From Bryoerythrophyllum caledonicum (taxonomy: Eukaryota; Streptophyta; Bryopsida; Pottiales; Pottiaceae): 64,000 nt of DNA. This document shows, piece after piece, positions 1-64,000 of this stretch. The first letter of the stretch is position 1; each line of letters begins with the position of its first letter. The position numbers were made by a program, and so were the translations under genes. Location of the stretch: NCBI GenBank assembly GCA_963971425.1, contig OZ020517.1, positions 21,834,462 through 21,898,461 of the forward strand, written 5' to 3'. The notes under the pieces were generated by a model. The model was not told the DNA's origin. It saw only the letters and a program-made list of their open reading frames with translations, and searched no databases.

Positions 1-1690
1 GAACTACATGACCGAGGTAGAAAAGGAGTAGCTCAACAATGTGTGGATTCCATTGGATGATAATCCCAAGAGATATCTTTCAACCATAAAACATTGATGT
101 TGTTGTAGATTGAAACTACAAACATTTATGTATTGAGAGGATGAGTGTATGTTCCATAGGCAAATTATGTGGATGCACCTATGATCTAATGAATATCTTC
201 AAGACCTTGGTAGATCTTTGTATGAACCTTAGATGTAAAGAGTCTTCACCTTGGCAATTTATGCAATCCTTTTTTAACTTTGGCCCCTTCTAATGTATTA
301 TTCTATACCGCTTTGGTGATAGCCCTTGTCTTTTGCTTTTGCATCAAGTCGCAAATATGTGCAAGTTGAATCACTCCTAAATCATTTTAGAATTAACCAA
401 TATCAATAAAAGCTTTTCACTTATGTCCATTATGTACAATGGTGTATATTAGAGTGTTTAAGTTTTGGAACTCAATTGGTATACAATTATATTGTTTAAT
501 GTTATTCATATTGTATGTACAAGAGTGGTCTAAGTTTTTATAGCAATTGAATCTTTCAACGTGGAACACCAACATGTAGACTTGTTGATATAAAATTTCT
601 TTGTTAATGTAGTTGGTAAATTAGTTATTGCGATGTGTAGTTAGTGTAAATAATATTTATTTTGATAGGTGGTGTAGTTGTATTGTAACCGCTTTTTTCT
701 AAATAGACATGATGGTCATTGTAGATACTTTATGCCCTTGAATTTATTGTAGATGCCTAAAGGTATGACTATTATTGCAAAATTATTGAGCATCATTGCA
801 CGTGGTGTATTTTTATTCTTGTGCAATATGAAGTAGTTTGATATGATTTTGATGTTGATGATGCATATGCTTGTATATCATAGCAATCATGTTTGAGTTT
901 TTTGCCGAGCCATGTTCAATCCTTCTAGTAATTTCTATGAGATCCCCTATATACTGCTCTTGAACTCTTCAGAGTCAAGAATTAGCCAAATGAACCATAA
1001 GTTTGAAAACCAAGATATAATCTTATCAAGAGAAGTTGTATGGTGAACATAAAGGATGACTTAGGTAGAGGCATGTGAGAAGGCATGAACACAACCATGT
1101 GAATGAAGGAAAGAGAAAAACTAAACTTATTAACATATTTACATACGAGGAAGAAGCACATGCATTGAACCAGTTTATTCAAAATTTGAATAAAATATAT
1201 TGATGAAAGTACATATGTATGAAATGAACTTTAAGAAAATAGTTGATGCCAAACTACGACGAATGTTTTCAACAATAAACTGTTGACAAATTAAGTAGAG
1301 CTTGGATGATGACAAGAAAAGAAACAAATAAATATGGATATAGCTAGCAAGCATTATGACTCATTTGCTTCGTAGTGTTTATTTCATGATCTATGCAAAA
1401 ATCTTCAAATTATTTTTGTTTGAATTTAATTCTAATATGTAAATATATGAGTCTTGATTTTATGCAAGGAGAGTGTGTAAATTTTTGAGATTGTAAATGT
1501 GTGGATAAAGCATGTGAAATTTGAAATTTGAACTTTCAAATATTAAGAATCAAATGATTTGTAGTATAATGTTCCATTTAAGAAGATGCTCTAAAGGCAA
1601 CAACACTTGCTAAATTTGGGTCTCTATATTTGTTTATCATGTGAAATAGATATATAAGAAAATATACCACGAGTGGACGACGACTATGGA
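1..1690. other. AT-rich intergenic DNA without recognisable gene
   Basis: No open frame in this stretch resembles a known protein. The sequence is AT-rich with frequent stops in all frames. The C-terminal half expected for the GH31 relic at 1718-4890 should lie here on the minus strand but is not visible. Confidence 0.6.
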
Positions 1691-1717
1691 TTGTTATGAA
1701 GGTGCAATTAAACAAAC

Positions 1718-4700
1718 CTCTGAACCAAAGGACCAAGGCTCTTGATCAATGGTACCCTTTTCAGAGTGACCCCTCGCAAAGGGCAACATTGCCCCAATAC
1801 CCATCCATTGAGCAAACAACTTAGGAGTTGCATCTCCAACAAATCCACCTATATCAAGGCCGGCAAATGGCTGCCCACTCAAACCCTGCATGCGTCATAA
1901 ATGAATTGAGATCAAGATGAATTTCTCACAGAAAAGCACTTGGGGTGAAATATGGTATGAAGAATTTTTGCACCAAGTTGAGAGTCATAGGAATGCTCAT
2001 GCCCAAATGCTCCCAGGTGGACAGATTGTCACCAGTCCAGGTAGCAACATATCTTTGAGCTCCAACAAAACCTGCTCTACTCAACACAAATGGCCGCTTG
2101 TCTTTGCTGGCTAGCAGCATCCCTTTGAGTGTAGCTTTTGCTTGGAACATGTCATATACCTATGCAATCTTCTCAGCTTCATTGTATATGCAACCATCAC
2201 AAAATTGTCCTCCAAATGCACAGTCGCTCCGCCATGTATAAGAATTGGGCACACGTAGATACTTTGTAACAAGGCTTACATTATGATAGTAGGAGTGGGG
2301 CTGGACACCTCCAACGTCTTCATCTCTTCGCTGGTTGTTAGTCTCTAGCATGGTTTTTGACACAGTCTGCACAATTTGATGCATCTGTTTTCCATGAGAA
2401 GAAACTTCCTTGTCACTATTAAAAAACCGATAGAGGGATAGACACGTTTTTGAATATCACAATAGAATATACAACAACCTTGAACACATCCGGTTCATTC
2501 ATGTCGTTCTAGATGCCATCAACACCGTTGCCTACAAACTTCTTCACAAGTGATGACCACCACTTGTGGGTCTTCTTATTTGTAAAATCTGGGAAGACGA
2601 CCGACCCAGACCAACATTCACCTATGGCACAAACATAATATAATGAATGTCAAGACCATGTAGAAGTCGAAATACATAAATCACCGTGCACCTCTTAGAC
2701 CGTGTCACTTCAATACCAAACAACCATGACGAAGTACCAAACAGCTTTGACGAATCATGCCAGCGTCATAGACGCACCAATATAAGGCTTCCCGTTTTGA
2801 GCTTGAACCCATACATTCGCCTCAGATCCACTCTCATAAACTTCATAACTATCATCCACTTTGATTCCAAGATCAAGCATCCAAATTCCCTTAAAACCAG
2901 TTCTGTGATTTGAAAGTGAAGTGGCATTTGGAAAGGCAGCTTGAATTCAAAATAAGAACAAGGATTGTCAATATAAGCTCATGTGCCCTCTCCCATTCCA
3001 TATGTACCGAGTCATATATAGTAAGATTTATCGCATGGCAGTTGATTATCAAACCCAACTCTATAAGTAACCATGCTCTAATTCTGATGTTAGCAAATGA
3101 GATTTCTTCTGACATAGTTCCAGACCTTATCAAAGGTAAAGCACTTGAAGCCCTGCATGTAATCAACATCCATCCTGATCACATCACAAGGTATTTTTTT
3201 TTCCTGAAAAGTATACGCAATCTGAACCACAACGCCACAACAAGACTAAAATTTCTCAGGTACTATTAATTCCTCTGCAAGATTACCAACGAGAGGAATC
3301 ACTGAAAGGCTCGTACATGTCATCTCCAAAAGTACCACAAATATCACCCAACTTTAGGGCTATGCACCTTCATTACTTTTGATGCTGATTCGTAGCTAAA
3401 TCTGCATTGATGATATCCAAGAGCCCACTTCGGAGGCAACTGGACGGTACCTGGGAACAGCCAGGAATCCAACTTTAATCGAAGTGCTCGTATCTGCACT
3501 GATTACAAATAATAATTTAACACAAATCTAGCTATATATCATGTGAATTTGCCTTCAGCTATTTCAAAACGCAAAACTGAAGTGTAGGAAAAAAGTATTG
3601 TAAAAGTATGCAACTGTCTGGCAGAAAATTACCAATTACACGTGCAAATGCAGCCATAATTGCTTCAGGAGTTTAAAAGGGTCCAAAAGTTATTACGGGA
3701 TATGGTGCGACAGCTACCAATCTTATAGTTGTATCTTTTCTCAGGTCAATCTATAACCCAACAAAAAAGTAATCAAGTCGCACTTGGTAGCGAAGGAACG
3801 CAATAGCTGCTAATAGTCAGGTCGACAGCTTAATCCTACTATTGCACGTTCTTGCTTCATATTTCTGTCGCACTAAAAGACAAGTTTAACTGGAACCAAA
3901 TTTGAAAGTTCATGAACCAAGTCTTTTAACAAAAGGCAACTTCCAGAACTGTACAAGGTCATTCTTAAAATTACCTGACATTGCAAACTTATATCTGCAA
4001 GCGCTCCAAACGCTTCCCTAGTTGCCAACATGCTGAAAACCCACGGATGAGACTGGTACAGTGACGTCGTGTTTTGGTTGTAGCCCCATGCCTCTGTATT
4101 CCAAGTATATATCTATGGAGGTAGCAAAGAAAGTGACAACTGTGAGATGCAGTCATGGCTGAAAGCCTACATGAAGGTAATATTGACGTTCAGAGGACCC
4201 CTAGCGAACCAAAATTATCTCTACATATACAGCGGAAGAGAAGAGCAAAATGAATAGAAAACACTCACACGCTTTCCTGAGTGTTCTAGCGATCCACCAA
4301 CACCTCCAGTGCCATGAAACGTGGTGCCAAGAGGTAGCTGCGTGTATCACCTTTTGAGTAAAGTACATGCATTATAACTCTTGGATTCATCACTCTTAAC
4401 ATGATGGTAATGCAACGAAACTTCCACTCAGGAGCAAAATTATCTTTCTACTCTATGCTAAAGTTGAACATCGAGTTTGCAGAAAATGCATCGCGCTCAC
4501 TTCTAAAATCTAGAGCATTCTCCATCACGTGAATAGATTGCAATGACCTCTTCACTAGTGAAAAACCTGCTCTATATGATTCTCATTGCTCTATCCTCAA
4601 CAAAAAGATGTTCACCATTCACAAAAAAAGGAAAAAACTACATGTGCAAAGTACAATTCATTCAAAAAGGATCAGCGCACCAAGATTTCTACAATCTGCT

Positions 4701-4890
4701 GGAGTCCGTCTAACTCGAACATCGGAAGGACCGCGGGGGACTTGTTCTCAAAGACAGAAACATCAACTCGTTGCTCGCGAAGCTGCGGGTTCTCGAAGGA
4801 AAAGGATAGTGCAGCTTGCTGCCGGGCAGTCTCCGAATCATCGAATCGATAAATAGACTCTCCAATGATTGGCATCTAGGCCATCTTTTC
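1718..4890 (-). pseudogene. GH31 alpha-glucosidase pseudogene, 3'-truncated
   Basis: Plant-type glycoside hydrolase family 31, which removes terminal alpha-linked glucose. Minus-strand exons, in transcription order, are about 4890-4681 (N-terminal beta-sandwich, ending LQQIVEIL), 4337-4269, 4112-3975 (TWNTEAWGY, YQSHPWVFS), 3750-3633 (IDLRKD, VITFGPF), 3450-3377 (LPPKWALGYHQCRFSY), 3245-3126 (IPCDVIRMDVDYM), 2939-2778 (GFKGIWMLDLGIK), 2621-2476, 2366-2280, 2159-1974 (RPFVLSRAGF, TWTGDN) and 1885-1718 (GLSGQPFAG, DIGGF, RGHSEKG). Introns have GT/AG ends and mostly consistent phases. Both family catalytic aspartates are kept, in NDMNEP and TGDN. It is broken: TAG at 2509-2511 replaces Trp just before NDMNEP, TAA at 3673-3675 follows FGPF, and a possible TAG lies at 4876-4878. 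Phase fails between the exons at 3245-3126 and 2939-2778. No exons follow 1718, so about the C-terminal half is missing. Retained introns indicate a duplicated rather than retrocopied pseudogene. Confidence 0.85.
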
Positions 4891-5140
4891 AGCAGTCGCC
4901 GTCGCGTGTCTATCAGATAAGCTGTTTTCAAGCAACAAGGCAGCACTCATAAAAATTGAGCCATGTCCAACAATCCTCACCATATACTCTGACAACCTCT
5001 ACAATCTTTGCTGACCTAATCAACACACCAAAACCCAGAAGTTGAAGCAAACACCAACTTCAACAAAATATACTTCACAACATTGTCCATCATTGTAAAT
5101 AACAAACATTGACTGAAAAAATGTCAAAGAGACACAATAC

Positions 5141-5525
5141 CAGGCTCTGTTATGGATTTCCGCTCGATAGAATAGTCTCTCATGGAACGCTCTTCTGCAG
5201 GTTGTTCTTCTGCAGTTGGAAGATCCCAAGCGATAGACTTCCTGCCGGCCACAGACTTCTTGGTTGCAAGTGATTTCCTGGCTGCAAGAGACTTCCGGGA
5301 TGTTCTCACATCCTGCTCTTCATTTTGGAAAGACACAGCAGATGCAGCACCGGCGTCACTCATCCTTCGCCCTTCGATTAATGTGAGGCTTCGTTCCTCA
5401 AGATCTTCCAGGTCAGCCAAGTCGGCTCTCTCTACTGCATTTCCGAACAACAGATGATTCTCTTGCCCTTTCGATGATGCAACGAGAGAGTCGTCACTCT
5501 TTGATGTACTTGCGCCTTGTTGCAG
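5141..5525 (-). CDS. Unassigned exon with RKSLA-type repeats
   Basis: An open stretch of about 128 codons on the minus strand lies between an acceptor-like TTTAG (5526 downward) and a donor-like CTG/GTATTG (5141/5140). It encodes an acidic segment (ERADLADLEDLEERS) followed by a short repeated basic pattern (RKSLAARKSLATKKSVAGRKS). It is just upstream of, and on the same strand as, the GH31 pseudogene, so it could be an N-terminal exon of that gene or part of an unrelated one. I do not recognise the sequence. The uniform open frame and plausible splice sites are the only support. Confidence 0.4.
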
Positions 5526-6550
5526 CTAAATTATAACAAAAGATACACTAACAGCTCAACAAAAAAGCGAAGTTCTACCAAGGGTCGAAAATCACAAGTA
5601 GAACCGCACATAAAAAAACCAGTGCGAAATGGTGACCATTGAAGCATCAAGGGACAACATGAGGCAAAGAGACACATCTCCTCTGAATTGCGCTCTTGAC
5701 TAAGAACTCATCCTGATAAGCCCTAATTTTTTCCTGCTAGTAATATGACCTTCAATAGCTAATATGTGCCTCGTCACTGAAATTTCGATCAACTTTTCTT
5801 CAGTCAATCGACAGAAGAAAAATCCTTCCTCTCTGCGGACACACAAAACAATGCAATTATTAACTCTCAGGGCTCATCACGTGAACTAGGGGTCCAACTT
5901 TGATCTTATTCCTCATCTGAAGTCATTCAAATGTAGTAACTTACACGTTCTCATTCGAGATAGTCATTTTCGACTACAGTGATGAATACAAGGTTTTGAA
6001 ATTCTCGACCTCATGAGAATCTAGCTGCGCTTCACAATTCTCAAACTGAAGTGATCGGAAACGCTTCAACACAACTTTCAAACCCAGAAATGCCAGCTGC
6101 AATTCCAAGCTTCAGTTCCATACAAACTCAAAAGTTGCTCAAATTCCGATTACTGAATGATGCACCGAGTTCGGAAGCCGCATACACATGGAATTGGCAG
6201 GATAGAGTAAAGCTAAAACTCAGCTTAATTCACCTCATTTTCTTAGGCACGCCGGATACCGATACTTCTTGATCCATTTCTTATTACGATAGGTCACTAC
6301 GAACAAAACACGTCGAGTCAATGGGTAATCGACAGAAGCAAATCTAATGCATACAATGTCGAGACACGAGATAGTCGTCACCTAACCTCCATTGTACGTC
6401 GACTTGTCGAGGTCCCCCCTGATGTGATAGGTAGATTTTGAATAAGGCGAAAAAGACCATAACAAAGATAAAGATAATACTGAAGCTTCAAAAGAGTCTT
6501 TGTTTTATTGTATGGTAAGCAACATTGCAAACAAATTTAACATGCAAATC
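5526..6550. other. No gene seen
   Basis: Mixed-composition DNA with only short open frames. No domain, RNA gene or clear repeat was recognised. If the exon at 5141-5525 is real, its upstream exons and promoter should lie here on the minus strand. Confidence 0.45.
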
Positions 6551-6554
6551 CAAC

Positions 6555-7340
6555 GTGCGGATTGAATGATATGGAATTTCAAAGTATTTTTGACCAAGAA
6601 AATTATAGAAAAGTATTAAGTAAAAGTAGAGTACCCTATGATATTAAAGAAAACTTTTTGTTTGTTTGTGATATCGACGAGATGTCGGCAACCGTGGGGC
6701 TCGTAGAGACACAAGGGGTTCCATCGGGAGCGGGGAATTTCCAAGGGAGTGACGTGGATGTGGCAACGCTGCGGAGACATACTAGTCTATATATTGAAAA
6801 AGACATTAGTTTTATGTATGTATGTCCGGTGGAATCTAGGCAAGCGTGGGGCATGTGGGGCCAGGGGGGCGCCGTTGGGAGTGGGGATTTCCAGGGGTTG
6901 TCCAGAGCAATCAACGTCCAATGCAAATTGAAAGATATGCAATTTCAAAGTATTATTGATCAAGAAATTTATAGAAAAGTAAAAAAAATAAAAAATAAAA
7001 ACTCTTGAATGATGAAGAAGAAAATTATAGAATTTTAAAAGTGAGCTTTTCGGTGGTAACTAGGACCTAAATTGGATGTAACCAAGACATAACTTAGACT
7101 TGAATCTAAATGTAAGTGGAATTGACTAGGACTTGATGGGCAAAAATAAAACTAGGAAAAAGGATGAAAGGTAAAAGGTACAAGGTAAATGATAAATTGT
7201 AAAATAAAAGAACAATAAATGACTTTTGGCAATTTTCACCACAATCAAGCCTTCTGAAAATTGCGGGGGATTTTTAGAGGTGGTCTAAAGAGATCGGCAA
7301 GGTCCAACGAGTGGATTGAATGATATGGAATTTCAAAGTA
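6555..7340. repeat. Degenerate tandem repeat with GATATGSAATTTCAAAGTA motif
   Basis: A motif of about 40 bp around GATATG-AATTTCAAAGTAT occurs at about 6569, 6935 and 7319, spacing about 370-385 bp. Inside the first unit GGGAG-GGGGA-TTTCCA-GGG also recurs (about 6728 and 6880). A 148-codon frame at 6562-7008 runs across two units and is probably not a gene. Confidence 0.55.
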
Positions 7341-7542
7341 TAGTAGTGTGGCCCTGTGCCGTTGGCACAATTCTCATCATAAAAGCAAAAGTAATTTTCT
7401 TAATCTAGTAGAGAGACCCGTCTTCCTTTTGGGAAGAGTCATTGACAACGGAAAGTTTTTGTCCTCTAAACTCTATGTACACAGTATATACAATTGAGAC
7501 AAACAAAATAAACAAACATAACAAAAACCTAATTTTAGGTAT

Positions 7543-8925
7543 ACTAGGGTGGCCTTGTGGCGATGCCGCAACTATCAAAAGTAAAAGAATTCTATTTTTA
7601 AATGAAATGTAAAAGTATTTTTTTCAATTAAAACGTTGAAATTCAATAACTTCCACCCCGTAGGTCCAAACGGCGCAAATCACAGCCCATGCACCCCTCC
7701 TCATCGAGAGCTTTCCAACCATACCAAGCACATGACCGGGGGACACACGGTTTGAAAGATATGCGCCCGACAAACAAAACAAAACAAAACAAAACAAACA
7801 ACCTAATTTAATGTATAGACTAGGGTGGCCCTGTGGCGATGCCACAACTATTAAAAGTAAAAGAATTTTATTTTTAAATGAAAAGTAAAAAAAAAAGCTG
7901 ATTTTCTAATTCAACTAAAACTTTGAAATTCAATAACTTCCACCCGTAAGTCCAAACGTCGCAAATCAAAGCCCATGCACCCTTCCTCATTGAGAGCTTT
8001 CCAACCATACCAAGCACGCGACCGGGGGACACACAGTTTGAAAGATATGCGCGCGACAAACAAAACAAAACAAAACAAAACACCCTAATTTAATGTATAG
8101 AGTGAAGAATGAAATATATTGGCCCTATTTAGTAGGATGAGTATAAAGGTTAAAATTTAAGATATATCCATCCTACATTCTTAGGTTGGCAATGTCATTT
8201 TAACATGGAAGGGTTAACAATTTAGGGTATATTCATCCTACATTTTAAGGTTTGGAATGTTATCTTTAATACCTTACTAGGGTGGTCCTGTGGCAATGCC
8301 ACAACAGAAATAAATGTATCATAAATGTAAAAGTATTTTTATTTTTAAATGAAAAGTTAAAGTATTTTTTTAATTTTTTAATTCAATTAAAAATTTGAGA
8401 TTCAATAACTTCCACCCTGTAGGTCCAACCGCAACAAAACAAAGCCCATGCACCCCTCCTCATTGAGAGCTTTCCAACCATACCAAGCACGCAACCGGGG
8501 GACGCACAGACCAGGAGATATGCGCGCGACAAACAAAACAAAACAAAACAAAACAAAATAAAACAAAACAAAACAAAACAAAATAAAACAAAACAAAACA
8601 AAACAAAACAAATCAAAACAAAACAAAACAAAAAAAACAACCTAATCTAAGTATATAGACTAGGGTGGCCCTGTGGCAATGCCACAATAGAAAGTAAAAG
8701 ACTTTTATTTTTAAATGAAAAGAAAAGTACTTTTTTGATTTTTTAATTCAATTAAAACCTTGAAATTCAATAACATCCACCCTGTAGGTCCAAACGCCAC
8801 AAATTAAAGCCTATGCACCCCTCCTTGTTGAGAGCTTTCCAACCATACCAAGCACGCGACCGGGGAACACACAGTTTGAAAGATATGCGCGCGACAAACA
8901 AAACAAAACAAACAACCTGATCAAT
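7543..8925. repeat. Tandem array of about 0.27-0.46 kb units with AAAAC tails
   Basis: Four units begin with ACTAGGGTGGCCCTGTGGC at about 7543, 7819, 8276 and 8659. Each then has a T-rich stretch, a block containing CCATGCACCCCTCCTC and GAGAGCTTTCCAACCATACC, a GCGCGCGACAAAC box and an (AAAAC)n run. Spacing is 276, 457 and 383 bp. The 457-bp interval holds about 180 bp of extra sequence (8095-8275) that itself contains a near-duplicate around CATCCTACATT. A diverged unit may start near 7345. An inverted single copy lies at 12640-12805. Confidence 0.8.
8530..8640. repeat. (AAAAC)n microsatellite
   Basis: About 110 bp of AAAAC repeats, interrupted by a few AAAAT units, ends the third unit of the array. 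The other units carry only 3-5 repeats, so this one has expanded. The open frames across it (Phe/Cys/Leu runs) are artefacts of the repeat. Confidence 0.9.
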
Positions 8926-9452
8926 ACTAAATGGTGTAAAAATACCTTGAAATTTTTTGACACCCACCAAGATATACATTAGCTACCACGCAACATCCAT
9001 TGCTTACCAACTCTACAATAGGAGTTCTACCTGAAGGTTTTTGACACCCGCCGAGACATATACTAGCGTCCTCATACGGAGGCAATATTGCTACCAATGC
9101 CTATTAAAGGGAAATCATTTCCTAAAGAAGTTCATTCTTTTACATTGTAGTTTGTTGCATTCATTCAAGGTGAGGATTTTCACAACTTGTGTAGGTATAA
9201 GAAAGATAATGCTGAACCTTGTCAAGTTTTGGTATTATACACTTTCTAGATGAAAAAGAATAGTGACTTTGAGAATCTTTTGTGATTTGATGTCAAAATT
9301 GCTCTATATGCTCGTAACTATTTACATGATTGTTATTTCAAAAAGTAGCAAGTACTTTTAATTATATAAATCACAAACGCACGTACAATTGTAAATCCAA
9401 GTAGATCTAGCTTGTCGTAAATCTTTCACAATATGCCTTTTATCTAACATGA

Positions 9453-10063
9453 ATGTCATTGAACTTACTGCCAGAAAGAACCAATACCATGGCTCGCACT
9501 TGGGAAGCTCGTGATGAGCGGGAGAACCTTCTTCCGGAGTCTCCGAAACGTGTTCAAAGAGTGTGCCCACATGAAGAATGTGGTTCTAAACACATCAAAT
9601 TCAGATACTTCAATAATGGAGATTGCAACCAACCTCGTTACGTGTGTAAGAATTGCAAAAGTTTTTCACACTTGGAGGGAAGATAAGGCATTCATACAAA
9701 CCAAAGGCCAAGGTTATCGCAAAGAGTAATACAATTGTAGGCACAAGTAGTTCCACAAGCCGAAGCAAGCGGGTGGATCGTCGAAAGAATGTAGCAATGC
9801 GCTCAAGTCAATCATCGTCTGATGATGATGTTGAGGATTATGACGGCGAGGATGGAAGTTCTGATGCGAAAGATGAAAGTTCGGACCGAAAGTATGGAAG
9901 TTCTGGTGGGGAGGATGAAAAATCGGACGACAAGGATGAAGAACGTTATGCACAGGATATACAACTTGCTGAGCAGGTTGAAGAACTTGACGAAGTAAGT
10001 AGAGAGCTTGGTGGAGTTAATGAGATTGGAGATTTCGATGAAGAAGACTTAGACTTTTGTTAG
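9453..10063 (+). pseudogene. Dof-like zinc-finger ORF with acidic tail, frameshifted
   Basis: The first frame (9453-9686) contains a segment like the Dof DNA-binding domain of plant transcription factors: two cysteines (CPHEEC), then KFRYFNN, then NQPRYVCKNC. The downstream half (FFTLGGKIRHSYKP) lies in another frame that runs to 10063, so a one-base shift sits in the A/T-rich run near 9655-9665. The first cysteine pair is spaced C-x4-C, not the usual C-x2-C, and Arg stands where Dof proteins usually have Cys after KF. The second frame continues into a strongly acidic Ser/Asp/Glu region (about residues 60-130), like an activation or chromatin-binding tail. It may be a decayed Dof gene, a Dof-derived finger in a transposon, or a gene with a very short intron. 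Dof similarity is clear; functional status is not. Confidence 0.5.
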
Positions 10064-12600
10064 GATGTCGATCAACTCATGGACAGTGATGTTTTCTACC
10101 AAACCACCGCTTCATCCATGTTCGCCTGGGTAGAAAACGGAACCTGGAAAAATATCTTGTGAATGATGGAATTGACTTGAATGAATTGAAAAAGTGAGTG
10201 AGTGGATTTTTGCACCGATCATGGTGGTGCATGAATTTTGGTTCCCTCATATCGTTTTGTTGCTTAGACATGTTCGAACTTTGACAGCCCTTATTGGGAG
10301 ACAGAACGACTAGTAGGAATATGATTACATACGCTTTAACTTGGTTGTCTCGATGTTGTAATGCCGAAGAGAGAGAGGCACTACAACAAGGCTACGATCT
10401 TGACAAATGCCGAACTGACTGGAGCTTGAAAATTTGCCAATATGAGATGTAGTGATGTGGAATAAGAAACTTTAATTCCCTTAAATTGGCTGTATTTTAT
10501 GTGCCATTTTGATCTTCAGTGCTATTGAGTGGTTGAGCTATGAGGGGCAAGTGGAGGGACATAATTTGATAGCGTATGTTTGTATCTCCTAGATTAAATC
10601 ATGGTATAACCATATAAATAATAAAGTATACTTGGGAGTAAACTTGTATGCAAAATTATATTAATTCCAAAGTAATTGATTCTCCAATTGTTAGACATCC
10701 AAATACTTCTTGCTCCACTAGAAGCTATATTCCTTTCAACATGATAGCAAACATCATCATCACAGCACTATAGTGTTGATGCATGGCTAGTTATTGCAAC
10801 AAATAAGGCGACATGTCTAAAATACAAGAGCCACTACTACCTTGAGTTCATTTATTTTCACCAAATGATAAAGAAAAAAGAAGAAAATAGAGTGAAATTC
10901 TCAATCTTCCATTAACTCGCCTTTTCATAACAAACTCATGGCCTTTACACATCAAAAAAATGACTTTCATTCTAGTCTTGTTACTACATAATATACAAAG
11001 TATTGTAACATTTTCTTCAAGCCATTTGGACTTAAATTTGAATGAAACGACTTGGAGATTTTATGGCCTCAACTCCATGTCTAAAGTAAATCGGTCCTTG
11101 TGAGTTGAGCAAATATCAAGTTAATAGCCATTGTATGAATAGTATTACCTATTGGCCCCTTAATATTTGAAGTTGAGGTTGTTTTGAAGCTAATGAGCCC
11201 AAATCCTTATTTGTGATTGGTCAATTTTTTAAAAAACGCCACAAAGGCCAGAACACTAGAAGTCAAGGCTACTTTTATAAAATATTATTTCAATACTTAG
11301 GAGACAAAATTTAACACGGGCCAAGCTCCAAAAATTGGATACGCTAATAATGAAAAGTTAATTTTCAACCTAAAGGCCATCTCTTGAATTCATTAAAAAA
11401 TATTTTTTATTAAAATATTTTTTATGAACAATTCAACGCTATAGAATGTAGTTAAAATTGCAAAATAGCCTCAAGGCCTACTATTTCTATTTACAAAGCG
11501 GCTCCACATGCTTTGCATAAGGGAAAAATGGCTTCCACTTTAATATTATTATAAGGGGGCATACCCAATGCACTCCCATTATTGTTGCCCAACAAGACAA
11601 CTTTTACGGGAGCAACTAGACAGAGCGAGATGCAATGAGGCCACTTGCGCCCCAACTCGCCCCTCTTAAAGGGCTCCAACAGGGGGCCTCTAGAGCCATA
11701 GTAGTGGCTTGCGATTTACAAAATAATTTCTATTGCTATGTAAAAGTAAAATTAAAGTAAGTTTAGATTAAAATAAACTAAAAAGATATGAAAATAATTG
11801 AAGCCTACTAAAATTATAAGTTCAATAATATAAAAGTCTATATAAATTATTGATGATTATCAAAATTATAATTTCAATTAATTAAAAATCTATTTCGATT
11901 ATTGATGCCTATTAGAATTACAAGTTGAGTGAAATTTCATTCACTTCTATTATTAACAAAAGTAATCTCTTAATTTATAAGTCATAAGTCATAACTAAAA
12001 TCATAAGTCCCTCTATAATATCACAATTACAAGCATTAATACTAGTGGGTGGTGCTTGCTATGCTACGTATTTACTATATTACATATTAGTAAAATTTTG
12101 ATATATTTGAATAGAATGCATGGTAATTATTCCAATAATTCTTTAAAAAAATGATTTAAATTATTTAAAATTATTTCCAATCATGCATATATAAAAATAA
12201 TATTTTCACACAATGTTATGGTATAGAAATAGAGTAGCCGTTCACAATCACCTTTGTAGTAAGTGTTATTACAAAGGGTGATATTATAGAAATAGAATAG
12301 TTGTTGCAATTGAGGTCATATCAAAAAGGATCGATACTATATGGTGGAGTCGCAAGACCTTGTTGTATTGATAATACCAAGTATTAACTCCTAAAGTTCT
12401 TTCTTAACCAATTTGGATTTTGGGGGTTTTGGTCACTTTAGATGAAGTATCAATCTTTATTCTTTCTTTTTCAAAATTTTCACAAGAAGAGGAATTATGA
12501 AACTTTTTGTTTTACGGCCCAACTAGGGGAGCTAAAAACCTTTTTATTTTCAAGATATTCTTTTGATTTTTCTTTGCAATATATTTTAAACCAAATTCCT
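10064..12600. other. AT-rich DNA, no gene seen
   Basis: No recognisable coding segment. Short frames around 10077-10440 directly follow the Dof-like ORF but are broken by many stops. From about 10500 the sequence is AT-rich, with a GC-richer patch at 11500-11700 without known similarity. Confidence 0.5.
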
Positions 12601-12639
12601 ACTCAAACTACCAATTGCTCGAAGTTGAAATCAATACCT

Positions 12640-12805
12640 TAAGTCGGGTTGTTTGTTTGTTCGTTTGTCTTGTTGAGATATCTCGGACCGTGTATCCCCT
12701 AGTCGCATGCTTAGTACTATCAAAAAGCTCCCGACAAAGAGGGGTGCATGGGCTTGGTTTCGTGGCCTTTGGACCTACGGTGGAAAAGTTATTGAATTTT
12801 GAAAA
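12640..12805 (-). repeat. Inverted single copy of the 7.5-8.9 kb repeat unit
   Basis: On the minus strand this segment aligns with the conserved core of the tandem units: the CAAAC box, then a CCCATGCACCCCT-type block and a TTTGGACCTAC-type block in the same order. It is diverged (many substitutions) and lacks the GGGTGGCCC start. It shows the array unit is a dispersed element. Confidence 0.7.
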
Positions 12806-12829
12806 TATTTGGGTATCTTCGTGAAAATA

Positions 12830-14220
12830 CATTCAAGTTGCAATAGTATGAAAAGGCACCATGGGTAGGATTGTCCTAATTGCGACCAATGTTCTAATTC
12901 TATCACATGACCAAAGTTATTAGATGCATTCATTTCATATTTTTTTTAAATTTTAGTATAAACTATATTTCTCCTCCAATTTTTTTTTCAAGCATTGTAA
13001 CTTTTCACTATGGAATTTTAAGGTACTTGATTAGACATTTATAAGATTATTTTCAATGTCAAAAACTTCAAAAATGAACTTCTTGTATTTATCCTTATAA
13101 ACAAAAAATTCCATGCATTACAATTTTGGTGGTGGTTGGACTCATGGTCACCCGTGAAGTGGTAGTAGGTTCAAGTTGCAATGTTGGTATGGTGCCTATC
13201 ACCATAGTGCACTCAAATATGGTGAGGTTCATAAACCTTGTTGTATTGGTACTCTCAATCTTTTGAGGGGATGATGTTATTGTTGTCTATTACACACTAA
13301 CAAATATTGGCAAAAAGCTTACTTTTGATTACGAGTGAAATAACTCCTATTCTTAACAGTCATAGTTCACATTCTGTTCACACCTTTTACTCTTTGAAGA
13401 CTTGTTGAATTGCATACACTAAGTTAATAAGAAGTTTACCAACAAGAGGCCTTGAAGTAATTAAAATGCTCTAAATCGCTGCACCCAATTGCCTCTTCAA
13501 GTCAGGAAAGTGGATTTAATTTGAAGTAAAATAGTTACCCAACAGCCAAGTTTGTATTTGAAGACCTAAATGATAAATCTACAAGTGAACATTTTCAAAA
13601 TAAATTGTTATCGAAGGACTGAATTTCTAATAAACAATTTAACAAGAACTTGGACATAAATTTGAACCCCTGAAGTTCCTTATGATTTTCTTGGCAAAAT
13701 TGTCAGAAAATACCTCTGCCAAAAAAAACCCCTTTTGAAAAATTCTTCACCAACTACAAAGTCTAATTGACTTTCTAAGCATTTTCACCAATTACCACTT
13801 TCAACTATAAGATCTTGTTTAGGGACAAGATCCTAAGTCTTGATCACAGCATATGTAAGAGCATAACATGTAACATTTGAAGTTGTGGAAGTTTGATGAT
13901 TTATGTAGACAACCGAAACTAAGAAGAGATTTAAGCGTTCAAACCTTCAGTTCGTTAGGGGGATTTCCAGAACTCTTGAAACAGTACTAGCTTTTTATAC
14001 AAAAAATTGACATGCACAATATGTATTCTTGAAAGGAACCGACAATATGAGAAGAGGCGCAATTCAACGTCTACAAGATTCCACGTCAATATAGCTGGAT
14101 GCGGGAACTTGGCATGATCGAGGAACCCTTCACTATTCACAGACCTTAAATAGGTTGATCGAGGAACCCTTGAAAACCAATGATCATCAACAACAGCATC
14201 GTGAAAAACAGCAAGGACAT
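12830..14220. other. AT-rich DNA, no gene seen
   Basis: Only short open frames and no recognised motif. It lies downstream (3') of the proteasome pseudogene. A 13-bp direct repeat (GATCGAGGAACCC) occurs at about 14117 and 14158, the start of the pseudogene's 3' flank. Confidence 0.45.
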
Positions 14221-14222
14221 GC

Positions 14223-16502
14223 TCATGCATCACCCATCTCTGCCTCGGCTGGGGCCTCTTGGACTCGATAATATTTGTAATGAAGTTCACCTACATCGTC
14301 ACCTGCCATTTTCTTCCACCCAGCAGGGCCTACGTAATAAACTGTAGTTCCGTAACTGGACAAAAAAGAGATTTCGATAGACCACAACTTGTTTACACAA
14401 ATGTCTAATCACTGGCATCCCTCCTACTCAACTGCATAAGATCCCTCTTCACAGATTTTTAAATATGATGAGCAAACTCACTGAGTAGAGCAGGTAGAAA
14501 GGCTATACAGAAGGCCATCAACAAAGAGACAAGGACAAGCATTGCTTACCACTAACTACACCACCACTAGCACCATCGCGGAAAGTAGCATGATATATCG
14601 AACGACGAGCAAGCTCTACTGCTTCCTTGATAGACATGTCCCAATTGAACCTGAAACCCACAAGCAACGAACAACACCTTTCAAAAAATGAATCAACAAT
14701 ATATCGCAAGGAATTTTCCGAGAATAAATATCATCTCAGGTGAATTTGTAGCAACAATATAGACCATCACAAAAGCATTGCTTCCATCGCTGTATCTCAC
14801 CCAATATTGAGTACACCATATGCATATGTAGATCCAGATCCCACAGAAAAGCGCGTGCCCTTCACCCTGCCACCCTCATTGTCCACATAATATAGGCCTG
14901 GGCCCTGCCATTAAGATTCACAATACCACACAGTAAATGTAGATGTCAAGACTAAATACTTGCAATATTTTTACATCAACTCAACTTAAGTACTTCCATT
15001 GACTCTTGGATGCTGCAACGTAGCCAAAAAAAGCACAAGAATTTGACATAACCTATACTGAAGTAGATAAATAACATTGTCCCCAACAATGTAACAAGTT
15101 GTACGGTACGTCTCTAAGAATTGTTCTCTATAGCATGCCACGAAGAAGTCGATACAAGCATGCGCACTTAAGAACCCTGAAAGCTGGCACTAGCATAGCA
15201 CAGCTTGGCCAGAGCATGTAAGGCTAACATTACATTGGCAAATTTTCTCTGTAACTTAATAAAACTCAATTTGAAAACATAGCTTATGAGGTGCAAAATG
15301 TACCGTTTCATCCCATCCAGCAATCATAGTGCCCATAGATAGACCCATTCCTCTGTACGAATAAAGCGTGTTTGCAAACTGTTTGGAAGCGCCAGTTACT
15401 GAAATGCGCCTCTTATTTGCTAACTCATGCAGCCAGCACTGCAAAGATCAAAGTGGCAGTAAAATTAGACAATGCTCTAAGGTAAGACGGTGTCTTGAAA
15501 GGCAAAGCTTCCAAAGGTTGCATTGAGTTTCACCTCGATAAAGAATAGCCTGCATTTCACCCAGTACCGTTACGCAATTAGGAAACTGGAAGGAAGAGAG
15601 TACCCGTGTGCCTAGAATTTGTTGCCAAAATTGACAATGAGCAGCACCTCTAGCCATAGTTCCTAATAGATAGGGATTGATTTCCAATATTTTCTTCACA
15701 GATTGTGAGGCTGCCAATACCAAGACCATCATCAATAACAAGTTCAACAAGTAGTGCATTCACATTCCCAAGTGTTTTTGAACGTTAAAATATACTTCTT
15801 GATGACCGCAAGACTTCGATGGATGATGGACAACAAGTAAATTACAATGGTAAATGCCGTCGAAAGCGTTCAACAAAGACCATACAAATGTAGTTGCCCA
15901 TGCTGGCACGAGAGTCAACAGCCACAATGACGCCATGCTTGAAAACAAAAGCCAAGGTAGTTGTACCCTAAGCAGGCTTTACCTTCTGCACAGCTGCTTT
16001 CTGAAAACCATCGAGTTGCATCACTAGATAAACATATACACGTGCATGTCAGATACTTTTGATCGCCACTGATTTGAGCGTGAAAACGGGACGTCTATTG
16101 TCTTTCCTTAGTAATCCACAGCCTACTACATTAAATAATTGTAAAAGAAATACATTTGTGGTGATGAAAGCTTAGCATGAAAACATATTGGCTCTAGAAC
16201 CCGAAGTATCATTCTGAGGTAGTCTCCCAGTAAAAGCATGTTGATGATAATGCTCAAAGTGAATCATGTGCCTTACTGAATATGGGAATAGCTAGTGTGA
16301 GCAAGATTTGCGAAATCTAAGTTACACAAATTGAATCCATCTCGTCGAGGATTAGTCAAAAATTAGTGACATCCAAAGCGTTGAGAATACTTACATCAAC
16401 AACAGCAGGCAACTGAAAGCTCGGAGCGGCATACAAGTGAGGCTCCACGCTAGAAGGCAAACTATGGAGCGTCGGTGGCTCCAAGCCACTCAAATCCAAC
16501 AT
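14223..16502 (-). pseudogene. PBE: 20S proteasome beta-5 subunit pseudogene
   Basis: This is the chymotrypsin-like catalytic subunit of the 20S proteasome core. Minus-strand exons are 16502-16395 (start MLDLSGLEPP), 16023-15886 ([19 protein letters not shown]), 15710-15604 ([18 protein letters not shown]), 15438-15304 ([32 protein letters not shown]), 14904-14801 ([20 protein letters not shown]), 14650-14550 (ARRSIYHATFRDGASGG) and 14341-14223 (VGPAGWKKM, VGELHYKYY, stop TGA). From exon 2 on, junctions keep phase and have GT/AG ends, and the family's full length is present. Defects: an in-frame TAG at 15968-15970 sits directly before the Gly-Thr processing site that exposes the catalytic Thr1. 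Exon 1 to exon 2 is out of phase with the best donor. The usual GGAADC is RGAAHC, and CRLHEL is CWLHEL. Thr1, Asp17, Lys33 and the RDGAS residues are otherwise kept. It is a recently lost duplicate; a sequencing error at the TAG cannot explain the other changes. Confidence 0.85.
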
Positions 16503-16854
16503 CGTTGAGGAGCTCAGACACGATCTGCAAGGATTTATCACCTATTTTCTATACATTTATTATTTGCACGTAATAAATCAAGTGTACGACTGAGCAATTA
16601 GAGCGGTTTTTGTGCTGATATAGAGTAATAATGTTTGATGTGACATGTATGGATTAGTTGTCCAAAATATAGTCATACACTACGGAATCAATTGATAGTA
16701 GTCCAACTTTGTTCAAATCACTTTCCTGCCCCTTTTATTCACTTCCTTCCCTTATTCAAATGTTAATTAGATCAAAATATTCTCAAAGAAATCATAACTT
16801 AAATTTCCCTTTGTCATATGGATGGTTTTTACAATTCCATCAACTTTGTAAGGC

Positions 16855-16975
16855 CATAAATAGAAAACCATTGCCAAGGCTGGTTTTCTAGCCCCAACGT
16901 CTGCGTCCTAGCAAGACTTTGAAAAACCAGCGCCAAGGCTAGTTTTCCAGCCTCAACGTTTGCATCCTATGCTTG
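16855..16975 (+). repeat. Imperfect tandem duplication, about 62 bp unit
   Basis: Two adjacent units share ACCA-GCCAAGGCT-GTTTTC-AGCC-CAACGT-TGC-TCCTA. Related CAACGT/GTTTGCGCC words continue to about 17150 as a looser, GC-richer array. The minus-strand open frame at 16967-17254 reads through this repeat and has no recognised similarity. Confidence 0.55.
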
Positions 16976-17519
16976 TGCAGCGTTTGTGCCTTGGCGCCCA
17001 ACGTTTATCCTCCTCACCTTTATGATGGGGTATGCGCCGTTGACGTTGTAATGATGACGTTTGCGCCCCAGCATCCGCACCCCTAAAGCCCTATTGATGA
17101 CCTCTGTGTCCGAGCGTCTACGTCCATGATGTCCTAACAATGATGTTTGTGCCTTGTAGTGTGGTTTTCGCCGCCACCTGCTTTGTGTATGAAAAGAGGG
17201 GGGAGGACCATTGTTCTCATGTTTGTCACTTTGGCCTCTATATTTTGATCTCAATTTAGTTTGAACTCCTTGTGAGTCTAATTGGGTGGCAAACGGCCCT
17301 AGTTTGCTACTGAGGTGATGTCAAAATCTGTTCAAGCAGTAGACTAGCACTTAGTATTATTACTATCAACATGTCTTGTGAAACGCCATTTTCTTCAAAC
17401 AATAATCCGAAGGAATCCATTTTCAATCAACTACGAACACAATGGGGAGTCAACGGAAGCAAACGAAAGAATGGAAATCGTGATATATTTTTTCCGAGAA
17501 TGGGAATATAGTCACATAT

Positions 17520-19170
17520 GTCTTCTGCAGTGGAACATTCAGCTACAAACGTGAGCGCACTTTTGCATACTTTGGGTACCATGCCAAGTCAGAGAGGTCG
17601 AGTTGTCCTAGCCTACCCCGTCGGGTGTGGCATAGATATGCCAATTGTGGAGGCATAGTCTTGCAACAAATGTGTTGCAAGGACATATATGAAGGGGATT
17701 CAGGTCCGCATGGTCCATGACAAGCACCTCCTATCCCAAGTTCAAGCCAATCTCGTTAGAGTGAAGTGATAGATGGAGTAACAGGTGGGGGCCAGAAAGG
17801 AGAGTTTATCCCCCTTTGAAGGGAATTACTCTTTACAAAGGTCAGGTAGTCACGGTGCATTGAATTCCACGAGATCTCGGCTGCCATTACGTCACCAGCT
17901 CATGGTAGACTCCTACAATGTTGCAAGGAGGAAGGAGTTGGATAAAAAGTGGGCAACTTTTTCTATCAAGCAAATGTGTCATTTAATGTGGCAAGGAATC
18001 TTGCCTTTATTGAAGCGGTGATAACAACCTCGGTGGCAAAGTTTGAATAGAATCCACTAACTTACCCCCAGTTGATGACTAATTTGATCGGAGCTAAGAG
18101 GCTCCAAATTAAGAAGAAGATTGAAACCAAAATTGGTTTTGCGATCAGGAATTTTGGGGTAACAATATGCATAGATGGTTGGAATGATGTCAATCAAAAA
18201 CCCCTCATGAATGTAATGATGTTATGCCCCGCTCGTGATGTATTTTTGGAGTCCATTGACACCACTGGGTAAACAAAGTCCATGCACTATATAGCGGACC
18301 AATTGAAAGTATTTATCGATAAGGTGGGTTACAAAAATATGACGCAAGTTTGTACTCATAATGCAGAAACATGCTCGGAGCAATGACCGATATTACAATA
18401 ACGTACCGGCACATTTTCAAGCAAGGGTGCATGGTATCTCTTGTTGGAAGATTGGGCCAAGGTCCAAGAAATCTAAGAATTTAATGAACAGGTTGAAAAA
18501 ATTGTGCCAATACATTAGAAACCATCATGCAACAATGTGTGTTTTTCACGAATTGAGCCAAAACCTACAACTCGTAGTGTCCAACGAAACCCACTTTGCT
18601 TGTAATTACCTCATGTTGCAACGATTAGTGAAATTCAGAGACGTGTTGCACCGCTTAAAAGACCATCCGCCTGTTCAAAATGACTTCCAGCTCCTATAGG
18701 ATAGACAAAATGGAGAGCACATAGCTACCGCTTTGCGTAATGTGGTGAGAACCATCAAAGATGTGGGCTTCTTGAAACGATGCGTGAATTACTTGCACAT
18801 GACCAAAGACGTGATAAAGGCGGTGCGTGTGTTTGATGGCCAAGAACTAGCCACGGATCGGGCGTGGCTCGTAATGCACTATTTCTGAGTGCATGTATGT
18901 GGTTTAAGAGAGCCACCTTTTAGTGTACGAGATGACATAGCGACCGTTTTGGAGGAGTCTTTTTGATAAAAGGTGGGAAATGGATTTCACTGACGTTCAC
19001 TACGCTATGGCCCTTTTGAACCCATACCTCATGGATAATGTGGCACTCAGGGGTGACGTGCTCGCGGAATTAATACAATTTGAGCAGTTAAGTGGACCAT
19101 AAAGCCCTAATGAAACCACACTTAACTTCCACAAAACGCAGATGCTGATAGCAAACCGCCTTCAATTAGC
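17520..19170 (+). pseudogene. hAT-like (DUF659) transposase relic
   Basis: Several plus-strand frames in order resemble plant hAT-type transposases with the DUF659 region. Frame 18072-18272 has an RNase-H-fold start, ICIDGWNDVNQKPLMNVM followed by CPARDVFLESIDTTG, where the Asp before GW matches the family's ISDGW-type catalytic position. The next segment (IADQLKVFIDKVGYKNMTQV) continues the same domain. Frame 17785-18021 and the segment around 19020-19140 (NPYLMDN, ALRGDV) could be N- and C-terminal parts. Multiple stops and frameshifts separate them, so it is inactive. No terminal inverted repeats or target duplication were found. Confidence 0.6.
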
Positions 19171-19189
19171 ATCATCTTGACCAATAGCC

Positions 19190-20095
19190 CATCCTGTTGC
19201 AATAGGACTAGTATCAATTGTTACAATCACCGGTCTACCAGAACCATATTCAACTTGCCTAAAGACTGGTCAAGACTTCAAAGTTTCTTTCAATCCTTCC
19301 ATGGCAACTTTATGCACTTGCTCCCGCTTAAATTTGGTCCCTTTTCTTAGAAGCTTGTACAATGGCTCAGCCATACGAGCAAAACAAGCAATCCAAATTT
19401 GATAAATAAACATAAGGGCTCAGAAACCTCCTTACTTCAGTAATGTTACTACATGCTTTCATCCTTCCAATAGCATCTACCTTTTTAGGATTAGTTTTTC
19501 TGCCATATCTCTCACATAAGTATCCAACAACTATAATTTCATCAAAATCCAAACTTAGACTTGTCAATGGATAATGTTAAATCCACCTCTTCAAGCCTCT
19601 TCAAAATCCTTTCCACACGTACGATATGGTTCTTAACAAATACTTTGCAATCATCAACATCCAAAGTCAAGTCTTTGGCTCCTTCTTCACAAACTTTTAT
19701 AGGTATATCATCCACAAAATTAATAGTCTTCTCAGGTATGAAATCTTGTAGAGTTTGGTTCATAGCACTTTGCATATGAGCCACTGAATTTGCGACACAT
19801 TGTGGCAATGTGCACATCTTTATAATTCCTAATAGAGTCTTCATGGTTGTCAGATCCCTACTCTCAATAACAAGTTGAAATTGATCATAACCAAAATATA
19901 AATCTCCAATAGGATAGATGGCATGCCCAGCAAATGCTTCAGCAACCTCATCAACAATAGGCCCCGATCCTTTGTTTCTCATAATAACTCTATTAGTAGG
20001 TTATATATCTTGAGTAAATTTCAAAGCTCTAGACTTCTTTGGTATTGTGAACCAACGGTTGGAGTATGGAGCCATTGAAGGCTCAAGTATACCCA
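19190..20095 (-). pseudogene. Ty3/gypsy reverse-transcriptase relic
   Basis: On the minus strand, from about 20090 down, the order is SNRWFTIPKKS, a gypsy RT palm start, then frame 19982-19542 with FGYDQFQLVIESRD, LPQCVANSVAHMQ and the active-site motif FVDDIPIK. The RT thumb (KSKFGFDEIIVVGYLCERYGRK, then VDAIGRMKACSNITEVRRF) follows to about 19370. The family motif order is complete through the palm and thumb. A stop and a frame change break it, and protease, integrase and LTRs are not visible. It is not part of the copia element at 21.5-25 kb. Confidence 0.75.
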
Positions 20096-20099
20096 TCTT

Positions 20100-21200
20100 C
20101 TTTTTTCTCTTTCAATAAATTTACCAACTTAGGCAGCAAAGCCCGAGGTACTTAATAGGCTTCAAATACCATGATACATGTGGTACTATGAATATAACCT
20201 GTGAGCCAAAAATGGTATCCCTAGTTCGGGAATTTAATTCTTGACTCAAGGTACAAAGAACCAATTTGCATGCTCTATGCCGTTGTAGTATTTTGTGTTT
20301 TTAATTGATGATTGGAGTATTGATGTATTCCAAATGCTTGGTTCTAACTATGCAATTCAATTACAACTCCTCACGTATCAAGATAAGAAAACGATGATAA
20401 ACGTTCACTTGTATTAACACTTCTTTGATATTTGGTTATGGCCACTTCCAACACAATGAGGAAGACTGGCAACCCAAACTTTCCCTAATCCAACAACTAG
20501 AGTTCCTATCAGCAACCGGAATGGCACAAGAATATCCTCGATTAGTGTCGTCACAACAACGGCACAGAGGTTGATTGCAAATGGAAGATATTCAACACAA
20601 TGACTATCCGTGTGTAAGGACGAGTGATGAAGCACTGAGAGGAGAGTCCACGTCCTCAAGACAACAAGCCAACTCAATGTCGAATGAAGAACGACCTTCC
20701 ACAACCAGCTCACAGCGTCAACACAACAGCTAGACCACACCGCTACAACGCCAGCACGGCCGCACCAATGAGCTCGATTGAAACGCCTCGTGAACACGAT
20801 AGCCTCCAACAGCACCCTGACCGACAAGGCTTGACAATGACTTCTCCACCTCCGGCTTCATACAACAGCCTCCACGGCAACAAGCAGTAGCATCCGACCA
20901 CTATCCAGCGCTGCAACTTCAATGACTACACTACTAGCAACAATTAAATCAAGTTCTGAATGGTTATAGTAATAGCACTCCGGCGCTCCATCAATGAGAA
21001 ACACACTGAGCTCTCCTCTTTCATAGATGAGAGAAAGAGCAGAAGAAATCTTGAAAAGAACTAAGTTCGCAAATACAAACTAAAAATTGAGAGAGCTTGA
21101 GGAGAGGAAGACACCTCCTCAAATACGAATTGTCCTAAGAATTCTTCCACCTCAATTAGTGAGGAAGGTCGAATTATTGACAATAGAAGATTCAGAAGAA
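20100..21200. other. No gene seen; possible LTR remains
   Basis: Between the gypsy relic and the copia element. It holds a 137-codon minus-strand frame (20414-20827) and an overlapping plus-strand frame, neither resembling a known protein. A copia 3' LTR would be expected here but its ends could not be delimited by eye. Confidence 0.4.
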
Positions 21201-21219
21201 AAATCCACAAATTAATTTG

Positions 21220-21330
21220 ATTGCCGCCCGTATAGTATGGGTAGCACTTAATTAGTGTGGTTGCCACTGTATAGTATGGGCGGCCGTCAATTAGTGTGGT
21301 TGCCGCTATATAGTATGGGCGGCTTAGTTA
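21220..21330. repeat. Short tandem repeats, about 45 bp
   Basis: Three imperfect units share TATAGTATGGG and AATTAGTGTGGTTGCC. They sit in what may be the 3' LTR or downstream flank of the copia element. Confidence 0.7.
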
Positions 21331-21566
21331 GTTAGTATTGAAGGTAGTAGAAGATTGCACAAGGCACACACAAACTCAAGGAATGCGTAGAAAGAGATAA
21401 TCTTTACTCAAAGGCCTTCCACTTTAAGTAGTGTATACTAGGAGGTCACTATGGCGAACCATATGAGATAACTCATCACAAGGACACTCTAGAGATTAGC
21501 CCATGCTTAACCCCTCCTCCCACACACCATTATTTAGCACCCGAACCTCTTTGGCTTCTAGCAATA

Positions 21567-22690
21567 CTACCCTACATCAATTTCCTCAATACTCCCACTT
21601 TGCGTAGAGCCAAAGCCTCTAAGTCCAAATGTTATTACTAATCGTTGGTGTAGGTCTCTACAAAGACCCTTTGTGAGCACATCAGCCACCATGTGCTCCG
21701 TTGGACAATAATCCAACTGTATAACTCCCAACTCCAACTTCTCCCAAATGAAGTGGTATTGCACATCAATGTGCTTCGTGCGTGAATGATGTGTAGGGTT
21801 CTTTGCAAGTGAAATGCACCCTTGGTTGTCATACATGATCGTTGTAGCCTCACCTTGTGTGCAACCCACATCCGCCACTAGTTGCCTCAACCAAATGGCC
21901 TCCTTCGTGCCGTGGCTCGTAGCCATGTACTCGGCCTCCACCGTTGATGTCGCCGTGGTTTGTTGCCGCTTGCTATTCCACGATATTGCTCCCGATCCGA
22001 CTTTGAACATGTAGCTCGTTGTTGATCTTCGATTGCTTGAGTCTCCCGCGCAGTCCGCATCGCAATAGCCGCTCAACACAATGTCTTTGCCGCCAAGACA
22101 CAACTTGACATTGCTTGTGCCCTTCAAGTACCGCATGATCCTCTTGACTGCCATCTAATGCATTGAGCCTGGTCTCGCCATGTGTTGACTCACCACGCTA
22201 ATTGGATACGCAAGGTCGGGCCGTGTCACAATCATCGCATACATGAACGACCCCACCGCTTGCTTGTATGGCACCTCCGCCATCGATTTGGCCTCTACCG
22301 CATACTCCTCCTCTGAAAGCTTGATGAGCTTGGAGTTTGCATTCAATGGTGTTGCCACGGGCTTACAATCCTCTATCCCAAATCTCTTGAGCACGTCCAT
22401 CACATACTTGCCTTGACTCATGGTGATAGTGCATGTAGCCCTATCTCTCACAAACTCAGCACCAAGACAAAATGCAACTCTCCAAGATCACTCATCTCGT
22501 ACTCTCTCTCAAGCACGGCTTTTAGTGCCTTCATTGAACTTATGAGGCTTGCAATAATGATCAAATCATCAACATATATGATCACAATCACCACATGTTG
22601 ACCCTCTTGCATGAAGTAGAGACTATGATCTGCAATGCTTCTAGTAAACCCGTGTGCAAGGAGAAACGTGTCAATCTTTTGGTACTATGC
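21567..22690 (-). pseudogene. Copia C-terminal reverse transcriptase and RNase H
   Basis: The RT active site YVDDLIII lies near 22580. Frame 22451-22155 carries LKRFGIEDCKPVATPL and TRPDLAYPISVVSQ. After a TAG in place of Trp, frame 22154-21567 carries RIMRYLKGTSN, the RNase H motifs CDADCAGD, STVEAEYMA and YDNQGCISL, and ends KGLCRDLHQRL. The catalytic acidic residues are present, but the reading frame is interrupted at least twice in this part. Confidence 0.85.
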
Positions 22691-22834
22691 TCTTGGAGAT
22701 TGTTTCAATCCATACAATGATTTTTTCAACTTACAAACAAGGTGCTCATTACCTTGTTGCACAAAGCCCTCGGGTTGCACCATGTAGATGTCCTCCTCCA
22801 AATCGCCATTCAAAAATGCGGTCTTCACATCCAT

Positions 22835-24409
22835 TTAATGGATCTCCAAGTTCATGGCTGCCCCAATCGCAAGAATGCAGCGAATGGTGGTGAACTTGGC
22901 CACGGGAGCAAACCTCTTGTGAAAGTCCACCCCATGAACTTGTACAAACCTCTTGGCTACTAGTCTTGCCTTGTGACGCACCACATTACCCGAAACATCC
23001 CTCTTTGCACGAAACACCCATTTGCAACCAATGGGGTTGCGATCCTTTGGAATGGGAGTTAATTGCCACGTACCATTAGCAATTAGAGAGTCGTACTCCT
23101 CTTGCAAGGCGCGCTCCCACTTGACCGCATCCTCACATTGCATGGCTTCACGAATGGTCAATGGACCATCTGATAACGCCACATTCGCATGCTCATCATT
23201 CTCTTGAGGGAAGATGTGATTCTTCCACCATTCTCCAGGTGGCTTGGGCGATCTCTTGGGGTACCGCCGATCGCTTGAAGGAGCTTGCTCCTCTTGCGCA
23301 TCATTTGTGCCATTCTTGGTCTTTGAGCTCGATGGCACTTCAACAACCTCCGTGTCGCCATCTTCGTCGTCACTGTCATCATCACCTACATCAACAACAC
23401 TAGGGGACTTGGAGGGTGTGTCCATCAACTTGTCAGCACAACTCCTACTTGGACCAACCTCCACAGGAGCCTCCATCGTAGACTCCTCACAAAACGTCAC
23501 ATCAAGTGATCGAATGATCTTCTTTGTCTCCACCGACATGAGTCTATACGCCTTGGTACCTTCACAATACCCAAGAAATACACACTTTGAAGCCTTAGCC
23601 TCGAGTTTAGTCCTCCGTTCATCCGGAACCTTTGCGTATGCAATGCATCCAAAGATGCGCATGTATGCAACACATGGTTGCCTCCCACTCCACGCTTGCT
23701 CCGGGGTCATGTCTTCAACCGCGCTTGTTGGACATCGATTTCGACTGTATGCCACATTCACCACTGCTTCCGTCCAAAGGTCCAACTTCAAGTTTTGAGC
23801 GTGCAACATGCTCCTCGCCATCTCTACAATGGTGCGATTTGCACGCTCCGCAACTCCACTTTGTTGAGGTGTATACGGGGCTGAAGTTTGCTGTGCGATG
23901 CCTTCTTTCTTCAATAGCTCGTCAAACTTCTTGGACATGTACTCGCTGCCATTGTCCGACCGAAACACTTTGATCTTCATCTCGGATTGGTTCTCCACCA
24001 ATGTCTTGAACTCCTTGAACTTGTCAAAGCACTCACTCTTGGCCTTGATTGGATAGAGCCAAATCTTCCTTGAAAAGTCATCGATGAAGGTCACAAAGTA
24101 CTTGCAACCTCCCATCGACGTGGTCTTCATTGGGCCACATACATCCAAATGCACGATCTCCAAAGGCTTGGTTGCCCGTGTCGCCGCTTCACCCGCAAAT
24201 GGCAATCGTTGTTGCTTGCCTTCAATGCAACCTTCATAAGTGAATGAAGAAGGATCCACTTTCAATTGATGAATATCCATCCCGCTTACCATGCCGCATA
24301 GTGTCTTCACACTCTTGATGTTCAAATGGCCGAGTCGACGATGCCACAATGCCAACTTGTCGTCCTTCAAGTTTGAATGCGCTAATGCCGCTTTTTCGCT
24401 CATATGCAC
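22835..24409 (-). pseudogene. Copia integrase and N-terminal reverse transcriptase
   Basis: 524 codons. Zinc-binding N-terminus (HRRLGHLN, then CIEGKQ; the usual first Cys of C-x2-C is altered to Tyr). Integrase core has the three acidic residues (HLDVCGPM, RSDNGSEY, then SGVAERANRT). A C-terminal acidic linker (DDDSDDEDGD) and RYPKRSPKPP precede the RT start (EYDSLIANGTWQL, CKWVFRAKRD, RHKARLVAK). It ends at a TAA where the family has Gln, just before MDVKTAF. Length and order match plant copia elements. Confidence 0.9.
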
Positions 24410-24446
24410 CTTCGAGAACTTTTTTTTTTACAAGCCCTCATCTTCT

Positions 24447-24875
24447 TCAATGATGGCCAACCTCATCTCGACTCGGTGACAACACATAAGACCCCTTATC
24501 ACTAAACTCAACCTGCAAGTGCTTTGCCACTAATTGCCTCACCGACAGTAAATTTGCCTTTAGTTTGGGAACATGGAGGACATCTTTGATAGTGATTGTC
24601 TTCACACGACCCTTCACCTTGGTGTCTACGACAATTTGGCCTTTGCCAAGGGCCTCAAGCACCGTATCATCTCCCAAAATCACTCTCTTTGGTTTAATGA
24701 CACAATACGAATGGAAACAAGTTTTATTTGGTGACATGTGGCTTGTAGCCCCCGAATCAACAATCCAATCACTCACACTACCGTTGCACGATACGTGACT
24801 AGCCATGTTTGCATACTCATCACCATCCACAATCCAATCACTCATGCTTGCATCACCCTCGATGCCATCACTCAT
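24447..24875 (-). pseudogene. Copia protease domain
   Basis: Contains the aspartic protease motif WIVDSGATSHM and downstream ILGDDTVLEALGKGQI, VLHVPKLKANLLSV, typical of copia protease and its C-terminal side. The stretch before it repeats SDWIVDG/SDWIVDS, a small internal duplication of the protease start. The frame ends at 24447, and the integrase frame starts after the T-run frameshift. Confidence 0.85.
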
Positions 24876-25599
24876 GCTTGCATCAAATCTAGCCGTAAAT
24901 GCGTACTCATCTCCATCATCACCAACTTTGGTGTTGTTTGCACTCTCCTTCTCATTGTTTTTACGTTTGAAGCAAAATTTGGCAATGAATAAATGTATAG
25001 AAAATAGGTGGAAAATCCAAAATTATTACCGTAATTAGAAATTAATATACATTCTTCTTCTTCTTCTTCAATGCTTTCCTCCATTTAAAATATATTTTTT
25101 GTATAGCTTCATCCACATGTTTTTTTACAATATCAACTATATTACAATGACATTAGTAATTTTCCTATGTGAATTTTTGGTCTTTTATCCTATTCTTGAG
25201 AATGATCAATCCTCACTATTCTCAACTATAACAAATTTATTTCTATTTACTTCCAACTATTTGTATGAATTTTTATAGATCTAGACTATTTATTTTAATG
25301 TCAGTTCATTTGTAAATTACAATAGTAGTGCATGGCTATTTGTAACATGTCTTTTACAAAATAGTTTACCTAATAACACTTGCCTTGTAACTTGAAAATA
25401 CTATTCGTAGCCAAAGATTATTTATGCAAAATAAAAAGTACACCAATTTGTAAGAGAATTTTGCTTGAAGGGAGTATTTATGTTGATCTATACAAGTTAT
25501 ACCATACTCCTCATCCGGTAGTCTTTATGTGCATATTCAACATACTGCAATTTGCAATGTGGATGTATAATTCATCCCACGTAAGGATACATCATATCA

Positions 25600-25840
25600 C
25601 CAATAATCAAAAAGCAAACGTAAGTTAGAAACCATATATACAAGCTCGTATTTTATTGTGTAGAATAGAAAAACTGTATCAAAGTTTAACAAGACTTACA
25701 CCTTTGGATTGAAGATTCTTCAACCAACATCTTTCATTTGGAGGTCATTTCAATATGTGAACCTTATCATGTTCAAATACAACTCCATACATGTAGATTA
25801 CTGTGGCCACCAGTGACACCTTCTGACGTTTAAGGGTTAA
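25600..25840 (-). mobile_element. TTAA-flanked MITE copy, diverged
   Basis: From about 25640 to 25840 the sequence matches the reverse complement of 36542-36773 at roughly 85% by eye (shared words TTCTTCAACCAACATC, TCATTTGGAGGTCATTTC). The right end TGACGTTTAAGGG is followed by TTAA at 25837-25840. The left end near 25610 (CAAACGTAAG) is degraded. Confidence 0.65.
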
Positions 25841-25924
25841 ACGGTCAAGAGTTGAAGTATCTAACAAACACACAAAGATGACAACAAACACTCAAATGAG
25901 AGAGCCCTGCCTCAAACTAGGCCC

Positions 25925-26410
25925 AGGCATAAAGAGAGAGAAAGAGAGAGAAAGAGAGGAAAAGAAAGAGAGAGAGGAAGGAGAAAAAGAGAGAGTGAAG
26001 AAGAGAAGAAAATGAAGAGAGAAAGAGAGATTGGAAGAGAGAAGAAGAGAAGAAAAGGAAGAGAAAGAGAGGAAGAGAGGAAAAGAAAGAGGAGGAAGGA
26101 GAGAAAGAGAGGAAGAGAAGAAAAGAAAGAGGAGGAAGGAGAGAAAGAGAGGAAGACAGAGCAAGGAAGAGAGAAAAAAGAAGAGAGAGGAAAGAGAGAG
26201 AAAGGAAGAGAGAGAAAAAAAAAGAAAAAAAGAAAAAAAAAAAGAGAGAGAAAGACGTAGAAAGGAAGAGAGGAAAAGGAAGAGAGGGGAAGGAGAGAAA
26301 ATGAAGGAGAGGAAAGGGACGAGAGGAAAAGGAAGGAGAGAGAGAAAAAGAGAGAGAGAGACATGAAGAGATGAAAGGAACAAAGAGGAAAGGAACAGAG
26401 AGGAAGCAGA
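25925..26410 (+). repeat. Long polypurine (GA-rich) tract
   Basis: About 485 bp are nearly all A or G, built of GAAGAGA/GAGAGAAAG/GGAAGG words, with only scattered pyrimidines. All reading frames are open (Arg/Glu/Lys one way, Ser/Phe/Leu the other), so the long frames here are not genes. A second such tract lies at 30241-30550. Confidence 0.9.
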
Positions 26411-26591
26411 CGCACATGAGTGCGATGGGCGTGGTGTGGGAGTCGGAAACTCCCACTTGGTTGCCCCTACCAAAAAAATGAGTTAAATTGTGATTTTTAG
26501 TTTTAGATAACCGAAAGTCTAGTAGTTAGTATTACGTAGAAGTAGGTTGTATAATAATTTGTGAAAGTCGATGAATGCTTAACTAGTTAAT

Positions 26592-27138
26592 TACACTAAA
26601 ATTTATGTTCAGTGTAGTATACACTAAATGCAAACCGATACACCAATTGCGAAGGAGGCATTTAGTGTAGTGACAAAACCCTACACTAAATGCCAACTAC
26701 TACATTATTTGTCAATTTCAGTAAAGATTTCAACATAATTTTTTTCACTTGTGCACATTTAGTGTATCAATAGTAGAAGTATAAAAAAAGGTCTAGCAGT
26801 CGAGGGTTGTCAGAGTATCTTATCACCTTTCAATTGGCTACAACTCATTCATTATAAACCTGAATTGGACATATGAGGTGTTTTTTGGCATCTACAGAAA
26901 ATGTGAATGCTAAAAAACACCTCATTTGCCCAATTTAGACAAGTTTTGAATGAGTTATGACCATTTGAAAGTTGCAAATGAAAAGAAGCATGGGCTGGAA
27001 TGATGGGGGATTGATTGGGGTTTGAGTGAAGGTTACATTAATGACATTGGTAGCTAACATCAATTGTCAACTTCTTTACAAATAGTGTACTAGGGTAAGT
27101 ACACTATTTGTACCACTACACTAAACATAAATTTTAGT
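26592..27138. mobile_element. MITE-like foldback element with CACTA-like ends
   Basis: The left end TACACTAAAATTTATG (continuing TTCAGTGTAGT) and the right end CATAAATTTTAGTGTA are inverted copies of about 27 bp with one mismatch. ACACTAAATG/TTTAGTGTAG words are repeated inside both ends, like subterminal repeats of CACTA elements. A long inner hairpin lies at 26826-26972. No coding capacity. A clean 3-bp target duplication was not seen, so the family is uncertain. Confidence 0.65.
26826..26972. repeat. Long imperfect inverted repeat
   Basis: Arms of about 65 bp (26826-26890 and 26908-26972) pair with a loop of about 17 bp. The best-paired parts are CTTTCAA/TTTGAAAG, AACTCATTCA/TGAATGAGTT and GAGGTGTTTTTT/AAAAAACACCTC. 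It lies inside the MITE-like element. Confidence 0.8.
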
Positions 27139-27149
27139 GTAGTGTTAAA

Positions 27150-30100
27150 GCGGTGATAAAATCGGGCCTTAAAACTACCAAGGTTATGTCCAGAAAAACC
27201 TAGAAAGAATGCCCGAGAAGGATCTCCGGGACAAAAGTCCAAATCACCACTTAAAACTAAACTAACTAGTCAAAGTCTTCATCAACTAGATAGTATACTT
27301 AGTAGTGTTAGTTTTAGTAGCAGTTGTTTAGGTTTTTACCTTGTTGTTGTAGAAGTTTTAAGCCCGTATTTGGAAAAAATAGGCCCTTAAAGTTATATGA
27401 GGAATAGATTAAAAAAAATAAACAAGTAAAAAAAAAGTTTAAAAAATAAAAAATAAAAAATCAAGAATCCGGGTATTAATCCGGGTATGGGGTGGGTATT
27501 GTACCAGGGTATGAGCCGGATCTCGAGGACCCGAACACCAATTAGTCCCCAGACAGCAGCCTTCTCCCGGCCAGCAGCCTTCTCCCGGCCAGCACCTTCT
27601 CCCGGCCAACAACCTTCTCCCAGCCAACAATCTCGACCGTCCTCCCGGCCAACAGTCTTCGACCCCCCCTTCCCAATTCTCTTCCCCCTCACAGCCCCTT
27701 CCATCTCTCTTTCGAAGTCTCTCTCACCCATCTCTTTCTTTCTTAGGAGATTGAGTTCTTTGGAATTTGGGTTTATTTGGAGGAGTTTGAAGCTTCAAAC
27801 CTAGGGTTTGGAAGAAGATGGTGGTGGAGGGGATTATTTAATACAACGGTGGTGGAGATTCCTAGGCGTGGAGGTGATGCAAGGAGATTCACGGCCGCGG
27901 CAAGAAGATTCAGAGACTAGACCGCGATTTCAAGGAGGTTGCGGGTGCAACAAGGAGGGGGCAAGAAGTTGTGAAAAAAGTGATTCTTGCCAAATAATGG
28001 ATTTTCCTTGTTTGTACCACTCTCTTGTTTGTTAAATCTCTTTTTACTTTTCTTCTTCCAAAGTGAACTCTGGTTACTTTCTTTCCGGTCTAGAGATAAG
28101 TCTCCCCGTAGACTTTACCTAGACCTTATATGTCCTAGATCTTGATTTCTTGTACTTGCGTGTCTACCTTCTTGTCCCATCATTTGTTTTCCATTGTCCC
28201 GGCCTCGCCGCAAAGTCTTCTTTATAGTTTTCTCTATTCTCCTCTCTTCTCTAGGTCTTGTCTAAATTTTCCATCTTTTTCCCGGTCTCCCAGGTCAATC
28301 GGGACACCCCCTTCCAAATTCTTGTTCTCCCAAGTCATCTCTTTGAAGTGGTTAATTGTGATGTTGTTTTGTTAGTTGCGTTAGTAGATACGTGAGATAC
28401 CTACATTCCACGTTATTCTAGTAAAGTGTTCCAGAAAAAGTACACCGGTTGTCCGGTATACTTATGTTTTCCGGGCTGCACTGGAATTTGTGATAGGTGA
28501 TTGGTATAAATACAAGGCATGTGCTGGGGTAAGTCCATCCTGGACAACATGACTCCACTAGTAAGACGGACGTTTTCCAAGATTGACCCGAACAAGTGGG
28601 AGGGGACTGCGAAGGAGAATAATTTGAAGAAGGTAGTTGAATTTTTAAACTCAATCTTCCGGTCAATCCTTCTATGGATCTATCGGGAGATAATTCCACT
28701 CTTCCGGATGGGTCTTCTGGTTGAGCCTTTGTTATATGTTATGTGTTATTGTTGATTTATCCTATTGGTTGATGGGATGTTGTTAAGGTTGCTAGATTTA
28801 AACACTAGGGTGAGAGTAGTGATGTCAATGGGGCCCATTTGTGCACCCGGTCGCTACCACTTGAATGATTTCTCCGGCTACCTACTTTTGTTAGGAAATG
28901 TTTTACTAGTCTCGTACCAGGAGTCTTCCGGTTTACTGGTCTAATCGGTAATCCGCCGGTGACGAAGCAACCCTAAGAGCTAGATGTTGTTTCGTCCTTT
29001 TGTGGATCTAGTTTTCGAGGGTAGCCATTGACTTTTGTGTACTCCTTAGGAACTAGATGCCATTTCTACCTTTTGGGGATCTAGTTTTGGAGGGTAGCTA
29101 GTAGCCTTTGTATACTTAAAGAGCATTGGGCTCTTCTGTTAAGTACTCTTCTATTTGTTTTTTTGCTTGTGTATTGCCTTCACTACTTGTGTCTAGAGTC
29201 TTTGTTCAGCTTGTGTGAGTAGAGGAGAAGACAATTGGGTCCTCTTAATGAGTCTTTGCTAGGAAGTGCAAGGTTGTGGCTTGTTGAATGTAATGTGATT
29301 GAATGTGAGTTGAGGCTTCTAAAGAGAGTAGGATATCCAAGTTAGAAAGGTGGAGTAAGATCCGGGATCTACTCCAAACCCTTGACCGGTGGGACCGAGA
29401 AGAATTGCTTATTAGATGCGATCCGGACAGCCCATGGCTATTTATGATAGCCTCCTTTAAGTGGGAAGTGTTTGGATTGGTGGAAATGAGGGGTGATATT
29501 CTCCCTCTTGGTACAGCGGAAGAGATCCCGGCTGAGTTGAGTTCGGAGTATTTTAGGGTTTCTACCGTTACAGTGGATGGGGTCCCTTGATCCCCGTGGA
29601 AGGTTGTCTTTCTTATGTGATTTGCTTAGCATTAGACTGTTGTGATTCTTGTATCTTCTTTGTTTTATTCATTGGGTGTAGTTGTACTGGAAACCTGGTT
29701 TTGCGCGATCGGTTTACCGGAATTATTTTCCGATAGATTGTGAAGGCTGGTGTACTAGCTGCAACCTTTGAATGCTTTTAAGGTGTAGAATTAGATTGTG
29801 GGTATTTTGGCCTCTGGACTGTTTGAACGGAGGGCAGTGACTTGCCGGGTAGTGTAAAAACTTACCGGAAAACTACTTTGACGTTCGACAGAGTTTAAAC
29901 CAAACATTTGTGGATACTTGTTACCGGTCACTAAGGCACCAGGGAAGCCATCCTCCGGGATGTGCTGAGGTATTAAGTGTGAATTGTCCTTAGATTTAGA
30001 AAGTTTGACACACGATAGAAATCCCTGGAAACGATCTGGTTAGGTGGGCTTGCTTAAGGTTAACTTTGATTAACTTTGGAAATTACAAACTACTAGACTA

Positions 30101-30180
30101 CGACATGTGGCTTACGACTCCATCTGGGCCTAGACCTCGACCCCTTCAATCTGTCGGGTTGAATCCATCTAGTCACCTGG
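27150..30180. other. Gene-free CCGG-rich region, probable retroelement remains
   Basis: No frame resembles a known protein. CCGGT/CCGGA words are frequent, as in 42.5-46.2 kb, which hints at related non-coding retroelement sequence. It includes an 18-19 bp tandem repeat (CTTCTCCCGGCCA-type) at about 27559-27650 and a duplicated block of about 75 bp at 28975-29110 (AACTAGATG, GGATCTAGTTTT, GAGGGTAGC). Confidence 0.4.
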
Positions 30181-30240
30181 GGATTTGAAGGACGAGATGG
30201 GGGTTGAAAGCGACCCCTACCGCACTTATGTGCATTTTCT

Positions 30241-30550
30241 TAGGGAAGAGAGAGAGGAGAGGGACATAAAGAGAGGGAGGAGAGAGAAAGAGAGGAAGAG
30301 AGGAAGAGAGAAAGGAAGAGAGGAAAAAAAAGAGAAAAAAGGGAGAAAGAAAGAGGAAAAGGAAGAGAGAGAGAGGAATAAAGAAAAAGAGAGACATGAA
30401 GAGAGGAAAGGAAGAGAGGGAAGAGAGAGAGGGGAGGGACACCAAGAGAGGAAGGAGAGAGAAAGAGAGGAAGAGAGAGAGAGGGAAGAGAGAGAAAAGA
30501 AGAGAGAGAGAGGGAAGAGAGAGAGAGGGAAGAGAGAGAGAGAGAGAGCG
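30241..30550 (+). repeat. Polypurine (GA-rich) tract upstream of a gene
   Basis: About 310 bp of almost pure A/G (GAGAGA, GGAAGAGA words), ending about 520 bp before the start codon of the gene at 31068. It may act as a GAGA-type promoter element or form triplex DNA, but this is inference. Short CGTCGTCGTC and CTCCATCTC repeats follow at 30668-30720. Confidence 0.85.
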
Positions 30551-30849
30551 CCAGACAATTTGCAGGTGCAGAGTAGTACGATCTTACACAACAGAAGCCA
30601 CCCCTCGAACTCCACCATGATGATGGTGATGATCAATAAGCTACGCTGCTAACACCACCACGCTCCCCGTCGTCGACGCCATCGTCGTCGTCGTCGTCGT
30701 CGTCTCCATCTCCATCTCCCCCAAACCCCACCTCCACCCTCACTCACTCACTCTCTCACTCCACTGCACTTTACGATCTCTCCGCAGCATTCCCTCGCCA
30801 CCGCCACTCGTGCTCCCCCCGAACGCGTGTAGTGCACCCACCCCACCTC

Positions 30850-31048
30850 ATGACAGCGATGGCGTCGCAGACCGCTTGTCAGGTGAGAGGTCTCCGTCGC
30901 GGGCGGCGGGAGAGTTATCTCATGGCTGGCATTGTGTAGGGAGGGAGGGAGGGAGGGACTGTTTGTAGTGAAGGAGGAGCCGGCTCATGGCTGGCATTGT
31001 GTAGTTGCTCTTATGTGTGAGGGGAGACGGAGCGTTGTTCGGGTTTAG
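30850..31048 (+). promoter_or_regulatory. 5' leader with three uORFs
   Basis: uORF 1 runs 30850-30939 (29 codons, ending MAGIV and TAG). uORF 2 runs 30987-31004 and is only ATG GCT GGC ATT GTG TAG, identical to the end of uORF 1 because a segment of about 20 bp (CATGGCTGGCATTGTGTAG) is duplicated. uORF 3 runs 31013-31048. All end before the main ATG at 31068. Transcription start is not known, so whether all are in the mRNA is inferred. A donor-like CAG/GTGAGA at 30881 could mark a leader intron. Confidence 0.5.
30938..30957 (+). promoter_or_regulatory. G-quadruplex motif in leader or promoter
   Basis: Five GGG runs separated by single A residues lie between uORF 1 and uORF 2. The pattern meets the usual G-quadruplex rule (four or more G3 runs with short loops) on the coding strand. 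Confidence 0.7.
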
Positions 31049-31067
31049 GGAGGGGTTGTTTGCGGCG

Positions 31068-34000
31068 ATGGCGAGTAACAATGGTGCGGGCGGGAGGGGA
31101 GGGGCGCACCAGCTGAGCAACGGGCTGTATGTTTCGGCGCAGCCGGACCGGCAGAAGGACAAGGCGTGCATGATGAGCGTTCCGCAGATGCCTTACACGG
31201 GCGGGGACGTCAAGAAGAGCGGCGAGCTTGGCAAGATGCTTAACATTCCCGTTACGGACGCCGGGGGTGCGAAGCGGAAGTCGGGGAGCCTCGCCACCCC
31301 GGTCGCGCGCGCCACCTCCGGCCCGCTCAAGTCTGCGTCCGGCCCGCTCACCTCGTCCGGCGCCCCCTGGATCCCGGGCAAATCCGCAGGCACGATCTCC
31401 GTCGGCACCACCGCTGCAGTTTCGGGGGCTGCTGCTGCTGCTGCTGCATCTTCCACCGTTTCGACGCGCAGCGGGGAGCTTCGGAGGGCGACTTCTGGTC
31501 CGCTGCAGGCGAGTAATTCTCTCAAAACGTCGGGGCCGCAGCCTACGTCGCTGCCTACGACGGGGTTGATTACTTCGGGTCCTATCACGGCTTCCGGTCC
31601 TCTTTCTGCGCCGCCGCGGAAGGCCGTTTCCGGGCCGATTGGCGACAGCGGGCGGCCGACTGGCGCCGCGCTTGCTATCAACTGCGTGAGCGGCGGCCAG
31701 AGCTACTCGTTTTTGCGCAACTTTCCGCGGATGATTCTGTACACTTTGATCCCGCTGTTTGTGATCGGGTTCATCGCGGGCGCGTTTATTTTTGCCGCGG
31801 TCAAGAATGCGGTGTTGTTGTTCGTTGTCGCGGCGCTTTTCGGGTTGGTTCTCGTGGTTATGGTGTGGAATACTGTGTATGGGAGGCGGGCTGTGTTCGG
31901 GTTTTTGGCGAAGCATCCGTTGTCGGATCTGAATGCGGCCAAGGACGGGCAGTTGGTCAAGGTCACCGGGGTGAGTTTCTCCCGAGCATGTAGAGACTTT
32001 TTTTGTCGTGAGATTTCGAGTTTTGAGGATCGGAAATTGTGTGCATTTCTTTGTTCTTGAAGAGGAACTCATTTCCTTCTCTGGTGAGTTTTTTCCTCGC
32101 TTCTATAGGGAAAAAGTCAGGAGAGGTTATTAGGGAGCTTTCGAGGTTTGTGGATTGGGAGATGGTGAAATGTGTGCATTTTTCTTTGCTCTGGAGGAGA
32201 AATCTGTTTTCTTCTCTGGAGAAGTGATGCATGCAAGTAATGCATGCTGAGTGTCGCGTGTGGACATCGATGATGCATTGTTGTAACTTGCAGATCAGGA
32301 GATGAAGATCGCAATATGCATTACTTTGTTGATCTTTGAATTATGGAAGAGTTATGGACACATTCAGTTCGTGGGCCTGCAGCATGATTCATAGAGGCGT
32401 TGGTGTATTTTTATTTTTATTTTTATTTTTATTTTTAGAGTTGAATTGAGTTTTTTTTGGTGTACTGGATGATTGTTGCATTGCAGGAACACACCTCCAT
32501 CTCTGCTTATGTGGAATGCAGTGATCTTATATCATACTAGATTGCAGATGAGTTTAAGATCACAACATGCATCATTTTGTTATTCGTAAAGTGTTTGCAA
32601 AAGTTATGGACACACTAGATTTGTTTGTAAAGTCACCCAAAGTTTCAACAAGGTACTGGTCTATCGATTTATAATACTACTATTTGTTTACCCTTAATGG
32701 CTATTATATGTAAAAGAGCTTGGTGGTCTTTTAATTCTAGTCCGAACTAGGTTTGGCCGCCTTTGAGAAAGAAGGAGAGGTCATGTTTCTCTTCGAGCTG
32801 ATATATCATAGAAATTATTGGGCTGATTTTAATATCTAAAAAAGACGTCATATCTCACAGTATCTTTGCCTCACTTGACGAATAAGCCTACTTTCGTAAC
32901 GATTTATGGGCCTACGTGACATATATGGAGGCGATCATTTTTCAATGTTCTTAGAGTTGGTGGGTGCATTGCAGGAATAGACCTGCAATTGTGTATACTC
33001 CTTTGGTATATTGGAGTGAAAAGAAATGTTCACAGATATGTGATGTGAATGGATGTGGCAGGTTGTAACATGTGGGAGTGTGCCTCTGGAATCTTCATAT
33101 CAAAGAGTATCACGTTGTGTGTACACATCTACGGGTCTCTACGAATATCGAAACTACGCTTCCAAGAAAGCCCGGGAGAATCATCGCCGTTATACTTGGG
33201 GATTGCGACATACAGAGGTATGGTATTTGCATGTCATGTGTTACTGGTTTGAGAATAATGATGTTTCGTTGCCCTGTATGTAGTTTTTCCTAAATTTCTA
33301 GAGTTATTTGTCAAGGTTTTTCCAAGGTAACCCCTCTATCCACCATAGTTATTAGATGAAGAGTAGAGCTTGGTGGTCTCATCCTTCAATTCAGCCAATC
33401 ACTGGAAGAGCTTGGTGGTCTCATCCTTCAATTCAGCCAATCACTGGAAGAGCTTGGTGGTCTCTAAACACAAGTCGAATAATTTTAGCACTCTTTGAGA
33501 GTGAATAAAAGTCTAAGTTTCATGAATATTAGCCGCCGTTCTCTCCATTGGGCTGATTTTAGATTACTTAAATACATTTTAGATGAGAACTGTTTAAACC
33601 TGATCTAATTATTTAAAATGGAAAAAGAGGGGATATCTTATTGAAACTTCGGGTGACTTTACAAAGAACTCTATTGTCTCATCTGTGCTACCTAGACTAA
33701 AAAATTTCTGACATTCTTGTGTTCTAGAATCTGACGTTTCGAATACAGAAGCATGTTGTTGATTCTTACATAACCTAGACTGAAATTTTCCTGAGTACTA
33801 AGACCTAATGTTTTGGTTGCAGAGATATGTGGTTGATTTCTACATTTCCGACTTTCAGACAGGCCTGAGAGCCTTGGTGAAAGCCGGCTACGGAGCTCGA
33901 GTGACACCTCACGTTACCGAAAGTACAATAGTGGATCTCCTTCCAACCCAGAAGGACATTCCAACGGACTTCTTGCGATGGTTAACAGAACGAAACCTAT

Positions 34001-34597
34001 CCGCTGATGATCGTGTTATGCGCCTCAAGGAAGGGTACGTATGCTGAACTTTACTCATGCTGGTGATTGAGTTAATTGTATAGTGACTCCGAGGTCCTGG
34101 TAGCGTAAGTAGAAGCGCAACCCCTAACAGACACTTTTGTTCATGCTGGTCAATAAGGCCAGTATTACTCCTCTTTCTATTCTTATACAGTCGCTCAAAG
34201 TTTCAGTAAGGTACCGCTCTTTTGATTATAATGCTACTCTCTATTAAATGAAGAGGCTTTTGATAAGGAAGGAGAGGTCATACATATTTGCCCATCTTTT
34301 TCCTCTTTGCGCTGATAGTTATGGAAATTGAGGAAAGAGGTCGAAACTCGACATGTCTTGGCCTCCCTTTTACGTATAACTTGTTCCATGTGATGGTCAC
34401 ACAGATACGTGAAGGAAGGAAGCACAGTGACGGTAATGGGCGTGGTTCAAAGGCACGAGAACATTTTGATGTTGGTGCCACCCCCTGAGCCCATGTCAAC
34501 AGGTTGCCAATGGTCCAAGTTCCTACTCCCAGCCACTCTAGAGGGCATCATTTTGAAAAGCGAGGAGCCTTCCAAAGTGGATGGAGTACCAGTGTAA
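31068..34597 (+). CDS. Plant membrane protein, At1g16860 family
   Basis: Four exons, 31068-31970, 33062-33217, 33823-34034 and 34405-34597, give 487 codons plus TAA. All introns have GT/AG ends and consistent phase. The family is an uncharacterised plant membrane protein of about 470-480 residues, so length fits. The start is set by the family N-terminus HQLSNGLYVS, followed by YTGGDVKKSGELGKM. Residues about 60-220 are Ser/Gly/Pro/Ala-rich low complexity, with SGP repeats and an Ala run from GCT repeats. Two transmembrane helices are near 222-245 and 248-272. The C-terminal half is conserved: VVTCGSVPLESS, RCVYTSTGLYEY, DFYISDFQTGLRALVKAGYG, RNLSADDRVMRLKEGYVKEG and SEEPSKVDGVPV at the end. 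Exon 1 is GC-rich, unlike the surroundings. Function is unknown. No defects were seen, so it is probably active. Three uORFs and a purine tract lie upstream. Confidence 0.93.
32405..32447 (+). repeat. (TTTTTA)n microsatellite in intron 1
   Basis: About seven TTTTTA-type units within the first intron of the membrane-protein gene. Confidence 0.85.
33365..33465 (+). repeat. 42-45 bp tandem repeat in intron 2
   Basis: GAGCTTGGTGGTCTC begins three successive units at about 33367, 33411 and 33450. The first two are identical over about 42 bp (continuing ATCCTTCAATTCAGCC) and the third is truncated. The same GAGCTTGGTGGTCT word occurs in intron 1 near 32718. Confidence 0.8.
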
Positions 34598-35340
34598 CCA
34601 AGCAAGAGTAAGTTCTTCGTGGTTTTAAATAGGTGAGAGTACCGGATACCCTGATCTGAGTCATAGATATTCAAGTGCATAGTGTTTGTTTCTGGGGTTG
34701 CTTGCGTTCTGGTCAGGTACATGTATGTTCCTGAAAGTACTCTAGTGGTTCCAATTATTTTTCTCATTTGATATAGGCCTCCTCTTCGACTTGCTATTGT
34801 TCATGTTCAGAGCGTCATGATGACTCGGAAATCGTGATGAACATTCAAGCAACCTTTTATTGAATGTAGCTAGAATCGTGTACTTGAGTTGAACTTACGT
34901 AGTTGCACAGGGTGAGTGATGCACACAATGAAGCTGGCGGTGCCTCACTCCAGCTTACAATTGCTGTACATAGCAGTAGCAAGATGTACTCTATAGTTTG
35001 ACTTTCATACTCTCTTTGTAGATCCCTGAAATGTAATTTTTTTGGGTACTGAGATGGTCCAGAGGCCTGGACTCATCTTCTCTTCAAATAGACGGGTTGA
35101 TCGAATCAGGTTGGTGATCATTTTATTCCTGATCAGGAACCAAAACCATAAATGACGTTTCTGACACCAGGGATCTCGGCATCATCAGGCTACGAAATCT
35201 CTGGAACTGAACACCCCCAAAGACTTACTCTGACAGGATCAACATAAGAAAAACCCCTGTCTCTAGCTGTTATTAAATACACCGCCCTAAAGGTTCAGGG
35301 CTTGCAAACACATAGCAAATCTTACTGTGCAAGATCATCA
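34598..35340. other. 3' flank of the membrane-protein gene, no other gene seen
   Basis: It likely contains the gene's 3' UTR. No polyadenylation site could be fixed and no other coding segment was found. Confidence 0.4.
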
Positions 35341-35345
35341 AAGCG

Positions 35346-35840
35346 GCTAGAATCGTAATGCAGCTGTTGAATACAATGTAATTTTCACCACACGCATCAT
35401 GAATTCCTTACCAAACTCCCATTTCGCAACTATCTCATTTTGGTATGATTTTCCAATTGCTTGCGTTTCTATGGTTTCATCAGAGACCATAGCAAGTATG
35501 TATCCTCCGTGGGAACCAGGCATGAGTCGAGGGGATGCGGACGAGGCCATATGTCCCATATCATTTGTGGTCCAGGGTGTCCTGATTGCGGTATAAGTAG
35601 CTGGGAGGACGACGAGCTCTTCACTTACCTGGGCGGGGTCGATCCATGTTCCACATGGTGGATGGCCTAGGAGAGTCTGCCCCATTGCACTTCGGGCCGG
35701 ATGATTCTAGTATCTTCCTACGGGAGGTATACACGTCATAATTTGTGGCAGCGGGGGCTCGCGTTCGCGCGGCCCTCACCAACTCGCTCGTAAATCGCAA
35801 TCGTAACACTTCATGCCAAAAGTCCCCATTATTCCCAACC
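35346..35840 (-). CDS. Unrecognised two-exon gene or fragment
   Basis: Two minus-strand open segments join in phase. Exon A runs 35840-about 35630 after an acceptor-like TTTTTAG and ends at a strong donor (CGCCCAG/GTAAGTG). Exon B starts after CTCCCAG near 35604 and runs to a stop at about 35347. Joined they give about 155 residues with ELVRAARTRAP, NYDVYTSRRKILESSG, MWNMDRPRP, then IRTPWTTNDMGHM, SHGGYILAMV and AIGKSYQNEIVAKWEFGKEF. I do not recognise the protein. Matching splice phase and balanced composition argue for a real or recently real gene. The upstream intron runs into a dispersed repeat (35838-35945), so any earlier exons may be lost. Confidence 0.45.
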
Positions 35841-35945
35841 TAAAAACATCTTCCATTTGGAGGTCTATTCAGTATCTGGACCCTATCCTGCCTAATGACG
35901 GCTCCATACATGTAGAATACACGAAGAATACACGACCATTCTGCA
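35838..35945 (-). repeat. Partial diverged copy of the TTAA-flanked MITE
   Basis: Shares ACATCTTCCATTTGGAGGT and CTCCATACATGTAGAATAC with the copies at 25.6-25.84 and 36.54-36.77 kb. Only the middle part is visible and no TTAA ends were seen. Confidence 0.5.
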
Positions 35946-36109
35946 ACTTCTCAAACATGTAGCAGGTGCAGAAATGATCTAAATAAAAAAAAACTATGTG
36001 TCATTAGGTCGGGCTCAATACAAATACAAACTTTTGTATTTGTTGTATATGTCGATTCTTACACCTTGTATGTCAAATACATTATGTTTGTAACCCAAAT
36101 GAGGCTTCT

Positions 36110-36435
36110 CAAACCTTTGAAGGTTAAAAAAGATGGTCATTTGTTTAAAAGGTTGGTGAGAGATGAGTGTACATGTGGAGAAGAATGGTCAGGACAACCA
36201 TTGAGTATTTTGAATCCTTTCACCTATGAAGGCTAGCTGGAAATCGTATATATAGGCATATACTTAACTCTCTAGTTAAGTATATGCCATTTAAGGGTAA
36301 ACCGAGAGTTTGCCACGTTCACAATATATTAAAAACTATGGTAATTTGTTTTAAAAGTTGGTGTGAGATGACCAATGAGTGTACCCAAAGAGAAGAATGT
36401 TTATTGTAACCAATGAGTATTTTTAACCCTTTAAG
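36110..36435. repeat. Two diverged direct repeats of about 100 bp
   Basis: Segments at about 36125-36215 and 36335-36430 share ATGGTCATTTGTTT/ATGGTAATTTGTTT, AAAAGTTGGTG-GAGATGA and GAGAAGAATG, then ACCA-TGAGTATTTT. They are about 215 bp apart and flank the hairpin at 36255-36288. Confidence 0.6.
36255..36288. repeat. Perfect 15-bp hairpin
   Basis: GGCATATACTTAACT and its exact inverse AGTTAAGTATATGCC are separated by CTCT. No T-run or other terminator context and no neighbouring gene. It may be the core of a small foldback element. Confidence 0.85.
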
Positions 36436-36541
36436 GACTAGCGACCATGGATGGAAAGTGAAATGTATCCATTGCCTTCATGATGTTATGCATGATCTAT
36501 GATGCTAGTAGATTCTTCCATTGTCCAAAGTTTGCTCGTCC

Positions 36542-36773
36542 TTAACCCTTGAACGTCAAAAGGTGCCATTGGTGGCCACAATATTCTACATGTATGGTGT
36601 CGTATTTGAACGTGATAAGATTCATATATTGAAATGACCTCCAAATGAAAGATGTTGGTTGAAGAATCTTAAAATTAAAGATGTAAGTTTTGCTAAACTT
36701 TAACACATTCTTTGTTTTTTATAGAGGGAAATACGTGCATGTATGTGGTTCCCGGCTGACGTTTAAGGGTTAA
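36542..36773. mobile_element. MITE with TTAA target duplications (piggyBac-like)
   Basis: A 224-bp element (36546-36769) has terminal inverted repeats CCCTTGAACGTCA and TGACGTTTAAGGG (one mismatch) and is flanked on both sides by TTAA. TTAA duplications with repeats starting CCC are typical of the piggyBac superfamily. It has no coding capacity. A related inverted copy is at 25.6-25.84 kb and a partial one at 35.84-35.95 kb. Confidence 0.7.
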
Positions 36774-37260
36774 AGGGTTGAAAATGGTTGGTTTAGTTGT
36801 GAATTGGTAGTTAAAGGTATGCTTATTGGTTGTATTTGGTCTACAATGTCAATATTGGTATATTTGATTGTTGTCTCATATCATTTTTTTAGTACCTAAA
36901 ATCACCCAAATTGATTATTTCTAAAAGTATCTATAAGTACATATCATGTTGAATACAAAAGCATTCTATATTTTGCAAAATCGCAATACTAGTAAGGGAT
37001 GAAGTTTTACTAAGTGTAAAACTTAGTAAAACTAGTTAGTATATGGTACTAATTTCTAAATGATGGTGTTCCAGCTATCATATCATGTGTAAGGGACACG
37101 GAAACAACCAACAAGTGATTTAAGGCTAGAAGAGAGTTCAAGACAAGAACTAACAAGAACTTGGATTAACAAGATGATTACACAAACAATATCGAGAAAG
37201 GTGAGCTAAAACTCCAAAAAGTGCGTTGTCGAGACTAAAGAACTCTTCATCCTTGACTCC

Positions 37261-37269
37261 TATATATAT
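37261..37269 (-). promoter_or_regulatory. TATA box of the LTR
   Basis: GATATATATA on the minus strand, about 32 bp downstream of the heat-shock-element array. The U3-TATA-R order fits transcription starting near 37235. Confidence 0.6.
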
Positions 37270-37300
37270 CCTTAGGACTAGGAAGCTTCTAGAGACCTGT

Positions 37301-37469
37301 TTCTAGAAGGTTCTGAAGATACTTCCAGAAAGTTCCAAAGGTACTTCTAAAAAGTTTCAGAGATACTTCTCAAAAGTTTAAGAGATGCTTCTAGAAGGTT
37401 CTTGAGATATTTCTAGAAAGTTTTGGATATGCTTCTAGAAGGTTCTAGACACTTGTTTCTAGAAGGTTC
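37301..37469 (-). promoter_or_regulatory. Array of heat-shock elements in the LTR
   Basis: Eight units of 22 bp (the last spaced 24 bp) start at 37301, 37323, 37345, 37367, 37389, 37411, 37433 and 37457. Five contain the perfect three-block heat-shock element TTCnnGAAnnTTC (37301, 37323, 37389, 37433, 37457) and the others have one or more changes. A GAAnnTTC pair also lies at 37487-37494. On the minus strand the array is upstream of a TATATATA box at 37261-37269, about 32 bp away, as expected for a U3 promoter. Confidence 0.8.
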
Positions 37470-37513
37470 TGGAGACTTAGCCTCTAGAACATTCTAGATT
37501 CAAGTCCCTAACA

Positions 37514-40415
37514 TCACCACCTGCTTTAGCTTTGAGGTTTTGGAGAAGCGCTATTGTTGCGAGTCAATACCAGCGCAAGAAGTTGAAAATATGTTGCATA
37601 GTGTCGGCTATATACTCTAGTTGCCGATCACGAGGCAAGTGATTCATTGGCCCTTGTAGCCACCGGTAGTGTCCTACACCTTCGGCTTCCGACCACGCAT
37701 AAACCTCGGTGTCTTCATTGTCAAAGTTTTCTGCAAACAACTCCTTCAAGAAGGCCATCATAGGCAGGTTGTACCTCAAACACGATCACTAGCGACCTGT
37801 TACTAAGTTTCCTTTGTCGTCTTCGTCGTACATGCGGCTCTTCATCTTAGGATCGTCTTCGTGAGTTACTAGGTTGGGTTGATATGATTGGTGGTGTATC
37901 TATCTCCTTAGTGTCTCCACCTAAAAGAGAGCCAGCTATAGACATAGAAGAATGAGCTTAAGCTATGGATTTATACTCGCTAACGACTTTTAGAGGAGAT
38001 TTCCTCCCCTTCTTTATCAGGCTAGGAATTAGGAGGCTTCAAAGAGAAGGAAGCCCATTGAGAGGCTTGAGTTTCTGAGGATAACGGCGATGAAACTCCT
38101 GTACTTTTTGTAGTGTATTATTTAGATTTTCTGTTAGTTTCTACATTTGTTCATTGATGCCGCAGCCGCTCCAATGCACTAAATACTCCAATTTCTTCAC
38201 TTATGCTGTAAATCTAATATCTTTTCCACCTCGTATTTCTCGTGGTTCTCGATTTCAATACTTGGTGGTGGACTTTGCACTCTTTTAAGAAAAGACGACT
38301 CTTGATAAAGCTCCAACAAAGAGACATGAAAAATTGGGTGTACTTTCATAGCAGTCGGTAACTCCAGACGGTAGACCACTAGATTCATTTGCTTTTAGAT
38401 GGAAACTGGTCCCAATCTCCGGTAGTCCAACTTATCACATGGCCACTTGGTTATGATATTCTATGGAAGCAACCATATTTTATCTCCGATTGTGAAAGTA
38501 GGTGCTTGATTTCAAAATTTATCTATAGATGCCTTGTAACTGTCTTGAGCGGTTTGCAGTTGAAGCTTCAACATAGTTTGAATCTCGGATAGCTTCTTTA
38601 CAAATCCCTTAACTACCGGATTGTTATTTGTTGACACACTCAATAAATCAAGCTTTGGATGGTAACCATAGTTGGCAAAGAATGGTGTTTTTTTAGTCGA
38701 CACATGAAGGGTGTTGTTATAAGCAAAGTTGTCTAGCGGTAGATATGCAGTCCAATCATGTTGTTGATAGTTGATGCTGCATCGTAAATACTGCTCTAAA
38801 ACTTGATTCATCCGTTCCGTTTAACGGTCAATTTGAGGATGAAAAGCTGAAGAAAGCTTTATATCCACCTTTAATATCTCAAAGAGAGATCTCCAGAACT
38901 TTGATACGAATTGGATTCCTTGATTTGACACAATATCATCCGGTAGACCATGATATTGATACACATAATAAAGAAAGGGCTTTGCTCTCTCTTTGCTTGA
39001 CGATGTCTTCTTGCAAGGGACAAAATGCCCCATCTTTGTAAGCTGATGTACAACAACAAAGATGTTGTCAAATGAATCCGATGACGGCAGGTCCGTGATG
39101 AAGTCCATCAAAACGGAAGACTATGGACAGCGTGGAATAGGCAATGGCTGCAAAAGCCTATAGGGGCGATCCTGAGGGTTCTTGGATCTTGAACAAATGT
39201 CACAAGAGAGGATGAACTCTTTCACAACCTTCCACATTTGGGGCCACTAGAAATCTTGGGAAACGAGTTCTAAAGTATTGTTGAATCCAAAATGTCCTGC
39301 AAGTGGAAAGTCGTGACAAGATTGAAGAACATGAAGTCCTACTGGTCCTCTTAGGATATACAACCGTTCCTCAAAGTACAAAAGATCTCCCTCCACCTTG
39401 AACTTGTCATTATTGACACGCTACTTGATATCAAGGGCTACAAAATCTTCAATAGTCGCAGCACGTACCTGATCAAAGAAGGCGGCACCAGTAGACATGA
39501 CAGCAACACAACTCCTAAGTTTCTCTTGTTTCAAGAATGTCGTACACTGTTGATCAAATGTTGCTTCTCTAGTCTTTGGTGCAAGATACAATCTCCTTGA
39601 TAATGCATCAGATAGCCCTTGTTGTTTCTTCGGCCCATTAGTGATAACAAAGTCAAATTGTCATAGTGACTTATTCCATTGAGTTTTGCAACAATTTAGA
39701 ACTTGAGCTGACATGAAGTGCTCCAAATTCTTGTGATCCGTGTATACGATCACCAGATGCGCAGCTCCTTCGAGAAAATTACACCACTCTTAGAAAGAAT
39801 CTACTATGGTAAGAAGTTGCTTATTGTGGATCTCGTAATTGATCTCAATAGTAGAGAACTTCTAAGAATAGAACGCAACCAAATAGAGCTTCTTGTCTAC
39901 GCCCATATGTGAAAGTACAACTTCCAAAGAAAAATCTAGAGCATTTGTCTCCAAATAAAATGCAATTGCAAATTCCGGATGTACCATGATTAGAGTTGTA
40001 GTAAATGTCGTCTTAAGATTTTGAAATGCTTTCTTTGCTAAAGGCCTCCATTTGAGCTTGTCCTTAAATGTCAACCTTACGTAAGCGGGGCAACGACTTG
40101 AGAATAATTTTGATGAAGATCCGATATATAGCAGATAGAAAAACCAAGGAACATTGTACATCTCTAATTCTCTTTGGAACTTCTCAAGACACGATTGCTT
40201 CCACCTTCTTGAGGTCTATCTCCAAGCCTTCAATAGTTGCAATGAATCCCAAAAACCCCATCTAAGTTTGGTGAAATAAGCATTTTTCCAACTTGGTGTA
40301 GAGTCCTCGTTTGCGTAGTTTTTCAAGAACCAACCGAACGCATTTCTTGTGCTCTTCTTTGTTCTTGGAATATATTAAAATATCATCTAAATAAATGACG
40401 ACGAAATTGTGAAGG
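37514..40415 (-). pseudogene. Ty3/gypsy polyprotein relic (RT, RNase H, integrase, C-terminal linker)
   Basis: Minus-strand order: RT active site YLDDILIYS near 40390, thumb to about 40200, RNase H region 40161-39862 (VHPEFAIAFYLETNA, then HNKQLLTIVDSF), linker with SDALSRR, integrase zinc region (GHFGFNNT, CDICSRSK), integrase core 39111-38512 ([32 protein letters not shown]), and the C-terminal part 38388-38197 (VYRLELPTAMKVHPIFHVSLL, then EKYEVEKILD, chromodomain-like). This is the usual plant chromovirus order. Many stops interrupt it, several where the family has Trp (before SSVLMDF, before WPQMWK) or Gln (before TERMNQ). The 5' part (gag, protease, early RT) is missing. The 37564-37779 frame follows on the same strand without recognised similarity. 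Confidence 0.85.
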
Positions 40416-40429
40416 TATCATTAGATGTG

Positions 40430-40505
40430 TATTTTAGCTCTAATCCACAACGTGTATTATTTTGAGAGACAGTTTGTCTCCCAATTTAATAAATATGGTC
40501 TTTAA
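40430..40505. repeat. Possible MITE end related to the 41.53 kb hairpin
   Basis: GAGACAGTTTGTCTC is a perfect short palindrome followed by CCAATTTAATAAATATGGTC, which resembles the arm of the hairpin element at 41530-41643. It lies at the truncation point of the gypsy relic. Confidence 0.4.
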
Positions 40506-40749
40506 CCAAAATCAACATGGATTATGGGTCATATTTGTTCATCCACCGCAGCCTCCTCCACAACCTCTTTCTCCACAACCCCTCCCCTAAACCTCCATCT
40601 TGGGACTTGCGACGAGACTTCTTGTTGAGTGCACACGGAGTGCCGACGCACAACGTTGTCCCCATGAGCACCGCCGCACCTTCAAACATCACCACTCCCA
40701 CCACCACTCCTAGCAACACCAACATGATTCTAGGAACTCTTCGTTCGGC

Positions 40750-41235
40750 CGGCCAGCTAGAATTCACTCGTCATCCAACATAGATGTATCAATACTCACT
40801 TGGTATCAATACTTCCGTGCATAACCAGCGCAACCAAAATTCACATCATCCAACAAAGATACATCGGAAATTACGCATATCTAAACTCAGTTAGAATTCA
40901 CATTCAACAAAGATATACCGATTCTGCATAACCAAATGCAGCTAGAATGCCCATGATCAAACAAAGATATATCGAAACTTCAAAGTATACCAAGTTGTGC
41001 ATATCTAAACTCAGTTAGAATTCACATTCAACAAAGATATATCACATTTCTGCTACATAACCAAACGCAGCTAGAATTCACATGATCTAACAAAGATATA
41101 TCAAAACTTCAAGGTCTACCAAGTTGTGCATATTGAAACTCAGCTAGAATTCACATCCAACAAAGATATATCAGATTATAGTGCGGCATATCTAAACGTA
41201 GCTAGAGTTCACATGATCCAACAAAGATGCTGCAT
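40750..41235. repeat. Tandem array, about 60-bp subunits paired into about 125-bp units
   Basis: CAGCTAGAATTCACATGATC and AACAAAGATATATC words recur about eight times. Alternate subunits differ (those with TTCACATGATC-AACAAAG versus TTCACATTCAACAAAG, and with GTGCATATCTAAACTC), giving a higher-order period of about 125 bp. Confidence 0.75.
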
Positions 41236-41529
41236 CAGTAACGTCGTCTCAGTTTTGTGGTAGCGTGAGAAAAGAGCAGATTGACTGGATCCGAGTACAA
41301 CTAGAATGCACTTACTCCTCAACAAGTACAGAATGCTAGGCTGAAAGAAGTATTCCCGACCTCGAGAATGATCTGAAAGCGCCTTGCTTTACATGAATAA
41401 GGCGCTCGTTGACCAGCTGGTGTAGTAATCGCCTTGAAGCACACCCAATCGATTCTGCATGGACAGTAGAGTTCCGAACCGACTAGAATTGTTGTCGACA
41501 TGACTTGGAAGTCACGAACGTATTATATG

Positions 41530-41643
41530 GCCATATTCATTAAATTGAGACCTTTTACAACAGTTGAGACTTCCATCCTACTACTATCGAGTTCAAAGTC
41601 ACTCGTTTGAGACTCTAAAATGTCTCAATTTAATGAATATGGC
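41530..41643. mobile_element. Hairpin MITE with perfect 22-bp inverted repeats
   Basis: The 22-bp arms at 41530-41551 (starts GCCATATTCATTAAATTG) and 41622-41643 are perfect inverse copies, with about 70 bp between. The inner part also has CGAGTTCAAAGTCACTCG-type short symmetry. Non-coding. No certain target duplication. Confidence 0.65.
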
Positions 41644-41649
41644 GTTTTA

Positions 41650-42480
41650 TTGTCGCATCTTTGAGGATATTCTAGCAAATCTCTGTGATGATGGGCTACC
41701 AGCGTCCCACCGCTCGTATCCTAAGCGCAAAACTTTTTGTCCGCCCTCCCCTTGCATCAAGACCCCCAACTCACCATCCAACCCACAACTAGCCAGTATC
41801 ACGAAGATTCCTCAGCCCTCACTTGCTTTTTGAGTTTGGGATTTTTGAATTTAGGGTTTTACCCTATACCCTAAATCTAATTTCGTGCATACTATCTTAA
41901 ATGTATAACCACAAACCGTGATATAATATACGTTGTTGATGGTAAGGTACACAAAGTGGCATTATGATATCTTCTATGAAAGACAACTCAAAAAGAGGAT
42001 ATTTAATTGAATGGATCATATCCAATCTGAATGCTTGGTTGTATGACACAAATCTTGCCAATGGGAACTTCACGTCAATGCAATTGTGTGTCCTAGTCTC
42101 TTCTTTATAATGGTGAGCAACTCTTTGCAATACAGTGATCCATCACCACAAGAATGGTTGTGTCCTCGTCGTGTCCTAGTCATGTCATGGTTGCGTCCTT
42201 GTCTAATGAGACCCAAGAGTAAAGGGAGTGCCTACTTGCTCTTCAACAATGTTGTGGGAGCTTCCACGAGAGCTTGGCATGAGAGTTTTTGGTTTTAGGA
42301 TTTAGGGTTTAGAGGTTTTTTATTGGTCTTTTTAAAGTGTGATTAGCAAATGTATCATGACTTTTGTGGGACTCCGTTCCTACATGGTGCTGGAAGTTAA
42401 CCTTAAATTCTGGCCAAAACAAAAAAATTAGTTAAATAGTTACGATAGTTTGTGCTAGAATACAGCCTATAGTCTTGATG
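41650..42480. other. No gene seen
   Basis: AT-rich DNA with small open frames only. No known domain, RNA gene or long repeat was recognised. Confidence 0.4.
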
Positions 42481-42889
42481 CAATAATAAAGTCGGATGGG
42501 CCGGACTGTAAACCCTAATTAAGCCTGAAACTGTTAAAAGCCGAGCCGGAGTAGTTACCGGAATTCTGGGGCAGTTAGTTATCCGGAACCGTTAGTCGGA
42601 AAGGTCACCATCAACTATCATCATGAGCCGTACTAAACGGCTAGACTACTTAAGGCTGGGGTTTGGGGGAAAACTCTTTCTTTCATTCTTCTTCGCGTGT
42701 TAAGGTTCCGCCCAACGCTTGCTCTCTTACTCTCTCTTTCTCCCTTTTCACTCTTACGGTTTTTTCGAACCGCTGGCCGTTAGGATTTGGAGCTTAGACG
42801 GTTAGAACGGACGTGCGTCCGTTAGGGAGAGCTTTTCTGAGGTCGGTGTGTGCAGGGACTACCTTGAGAGACTGTGAGGTAATAGGAAT

Positions 42890-44960
42890 TCCAATGAAGT
42901 CTGTGCCGATTGCTAAGAAGAAGAGGACGGATAGGGATGGGCGCGGCCGGAGAGACAAAGAACCGGCAGTTGCGCTCCCATCCTTAACCCGTGCTCTTCC
43001 GGAAATCCCAGAAGACCCGGACAAACTCAGCATGCTGAAGAATAGCCTGAAGTATATGGGCTGTGAGGGTTTGGTCGAAGTCCCCCGGGCATATGGGAGG
43101 AGGTCTACGTCCGGGAGTTGGTAGGGACGCCAGACAGTAAATACAAGGGGCTGATGAGAGCCCATCCGGAAGTCTGGGGAGTTCCGGAATGGTCTCAGGC
43201 GTACGACTTCCGAGCCGGCCGCACCAAGGTGGTGGAAAGGCGGGACGAGTTTCTGGCGGAGGAGTTCGGAGGGCCAGCGGACCCAAAGGATGGCTACAAC
43301 CTTCAAGACCTTCGGCACCTGGATGCTCAACTTGTGCTAGGGTTTTTAAATCCTATCTTCCATCAGGAAAAGCCGAGACGGGTAGTGGCAAAGTGGGCCT
43401 GCACTTTCCTCGGAGCACTCTGGGGAAAGATCGTCGTCGACTGGGGAACGCTGATGACCGAGATGATCAACCGTCTCGTGGCCAATCTCCAGAAGGTGAA
43501 GAAATCGGCAACACCGCTGGCCTCGTATGTGGTGCACCTCTATGCTCACCACCAGCAGCTAACTCAGGCGGAAATCCGGAACTACGACGAAGTCCTTAAC
43601 TTCCAGAGGTATGGAGGGGACGAGTTGGAAGAAGAGGAGTCCGGAGAGAAGGAGCCTGTGCCGGAAGCAACATCCACGGGCACTCCGGAAGGCCGGAAGG
43701 CACCAAAAAGACCTCGGGGGAAAGAGCCCGAGGCGGAGAGTCCAGGCATCCGCAGCTCCTCCGCATCATCTAGAGAAGACGAGTCCAGACCCTCAGGAGA
43801 GACCAGCCGGAAGAAGAGGAAGGTGGACCGGGACGGTTGCAGGGGTCAACTCAAGCTGATGGATGAGCTCACACGCGATATCAGCTGGAGGGTTGGGCTC
43901 CTAAAGGAGACCAACTTCATCATCACCACCAGCATGGAGCAAATCTTCCGGAGTTTAGATGTCGACCGGCTGGAGGACGCCATCAACAGGGTGGAGGAAC
44001 TCCGGAGCCAGGAGGTGGGCACGAAGGCACTGCACACCGAGATTTCTTCCATATACAAGGCCAGTACGGAGATGGAAAGGAAGATGAAGCACTACCTCGC
44101 GGAGGCAGCCCTGGCGGTGACGGCCCGGAAACTGGCTGAAGAGAAGGCCAATGCGTCCGCAGCGGCCCTAATAGAGGTCCGGGCGACCCTGGAATTTCCG
44201 GTGGATGTGATCAATCGGAGCCGACTCTTCACCGAATTGGTGGAGAAGAAGGAGAAGGTCACCAGGGCAACATCATCCGGTTCCTCCTGGACCAAGCGGA
44301 GAAGATGGGACGGACCTGGGAGTAGATGAAGCTACTCGTCGACAACATCACCGAGGAGCTTCCGGAAGACCCGGCAGCACCTGGACCAGAAGCCACCACG
44401 ACCCCAACACGAACTACGGTCCCTCCGGAACCACCGACCAAGACCACTCTAGCTCCAGGCACCTCAGCGAATCTAGCTCCAGGCACCTCAGCGAATCTGG
44501 AGTCTCTCGACACTCCGTCACCTCGAACGCCAATAGAGGGCATCGTACTTCCCAATCCGAGTACGAGTGAGATCCTGAAGAAGCTTCCGGATCATCTATC
44601 GCCACCGAATATGCACCTTCCAGATCCTCCGACTGAAGGTGAGGTTCCGATACCCCCAAGTTTGTGTCCCGGAGGTTGGCGCCGGGACCCAGGAGTCCGT
44701 CCGGAAGCTACCGTGATTTGGTCTAGGAGACCAGGTCAGCTTCCACGACGTAACGGCCAGCACTGCCGGTTCCGGAAAGATCACCGGAACAGCCCCCTCC
44801 ACCGCCGGACGCCAGGACTCCGGTGGTTGGCGTCTCTCCAGCGACCGGACCATCGACCCGGAAGACCAACCTTTCGCCTGCAATGTCAAAGAAGGCAAAG
44901 GGCAAGCAGCGCGCTCCGGTGGAGATCTCCCCCTCCCGCAGGAGTCGGAGAAATCGGGGC
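42890..44960 (+). pseudogene. Unrecognised gag-like ORF, frameshifted
   Basis: The main frame, 43118-44329 (about 400 codons), extends upstream in frame (WEEVYVREL). An earlier part (42895-43110: KSVPIAKKKRTDRD, LKNSLKYMGCEGL) lies in another frame, joined across a run of C near 43085. The N-terminal region is globular (PEVWGVPEWSQAYDF, HLDAQLVLGFLNPIFH). The middle is acidic/basic and Pro/Ser-rich with a nuclear-localisation-like SRKKRKVDRD, and the C-terminal region is coiled-coil-like (VEELRSQEV to KLAEEKANASAAAL). A further shift and TAG near 44325 precede MKLLVDNITEELPED, which continues the protein into a Pro/Thr-rich tail with two copies of APGTSANL. Flanks are CCGGA-rich and gene-free, as in a retroelement. 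It may be a gag protein or a captured host protein; I do not recognise it. Confidence 0.5.
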
Positions 44961-44999
44961 CCAAGTGCTCCGACTTAGGTTAGTTAGTTTTTTTTGTAT

Positions 45000-46230
45000 T
45001 TCTCTTAGGGTTTTAGATTCCGGATCAACAGCGATTAACGATGGAGCCCCAAGTGCACCCGGCTGTTGACGGAATCAACGGCCAGTTTTGTAGGTAGAGT
45101 AGGGATTCCGGAGAGGGAACTATTCCGAGATTTTGGGATCTGAGATCCAATCTCGAACTTTTCCGGATTTCTCGGATCTTTTAGATAAGAAGTGGCGGAT
45201 AGCTAGGAGGAAAGCTAAATTCAGAAGGAACTTAGTTAGTACTTAGTAGAGAGGTTTTGGGAAAAACCTTTTCGTCTTGTTCTTCTCACTTGGAAATATA
45301 CGTTACGTATTTGCACTAGATTTGCTACCTTGTGTCTTGATGTGACGTGTGGAACTTGTGAGCGACGGATCCATTCTTGAGGGTGTGGTTGTATGAGTGA
45401 TTCTTCCGGAATAGTGTAACTCGGTTGTTTTGCCGGAGGGGGAAGCTATCTAGGTCGGTGTCAGGAGATTGCCCGCGAGAGCTGGAGAGAGCTATTGCAG
45501 AGGTGTTCCTGGTAGTTTCCAGGGTCCGGAAGTAGCTAGGAGGAGAAGAGATGAACTGCAGAGGTGTTCTTGGTAATCTCTAGTTCAAGGAAGAATCCGT
45601 GTTAAACTGGATTCCGGTCAATACCGGAGTTCTCCCCGAAGATAGGAAAAAGCCTGACACCAATATCAAAACGGAATACCCATAGTGAACGGTGAGCCTC
45701 TGTTCCGGAGAATTGCAACCGTACCCACCGGAATGTCGTTGTAGTCCGGACCTGTCTCTGTGTGACCGCATCCGGAAGGCCTTCCGGATGTCGTGAGAGT
45801 CTACGTCTGGCATCAGCAATCAAATCACCAGTTAGCAAGATAGGGAGAGTGGTGTTCGGTCACTATAAGTTCCGGACAGTGGGTGCTTAGCCACTTAAAG
45901 TCACATGGCAGTGGAAAATCCAGCCACTTACACAAAACATGATCAGTGGACTCCGACCACTTGTTTACAAACTCCAGGAGACTCTCTGAGGAGGAACAAA
46001 GATAAATTAAACTACCCTTCAGCGTTCCGGAAATTACATTCTGGACACGGCTGTACAACATCCGGCTCCGGAAGGATCCGGATCTAACCTACGTAAGTAA
46101 AGACGATAGCTAACTAGTAAACAAATTATTACGATAAGTTTAGTAATCCGGAGTATTTGGAAAATAACCTTAGATCTCTGTAGGAACGAAACCGGAGCGG
46201 TTACTTTGGAAAGCACTTAGTGAGGATTGG
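45000..46230. other. CCGGA-rich non-coding DNA
   Basis: No gene. TTCCGGA/CCGGAA words are very frequent. It is probably the 3' non-coding or LTR part of the element containing the gag-like ORF, but no matching direct repeat flanking that ORF could be shown by eye. Confidence 0.45.
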
Positions 46231-48856
46231 GTGCATTCCGGAGGGATACTGTCTCTACGAACTGCAACAACTTTCATGTAAAAGACCATTTTAGATACAT
46301 ATTGTGTAGAATACTTAATAGATTTCAGTGCAAATATGGGCCGGCAGATAAGACAGCTAACGCAAAGACGGAAGTGGTCAAGATCTTTGCAAGCGCCATT
46401 AACAAGAAGCTCTCTACTAACCAAAAAATAGCCCTAAACCAAAAAGAGAAAGCTACCAAGAAGGCTAAAAAAGAGATTGTAAAGGAAGCATGGAAGATTG
46501 TGTTGCAGGTCCTACATACGGAGACGTTGCAAAATCATCATATCCTACCCAAGTAGGAGCTCCAGAAGGGATCGGAAAGTGACGAAAAGACATTTACTTC
46601 TTCCATATCCATGCAAAGGACTCAAGTGGCAGGTAGAAAAAGACGAGTTGGTCGAGTACAAGCGGGGTTGACGTCAAAACAAGGTTGTCAATGCAACTTT
46701 GTGGCAAAGCAATTGTACATGGACAACTCTCATTGCAAGATTCAATATCATGAAATGGATCATATCAACAAGGAAGGACAACTCTGTCATCATAAGTCTT
46801 TCATTGGCTTTAGATACTCTTTAGGAGCTAGGTTGTCATGGCTCACAAAGGAGTAGATTTGATCCAAATTAGCTTTAGGATTTAGTCCGACTGAAATTAT
46901 GGCTGGGCATAAGAGAAAGGTATATGAGTGCGCAAAACAAGGCATACCGTGTACTAAAGATACTTTTATCATGTCAGACGATCTATACAACCTAGGAAGA
47001 AAATAACAGGTTAATTGTGGGAAAAACATGCATGTGATCCATTACGTGTGAGACTATGGAAGGAAGAGAATGCAGATTACCTCTTTTGTTACTAGGAGTT
47101 TGGAAATTTCGACCTAAATGATGAAGTGCCACCGCCGGACAAAGACAAAGCACCATTTTGTATTGCCATCTAAACTCCTTGGCAATTGGATATGATGGTC
47201 AAGTGTGGACATTGACAGCAGGTGTCCATGGACGCCACTTTCGGGACAAATGAACCTAAGGTTTCCATCCTTCCATATGTTTTATCCGACCTAGTTACGT
47301 ACTTTGTTACAATCAACATTGATAATAAATAGGACTTCATTTGTGGATACCATGTTCTTTGCGGTTGTCCTAATCTATGATGAGCTCTCCTTTGATATGG
47401 TAGTATCCTTTATACACTATCATGGTCTTCAAGAAATGGGAAAACGGGATTCTAGTTGTTTTATCATCTCAGCAAAATCAAGAGAGAAGGACATATAGGC
47501 TTGGTTGAAGGAGTTTGATATCCATTGCAAAGAAGCCTAAGCCAATTGGACACATGGTAGTATTTTTGTTGACAATGCACAAGCTGAGTTGAACGCTATA
47601 GCGTATGTTTCCACAACTTGGTTCAAATTTAGGACAAGATAGATGTCTAATCTGGAAAGATTAAAATTCTAACGTGGTTGTCCTTGTCTTCTATCTATAG
47701 AAAAGTTTGGCCAAGATTGCCCATTATGCTATGTTCAGGGCATGTACGAAAGGCGTAGAACGAGAATGCTATACAAAAAATCAAAGATGCAAAAGTTAGG
47801 ATACGTGTTCTTCAGACTATGGAAGAAATAATGAATTCTACAGATCTTATTCAAGGACTACTAGCTATAATATTGGTAGAGTAGAAAAATTTAAGCGCAA
47901 CGAGAAAAATTTCCTGATGCCAAGGACTTTGTTACCTACTTTTTAGAGACCTAGAGTGGAAAAACTGCTACGTGGGTGACGGATAATCAAAATTTCCCTC
48001 ATTCAGGTCAAAAAACCAATGCGTAGTAGAATCTTATCACGCTAATCTGAAATCTATATTGACGCAAACAAGACAAAATTTTAATGGTAGAAGAATAGAT
48101 TGGTTGATTTATCACTTGGTCGGTGATGTTTTGTTGCATTACTGGTATGGTGTCCAATGCAAACTTTACGGATTTGTAAAGAATCAGAAGGCGGAAGGAA
48201 TTGTTGCAAGAGCTGACTTATGAGTCAAAGAAATGTCTGATACTTATGTTGCCATGTACCATGAGGGGATGGACATTGCATTGGTTGTTTCCGTTAACAA
48301 CTATCCCACTATATGGACTATGACGTGTCCTAGTTCTATTTGGGCGCAATGCAATTGCCCTATTGGATCTCAAGGTAATATCTGCAAGCACTCAATGAAG
48401 GTATTCAAGATGCTACATCCAAAGTTTCAAGATGCAGCAATCATTAGACACGTTGGTACTTTGAAAGACACCATTGAAGCAGGATACAACAACTCAAGCC
48501 TTGACGCATTTTACATTGCAAGACTTGTGAATGATGAAGACAAATTCAAAGAAGATACAAGGAACTGTGATGGTGAGTCAACAAACTCAAGCGCGGAAGC
48601 GCAATATAAGGCGCTATTCGAGGAACTTCATGAGATTGAGGTAATGGTGGTAGGAGGTAGGTCTTTGACATCTTTTGCTTATGCACAGATTCAATATTGC
48701 AAAGGCAAATTATATAATAGGCAGCTAAAAGGAAGGGTTGGTCTATTGCATCCTATATCGCAACCTCAATTTGTATGTGGCGATTGTGATAATAGGACAA
48801 AATGCCATAAAGGTTTTCTGGAGCGGAGAGGTAAGCGTAGACAAACAGAACAATAA
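46230..48856 (+). pseudogene. MULE-type transposase relic with SWIM zinc finger
   Basis: The N-terminal segment 46611-46860 has GCQCNFVAKQLYMD and YHEMDHINKEGQLCHH, a Cys/His DNA-binding region of the kind found in plant MULE/SWIM proteins. The transposase core around 47165-47660 shows TPWQLDMMVKCG, then SMDATFGTNEPK (first catalytic Asp) and FVDNAQAELNA (second catalytic Asp). The last frame, 48233-48856, has a SWIM finger, CNCPIGSQGNICKHS (C-x-C-x9-C-x-H). Stops and frameshifts break every section, so it cannot make transposase. Terminal inverted repeats were not identified. The segment 46230-46556 (Lys-rich) may be unrelated flanking DNA. Confidence 0.75.
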
Positions 48857-49291
48857 TATGTCAATGAGATAGGACAGGACAGGATAGAACATGACAAGAG
48901 AGAATAGGACAAGACAGGATTGCACTGCATAGGGCATGATATGACAAACGATGTTGTACACCGTAAAACTTAATACATTATGTGTGTTTCAAACTTCTTT
49001 GAAAATGTGTAACAAATATTTATTGTATTAGATATCATTTATAAAATTGTAATCTAAAGCCTTAGAAAAAGCAGAACACAGAACACAGGAGAGGAATACT
49101 CTATGAAGTTGAACTTGATTATCTTTTGAGGCATACTTCTAGTATCAATTGAAGACAACATATCAAGAAAAAAATCACTTCATATCCATCACCAATATAC
49201 AAAAATGTAATATAGGACGTTACAGAGTAGAAGACGCCAAGTGTTGTAGGACGCTACGTATTGTATGACTGAAATACAAAACTAGAGGACA

Positions 49292-50025
49292 CTAATCATG
49301 ACGTCCTAATTCAACTACGGACTTCGTACCCTCCGCCGCGTCATCAGAGTCAATAGACGAGCTATAAGGATTCTTCTCACGTCCTGCTTGCTGCAAAGTG
49401 CCCTCTAAGGCGTCTGCAGTGCACAGGATCTGTGATGGACCAAAATGCCCTAAGTCCAACCTTGATGAATCTGCTAATGTGGAAGGATCACTGTCTTCCT
49501 CAACTGACGTCTTTGGAGTTGCCGGATCTCCAAGACACTCTGATGCGTCATACTCTTCATTTTCAGTTGCCGCCTTCCGTTGTAATTCCTGCCTACAAAA
49601 CTTTTAGGATTGAACTCTCATGTCTTTCGCATCCAAAGTGATATCCTCAAAGATATAAGATGCATGTGTAAGCACATCAACAAGGGCAAACGCACATCCC
49701 ATATCCAAGGACTCACGAAGCACCATGACATGCCAAAATGAGTCCAAAGTTGCATCTTGTTGCTCCTTAGCTCTGCTTAGCCAAAGAATGCGTAGGTCTT
49801 CATGCTTTCCGAAAGCAAGCATGTCCTTTGCAACTCGGAAGAAACACTCTCATCTAGGCAGCGGGTTGTTCTTGCATTGTCTTCCAATCTTTGACAGGCC
49901 CTTCCAGGATAGAACAATAGAAGAAGAACTTCGGTCCTTGAAAGGGGGTCCAGAGTGAATAAAGTGTCTGTTTGTTCCACCGCTAAATCCATGTCCACCG
50001 GACAAAGATTTAGTAGTATGGAACT
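49292..50025 (-). pseudogene. Unrecognised host-like single-frame coding fragment
   Basis: One minus-strand reading frame is coding-like from about 50025 to a TAG at 49292, broken only by TGA at 49850-49852 and TAA at 49604-49606. It has GGHGFSGGTNRHFIHSGPPF, IVLSWKGLSKIG, then ECFFRVAKDMLAFGKHEDLR, ILWLSRAKEQQDATLDSFWH, HASYIFEDITLDAKD, and an acidic Ser-rich tail (KTSVEEDSDPSTL, SSSIDSDDAAEG). I do not recognise the protein. No introns are apparent over about 730 bp. It lies directly downstream of the minus-strand LINE's 3' end in the same orientation, so it could be a retrocopied or transduced host sequence. Confidence 0.45.
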
Positions 50026-50194
50026 ACTTCCCCCTCTCGAGGGTAGACACTTTGTAACCAGTGACCAATAACCAGAAACCAGTAGCCAATGATCAAGAGT
50101 AGGGAACAGTTAGAGCCACAGGCTCCATTCGAGGGGATGATTTGTAGAGGTTGGATGTGTGTTTTTAAGGAGTTTTAGGAGGTATCATGTAAGT

Positions 50195-50686
50195 CTATGT
50201 GGGGTTGGTTGTTTTTGAGTTTACGTTTGTGTAGAAGTATGGACATCGCATGTTGGATAGCGATGGTATTAATTTCAGTGAAAGTCTTTTTAATTGGATT
50301 AATGGAGATGTTAAATGTTTTTTGAGACTTTTCATAGAGGGGATAAAGGTAGTAGCTCTAGCTCCAGTGGTAATGACAATAAGAGGGTCGACTTTCCATC
50401 CAAGAGCTCTAATGTCATTAATAAGTGGTTGATATTTATTAATTTTGTTTTCGATTGTTTCTGGAGAAAATTTGTGATTACAATATTTGAATTCAATGAA
50501 TTGGATAGTAAGATTTGTATGAATGTGTTCCGATGGGGGGTCTTTATATGGCAATCCTTTAACGCATAGTATATATGGTTTGAATCTGGCATTACAATGA
50601 CATCTTTGGTTTCCACATGTGCATGGAAGTAGCCATGGAGGGACCGTGTTTTCTTGTGGGTTGTTGTTGAAGATTCCGGCGTTCAT
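50195..50686 (-). pseudogene. LINE C-terminal nuclease-like domain
   Basis: 163 codons that continue the LINE ORF2. They contain a Cys/His cluster (LPCTCGNQRCHC), then RFKPYIL and, about 30 residues on, QFIEFKYC, followed by ETIENKINKYQPLINDIRALGW and DPLIVITTGARATT. The pattern (K)P-D/Y ... E-x-K resembles the PD-(D/E)XK fold of restriction-like endonucleases, with the first Asp replaced by Tyr in this copy. The C-terminal end is frameshifted. Assignment to the restriction-like endonuclease is an inference from motif order. Confidence 0.55.
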
Positions 50687-50737
50687 AAGTATGAAGCATT
50701 GCGATTTATTAGAGGATATGATTAGTTTTCGAATTTC

Positions 50738-52420
50738 CTACACTGCTTTATTGTGCATTTTGACAATTAGGGAGTGTATGTGATGGTTTTGGCATTTGAA
50801 GAGTACGTGTAGCCATGTGTCTGGGTCTGTGGTGGTGAATATTAGGCATGTTATGGATGAAAATCTTTCTATTCCAGAGAAGAGTTGTTTGCGGGCACTT
50901 CCCATAGATTGTCCAGTACGGAATTTGACGAGGCATGTTTTTTGTGAGTCTGTAATTGTGGGATTTTTCCAAAAATTTGCAGAGAGTTCATTATCAATGT
51001 TGTTGTTACCAATCCATTTCTCTATGTTTGGAAAATTTTCCGAGATTAAGTCTAGGTTGTTGGTTAGCTCTTGTTTTTTAAGATATTTATCTAGAAATCT
51101 GATGGGGCCTTTGTCCGAGGTGTCTTCCAGAGAGGACCAACTTTCTCTTTGGAAGTAGTATGGAGTAGCGTGGGCATGTTTGTGTAGGTGTTTGGCATCT
51201 CTATGGGATTTACCTAATCCTTCGTTAGCTAGTTTATCCGCTTGTTCGTTTCCTTCTATATTGACATGTGCTCTAACTTTGTGGAGGGTTGAAATTTGAG
51301 TACGATGTTGTAGCATTTGGACCATAGATGTTAGTATGGCTTGGTCTGGGTGGCTATTGTGGAGGGTAGGGTGTGTTATTTGTGTGTTTAGTAGATACAA
51401 GACGTTTATGCAATCTGTAAAGATGTGTGCGGGTTCATTAGCGTATTGTATGGAGATAAGTTTTAGGGCTTTGTGGAGGGCCATCATCTCTGCTCTAAGG
51501 ATATTTTGGAGTCCATGGAGTCTTTTGGTTATTTTTATTTTTTTGGTGAAGTTATATATACCATATCCTGCTTTTTCTTTATGCCATTGCCCGGGGCTAG
51601 CTTCTACAGGTTCTTTGAAGGAACCATCTGTGTAGTAACTATATGCACATTCAAATTTTAGGGGGTTGATATCATTATATGTAGGGAGGGGAGGTGGAGT
51701 AGTGAGGTGGATTGGTGTTGTGTGTACATATTTAAGTTGGGACCATTTTTTGTTGCGATTTACTGGGGTATGGGAAGGTGTGGGTGGGGCTATTTTTGTG
51801 TATAATTGGTGTATGTTGAGTTTATTTGTTATATTAGTAAATGTAGCAAGTTTTTCCATGCTACCGACATTTTTATCTTGGTGGTATATGCATAATATTT
51901 GTATGGTGGATGGCTCGAGTCTAGGTTTGCTTTTTAGTTCGGGTGGAATAGTTGGTTCTTCACATGGCACCGAATTTGCTTCAAATAGCGCAATGATGTG
52001 GGAATCTAGGAATGGTCCTAAGTGGGGGTTAAGGTTTTGGTACCAATTATTATTCGGAGTTATAATGAGGGCGGAAGTATTTATTGGATCATTTTTGGCC
52101 GCTAGTCTTGCCCAATGTATTGCTTGTTGTATATCTTCTATATTGTGGGGGTGCACAATACCATTTCCAATCCATTTGTGGTCAAAGGCATTTTCTAGTG
52201 AGCCAAAAAATTTATCTCTTTCAAATGGTGAATGGAACGTAGTGAGTTGTATGGAACATGTGATAGGGGATGAGAAGTACAAGTGTTGGATGTTGAAGGA
52301 TGAGATTAGTGACTTTAGAATGGGCATGGGTAGTGTGTATTGTCTGTATTTGAGGGGGTCATTTTTTGGGATGCGATATTTATATCTTTGGTATAGCCAA
52401 ACTATTTCGATTTCGAACAA
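50738..52420 (-). pseudogene. LINE RNase H and C-terminal zinc-finger region
   Basis: 560-codon frame. RNase H occupies about residues 260-390: YYTDGSFKEP (Asp), LRAEMMALHKAL (Glu), IFTDCINVLYLL (Asp), then HTLHKVRAHVNIEGNEQADKLANEG with the final His and Asp, so all catalytic positions are kept. The C-terminus holds TCLIFTTTDPDTWLHVLFKC followed by KMHNKAV, which looks like the C-x2-C...H-x4-C finger with a following R-x-HN-type motif of restriction-like endonucleases of R2-type elements; the first Cys pair is partly altered. It ends at a TAG after NKAV where the frame clearly continues (EIRKLI). Confidence 0.8.
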
Positions 52421-53380
52421 TTGGATTGTTGGTTCTATGTTTGTGGGGGTTTATAGTTTATTATGATATTGGTTCCATAGCCATTGGAGTCTAGTGACAG
52501 GGATAGTAATTAAATGTCTTCCATTGTCTTCATATATATGTGCATGATCATCGTTAAAACTGATGGTATTTTTTGATGTGAGAATATCTTTTTCGGGATT
52601 GCATTCGGTTGTGTGGATGTTGAGGAGGGGAATGATTATGGGTGGGGTAACAGATCTTGAGTCACAAAGTTGCTCTTGAAGGTGGTGTGTTTGTATGATT
52701 TTTAAGTAGAATTTGTTTTGTGTGTTTTGGTATTATTGTGTTAATTTTGAGGAGTTATGTGTGGAGGTGTTATGATCATGCCATGGGAAGAGGTTCCTTT
52801 GGGGTAACCACTTGTTGTATGTATTGTTGTTGTGTTGCCATTGACATAGATATTTGGTATCATTTTATTTTATTTTGTTGGAGTCAATGTGTTTTCTGTG
52901 TTTATGGTCGATAATAAGATTTATGGGATATGTGGACGGTTTTTTAGGAGTGTGTAGAGGGGGGAGGGCGGGATGGATGTGGCAGGTTGAGGGGGGGTGA
53001 ATTGGTGGGGTGTTGTTTCTGAGATGGGTATTATTGTTGGGGGTAACATATGCGTCTTTTAGGATGTAGAGATTTGGATGTACAAGGCATGGTGAGGCGC
53101 AAGTATTGGAGCATGGGGGTATCAAAATAGTTATTGGGCAATATTAAGAGCGCTTTTTATTAGTTTGGATGGTGTAGTATGAAATGTCTTGAAGTCATTG
53201 TGGTTCAAAATGTGTTCCATTTGGTAATGTAATTTGTTTTAAGTTGGTAATATTTTCTGTCAAAAGTTTTTGTAAGAGTTTTTGGGAGAGGTGTTGGTTA
53301 ATTCTTGTGTCATTTTGGGTTTCTTGTAGCCATATTTGTTCCAAAGGTGAGGGTTCTAATGAGAAGTCCGTGATTGTGCT

Positions 53381-54894
53381 TTAGGGGTTAATTTTTGCTT
53401 CATTTTTTAGTAGAAAAAATGTCTGTGTGATTGGTGATCTAATGCAATCCGCTTTGTTTATTCTAGGTATGTTTTTAGCACCACCATATTTGGCAAGGAT
53501 AGAGTGGGTGAGCCCTTTGTAAATCTTTCCAAATCTTCCTTTGTCGTTGAGTGCATTTTGAAGTTGTTCTCCAATACATGGAAGGTAAGCATTTTTAAGG
53601 GAAAAAGCTTCTAATCCAAATAAATTTTTTGGGAGTTGGGTTATGATATTTGACATGCATTTAGGAAGACCACAAATGGATTTTTGTATGGCTATGATTT
53701 TTTTGTCTAGTTTTTTGATAGCAGGCATAGAATATAGAACTGCATAGAAACTGTATGGTAGTCTGGGTCTAAGTACTGTGTCTACCAAAAAAAATTTGGT
53801 TTCATAGTGGTTGGGCATGTTATTAGTTCTTTGAATTGTTTGGTAAGTTTAGTAGTAGTGGTGTGAATTTGTATCTTCCATTTTAGTGAGGGGACAAGAT
53901 TTGTGCCTAGATACACATAAGATTCATTTTGATGTAGTATGGGTATGGGTTAGTTGCGGTAGTTTATGTTGGCGGTTTGCATGAGTGCTTTGAATGCAGT
54001 TGGGTTCAGTTTGGATTTGTTCGGACAACCCATGGTGGCACATTTTTGGGTGCCAACGTCCATCCCGGACCAATTGCAAAATTTGTCTATTTTATTTAGT
54101 TGGATTTGTAATGATTTAAATTTGCCGGCAATAGTAGCGAGGTCATCTGCGTACGCGGCCGAGTTTCTGGTAACTTGTGATGTTCCAAAGGTGTACTTGT
54201 TATTTTCCCTTTGCATCCATCTTAGTAGTGGTTCTAAGAAAATGATGAATAGATATGGGCTTAGGGTGTCACCTTGTACGGTTCCTCGTTGGATGGGGAC
54301 GGTGTAGGTTGTTCCGAAATGTTCTCCAACATATGAGGTGGAGGAGTTAGAATATATGTTTCCAACTAGTGCGACTGCATCCATGGGGTATCCGAGGTCG
54401 GACATAATTGCTAATAATCTTGCGGGGTCGATAGATCCAAATGCATTTTTGAAATCAATATATAATATATATATATCTTGGTTTGTCAATCGTGCATCTT
54501 CAAGTGCGGCTATTATGGTTTGTAGTTGTCTAGCGGTACTTCTTTCCACATGAAAGCCTTCTTGGTTGTCGTGTAGGATTTGATGTTTTTTTCCATACGA
54601 GGATAATATGGATGTGAATGTACTTGTAAAGAGTTTATTGATAGTGTTGGCTAAGGCAATTGGTCTATGGTTGGGAAGCATTGAGAGGTCACCTTTTTAA
54701 TAAAGTAATATTGTAGAACTAGTTTTCCATGATGAGGGGATTTGTTTTTTTTTTTGGTAGCAGTGAGAGAAGAATTGCAAGAGAAGTTCGTGGAATTTCG
54801 GGGGCATTAGTTTTAATATGGAGGTTGGAATTCGGTCTGATTTGGGGGCTTTATTGTTTCCTAAATTTTTAGGCATGTATCGTTTGTGGCACAA
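53381..54894 (-). pseudogene. LINE reverse transcriptase
   Basis: 54894-54697 starts with NLGNNKAPKSDRIPTSILK. 54681-53950 carries LPNHRPIALANTINKL, QEGFHVERSTARQLQ, YIDFKNAFGSIDP, IQRGTVQGDTLSPYLF and the active site AYADDLATIAG (about 54145-54160), then MGCPNKSK. 53818-53381 continues into the thumb (LRPRLPYSFYA, GLPKCMSNI). This is a non-LTR-type RT with the expected order. A TAA and a shift separate the parts. Confidence 0.9.
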
Positions 54895-56899
54895 TTGAAG
54901 TAGCTGTGTAGTTGGATTTGTGGTTCACCACGTTTATCTATAGTGAAGCCATCAAGGTCATACCATGGGTATTGTCTTACTGCACATGTATATGTATATG
55001 GGTGGTATGATAAATAGTTGCATGTAGGTACGGTGGGTCTATTGTTTTTTGTTTGTTGGTTATAAATTTCATTGGCAATATCTTTGGAGCTCGTTAAGAT
55101 GTTATACTGATTAGTGATACAATCCAGTGGTGGGGATTCATTGTTTTTGAAGACTCTTCTATAGTTTTTCTTTGGACTAGTTTCAAATAATTGTCTGTAT
55201 TTAGAGATGGCTTTTTTGATATTTTCTTTGGTATATTTGGTAGTTATTTTTTTGGCTTGTCTGTTTGCCTCTTTTGTGATTAATGCAATATCATGTAACC
55301 ATTCATCTGGTGATGTGTGGGGGGGGGGTGGTGGTGGCGAGATTTGGGTATGTTGGAGGGATTATACTTCTCGGCAAATAAGGTGGGTAAACCATTGTGG
55401 GTAAACCATTGTGGGTTATTTTTTACATTTCTAATTGTTTTCCTAATGGTATGGTAGGTATTTAAGTGTTGTTTCCATTTTCTTGAGAGTTTTCGTGGTA
55501 AGTAGCCTCCTTGTTTGGATGTTCTGATTATTAGTTGAGGTATAGGTGGGGCTTTATATGTTTTCTCTAAGGTGTTAGAGATGTTATTTATTATAGTATC
55601 TAGGGAGTTGCAGGTTTCCAGCCATTGATTTTGAGAGGGTTGGTTGTTGTTTTTTAGATAGTTAATAAGGAAGTCAATTTGTGTAGAGTTTTCTTCAAAA
55701 AATATTGTGTTGAAATCTTGTGCATTGGTTATTGGGATGGGATTAAGTATTTGAACACTATCGTTGTTTGGTGTTACGGGTGCTCTACTAATAAATGTGT
55801 TTTGTGGATTGAATTCTCAAGTCACATGGACACTGGGGTTTTCATTTTTTTTTGTTGGAAGGAGAAATGAGGAACGAGTGAGCTCCAAAATTGTTGGTGA
55901 GGGGAGGAGGACTTAGGCTCAGATCTAACACCCACGAGCAGTAAGATATGGCTGGACTTGCTGAAGAGCCCTCGTTTGCTGTAGATCTGAGACCAGAGGA
56001 GATTTTCGGAAGCAGACTATGTGTTGGGAAGTGCTCTAGATCTAGATCCAATCAGCTCGTGGGGAAACGTGGTAGTGCACTAGATCTATGCGTTGAGAGA
56101 TCTGAAAGCGAGCATACTGCTATGGTGATGCATAGGACTGAAAGCGAGCGTGTGTTGGCGTATAGCAGAGATGGAGCAACATTGTGTTGGTGCATAGTCT
56201 GAGAGCACTAGACACGTAGTATAGCGAGATCTGACTTAGATCTAGACCATGGAAACAAGATCTGCAATCTCTCGCTATGCCCTCCTATCCCCGATCCAGC
56301 CCCCAAGCCATCCAACATTGCGAAGACGATCAGCACAAGCTCGTACCACAGCAACAGCCATCCTCCAAGCTCAGATACGTTCTACACTCTACACTATGCT
56401 TGCTTATTGTCTATTTTGTTGAACATCTACCCCCTCCCTCACACTTGCAACACGCACAGTAGTATCACATCACATAGATTGCAACAGGATGACCTAGACG
56501 TTAGAAAATAGTCAAAAAAATCATGTGTTAGAGCCCATAGGCCAATCACTCACCTTTCACACACTACCCTCTCTCATCACAAAAACACCACACATAGTAT
56601 TACTCCATCACACACACATAGAAAAGGTCAATCATCACTCACTTCTCAAGCACAGATACGTTGCTCTGCGGCTAGCAAACTAACCTCGAAAAGCAACATC
56701 CTAGCAAAAATAGGAAACAAGCTTCAGTCAGCTTCACCAAACCAACAAGAAGGGCCTCAGCAAAGAGCAACAATTTGCAATCTAAGAAGAAACCTTCAGC
56801 TAACTTCATCAACCCAACAAGACGAGCTCCAACAGAGAGGAGCGATCTGTAACAACAAACAAGACGAAAATCAGAACAAGGCACAACACAGGCGAGACA

Positions 56900-58110
56900 A
56901 GAACAACCAAGTCACATCATCCAACCACGCAACAACAAGCAAAGGAGAGCTCATCCCCCATACAAGCCGCAGCTGCGGCATTCAAGCCCCACCACAAGAA
57001 GCCGAAGAAAACATGCCACATCTCACCCAAACCTTTCCTTTGCCTCATTTTTGCTACACTCTTCATTTTCGCATTTCTTTCTTTTGCTATGTAACAATAT
57101 ATCACTGCCCAATTCCAGATCACAGGAGGAAAAAAAAATCTAAAAACCCTGACTTATAGCTGCAGGCCAACAAACTATACAAGCGCAACAGAAACGCTAC
57201 TCAAAGACAACCATCTCACCCAGCGTGTCACCTCAAACAACACAACACCGTACGACACATCAAACAAGAATAAGCAGCACAGAGGACAAATAGAAGAACA
57301 TCAACGACTCAGCATACAAGAAAAACAAGACGACCCTACCTCAACACAGCGGGATAAGAAGTACTCAACAACAAACGCCGAGGAGCTGAACCCGCACACA
57401 AGTCACAACCAAGGCATTCAAATCTCGCAGCGAGCAGTCAAATCAAACAGGCTACATCTCACCTCAACTCCTCCTTTATTGTGCTATCCATACATTCTTT
57501 GTTTCTACGCTCCTTGTTATTACTATATAGTAGTATATCATCACCTAATACTAGACCCTAAGCAACCAAAAATCAAAATAAAAAAATTCTAACCTACAGA
57601 TATAGGCAATCACACTACACAAGCGCAACAAGGACGCTGCTTGAGGGCAACTATCCCCTCCAACGTGCCACATCAAGTAACACCACACCATACGACACCA
57701 CAACATTCGACACAACATACGACACCCAAAACGAGAACAAGCAGCACAGAAGAAAAGACGAAGAATATCAAAGTCCTAACATACAGGAACAAAAAGACAA
57801 TGCTACAACGACACAGAGGGTTCAGATTCATACAGGAGCGCGCAACCCACAAAATCGCCACAACCACGACATCCAAGCATCCCACCGAACAGACAAAACA
57901 AACAGGCCACATCTCACCCCTAATTCTCTTCCTTTACTAAAATATGTCTACAATCTTTGGTTCTGTACTCCTTGCCGCTGTTATGCAGTAGTGAATCATT
58001 TTCTTTGTTTCCACGTTCGTTGTTGTTGCTATATAATAGTGTATTGTCATCTAATACTAGAACCTAAGCAACAAAAAAACATAGAAACCCTGACCTATAG
58101 CTGTAGGAAT
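56900..58110 (+). repeat. Tandem 5' monomers of about 440-500 bp
   Basis: Anchor words recur in the same order: an ATAGCTG/ATAGG box with TACAAGCGCA (57151, 57591, 58092), CCACATCTCACCC-type (57011, 57450, 57908) and a T-rich stretch ending in TATAGTAGTATATCATC-type (57089, 57521, 58030). Two complete units and partial ones at each end are seen. A 304-codon frame at 57991-58905 starts inside this array and is probably fortuitous. Confidence 0.7.
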
Positions 58111-59046
58111 ACACATCATACAAGCGCAGCAGATCAACACTCCAATCAAGAAGTGCAGAAGAAAGACGCCCAAGCAAAGAAGGAGATACCCCAACTCACC
58201 AAATTGAGAAGCCGACCTTATGCTCCAAATCCGACGATCCAAGGCACCAAAGAGAGACATTGTTTGAAGCTGCAAGAAATCAGAAGAATCAGCGCTAACC
58301 CTGCAGGTTGGAAGACAGAACTAGAAGTACAAACCAACCACCACCAACAGCAGGTTTCACTACAACAACCTCCATCGTGTAAGGAAGAGTCACACCCCAA
58401 GCAAGTAGACTCATCCACTCCAGCAGCCAGCGCCAACAAGAGGCAAAGAGCCAGCGACGCACGTTCGCCGCCTGCCGCAGCGCGGCAACACAGAAATAGA
58501 TGGCCGCCCCACCCGCCCACTGCAACAAACAACGCGAAGGGAATTCGTCACAGAGAACGAAGATACCCCCACTCGAAGTCCCCACCCACGCTGCTGCCCG
58601 AAGTCCACTCCCCTCAATGCCGGAGCCGTAACCCCAGAACTGCACAGACGCGGACTCCCAACTCCGTTCCCGACAACACTACCCCAAGAAGCCGCACCCA
58701 CACAAACAACAACATCGTCTCCAACGCCCGAAGCAAAGGTAAGTTCCCTCACGCAATGTATTTTTTGAAGCCCTCTCTAACAAACAACAAGTGGCGCAGA
58801 AAACACCGGACTCTGTGCAGGAAGTACCCTAACCAGACGTCGAAGCTTAACACAAGCACGCCAGCTCTGCCCACTAGGGCAGAGAAAAGGAAAGGCGCCA
58901 CCTAAACGCAAAGAGCCGTTACCAGCACCAGCAGCTGCCGCCTCACTCACTAGGCGACTTACGCAAGGCAACCCAAGCAACTAACAATACAAAGACAGTC
59001 ACTTCAGGTAAAATCCCTAACCCAACCCCCTTGTTTTTTACCTAAC

Positions 59047-60677
59047 ATGACATGTAACACCAGAAAAAGCTCCAACATCCACATGGAGGTGGAGACCATA
59101 GAGGACAACTCCACAACAACGCCAACCACGAAAACACCAAGAAAGATGGACAAGGAAGGTGGTAGCAGCAAAAAAACAAGGTCTCCCCAAGACAAGAAGA
59201 TAAGACAATTTGCAATCCAGAAATATGCTCCTTCAAATTTTGGATGGGCTTCCAAGCAATGGAGGCAATTGCAATAGAAGAGGGCGTTGAACCTCTATTT
59301 AGTGGTGAAACGGTTGAAGACATGATCACTAGAGGACTAAAACCGGAGGAGGCCAAGGAGGTTAGCATTGCAAGGGTAGTTTTTCCCCGTATCCCACAAT
59401 TGTTATATCCTATGTCAAGGAAAGGGGTGGTTGGACAACACTACAACCTTACCCAAATTCCTTTCGACATTCCCACAAACGAGAACTCAGGTATGTCACT
59501 TGACTTTCATGTTGGAATTCACTTTGAAATCCCCAAACACCCTATTATGCATGATGAGGTAAAGGAGATGGTCATTACAAGGCTAAAAAAGATGAACATT
59601 TCTCTTGGCGAACAACTAATTGACCCTATAGCTATCCAATGCTTAAGCATCAAACAAGGAAAGATTAAGGGGGTGTGGGCGGGAAGCATTAAACTACACT
59701 TGCTCAAACCCGAAGTAGATGGGTTAATGTTACTAAAAGGCATCAGACCCTTTATTCTCAAGATTGGGGAAGAATTAATTGTTGGTAAAGTTTGCAAGGC
59801 TTACCAAAGCATTTCTAAGGGTTCTAACCTCTCCGTGAAGGTTAAAAGTGATGTATTGAAGGACATTACAGCTCAAGCACTCTTCAAGGAAGTACTTGAA
59901 GATAGCTTCCATCGTGGATTCGAATTTGAGCTAACGGGAGTGCAAAAGAAATATGAAGACTCCCATGCCTTTCTTATTACTACTACTCCCAAGCAAGTGA
60001 AGAAAATCCTCCTTCATCAAGCGACCGCCCAACATGAAGTATTGGAAACAAGGCAAGCGCTTGAGGTCAATGGACCAAAAGGTAAACTCGAAACTAAAGC
60101 TAAAAAAGATGCATTAACATTAACCTTATCTCCCCTCCCCATTCACTTGGATGTAATGCACACCACCCAAGAAATCTACAAGGTCATGGGTGGTGCAAAT
60201 GTCCGCTCCGTATGGTTCCATAAAGATAACGGTACTAACCACAATGGCAATGGCAATGTTTTATGTGCTAACCCTATTGTATATAGGACATTTGTGGGGA
60301 AAACTCAAATTATTGGAGGTAACTATGTGGATTTTGCACCTCATCGACGTAGCTTAGAAGGGGACTCCCCTCCCACCATGGAAGAAATCAAATCCTTTGG
60401 ATTTGATGATATCAACACCGCCATTGTCAACACTATGACCACTTTCCAAATGCAAGAAAAGACCAACAACGTGACCAAGGAGGAACTAGTGGTACTATTG
60501 GAAGAAAACAACAAGAAAATCCGGAAGGAGAACAAAGAGTACGCCGACATGAAGAGCGAGGAATTGAAGAAACAAATGGCAAGTGTACAAGACTCTATGA
60601 AGACCGCCTTTGCCACACTACAAATCATGGCAAGCACTATGACCACTCCAATGCTTGAAGATGGGCGGCCAAACTAG
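59047..60677 (+). CDS. LINE ORF1-like protein, one apparent frameshift
   Basis: The N-terminal frame, 59047-59274, starts MTCNTRKSSN and is basic and Ser/Thr-rich (KKTRSPQDKKIRQFAIQKY). The main frame, 59244-60677 (477 codons), begins GFQAMEAIAIEEGVEPLFSG. The two overlap near 59250, where one base change joins them into about 540 residues. The central region is globular with VVGQHYNLTQIPFDIP, DFHVGIHFEIPKHP, AIQCLSIKQGKIKGVWAG, PFILKIGEELIVGKVC and VMHTTQEIYKVMGG. The C-terminus is a charged coiled coil (LVVLLEENNKKIRKENKEY to ELKKQM). No CCHC knuckle or RRM is visible. The long intact frame and position before ORF2 suggest ORF1 of the LINE, but I do not recognise the fold. It may alternatively begin at 59244 or be a separate gene. 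Confidence 0.55.
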
Positions 60678-60679
60678 AT

Positions 60680-61686
60680 AGTTACAAAGACTACAAACTA
60701 CTACATAGACATAGTATAGCAATACATAGTATAGTGCACATAGTATTTAAACAACATACCAAACACATAGCAAAAAGAAAAAATACCAATACAAATACAA
60801 TATCCGCATATTGTATTAGACATTATACTCAATACAAAAACTATATACAAAATTCCAAACCAAAAATACATACGTATATAAGATACAAATATTATACTCA
60901 ATACTATGCCCAATACTATACACTAAACACAAGCTCTAGTAAAAAAGTAGACATGAGCGGGAATACAAACACAAACCTAAATACACATACAAACAAAACT
61001 CAAATAAACACATACCTCCGCATACATACACACACATACATAAATATACATACAACCACAAACATACACACAACCACAAAAACAACTATCTGCACAACCA
61101 TAGATATACACAAACACACAAATACTATACTCACAAATAACCACACCTCTTACCACCCAACCCCCTCTAGGACCCCTTATAAAAATAAAAATAAAAATAA
61201 AAAAAGCTACACAACTAAAAGCATATACACAAATACACCCCAAAATACAAACAACATCTACTCAAAACTATAAAAAAATACACTCACCTTCACACATATA
61301 CTAAAAACTATTCTCACATCCACAAACATAAATCCAAACAAATACACCACCACACAAGCAACACAAACTATACCGTACACAAATAGCTACTACAACGACA
61401 TAAAAATAATTACTCTCACCACAAGAAATCACACCTCCCACATAAACATATACAAAATCACACACATTGCTACAAACATAAACACTTTTCAAACCACACC
61501 CAAATCCACATATACAATCACCCACACCAAAACAAATAAATACATACATAATAACACATACTTACACACAAAAACATACATAAAGAACGCACATACAAGC
61601 ACATATAAAATAACAGTCACGCACAAATATATAAACAAAAGCATAACTACACCTTTCTATACTAAAAAACAAAATAAAACCTTTAT
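60680..61686 (+). other. A/C-rich spacer between ORF1 and ORF2
   Basis: About 1 kb very poor in G and T, built of ACACATACA, AACACAA and ATACAAA words. All forward frames read as Asn/Thr/His/Ile/Lys-rich low complexity. The 179-codon frame at 60734-61273 is of this kind and probably not a protein on its own, though it could be a decayed upstream part of the ORF2 leader. Confidence 0.6.
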
Positions 61687-63717
61687 TTGTCAATACACCC
61701 AAGAAACTCCAAACACCTTACAAGCCCAAGCACATGTAACAATAGAAAACACATACTATCCAACACAAATATCTACACCCATCCAAATAGAAACATATTC
61801 ACAGGCAGAAATACAAAAAAACCTACAGACACATACACACACAATAACACATACATCAACACAAATACAAACACCCTTAAAAACATAATAATAATAGCTA
61901 ACAAACAACAACACATCAACACAATAAAAATTGTATATAGCAACAACAAGAAGAACCCCAACACAATACATACAACAAAACGCATCACTAATCAAAATAC
62001 TTATAAAATCAAAAATAAAATAAATACTCGAACCTCAATACACCAACACACTAATAAAAAAGAAATAAAAAAACACCTAAAATATAAACATAAACCACAA
62101 ACACCAAACTATCACACTAAACCCAAACACTATAAAATTCTAATACTACTAAGTGGAGACATAGAAACCAACCCCGGACCCATGCCAAATATACTAAAAA
62201 GACATCCCAAAACACATAAGAAAAATGCCAAAATATACTTCAACCCCATTACCATAAAATTACAACCAGAATATGGACAAATAGCAAAATCTTTTGCACC
62301 TTTCCTAAAAAACACACATACATCACACCACATACATAACAATACACACCCAAACTTTGCCCAATACATACAACAAAAAAATACGCATCCACCACCTCAT
62401 ATCCTATATGCCCTAGTAGTCACTACTCACCCACACTTAGATGAATGTAACCACCTCCTAAATCCACTAAATCATACCACAATCACATGGACCAACACAC
62501 TTCTACAAACCTTACTAAACGTACAAAATCCACCAGAACGACTCATTCACATTCCACATCCATACTTAAAACTCCTTGAAAACAACCAAAATATTATAAA
62601 CCATGAGAACTCAAGACATAAAAAACTATATGACTTCATACATAGTCAAACCACACCCCCGTCAAACAAAACAATAAAACTAAAATTTCCTTACCTCCCT
62701 AACAACCTCATAAACGAATCACTAAAATGTCTAGACCCTATACCAGAATACACCTACCCTCCCCCACCTCTTCTCTACATCCCTCTACAAAATCAAAACA
62801 TAAGATCAAACCAAGAAAATACATACATAATCACATGGAATGCCTCCTCACTAAACATTGCCCTCCCCAGCTTACAAACTTTGGTCACACACATAGACAC
62901 ACCACCCGCCCTCATAGTTATACAAGAAACAAAATTAACTGCCAAAAAATCTACAAAATACATACAAAACATATTTCAAAACTATAAACTCATCTTTAAC
63001 AATACACATGCACTTACAAGATGCATTCAACAACAAAGACCATATACACCGGGCCGCGGTGACCTACTTACACTAATACACAAAAAATATGCCTTCCCGG
63101 GCAACATCAACAAAATCCCTACCCCAATGCACATATCACCATACATCCAAATAATCAAAATCACTAATCACCCACTTCAACCGTGGTTAATCTTTCACAT
63201 GTATATGCCATCCCATCCCGAAGATACTAGATTTATCTTAGACATACAAAACACTATCACATCCCAAGTCAACAATAATCCCAATCATACATACCTATTA
63301 TGTGGAGACTTCAATAGAGACATAGCGCTAATTGGCCGCCAAAATGGAAATCGTAACACCCCCCCTCAAAGCATCGATTACCAATGGCGTCGCTTCACAG
63401 AAAGCTTAAACTTTACCTACATCAATACTGATACACAATTCTCTAGACAAGGTGGCTATAATTATAGTGATTGGAGTCTAATAGACGGATTCTATATAAA
63501 TACAAACAACAATACACAATGCACCTCCACAACAGACAAAGATATTATTCTCAATTCAAACCATTCACCAGTACAACTACACATTCCAAATAACACATTA
63601 ATTAGTAGAACTCCTATAATCCTAAATAATGACACTATACGCATACTCAACCCCATTCCCAAAAACAGCATAGAAAATTCAACACAAAACTCTTCAAAGA
63701 AAACTCCGTACAAATAG
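61687..63717 (+). CDS. LINE ORF2 N-terminal part: low-complexity leader, 2A motif, APE endonuclease
   Basis: 676 codons. Residues 1-150 are Asn/Thr/His/Lys-rich low complexity. Residues about 151-165 are ILILLSGDIETNPGP, a 2A ribosome-skipping motif (D-x-E-x-NPG/P) with the usual hydrophobic and SGD context. The skip would fall between codons 62176-62178 (Gly) and 62179-62181 (Pro). Residues about 166-375 are an unfamiliar Pro/His-rich segment with HILYALVVTTHPHLDECNHL. The APE endonuclease runs about 379-650: ITWNASSLN (Asn), VIQETKL (Glu), LLCGDFNRDIA (Asp/Asn), YSDWSLIDGFYI and SNHSP (His; usual SDH is SNH). The frame ends at 63717, but the protein continues in another frame from about 63690, so one base has been gained or lost at 63665-63690. 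Start codon uncertain; the leader may begin further upstream. Confidence 0.82.
   Translation: MSIHPRNSKHLTSPSTCNNRKHILSNTNIYTHPNRNIFTGRNTKKPTDTYTHNNTYINTNTNTLKNIIIIANKQQHINTIKIVYSNNKKNPNTIHTTKRITNQNTYKIKNKINTRTSIHQHTNKKEIKKHLKYKHKPQTPNYHTKPKHYKILILLSGDIETNPGPMPNILKRHPKTHKKNAKIYFNPITIKLQPEYGQIAKSFAPFLKNTHTSHHIHNNTHPNFAQYIQQKNTHPPPHILYALVVTTHPHLDECNHLLNPLNHTTITWTNTLLQTLLNVQNPPERLIHIPHPYLKLLENNQNIINHENSRHKKLYDFIHSQTTPPSNKTIKLKFPYLPNNLINESLKCLDPIPEYTYPPPPLLYIPLQNQNIRSNQENTYIITWNASSLNIALPSLQTLVTHIDTPPALIVIQETKLTAKKSTKYIQNIFQNYKLIFNNTHALTRCIQQQRPYTPGRGDLLTLIHKKYAFPGNINKIPTPMHISPYIQIIKITNHPLQPWLIFHMYMPSHPEDTRFILDIQNTITSQVNNNPNHTYLLCGDFNRDIALIGRQNGNRNTPPQSIDYQWRRFTESLNFTYINTDTQFSRQGGYNYSDWSLIDGFYINTNNNTQCTSTTDKDIILNSNHSPVQLHIPNNTLISRTPIILNNDTIRILNPIPKNSIENSTQNSSKKTPYK
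62134..62181 (+). other. 2A ribosome-skipping motif
   Basis: Encodes ILILLSGDIETNPGP within ORF2. All consensus positions (D, E, N, P, G, P) are present, and the run of Leu/Ile before SGD resembles functional 2A motifs. Translation would release an N-terminal product of about 164 residues and restart at Pro 165 ahead of the endonuclease. Confidence 0.85.
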
Positions 63718-64000
63718 ACTCCCTCATAAACACTCTTGACAATAATAGCCAATTAACACAAGCACAATGGCAAGAAGCATGCCACACCCTAGATAAACTC
63801 ATCAATAAAATCTCTGATACACTAGAACAAACTTGTAAAGCATCCCCAATACCCCAAATGACAAACAAAACTTCTCAACAAAGCGGGTACTTACCCCGCA
63901 AACTTTCTAAAACTTGGAAACAACACCTAACCACATACCATACTATACGGAAAACCATTAGAATGGTAACAAACAACCCTCAATGGCGGAATCACCCCAT

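Follow-up and report, generated by a model that had tools for sequence, protein, structure and literature searches.

A high-copy LINE of a moss-like plant appears to carry a functional-type 2A (StopGo) sequence, at which ribosome skipping would separate a leader peptide from an ORF2 protein (ORF2p) of uniform N-terminus. We assign this reading a probability of roughly 0.8. Its support lies at the level of sequence and comprises the motif, its frame, selection on its amino acids, an open leader, in-frame AUGs in a young family of copies and the recurrence of the motif in relatives. StopGo is the best reading because the core and the hexapeptide of the analysed copy match a class whose activity has been measured, because the peptide is selected, and because the leader ahead of it is kept open. 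Below, "the window" denotes the whole stretch of DNA that was analysed, which is 64,000 nucleotides long.

Translation of the window yields KILILLSG-DIETNPGP at 62134–62181 on the forward strand. The upstream part of the peptide (62134–62157) consists of a lysine and an L-rich run with an SG end, and the octapeptide DIETNPGP (62158–62181), wherein the break is expected between G and P, satisfies the 2A core (D/G/C/N)(V/I)ExNPGP. When compared by eye with the classes described in PMC12846837, the window hexapeptide LILLSG fits the L-rich class ending in (A/S/C)G. That source assigns this ending to motifs 2 and 6, both of them L-rich, and states that skipping by the LLLLSG-like, or motif 6, class was measured in reticulocyte lysate (PMC12846837). 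The 2A segment reads KILILLSGDIETNPGPMPN. An ATG (62182–62184, reading into MPN) lies immediately 3′ of NPGP and has C at both −3 and +4. The frame that holds the 2A and the endonuclease match is free of stops from 61678 to 63714. The original prediction, that a complete DIETNPGP preceded by SG and a hydrophobic run stands in frame ahead of an apurinic-type endonuclease (APE) domain, agrees with this translation and with a PF03372 match in the same frame (62830–63363, forward strand, residues 385–562 of the frame; E 3e-4, under Pfam's own cut-off). That leader, 2A and APE share one frame was likewise borne out by reading the window and other copies. Because homology shifts to another frame near 63,690 (the break is placed approximately at 63690–63714, the frame closing at 63714), the window copy itself is decayed.

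Several features indicate the kind of element to which this 2A belongs. Matches of the endonuclease to exodeoxyribonuclease III in PDB are weak (E 0.006). A second, 5′-truncated copy of the same family on the reverse strand (50198–55816) carries a reverse transcriptase (RT, PF00078), a PCIF1-like domain (PF12237), an RNase H (PF00075, E 5.5e-13) and a C-terminal zinc/PD-E region, and copies with an intact ORF2 extend over 2348–2354 codons from 2A to stop. Residues 1–700 of ORF2 returned no homologs at E 1e-3. The RT region returned 147 relatives, and the named organisms among the 120 listed are green algae and one nematode; the nearest solved RT structures are R2 RTs. The C-terminus matches 42 of the 120 listed relatives, and 25 aligned sequences show, with exceptions, the pattern C-x2-C..H..C, [KR]PD, E, while the lysine of PD-(D/E)xK was not seen in the C-terminus of this LINE family. 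According to the portions of the sources available, the Dualen/RandI plan combines APE, an RLE-like region and RNase H (PMC4640811), and a table in PMC3747384 assigns RandI to green algae. Because the moss element has an APE, an RNase H and a putative RLE-like end, in keeping with this plan, it is likely a Dualen/RandI-type LINE. In an RT tree built from the listed relatives, it groups with unnamed ones (support 92). It differs from Dualen/RandI elements by its 2A, its long leader, its PCIF1-like domain and its land-plant host, and the part of PMC4640811 at hand makes no mention of a 2A.

The PCIF1_WW match (PF12237) falls between RT and RNase H in ORF2 (window 52450–50741, reverse strand), and this domain is marked in 37 of the 120 listed relatives. 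We take it to be kin of the m6Am cap methyltransferase. PCIF1 has NPPF, and the aligned copies read HPHN at that place. In the ORF2 of copy L023, TKYLCQWQHNDNTYNKWLPQRDLFPRHD precedes the PCIF1-like domain and is chromodomain-like by eye, with KYLCQWQ..WLPQRDL being the part that we assume to resemble a chromodomain.

With regard to the host, an ORF elsewhere in the window (31068–32057) is 62% identical to a protein from Ceratodon purpureus and 55–56% identical to Physcomitrium proteins, and mosses come ahead of other named organisms among the 120 listed of its 911 matches. Because this neighbouring ORF is closest to moss proteins, the host is probably moss-like, which fits the streptophyte host that had been proposed for the LINE. 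The window also contains a Copia-type LTR retrotransposon on the reverse strand (21570–25022), with rve and RVT_2 matches at 22838–24427 and neighbouring frames assigned by eye.

The ORF2 N-terminal domain ahead of the endonuclease (62182–62808, forward strand, 209 aa), for which no Pfam family was found, provided a probe that is independent of the 2A. It gave 4042 candidates in the genome, of which 150 were scored. A motif-blind set (n = 20) was formed from ranks 2 to 23 of the scored list, leaving out C1:4171035 and C1:9331136, which were already in the motif-search list and both have an intact 2A. Note that these 20 are the copies most like that of the window and that their matches all begin at the Met after 2A. 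The original prediction had turned on whether other copies of the family retain the motif and its frame. In this genome, the outcome favours the prediction: the 2A region is in frame with the downstream domain in all 20 motif-blind copies and is intact in 14, while the octapeptide of the other six deviates at one or two residues (NPCL, DIK twice, DTE, NPRP, NLGP). The same question was put to a motif-independent anchor, MPN[IV]xKxxHP in degenerate codons, which has 995 + 972 genome matches versus 0 + 0 for its control: an intact 2A stands directly before 70 of the 100 anchors listed on C1 (0–23 Mb). Among the remaining 30 anchors of that region, 13 sit 480–1300 bases upstream of an anchor on the same strand, and we read these as older duplicates within a leader. 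Conversely, 16 of the 86 2A places listed on C1 (0–23 Mb) are without an MPN anchor.

Substitutions among the copies are distributed in a manner expected of a selected peptide. Pooled over the motif-blind set, pN/pS is 0.075 in the octapeptide (pS 0.594), compared with 0.745 and 0.739 over the 25 codons that precede the 2A and 0.225 and 0.176 after it, making the octapeptide the most constrained stretch by this measure. For 41 copies (the motif-blind 20 plus 21 chosen by motif), the values are 0.90 and 0.62 before, 0.045 in the octapeptide (bootstrap 0.02–0.07), and 0.29 and 0.36 after. The copies are mutually related, and such counts therefore do not represent independent events. Within the core, the x position is the freest (T in 38, K in 2 and I in 1 of 41 copies; T, K, Q, A and I among 100 listed genome places). 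Codons −8 to −1 mainly retain hydrophobic character, with G at −1 in 40 of 41 copies and G (31), S (5), C (4) or E (1) at −2. The hexapeptides of other copies are L-rich but have a GG end in 31 of 41, whereas the class as given in the available part of PMC12846837 ends in (A/S/C)G. Given that constraint peaks in the octapeptide, and that the leader drifts in sequence but is kept open in the frame of the 2A, translation of the 2A and selection on it are very probable.

The leader in the window (61678–62157, forward strand) is of low complexity and in frame with the 2A, as had been predicted, but its length is 160 codons from stop to stop rather than about 164 residues, and the ORF start listed at 61687 is a TTG, not an ATG. 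This leader has no in-frame ATG and no stops in the 2A frame, versus 10 and 16 stops in the other two frames. The motif-blind set, which is an unbiased test of the leader, has 14, 92 and 83 stops by frame (2A frame first) in the 72 codons before 2A. In the 2A frame these codons are open in 13 of 20 copies, versus a single copy for either of the other frames; an in-frame stop thus occurs in the remaining seven. We considered and rejected A/C-rich composition as the sole cause of this openness, since stops concentrate in the other frames both in the window and in the motif-blind set. Eleven copies (L012, L023, L025 and L054–L061) were read further upstream; they were chosen for long open frames, which favours open leaders, and they fall into about five families rather than being independent cases. 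In 10 of the 11, the leader is stop-free over 300 codons, with 13–29 stops in the other frames, and 300 shuffles of each stop-free leader never reached zero stops. The exception is L059, which has 8 stops in frame versus 20 and 6; its ORF2 is intact, and its short leader is without an ATG. Upstream stops, octapeptide changes and the ATG-less leader of L059 may reflect decay. Because pN/pS is 0.74–0.90 in codons −25 to −13 and stops are biased by frame, the leader frame appears to be kept open while the sequence drifts, nearly unconstrained. CAA/AAC microsatellites occur in the leaders of L062–L065, L010, L011, L015 and L026, where they encode Q, N or T depending on the copy, and none of the three frames of these repeats contains a stop. 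Translation in plants can be enhanced by leaders rich in CAA.

The strongest competitor to the StopGo reading holds that no skipping occurs and that the segment, though translated and conserved, simply belongs to a fused ORF2 protein, where it might act as a targeting or signal-like N-terminal motif. The hydrophobic run before the core would suit such a role, and 2A-like N-terminal sequences are described as acting also as signal sequences when not recoded (PMC4981915, in the part available). Furthermore, because GG rather than (A/S/C)G precedes the core in most copies, we weighted this alternative up and the StopGo reading down. Nevertheless, the fixed positions are those of the StopGo core, the freest being its x, whereas the preceding run keeps no more than its hydrophobic character. 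In a fused protein, the leader would also have to be compatible with ORF2p, yet its length in the copies read ranges from 75 codons (L059; 134 otherwise) to more than 1000. We therefore consider a fused product improbable.

A second alternative is that ORF2 starts at the ATG after NPGP, leaving both 2A and leader untranslated. This would agree with the Met that follows NPGP in 41 of 41 aligned copies, bearing in mind that each of the motif-blind 20 derives from a match beginning at this residue. A further point against the StopGo reading is that in-frame ATGs are absent from the leader of the window and, among L062–L065, from those of L063 and L064 when read from the last stop to 2A. An ORF2 start at the ATG after NPGP does not agree with amino-acid selection acting on the eight codons that precede it, with a leader that is open in the 2A frame only, or with the C at −3 of this ATG. 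Further evidence against such a start comes from the 33 of 150 scored copies whose open frame spans 3087 codons and which constitute a young family. Two young copies, the only two compared as DNA, share 2616 nt upstream with 1 mismatch before diverging sharply, and because of this sharp divergence we place the 5′ end of the family at that point, 2597 bases before 2A. From there, the first six ATGs open ORFs of 1–50 codons. The following ATG has G at −3, lies in the 2A frame 263 codons ahead and opens the first long ORF, after which come five more ATGs, four of them in frame. Altogether, 12 ATGs precede the 2A-adjacent ATG of the young family, seven of them in frame and five of these in the long ORF, and the ATG after NPGP again has C at −3. 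A start at that ATG, with no translation upstream, is accordingly very improbable.

The young-family leader also holds a dead older 2A, GGDINTRP, and a related family has DMETNPRP, likewise dead, about 510 bases ahead of its live 2A. One subfamily (L012, L021, L023, L024, L056, L060 and L061) retains, some 510 bases ahead of the live 2A, a dead older 2A together with about 24 codons of the domain that comes after it, as though a newer 2A-ORF2 had become attached 3′ of an old 5′ region.

A further possibility is that the 2A separates ORF1p from ORF2p within one long ORF. In the window, ORF1 (59244–60677, forward strand, 477 aa) occupies a separate frame, out of frame with the 2A, and has its own stop. 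By tblastn, it is found upstream of 2A on the same strand within 2.5 kb in 12 of 20 other copies. Its structure model (mean pLDDT 46) matches RRM proteins (nucleolin, SFPQ/NONO), which is only a hint that its product could be an RNA-binding protein with RRM-like folds and a long C-terminal helix. In copy L026, a single frame does run through ORF1, a poly-Q tract and on to the 2A, but this is the sole such case among the copies read, and the ORF1 piece of L026 is without the C-terminal part. In L062–L065, ORF1 is closed by its own stop(s), and more stops follow before the leader, in which runs of (N)n, (T)n or (HN)n abound. In addition, ORF1 has no match in the 6.4 kb that precede the 2A of a young-family copy (L025/L031), in which case the young family would need an outside source of ORF1p or be able to do without it. 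After L062–L065 had been read, the single ORF1-2A-ORF2 frame was rejected, and we regard it as scarcely credible; because ORF1 ends with its own stop in these four copies, the 2A would cut the leader from ORF2. A set of 48 of 48 in-phase ORF1-2A pairs was put aside, as these are probably in phase by construction of the frame scoring. Likewise, the open frames of 4313 and 4218 aa that the search reported at C15:12683500 and C15:11859005 conflict with the stops between ORF1 and leader and were not used.

Across the whole genome (437 Mb in 894 contigs), the eight-codon pattern D[VI]ExNPGP has 1717 matches (880 + 837), whereas its reversed control has 2 (2 + 0), and the copy number of the LINE family is well over a thousand. 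The window alone could not have decided the question of chance, because the short pattern AAYCCNGGNCC is expected 0.55 times within it. Although the short NPGP pattern is present in 43 of 100 window shuffles, a chance motif in low-complexity sequence was rejected as having a negligible probability given the 1717 matches versus 2 and the mostly synonymous nature of the changes within the motif.

On the StopGo reading, ribosomes would initiate at an in-frame AUG within the fast-changing leader, and the leader would be translated and then released at NPG/P. Translation would carry on past this point without re-initiation to produce ORF2p, comprising endonuclease, RT, PCIF1-like domain, RNase H and restriction-like end. 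The N-terminus of ORF2p would uniformly be Pro-Met-Pro-Asn, and the presumed gain is that this N-terminus becomes independent of the place at which translation starts.

The motif recurs in relatives of the element. Among the 120 listed of the 147 found, 10 have [DG][VI]ExNPGP after a hydrophobic run (P0003, P0026, P0034, P0049, P0050, P0058, P0061, P0081, P0087 and P0092), and the 2A lies ahead of the RT, as in the moss element. Five of the ten are from Haematococcus lacustris and one is from Nannochloris, the rest being unnamed. Five were scanned (P0003, P0026, P0034, P0061 and P0092), all of which have RT and RNase H matches and four an APE match. An OTU or Josephin match follows the 2A in four of these five, whereas none was found in the moss frame. 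Two other relatives (P0084 and P0090) have a non-canonical LLNPGP after an L-run instead of DxExNPGP. The remaining 110 listed relatives are without the canonical motif, and many of the 2A-less ones may be incomplete at the N-terminus. The RT tree has 97 rows, made up of those 95 of the first 100 relatives that had enough RT sequence and two of our own sequences; the 2A-bearing P0081 dropped out. Its 11 rows with a 2A need 9 changes, of which at least 8 are forced, and an equally low number is reached in 31 of 500 label shuffles. The tree as it stands does not show a single gain of the 2A, so that one has to assume loss, repeated gain or N-termini that are missing.

In other non-LTR elements, Heras (2006) and Odon (2013) reportedly described 2A sequences in L1Tc and in animals, and the latter is said to be the main paper on LINE 2As. 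In L1Tc and the animal elements, the 2A is positioned near the N-terminus. 2A sequences are described for non-LTR elements from trypanosomes (L1Tc in Trypanosoma cruzi) and sea urchin (PMC4981915, PMC5972666), and Odon 2013 is credited with 2A in 'a range of other species' (PMC4981915). The moss element resembles these in being a non-LTR element whose 2A is in frame with the encoded proteins, but differs in its plant host, in an RT akin to green-algal elements and R2-type RTs, in its RLE-like C-terminus and in its PCIF1-like domain. With the viral LLLLSG-like class of 2A/StopGo sequences it shares the D(V/I)ExNPGP core, an L-rich hexapeptide before D and an in-frame position with coding sequence on both sides (PMC12846837). 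Unlike these, it is a plant retrotransposon with a nearly unconstrained upstream leader and has GG before D in most copies. The same part of PMC12846837 reports no evidence for natural 2A use by plant viruses and states that StopGo works in plants when introduced. The literature found, available in part, names no 2A in a plant or algal LINE and no natural use of StopGo in plants, which is not proof of absence.

A broader reading, which we hold tentatively and at somewhat less than even odds, is that the 2A is ancient and common to Dualen-type LINEs of the green lineage, chlorophytes through mosses, and serves to normalise the N-terminus of ORF2p. Translation might then start anywhere in frame in a microsatellite-like (CAA)n leader, whose three frames all remain readable and give Q, N or T, and StopGo would discard whatever leader was made, such that ORF2p is always the same. 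If true, this normaliser role would be the first natural use of StopGo in land plants. The 1717 core matches, varied at silent sites, together with the algal 2A relatives, provide a natural series of candidate plant 2As, and the origin of LINE 2As, whether one old gain or many, becomes testable. For the LINE itself, the arrangement suggests a route by which ORF2p may be made without a fixed start site.
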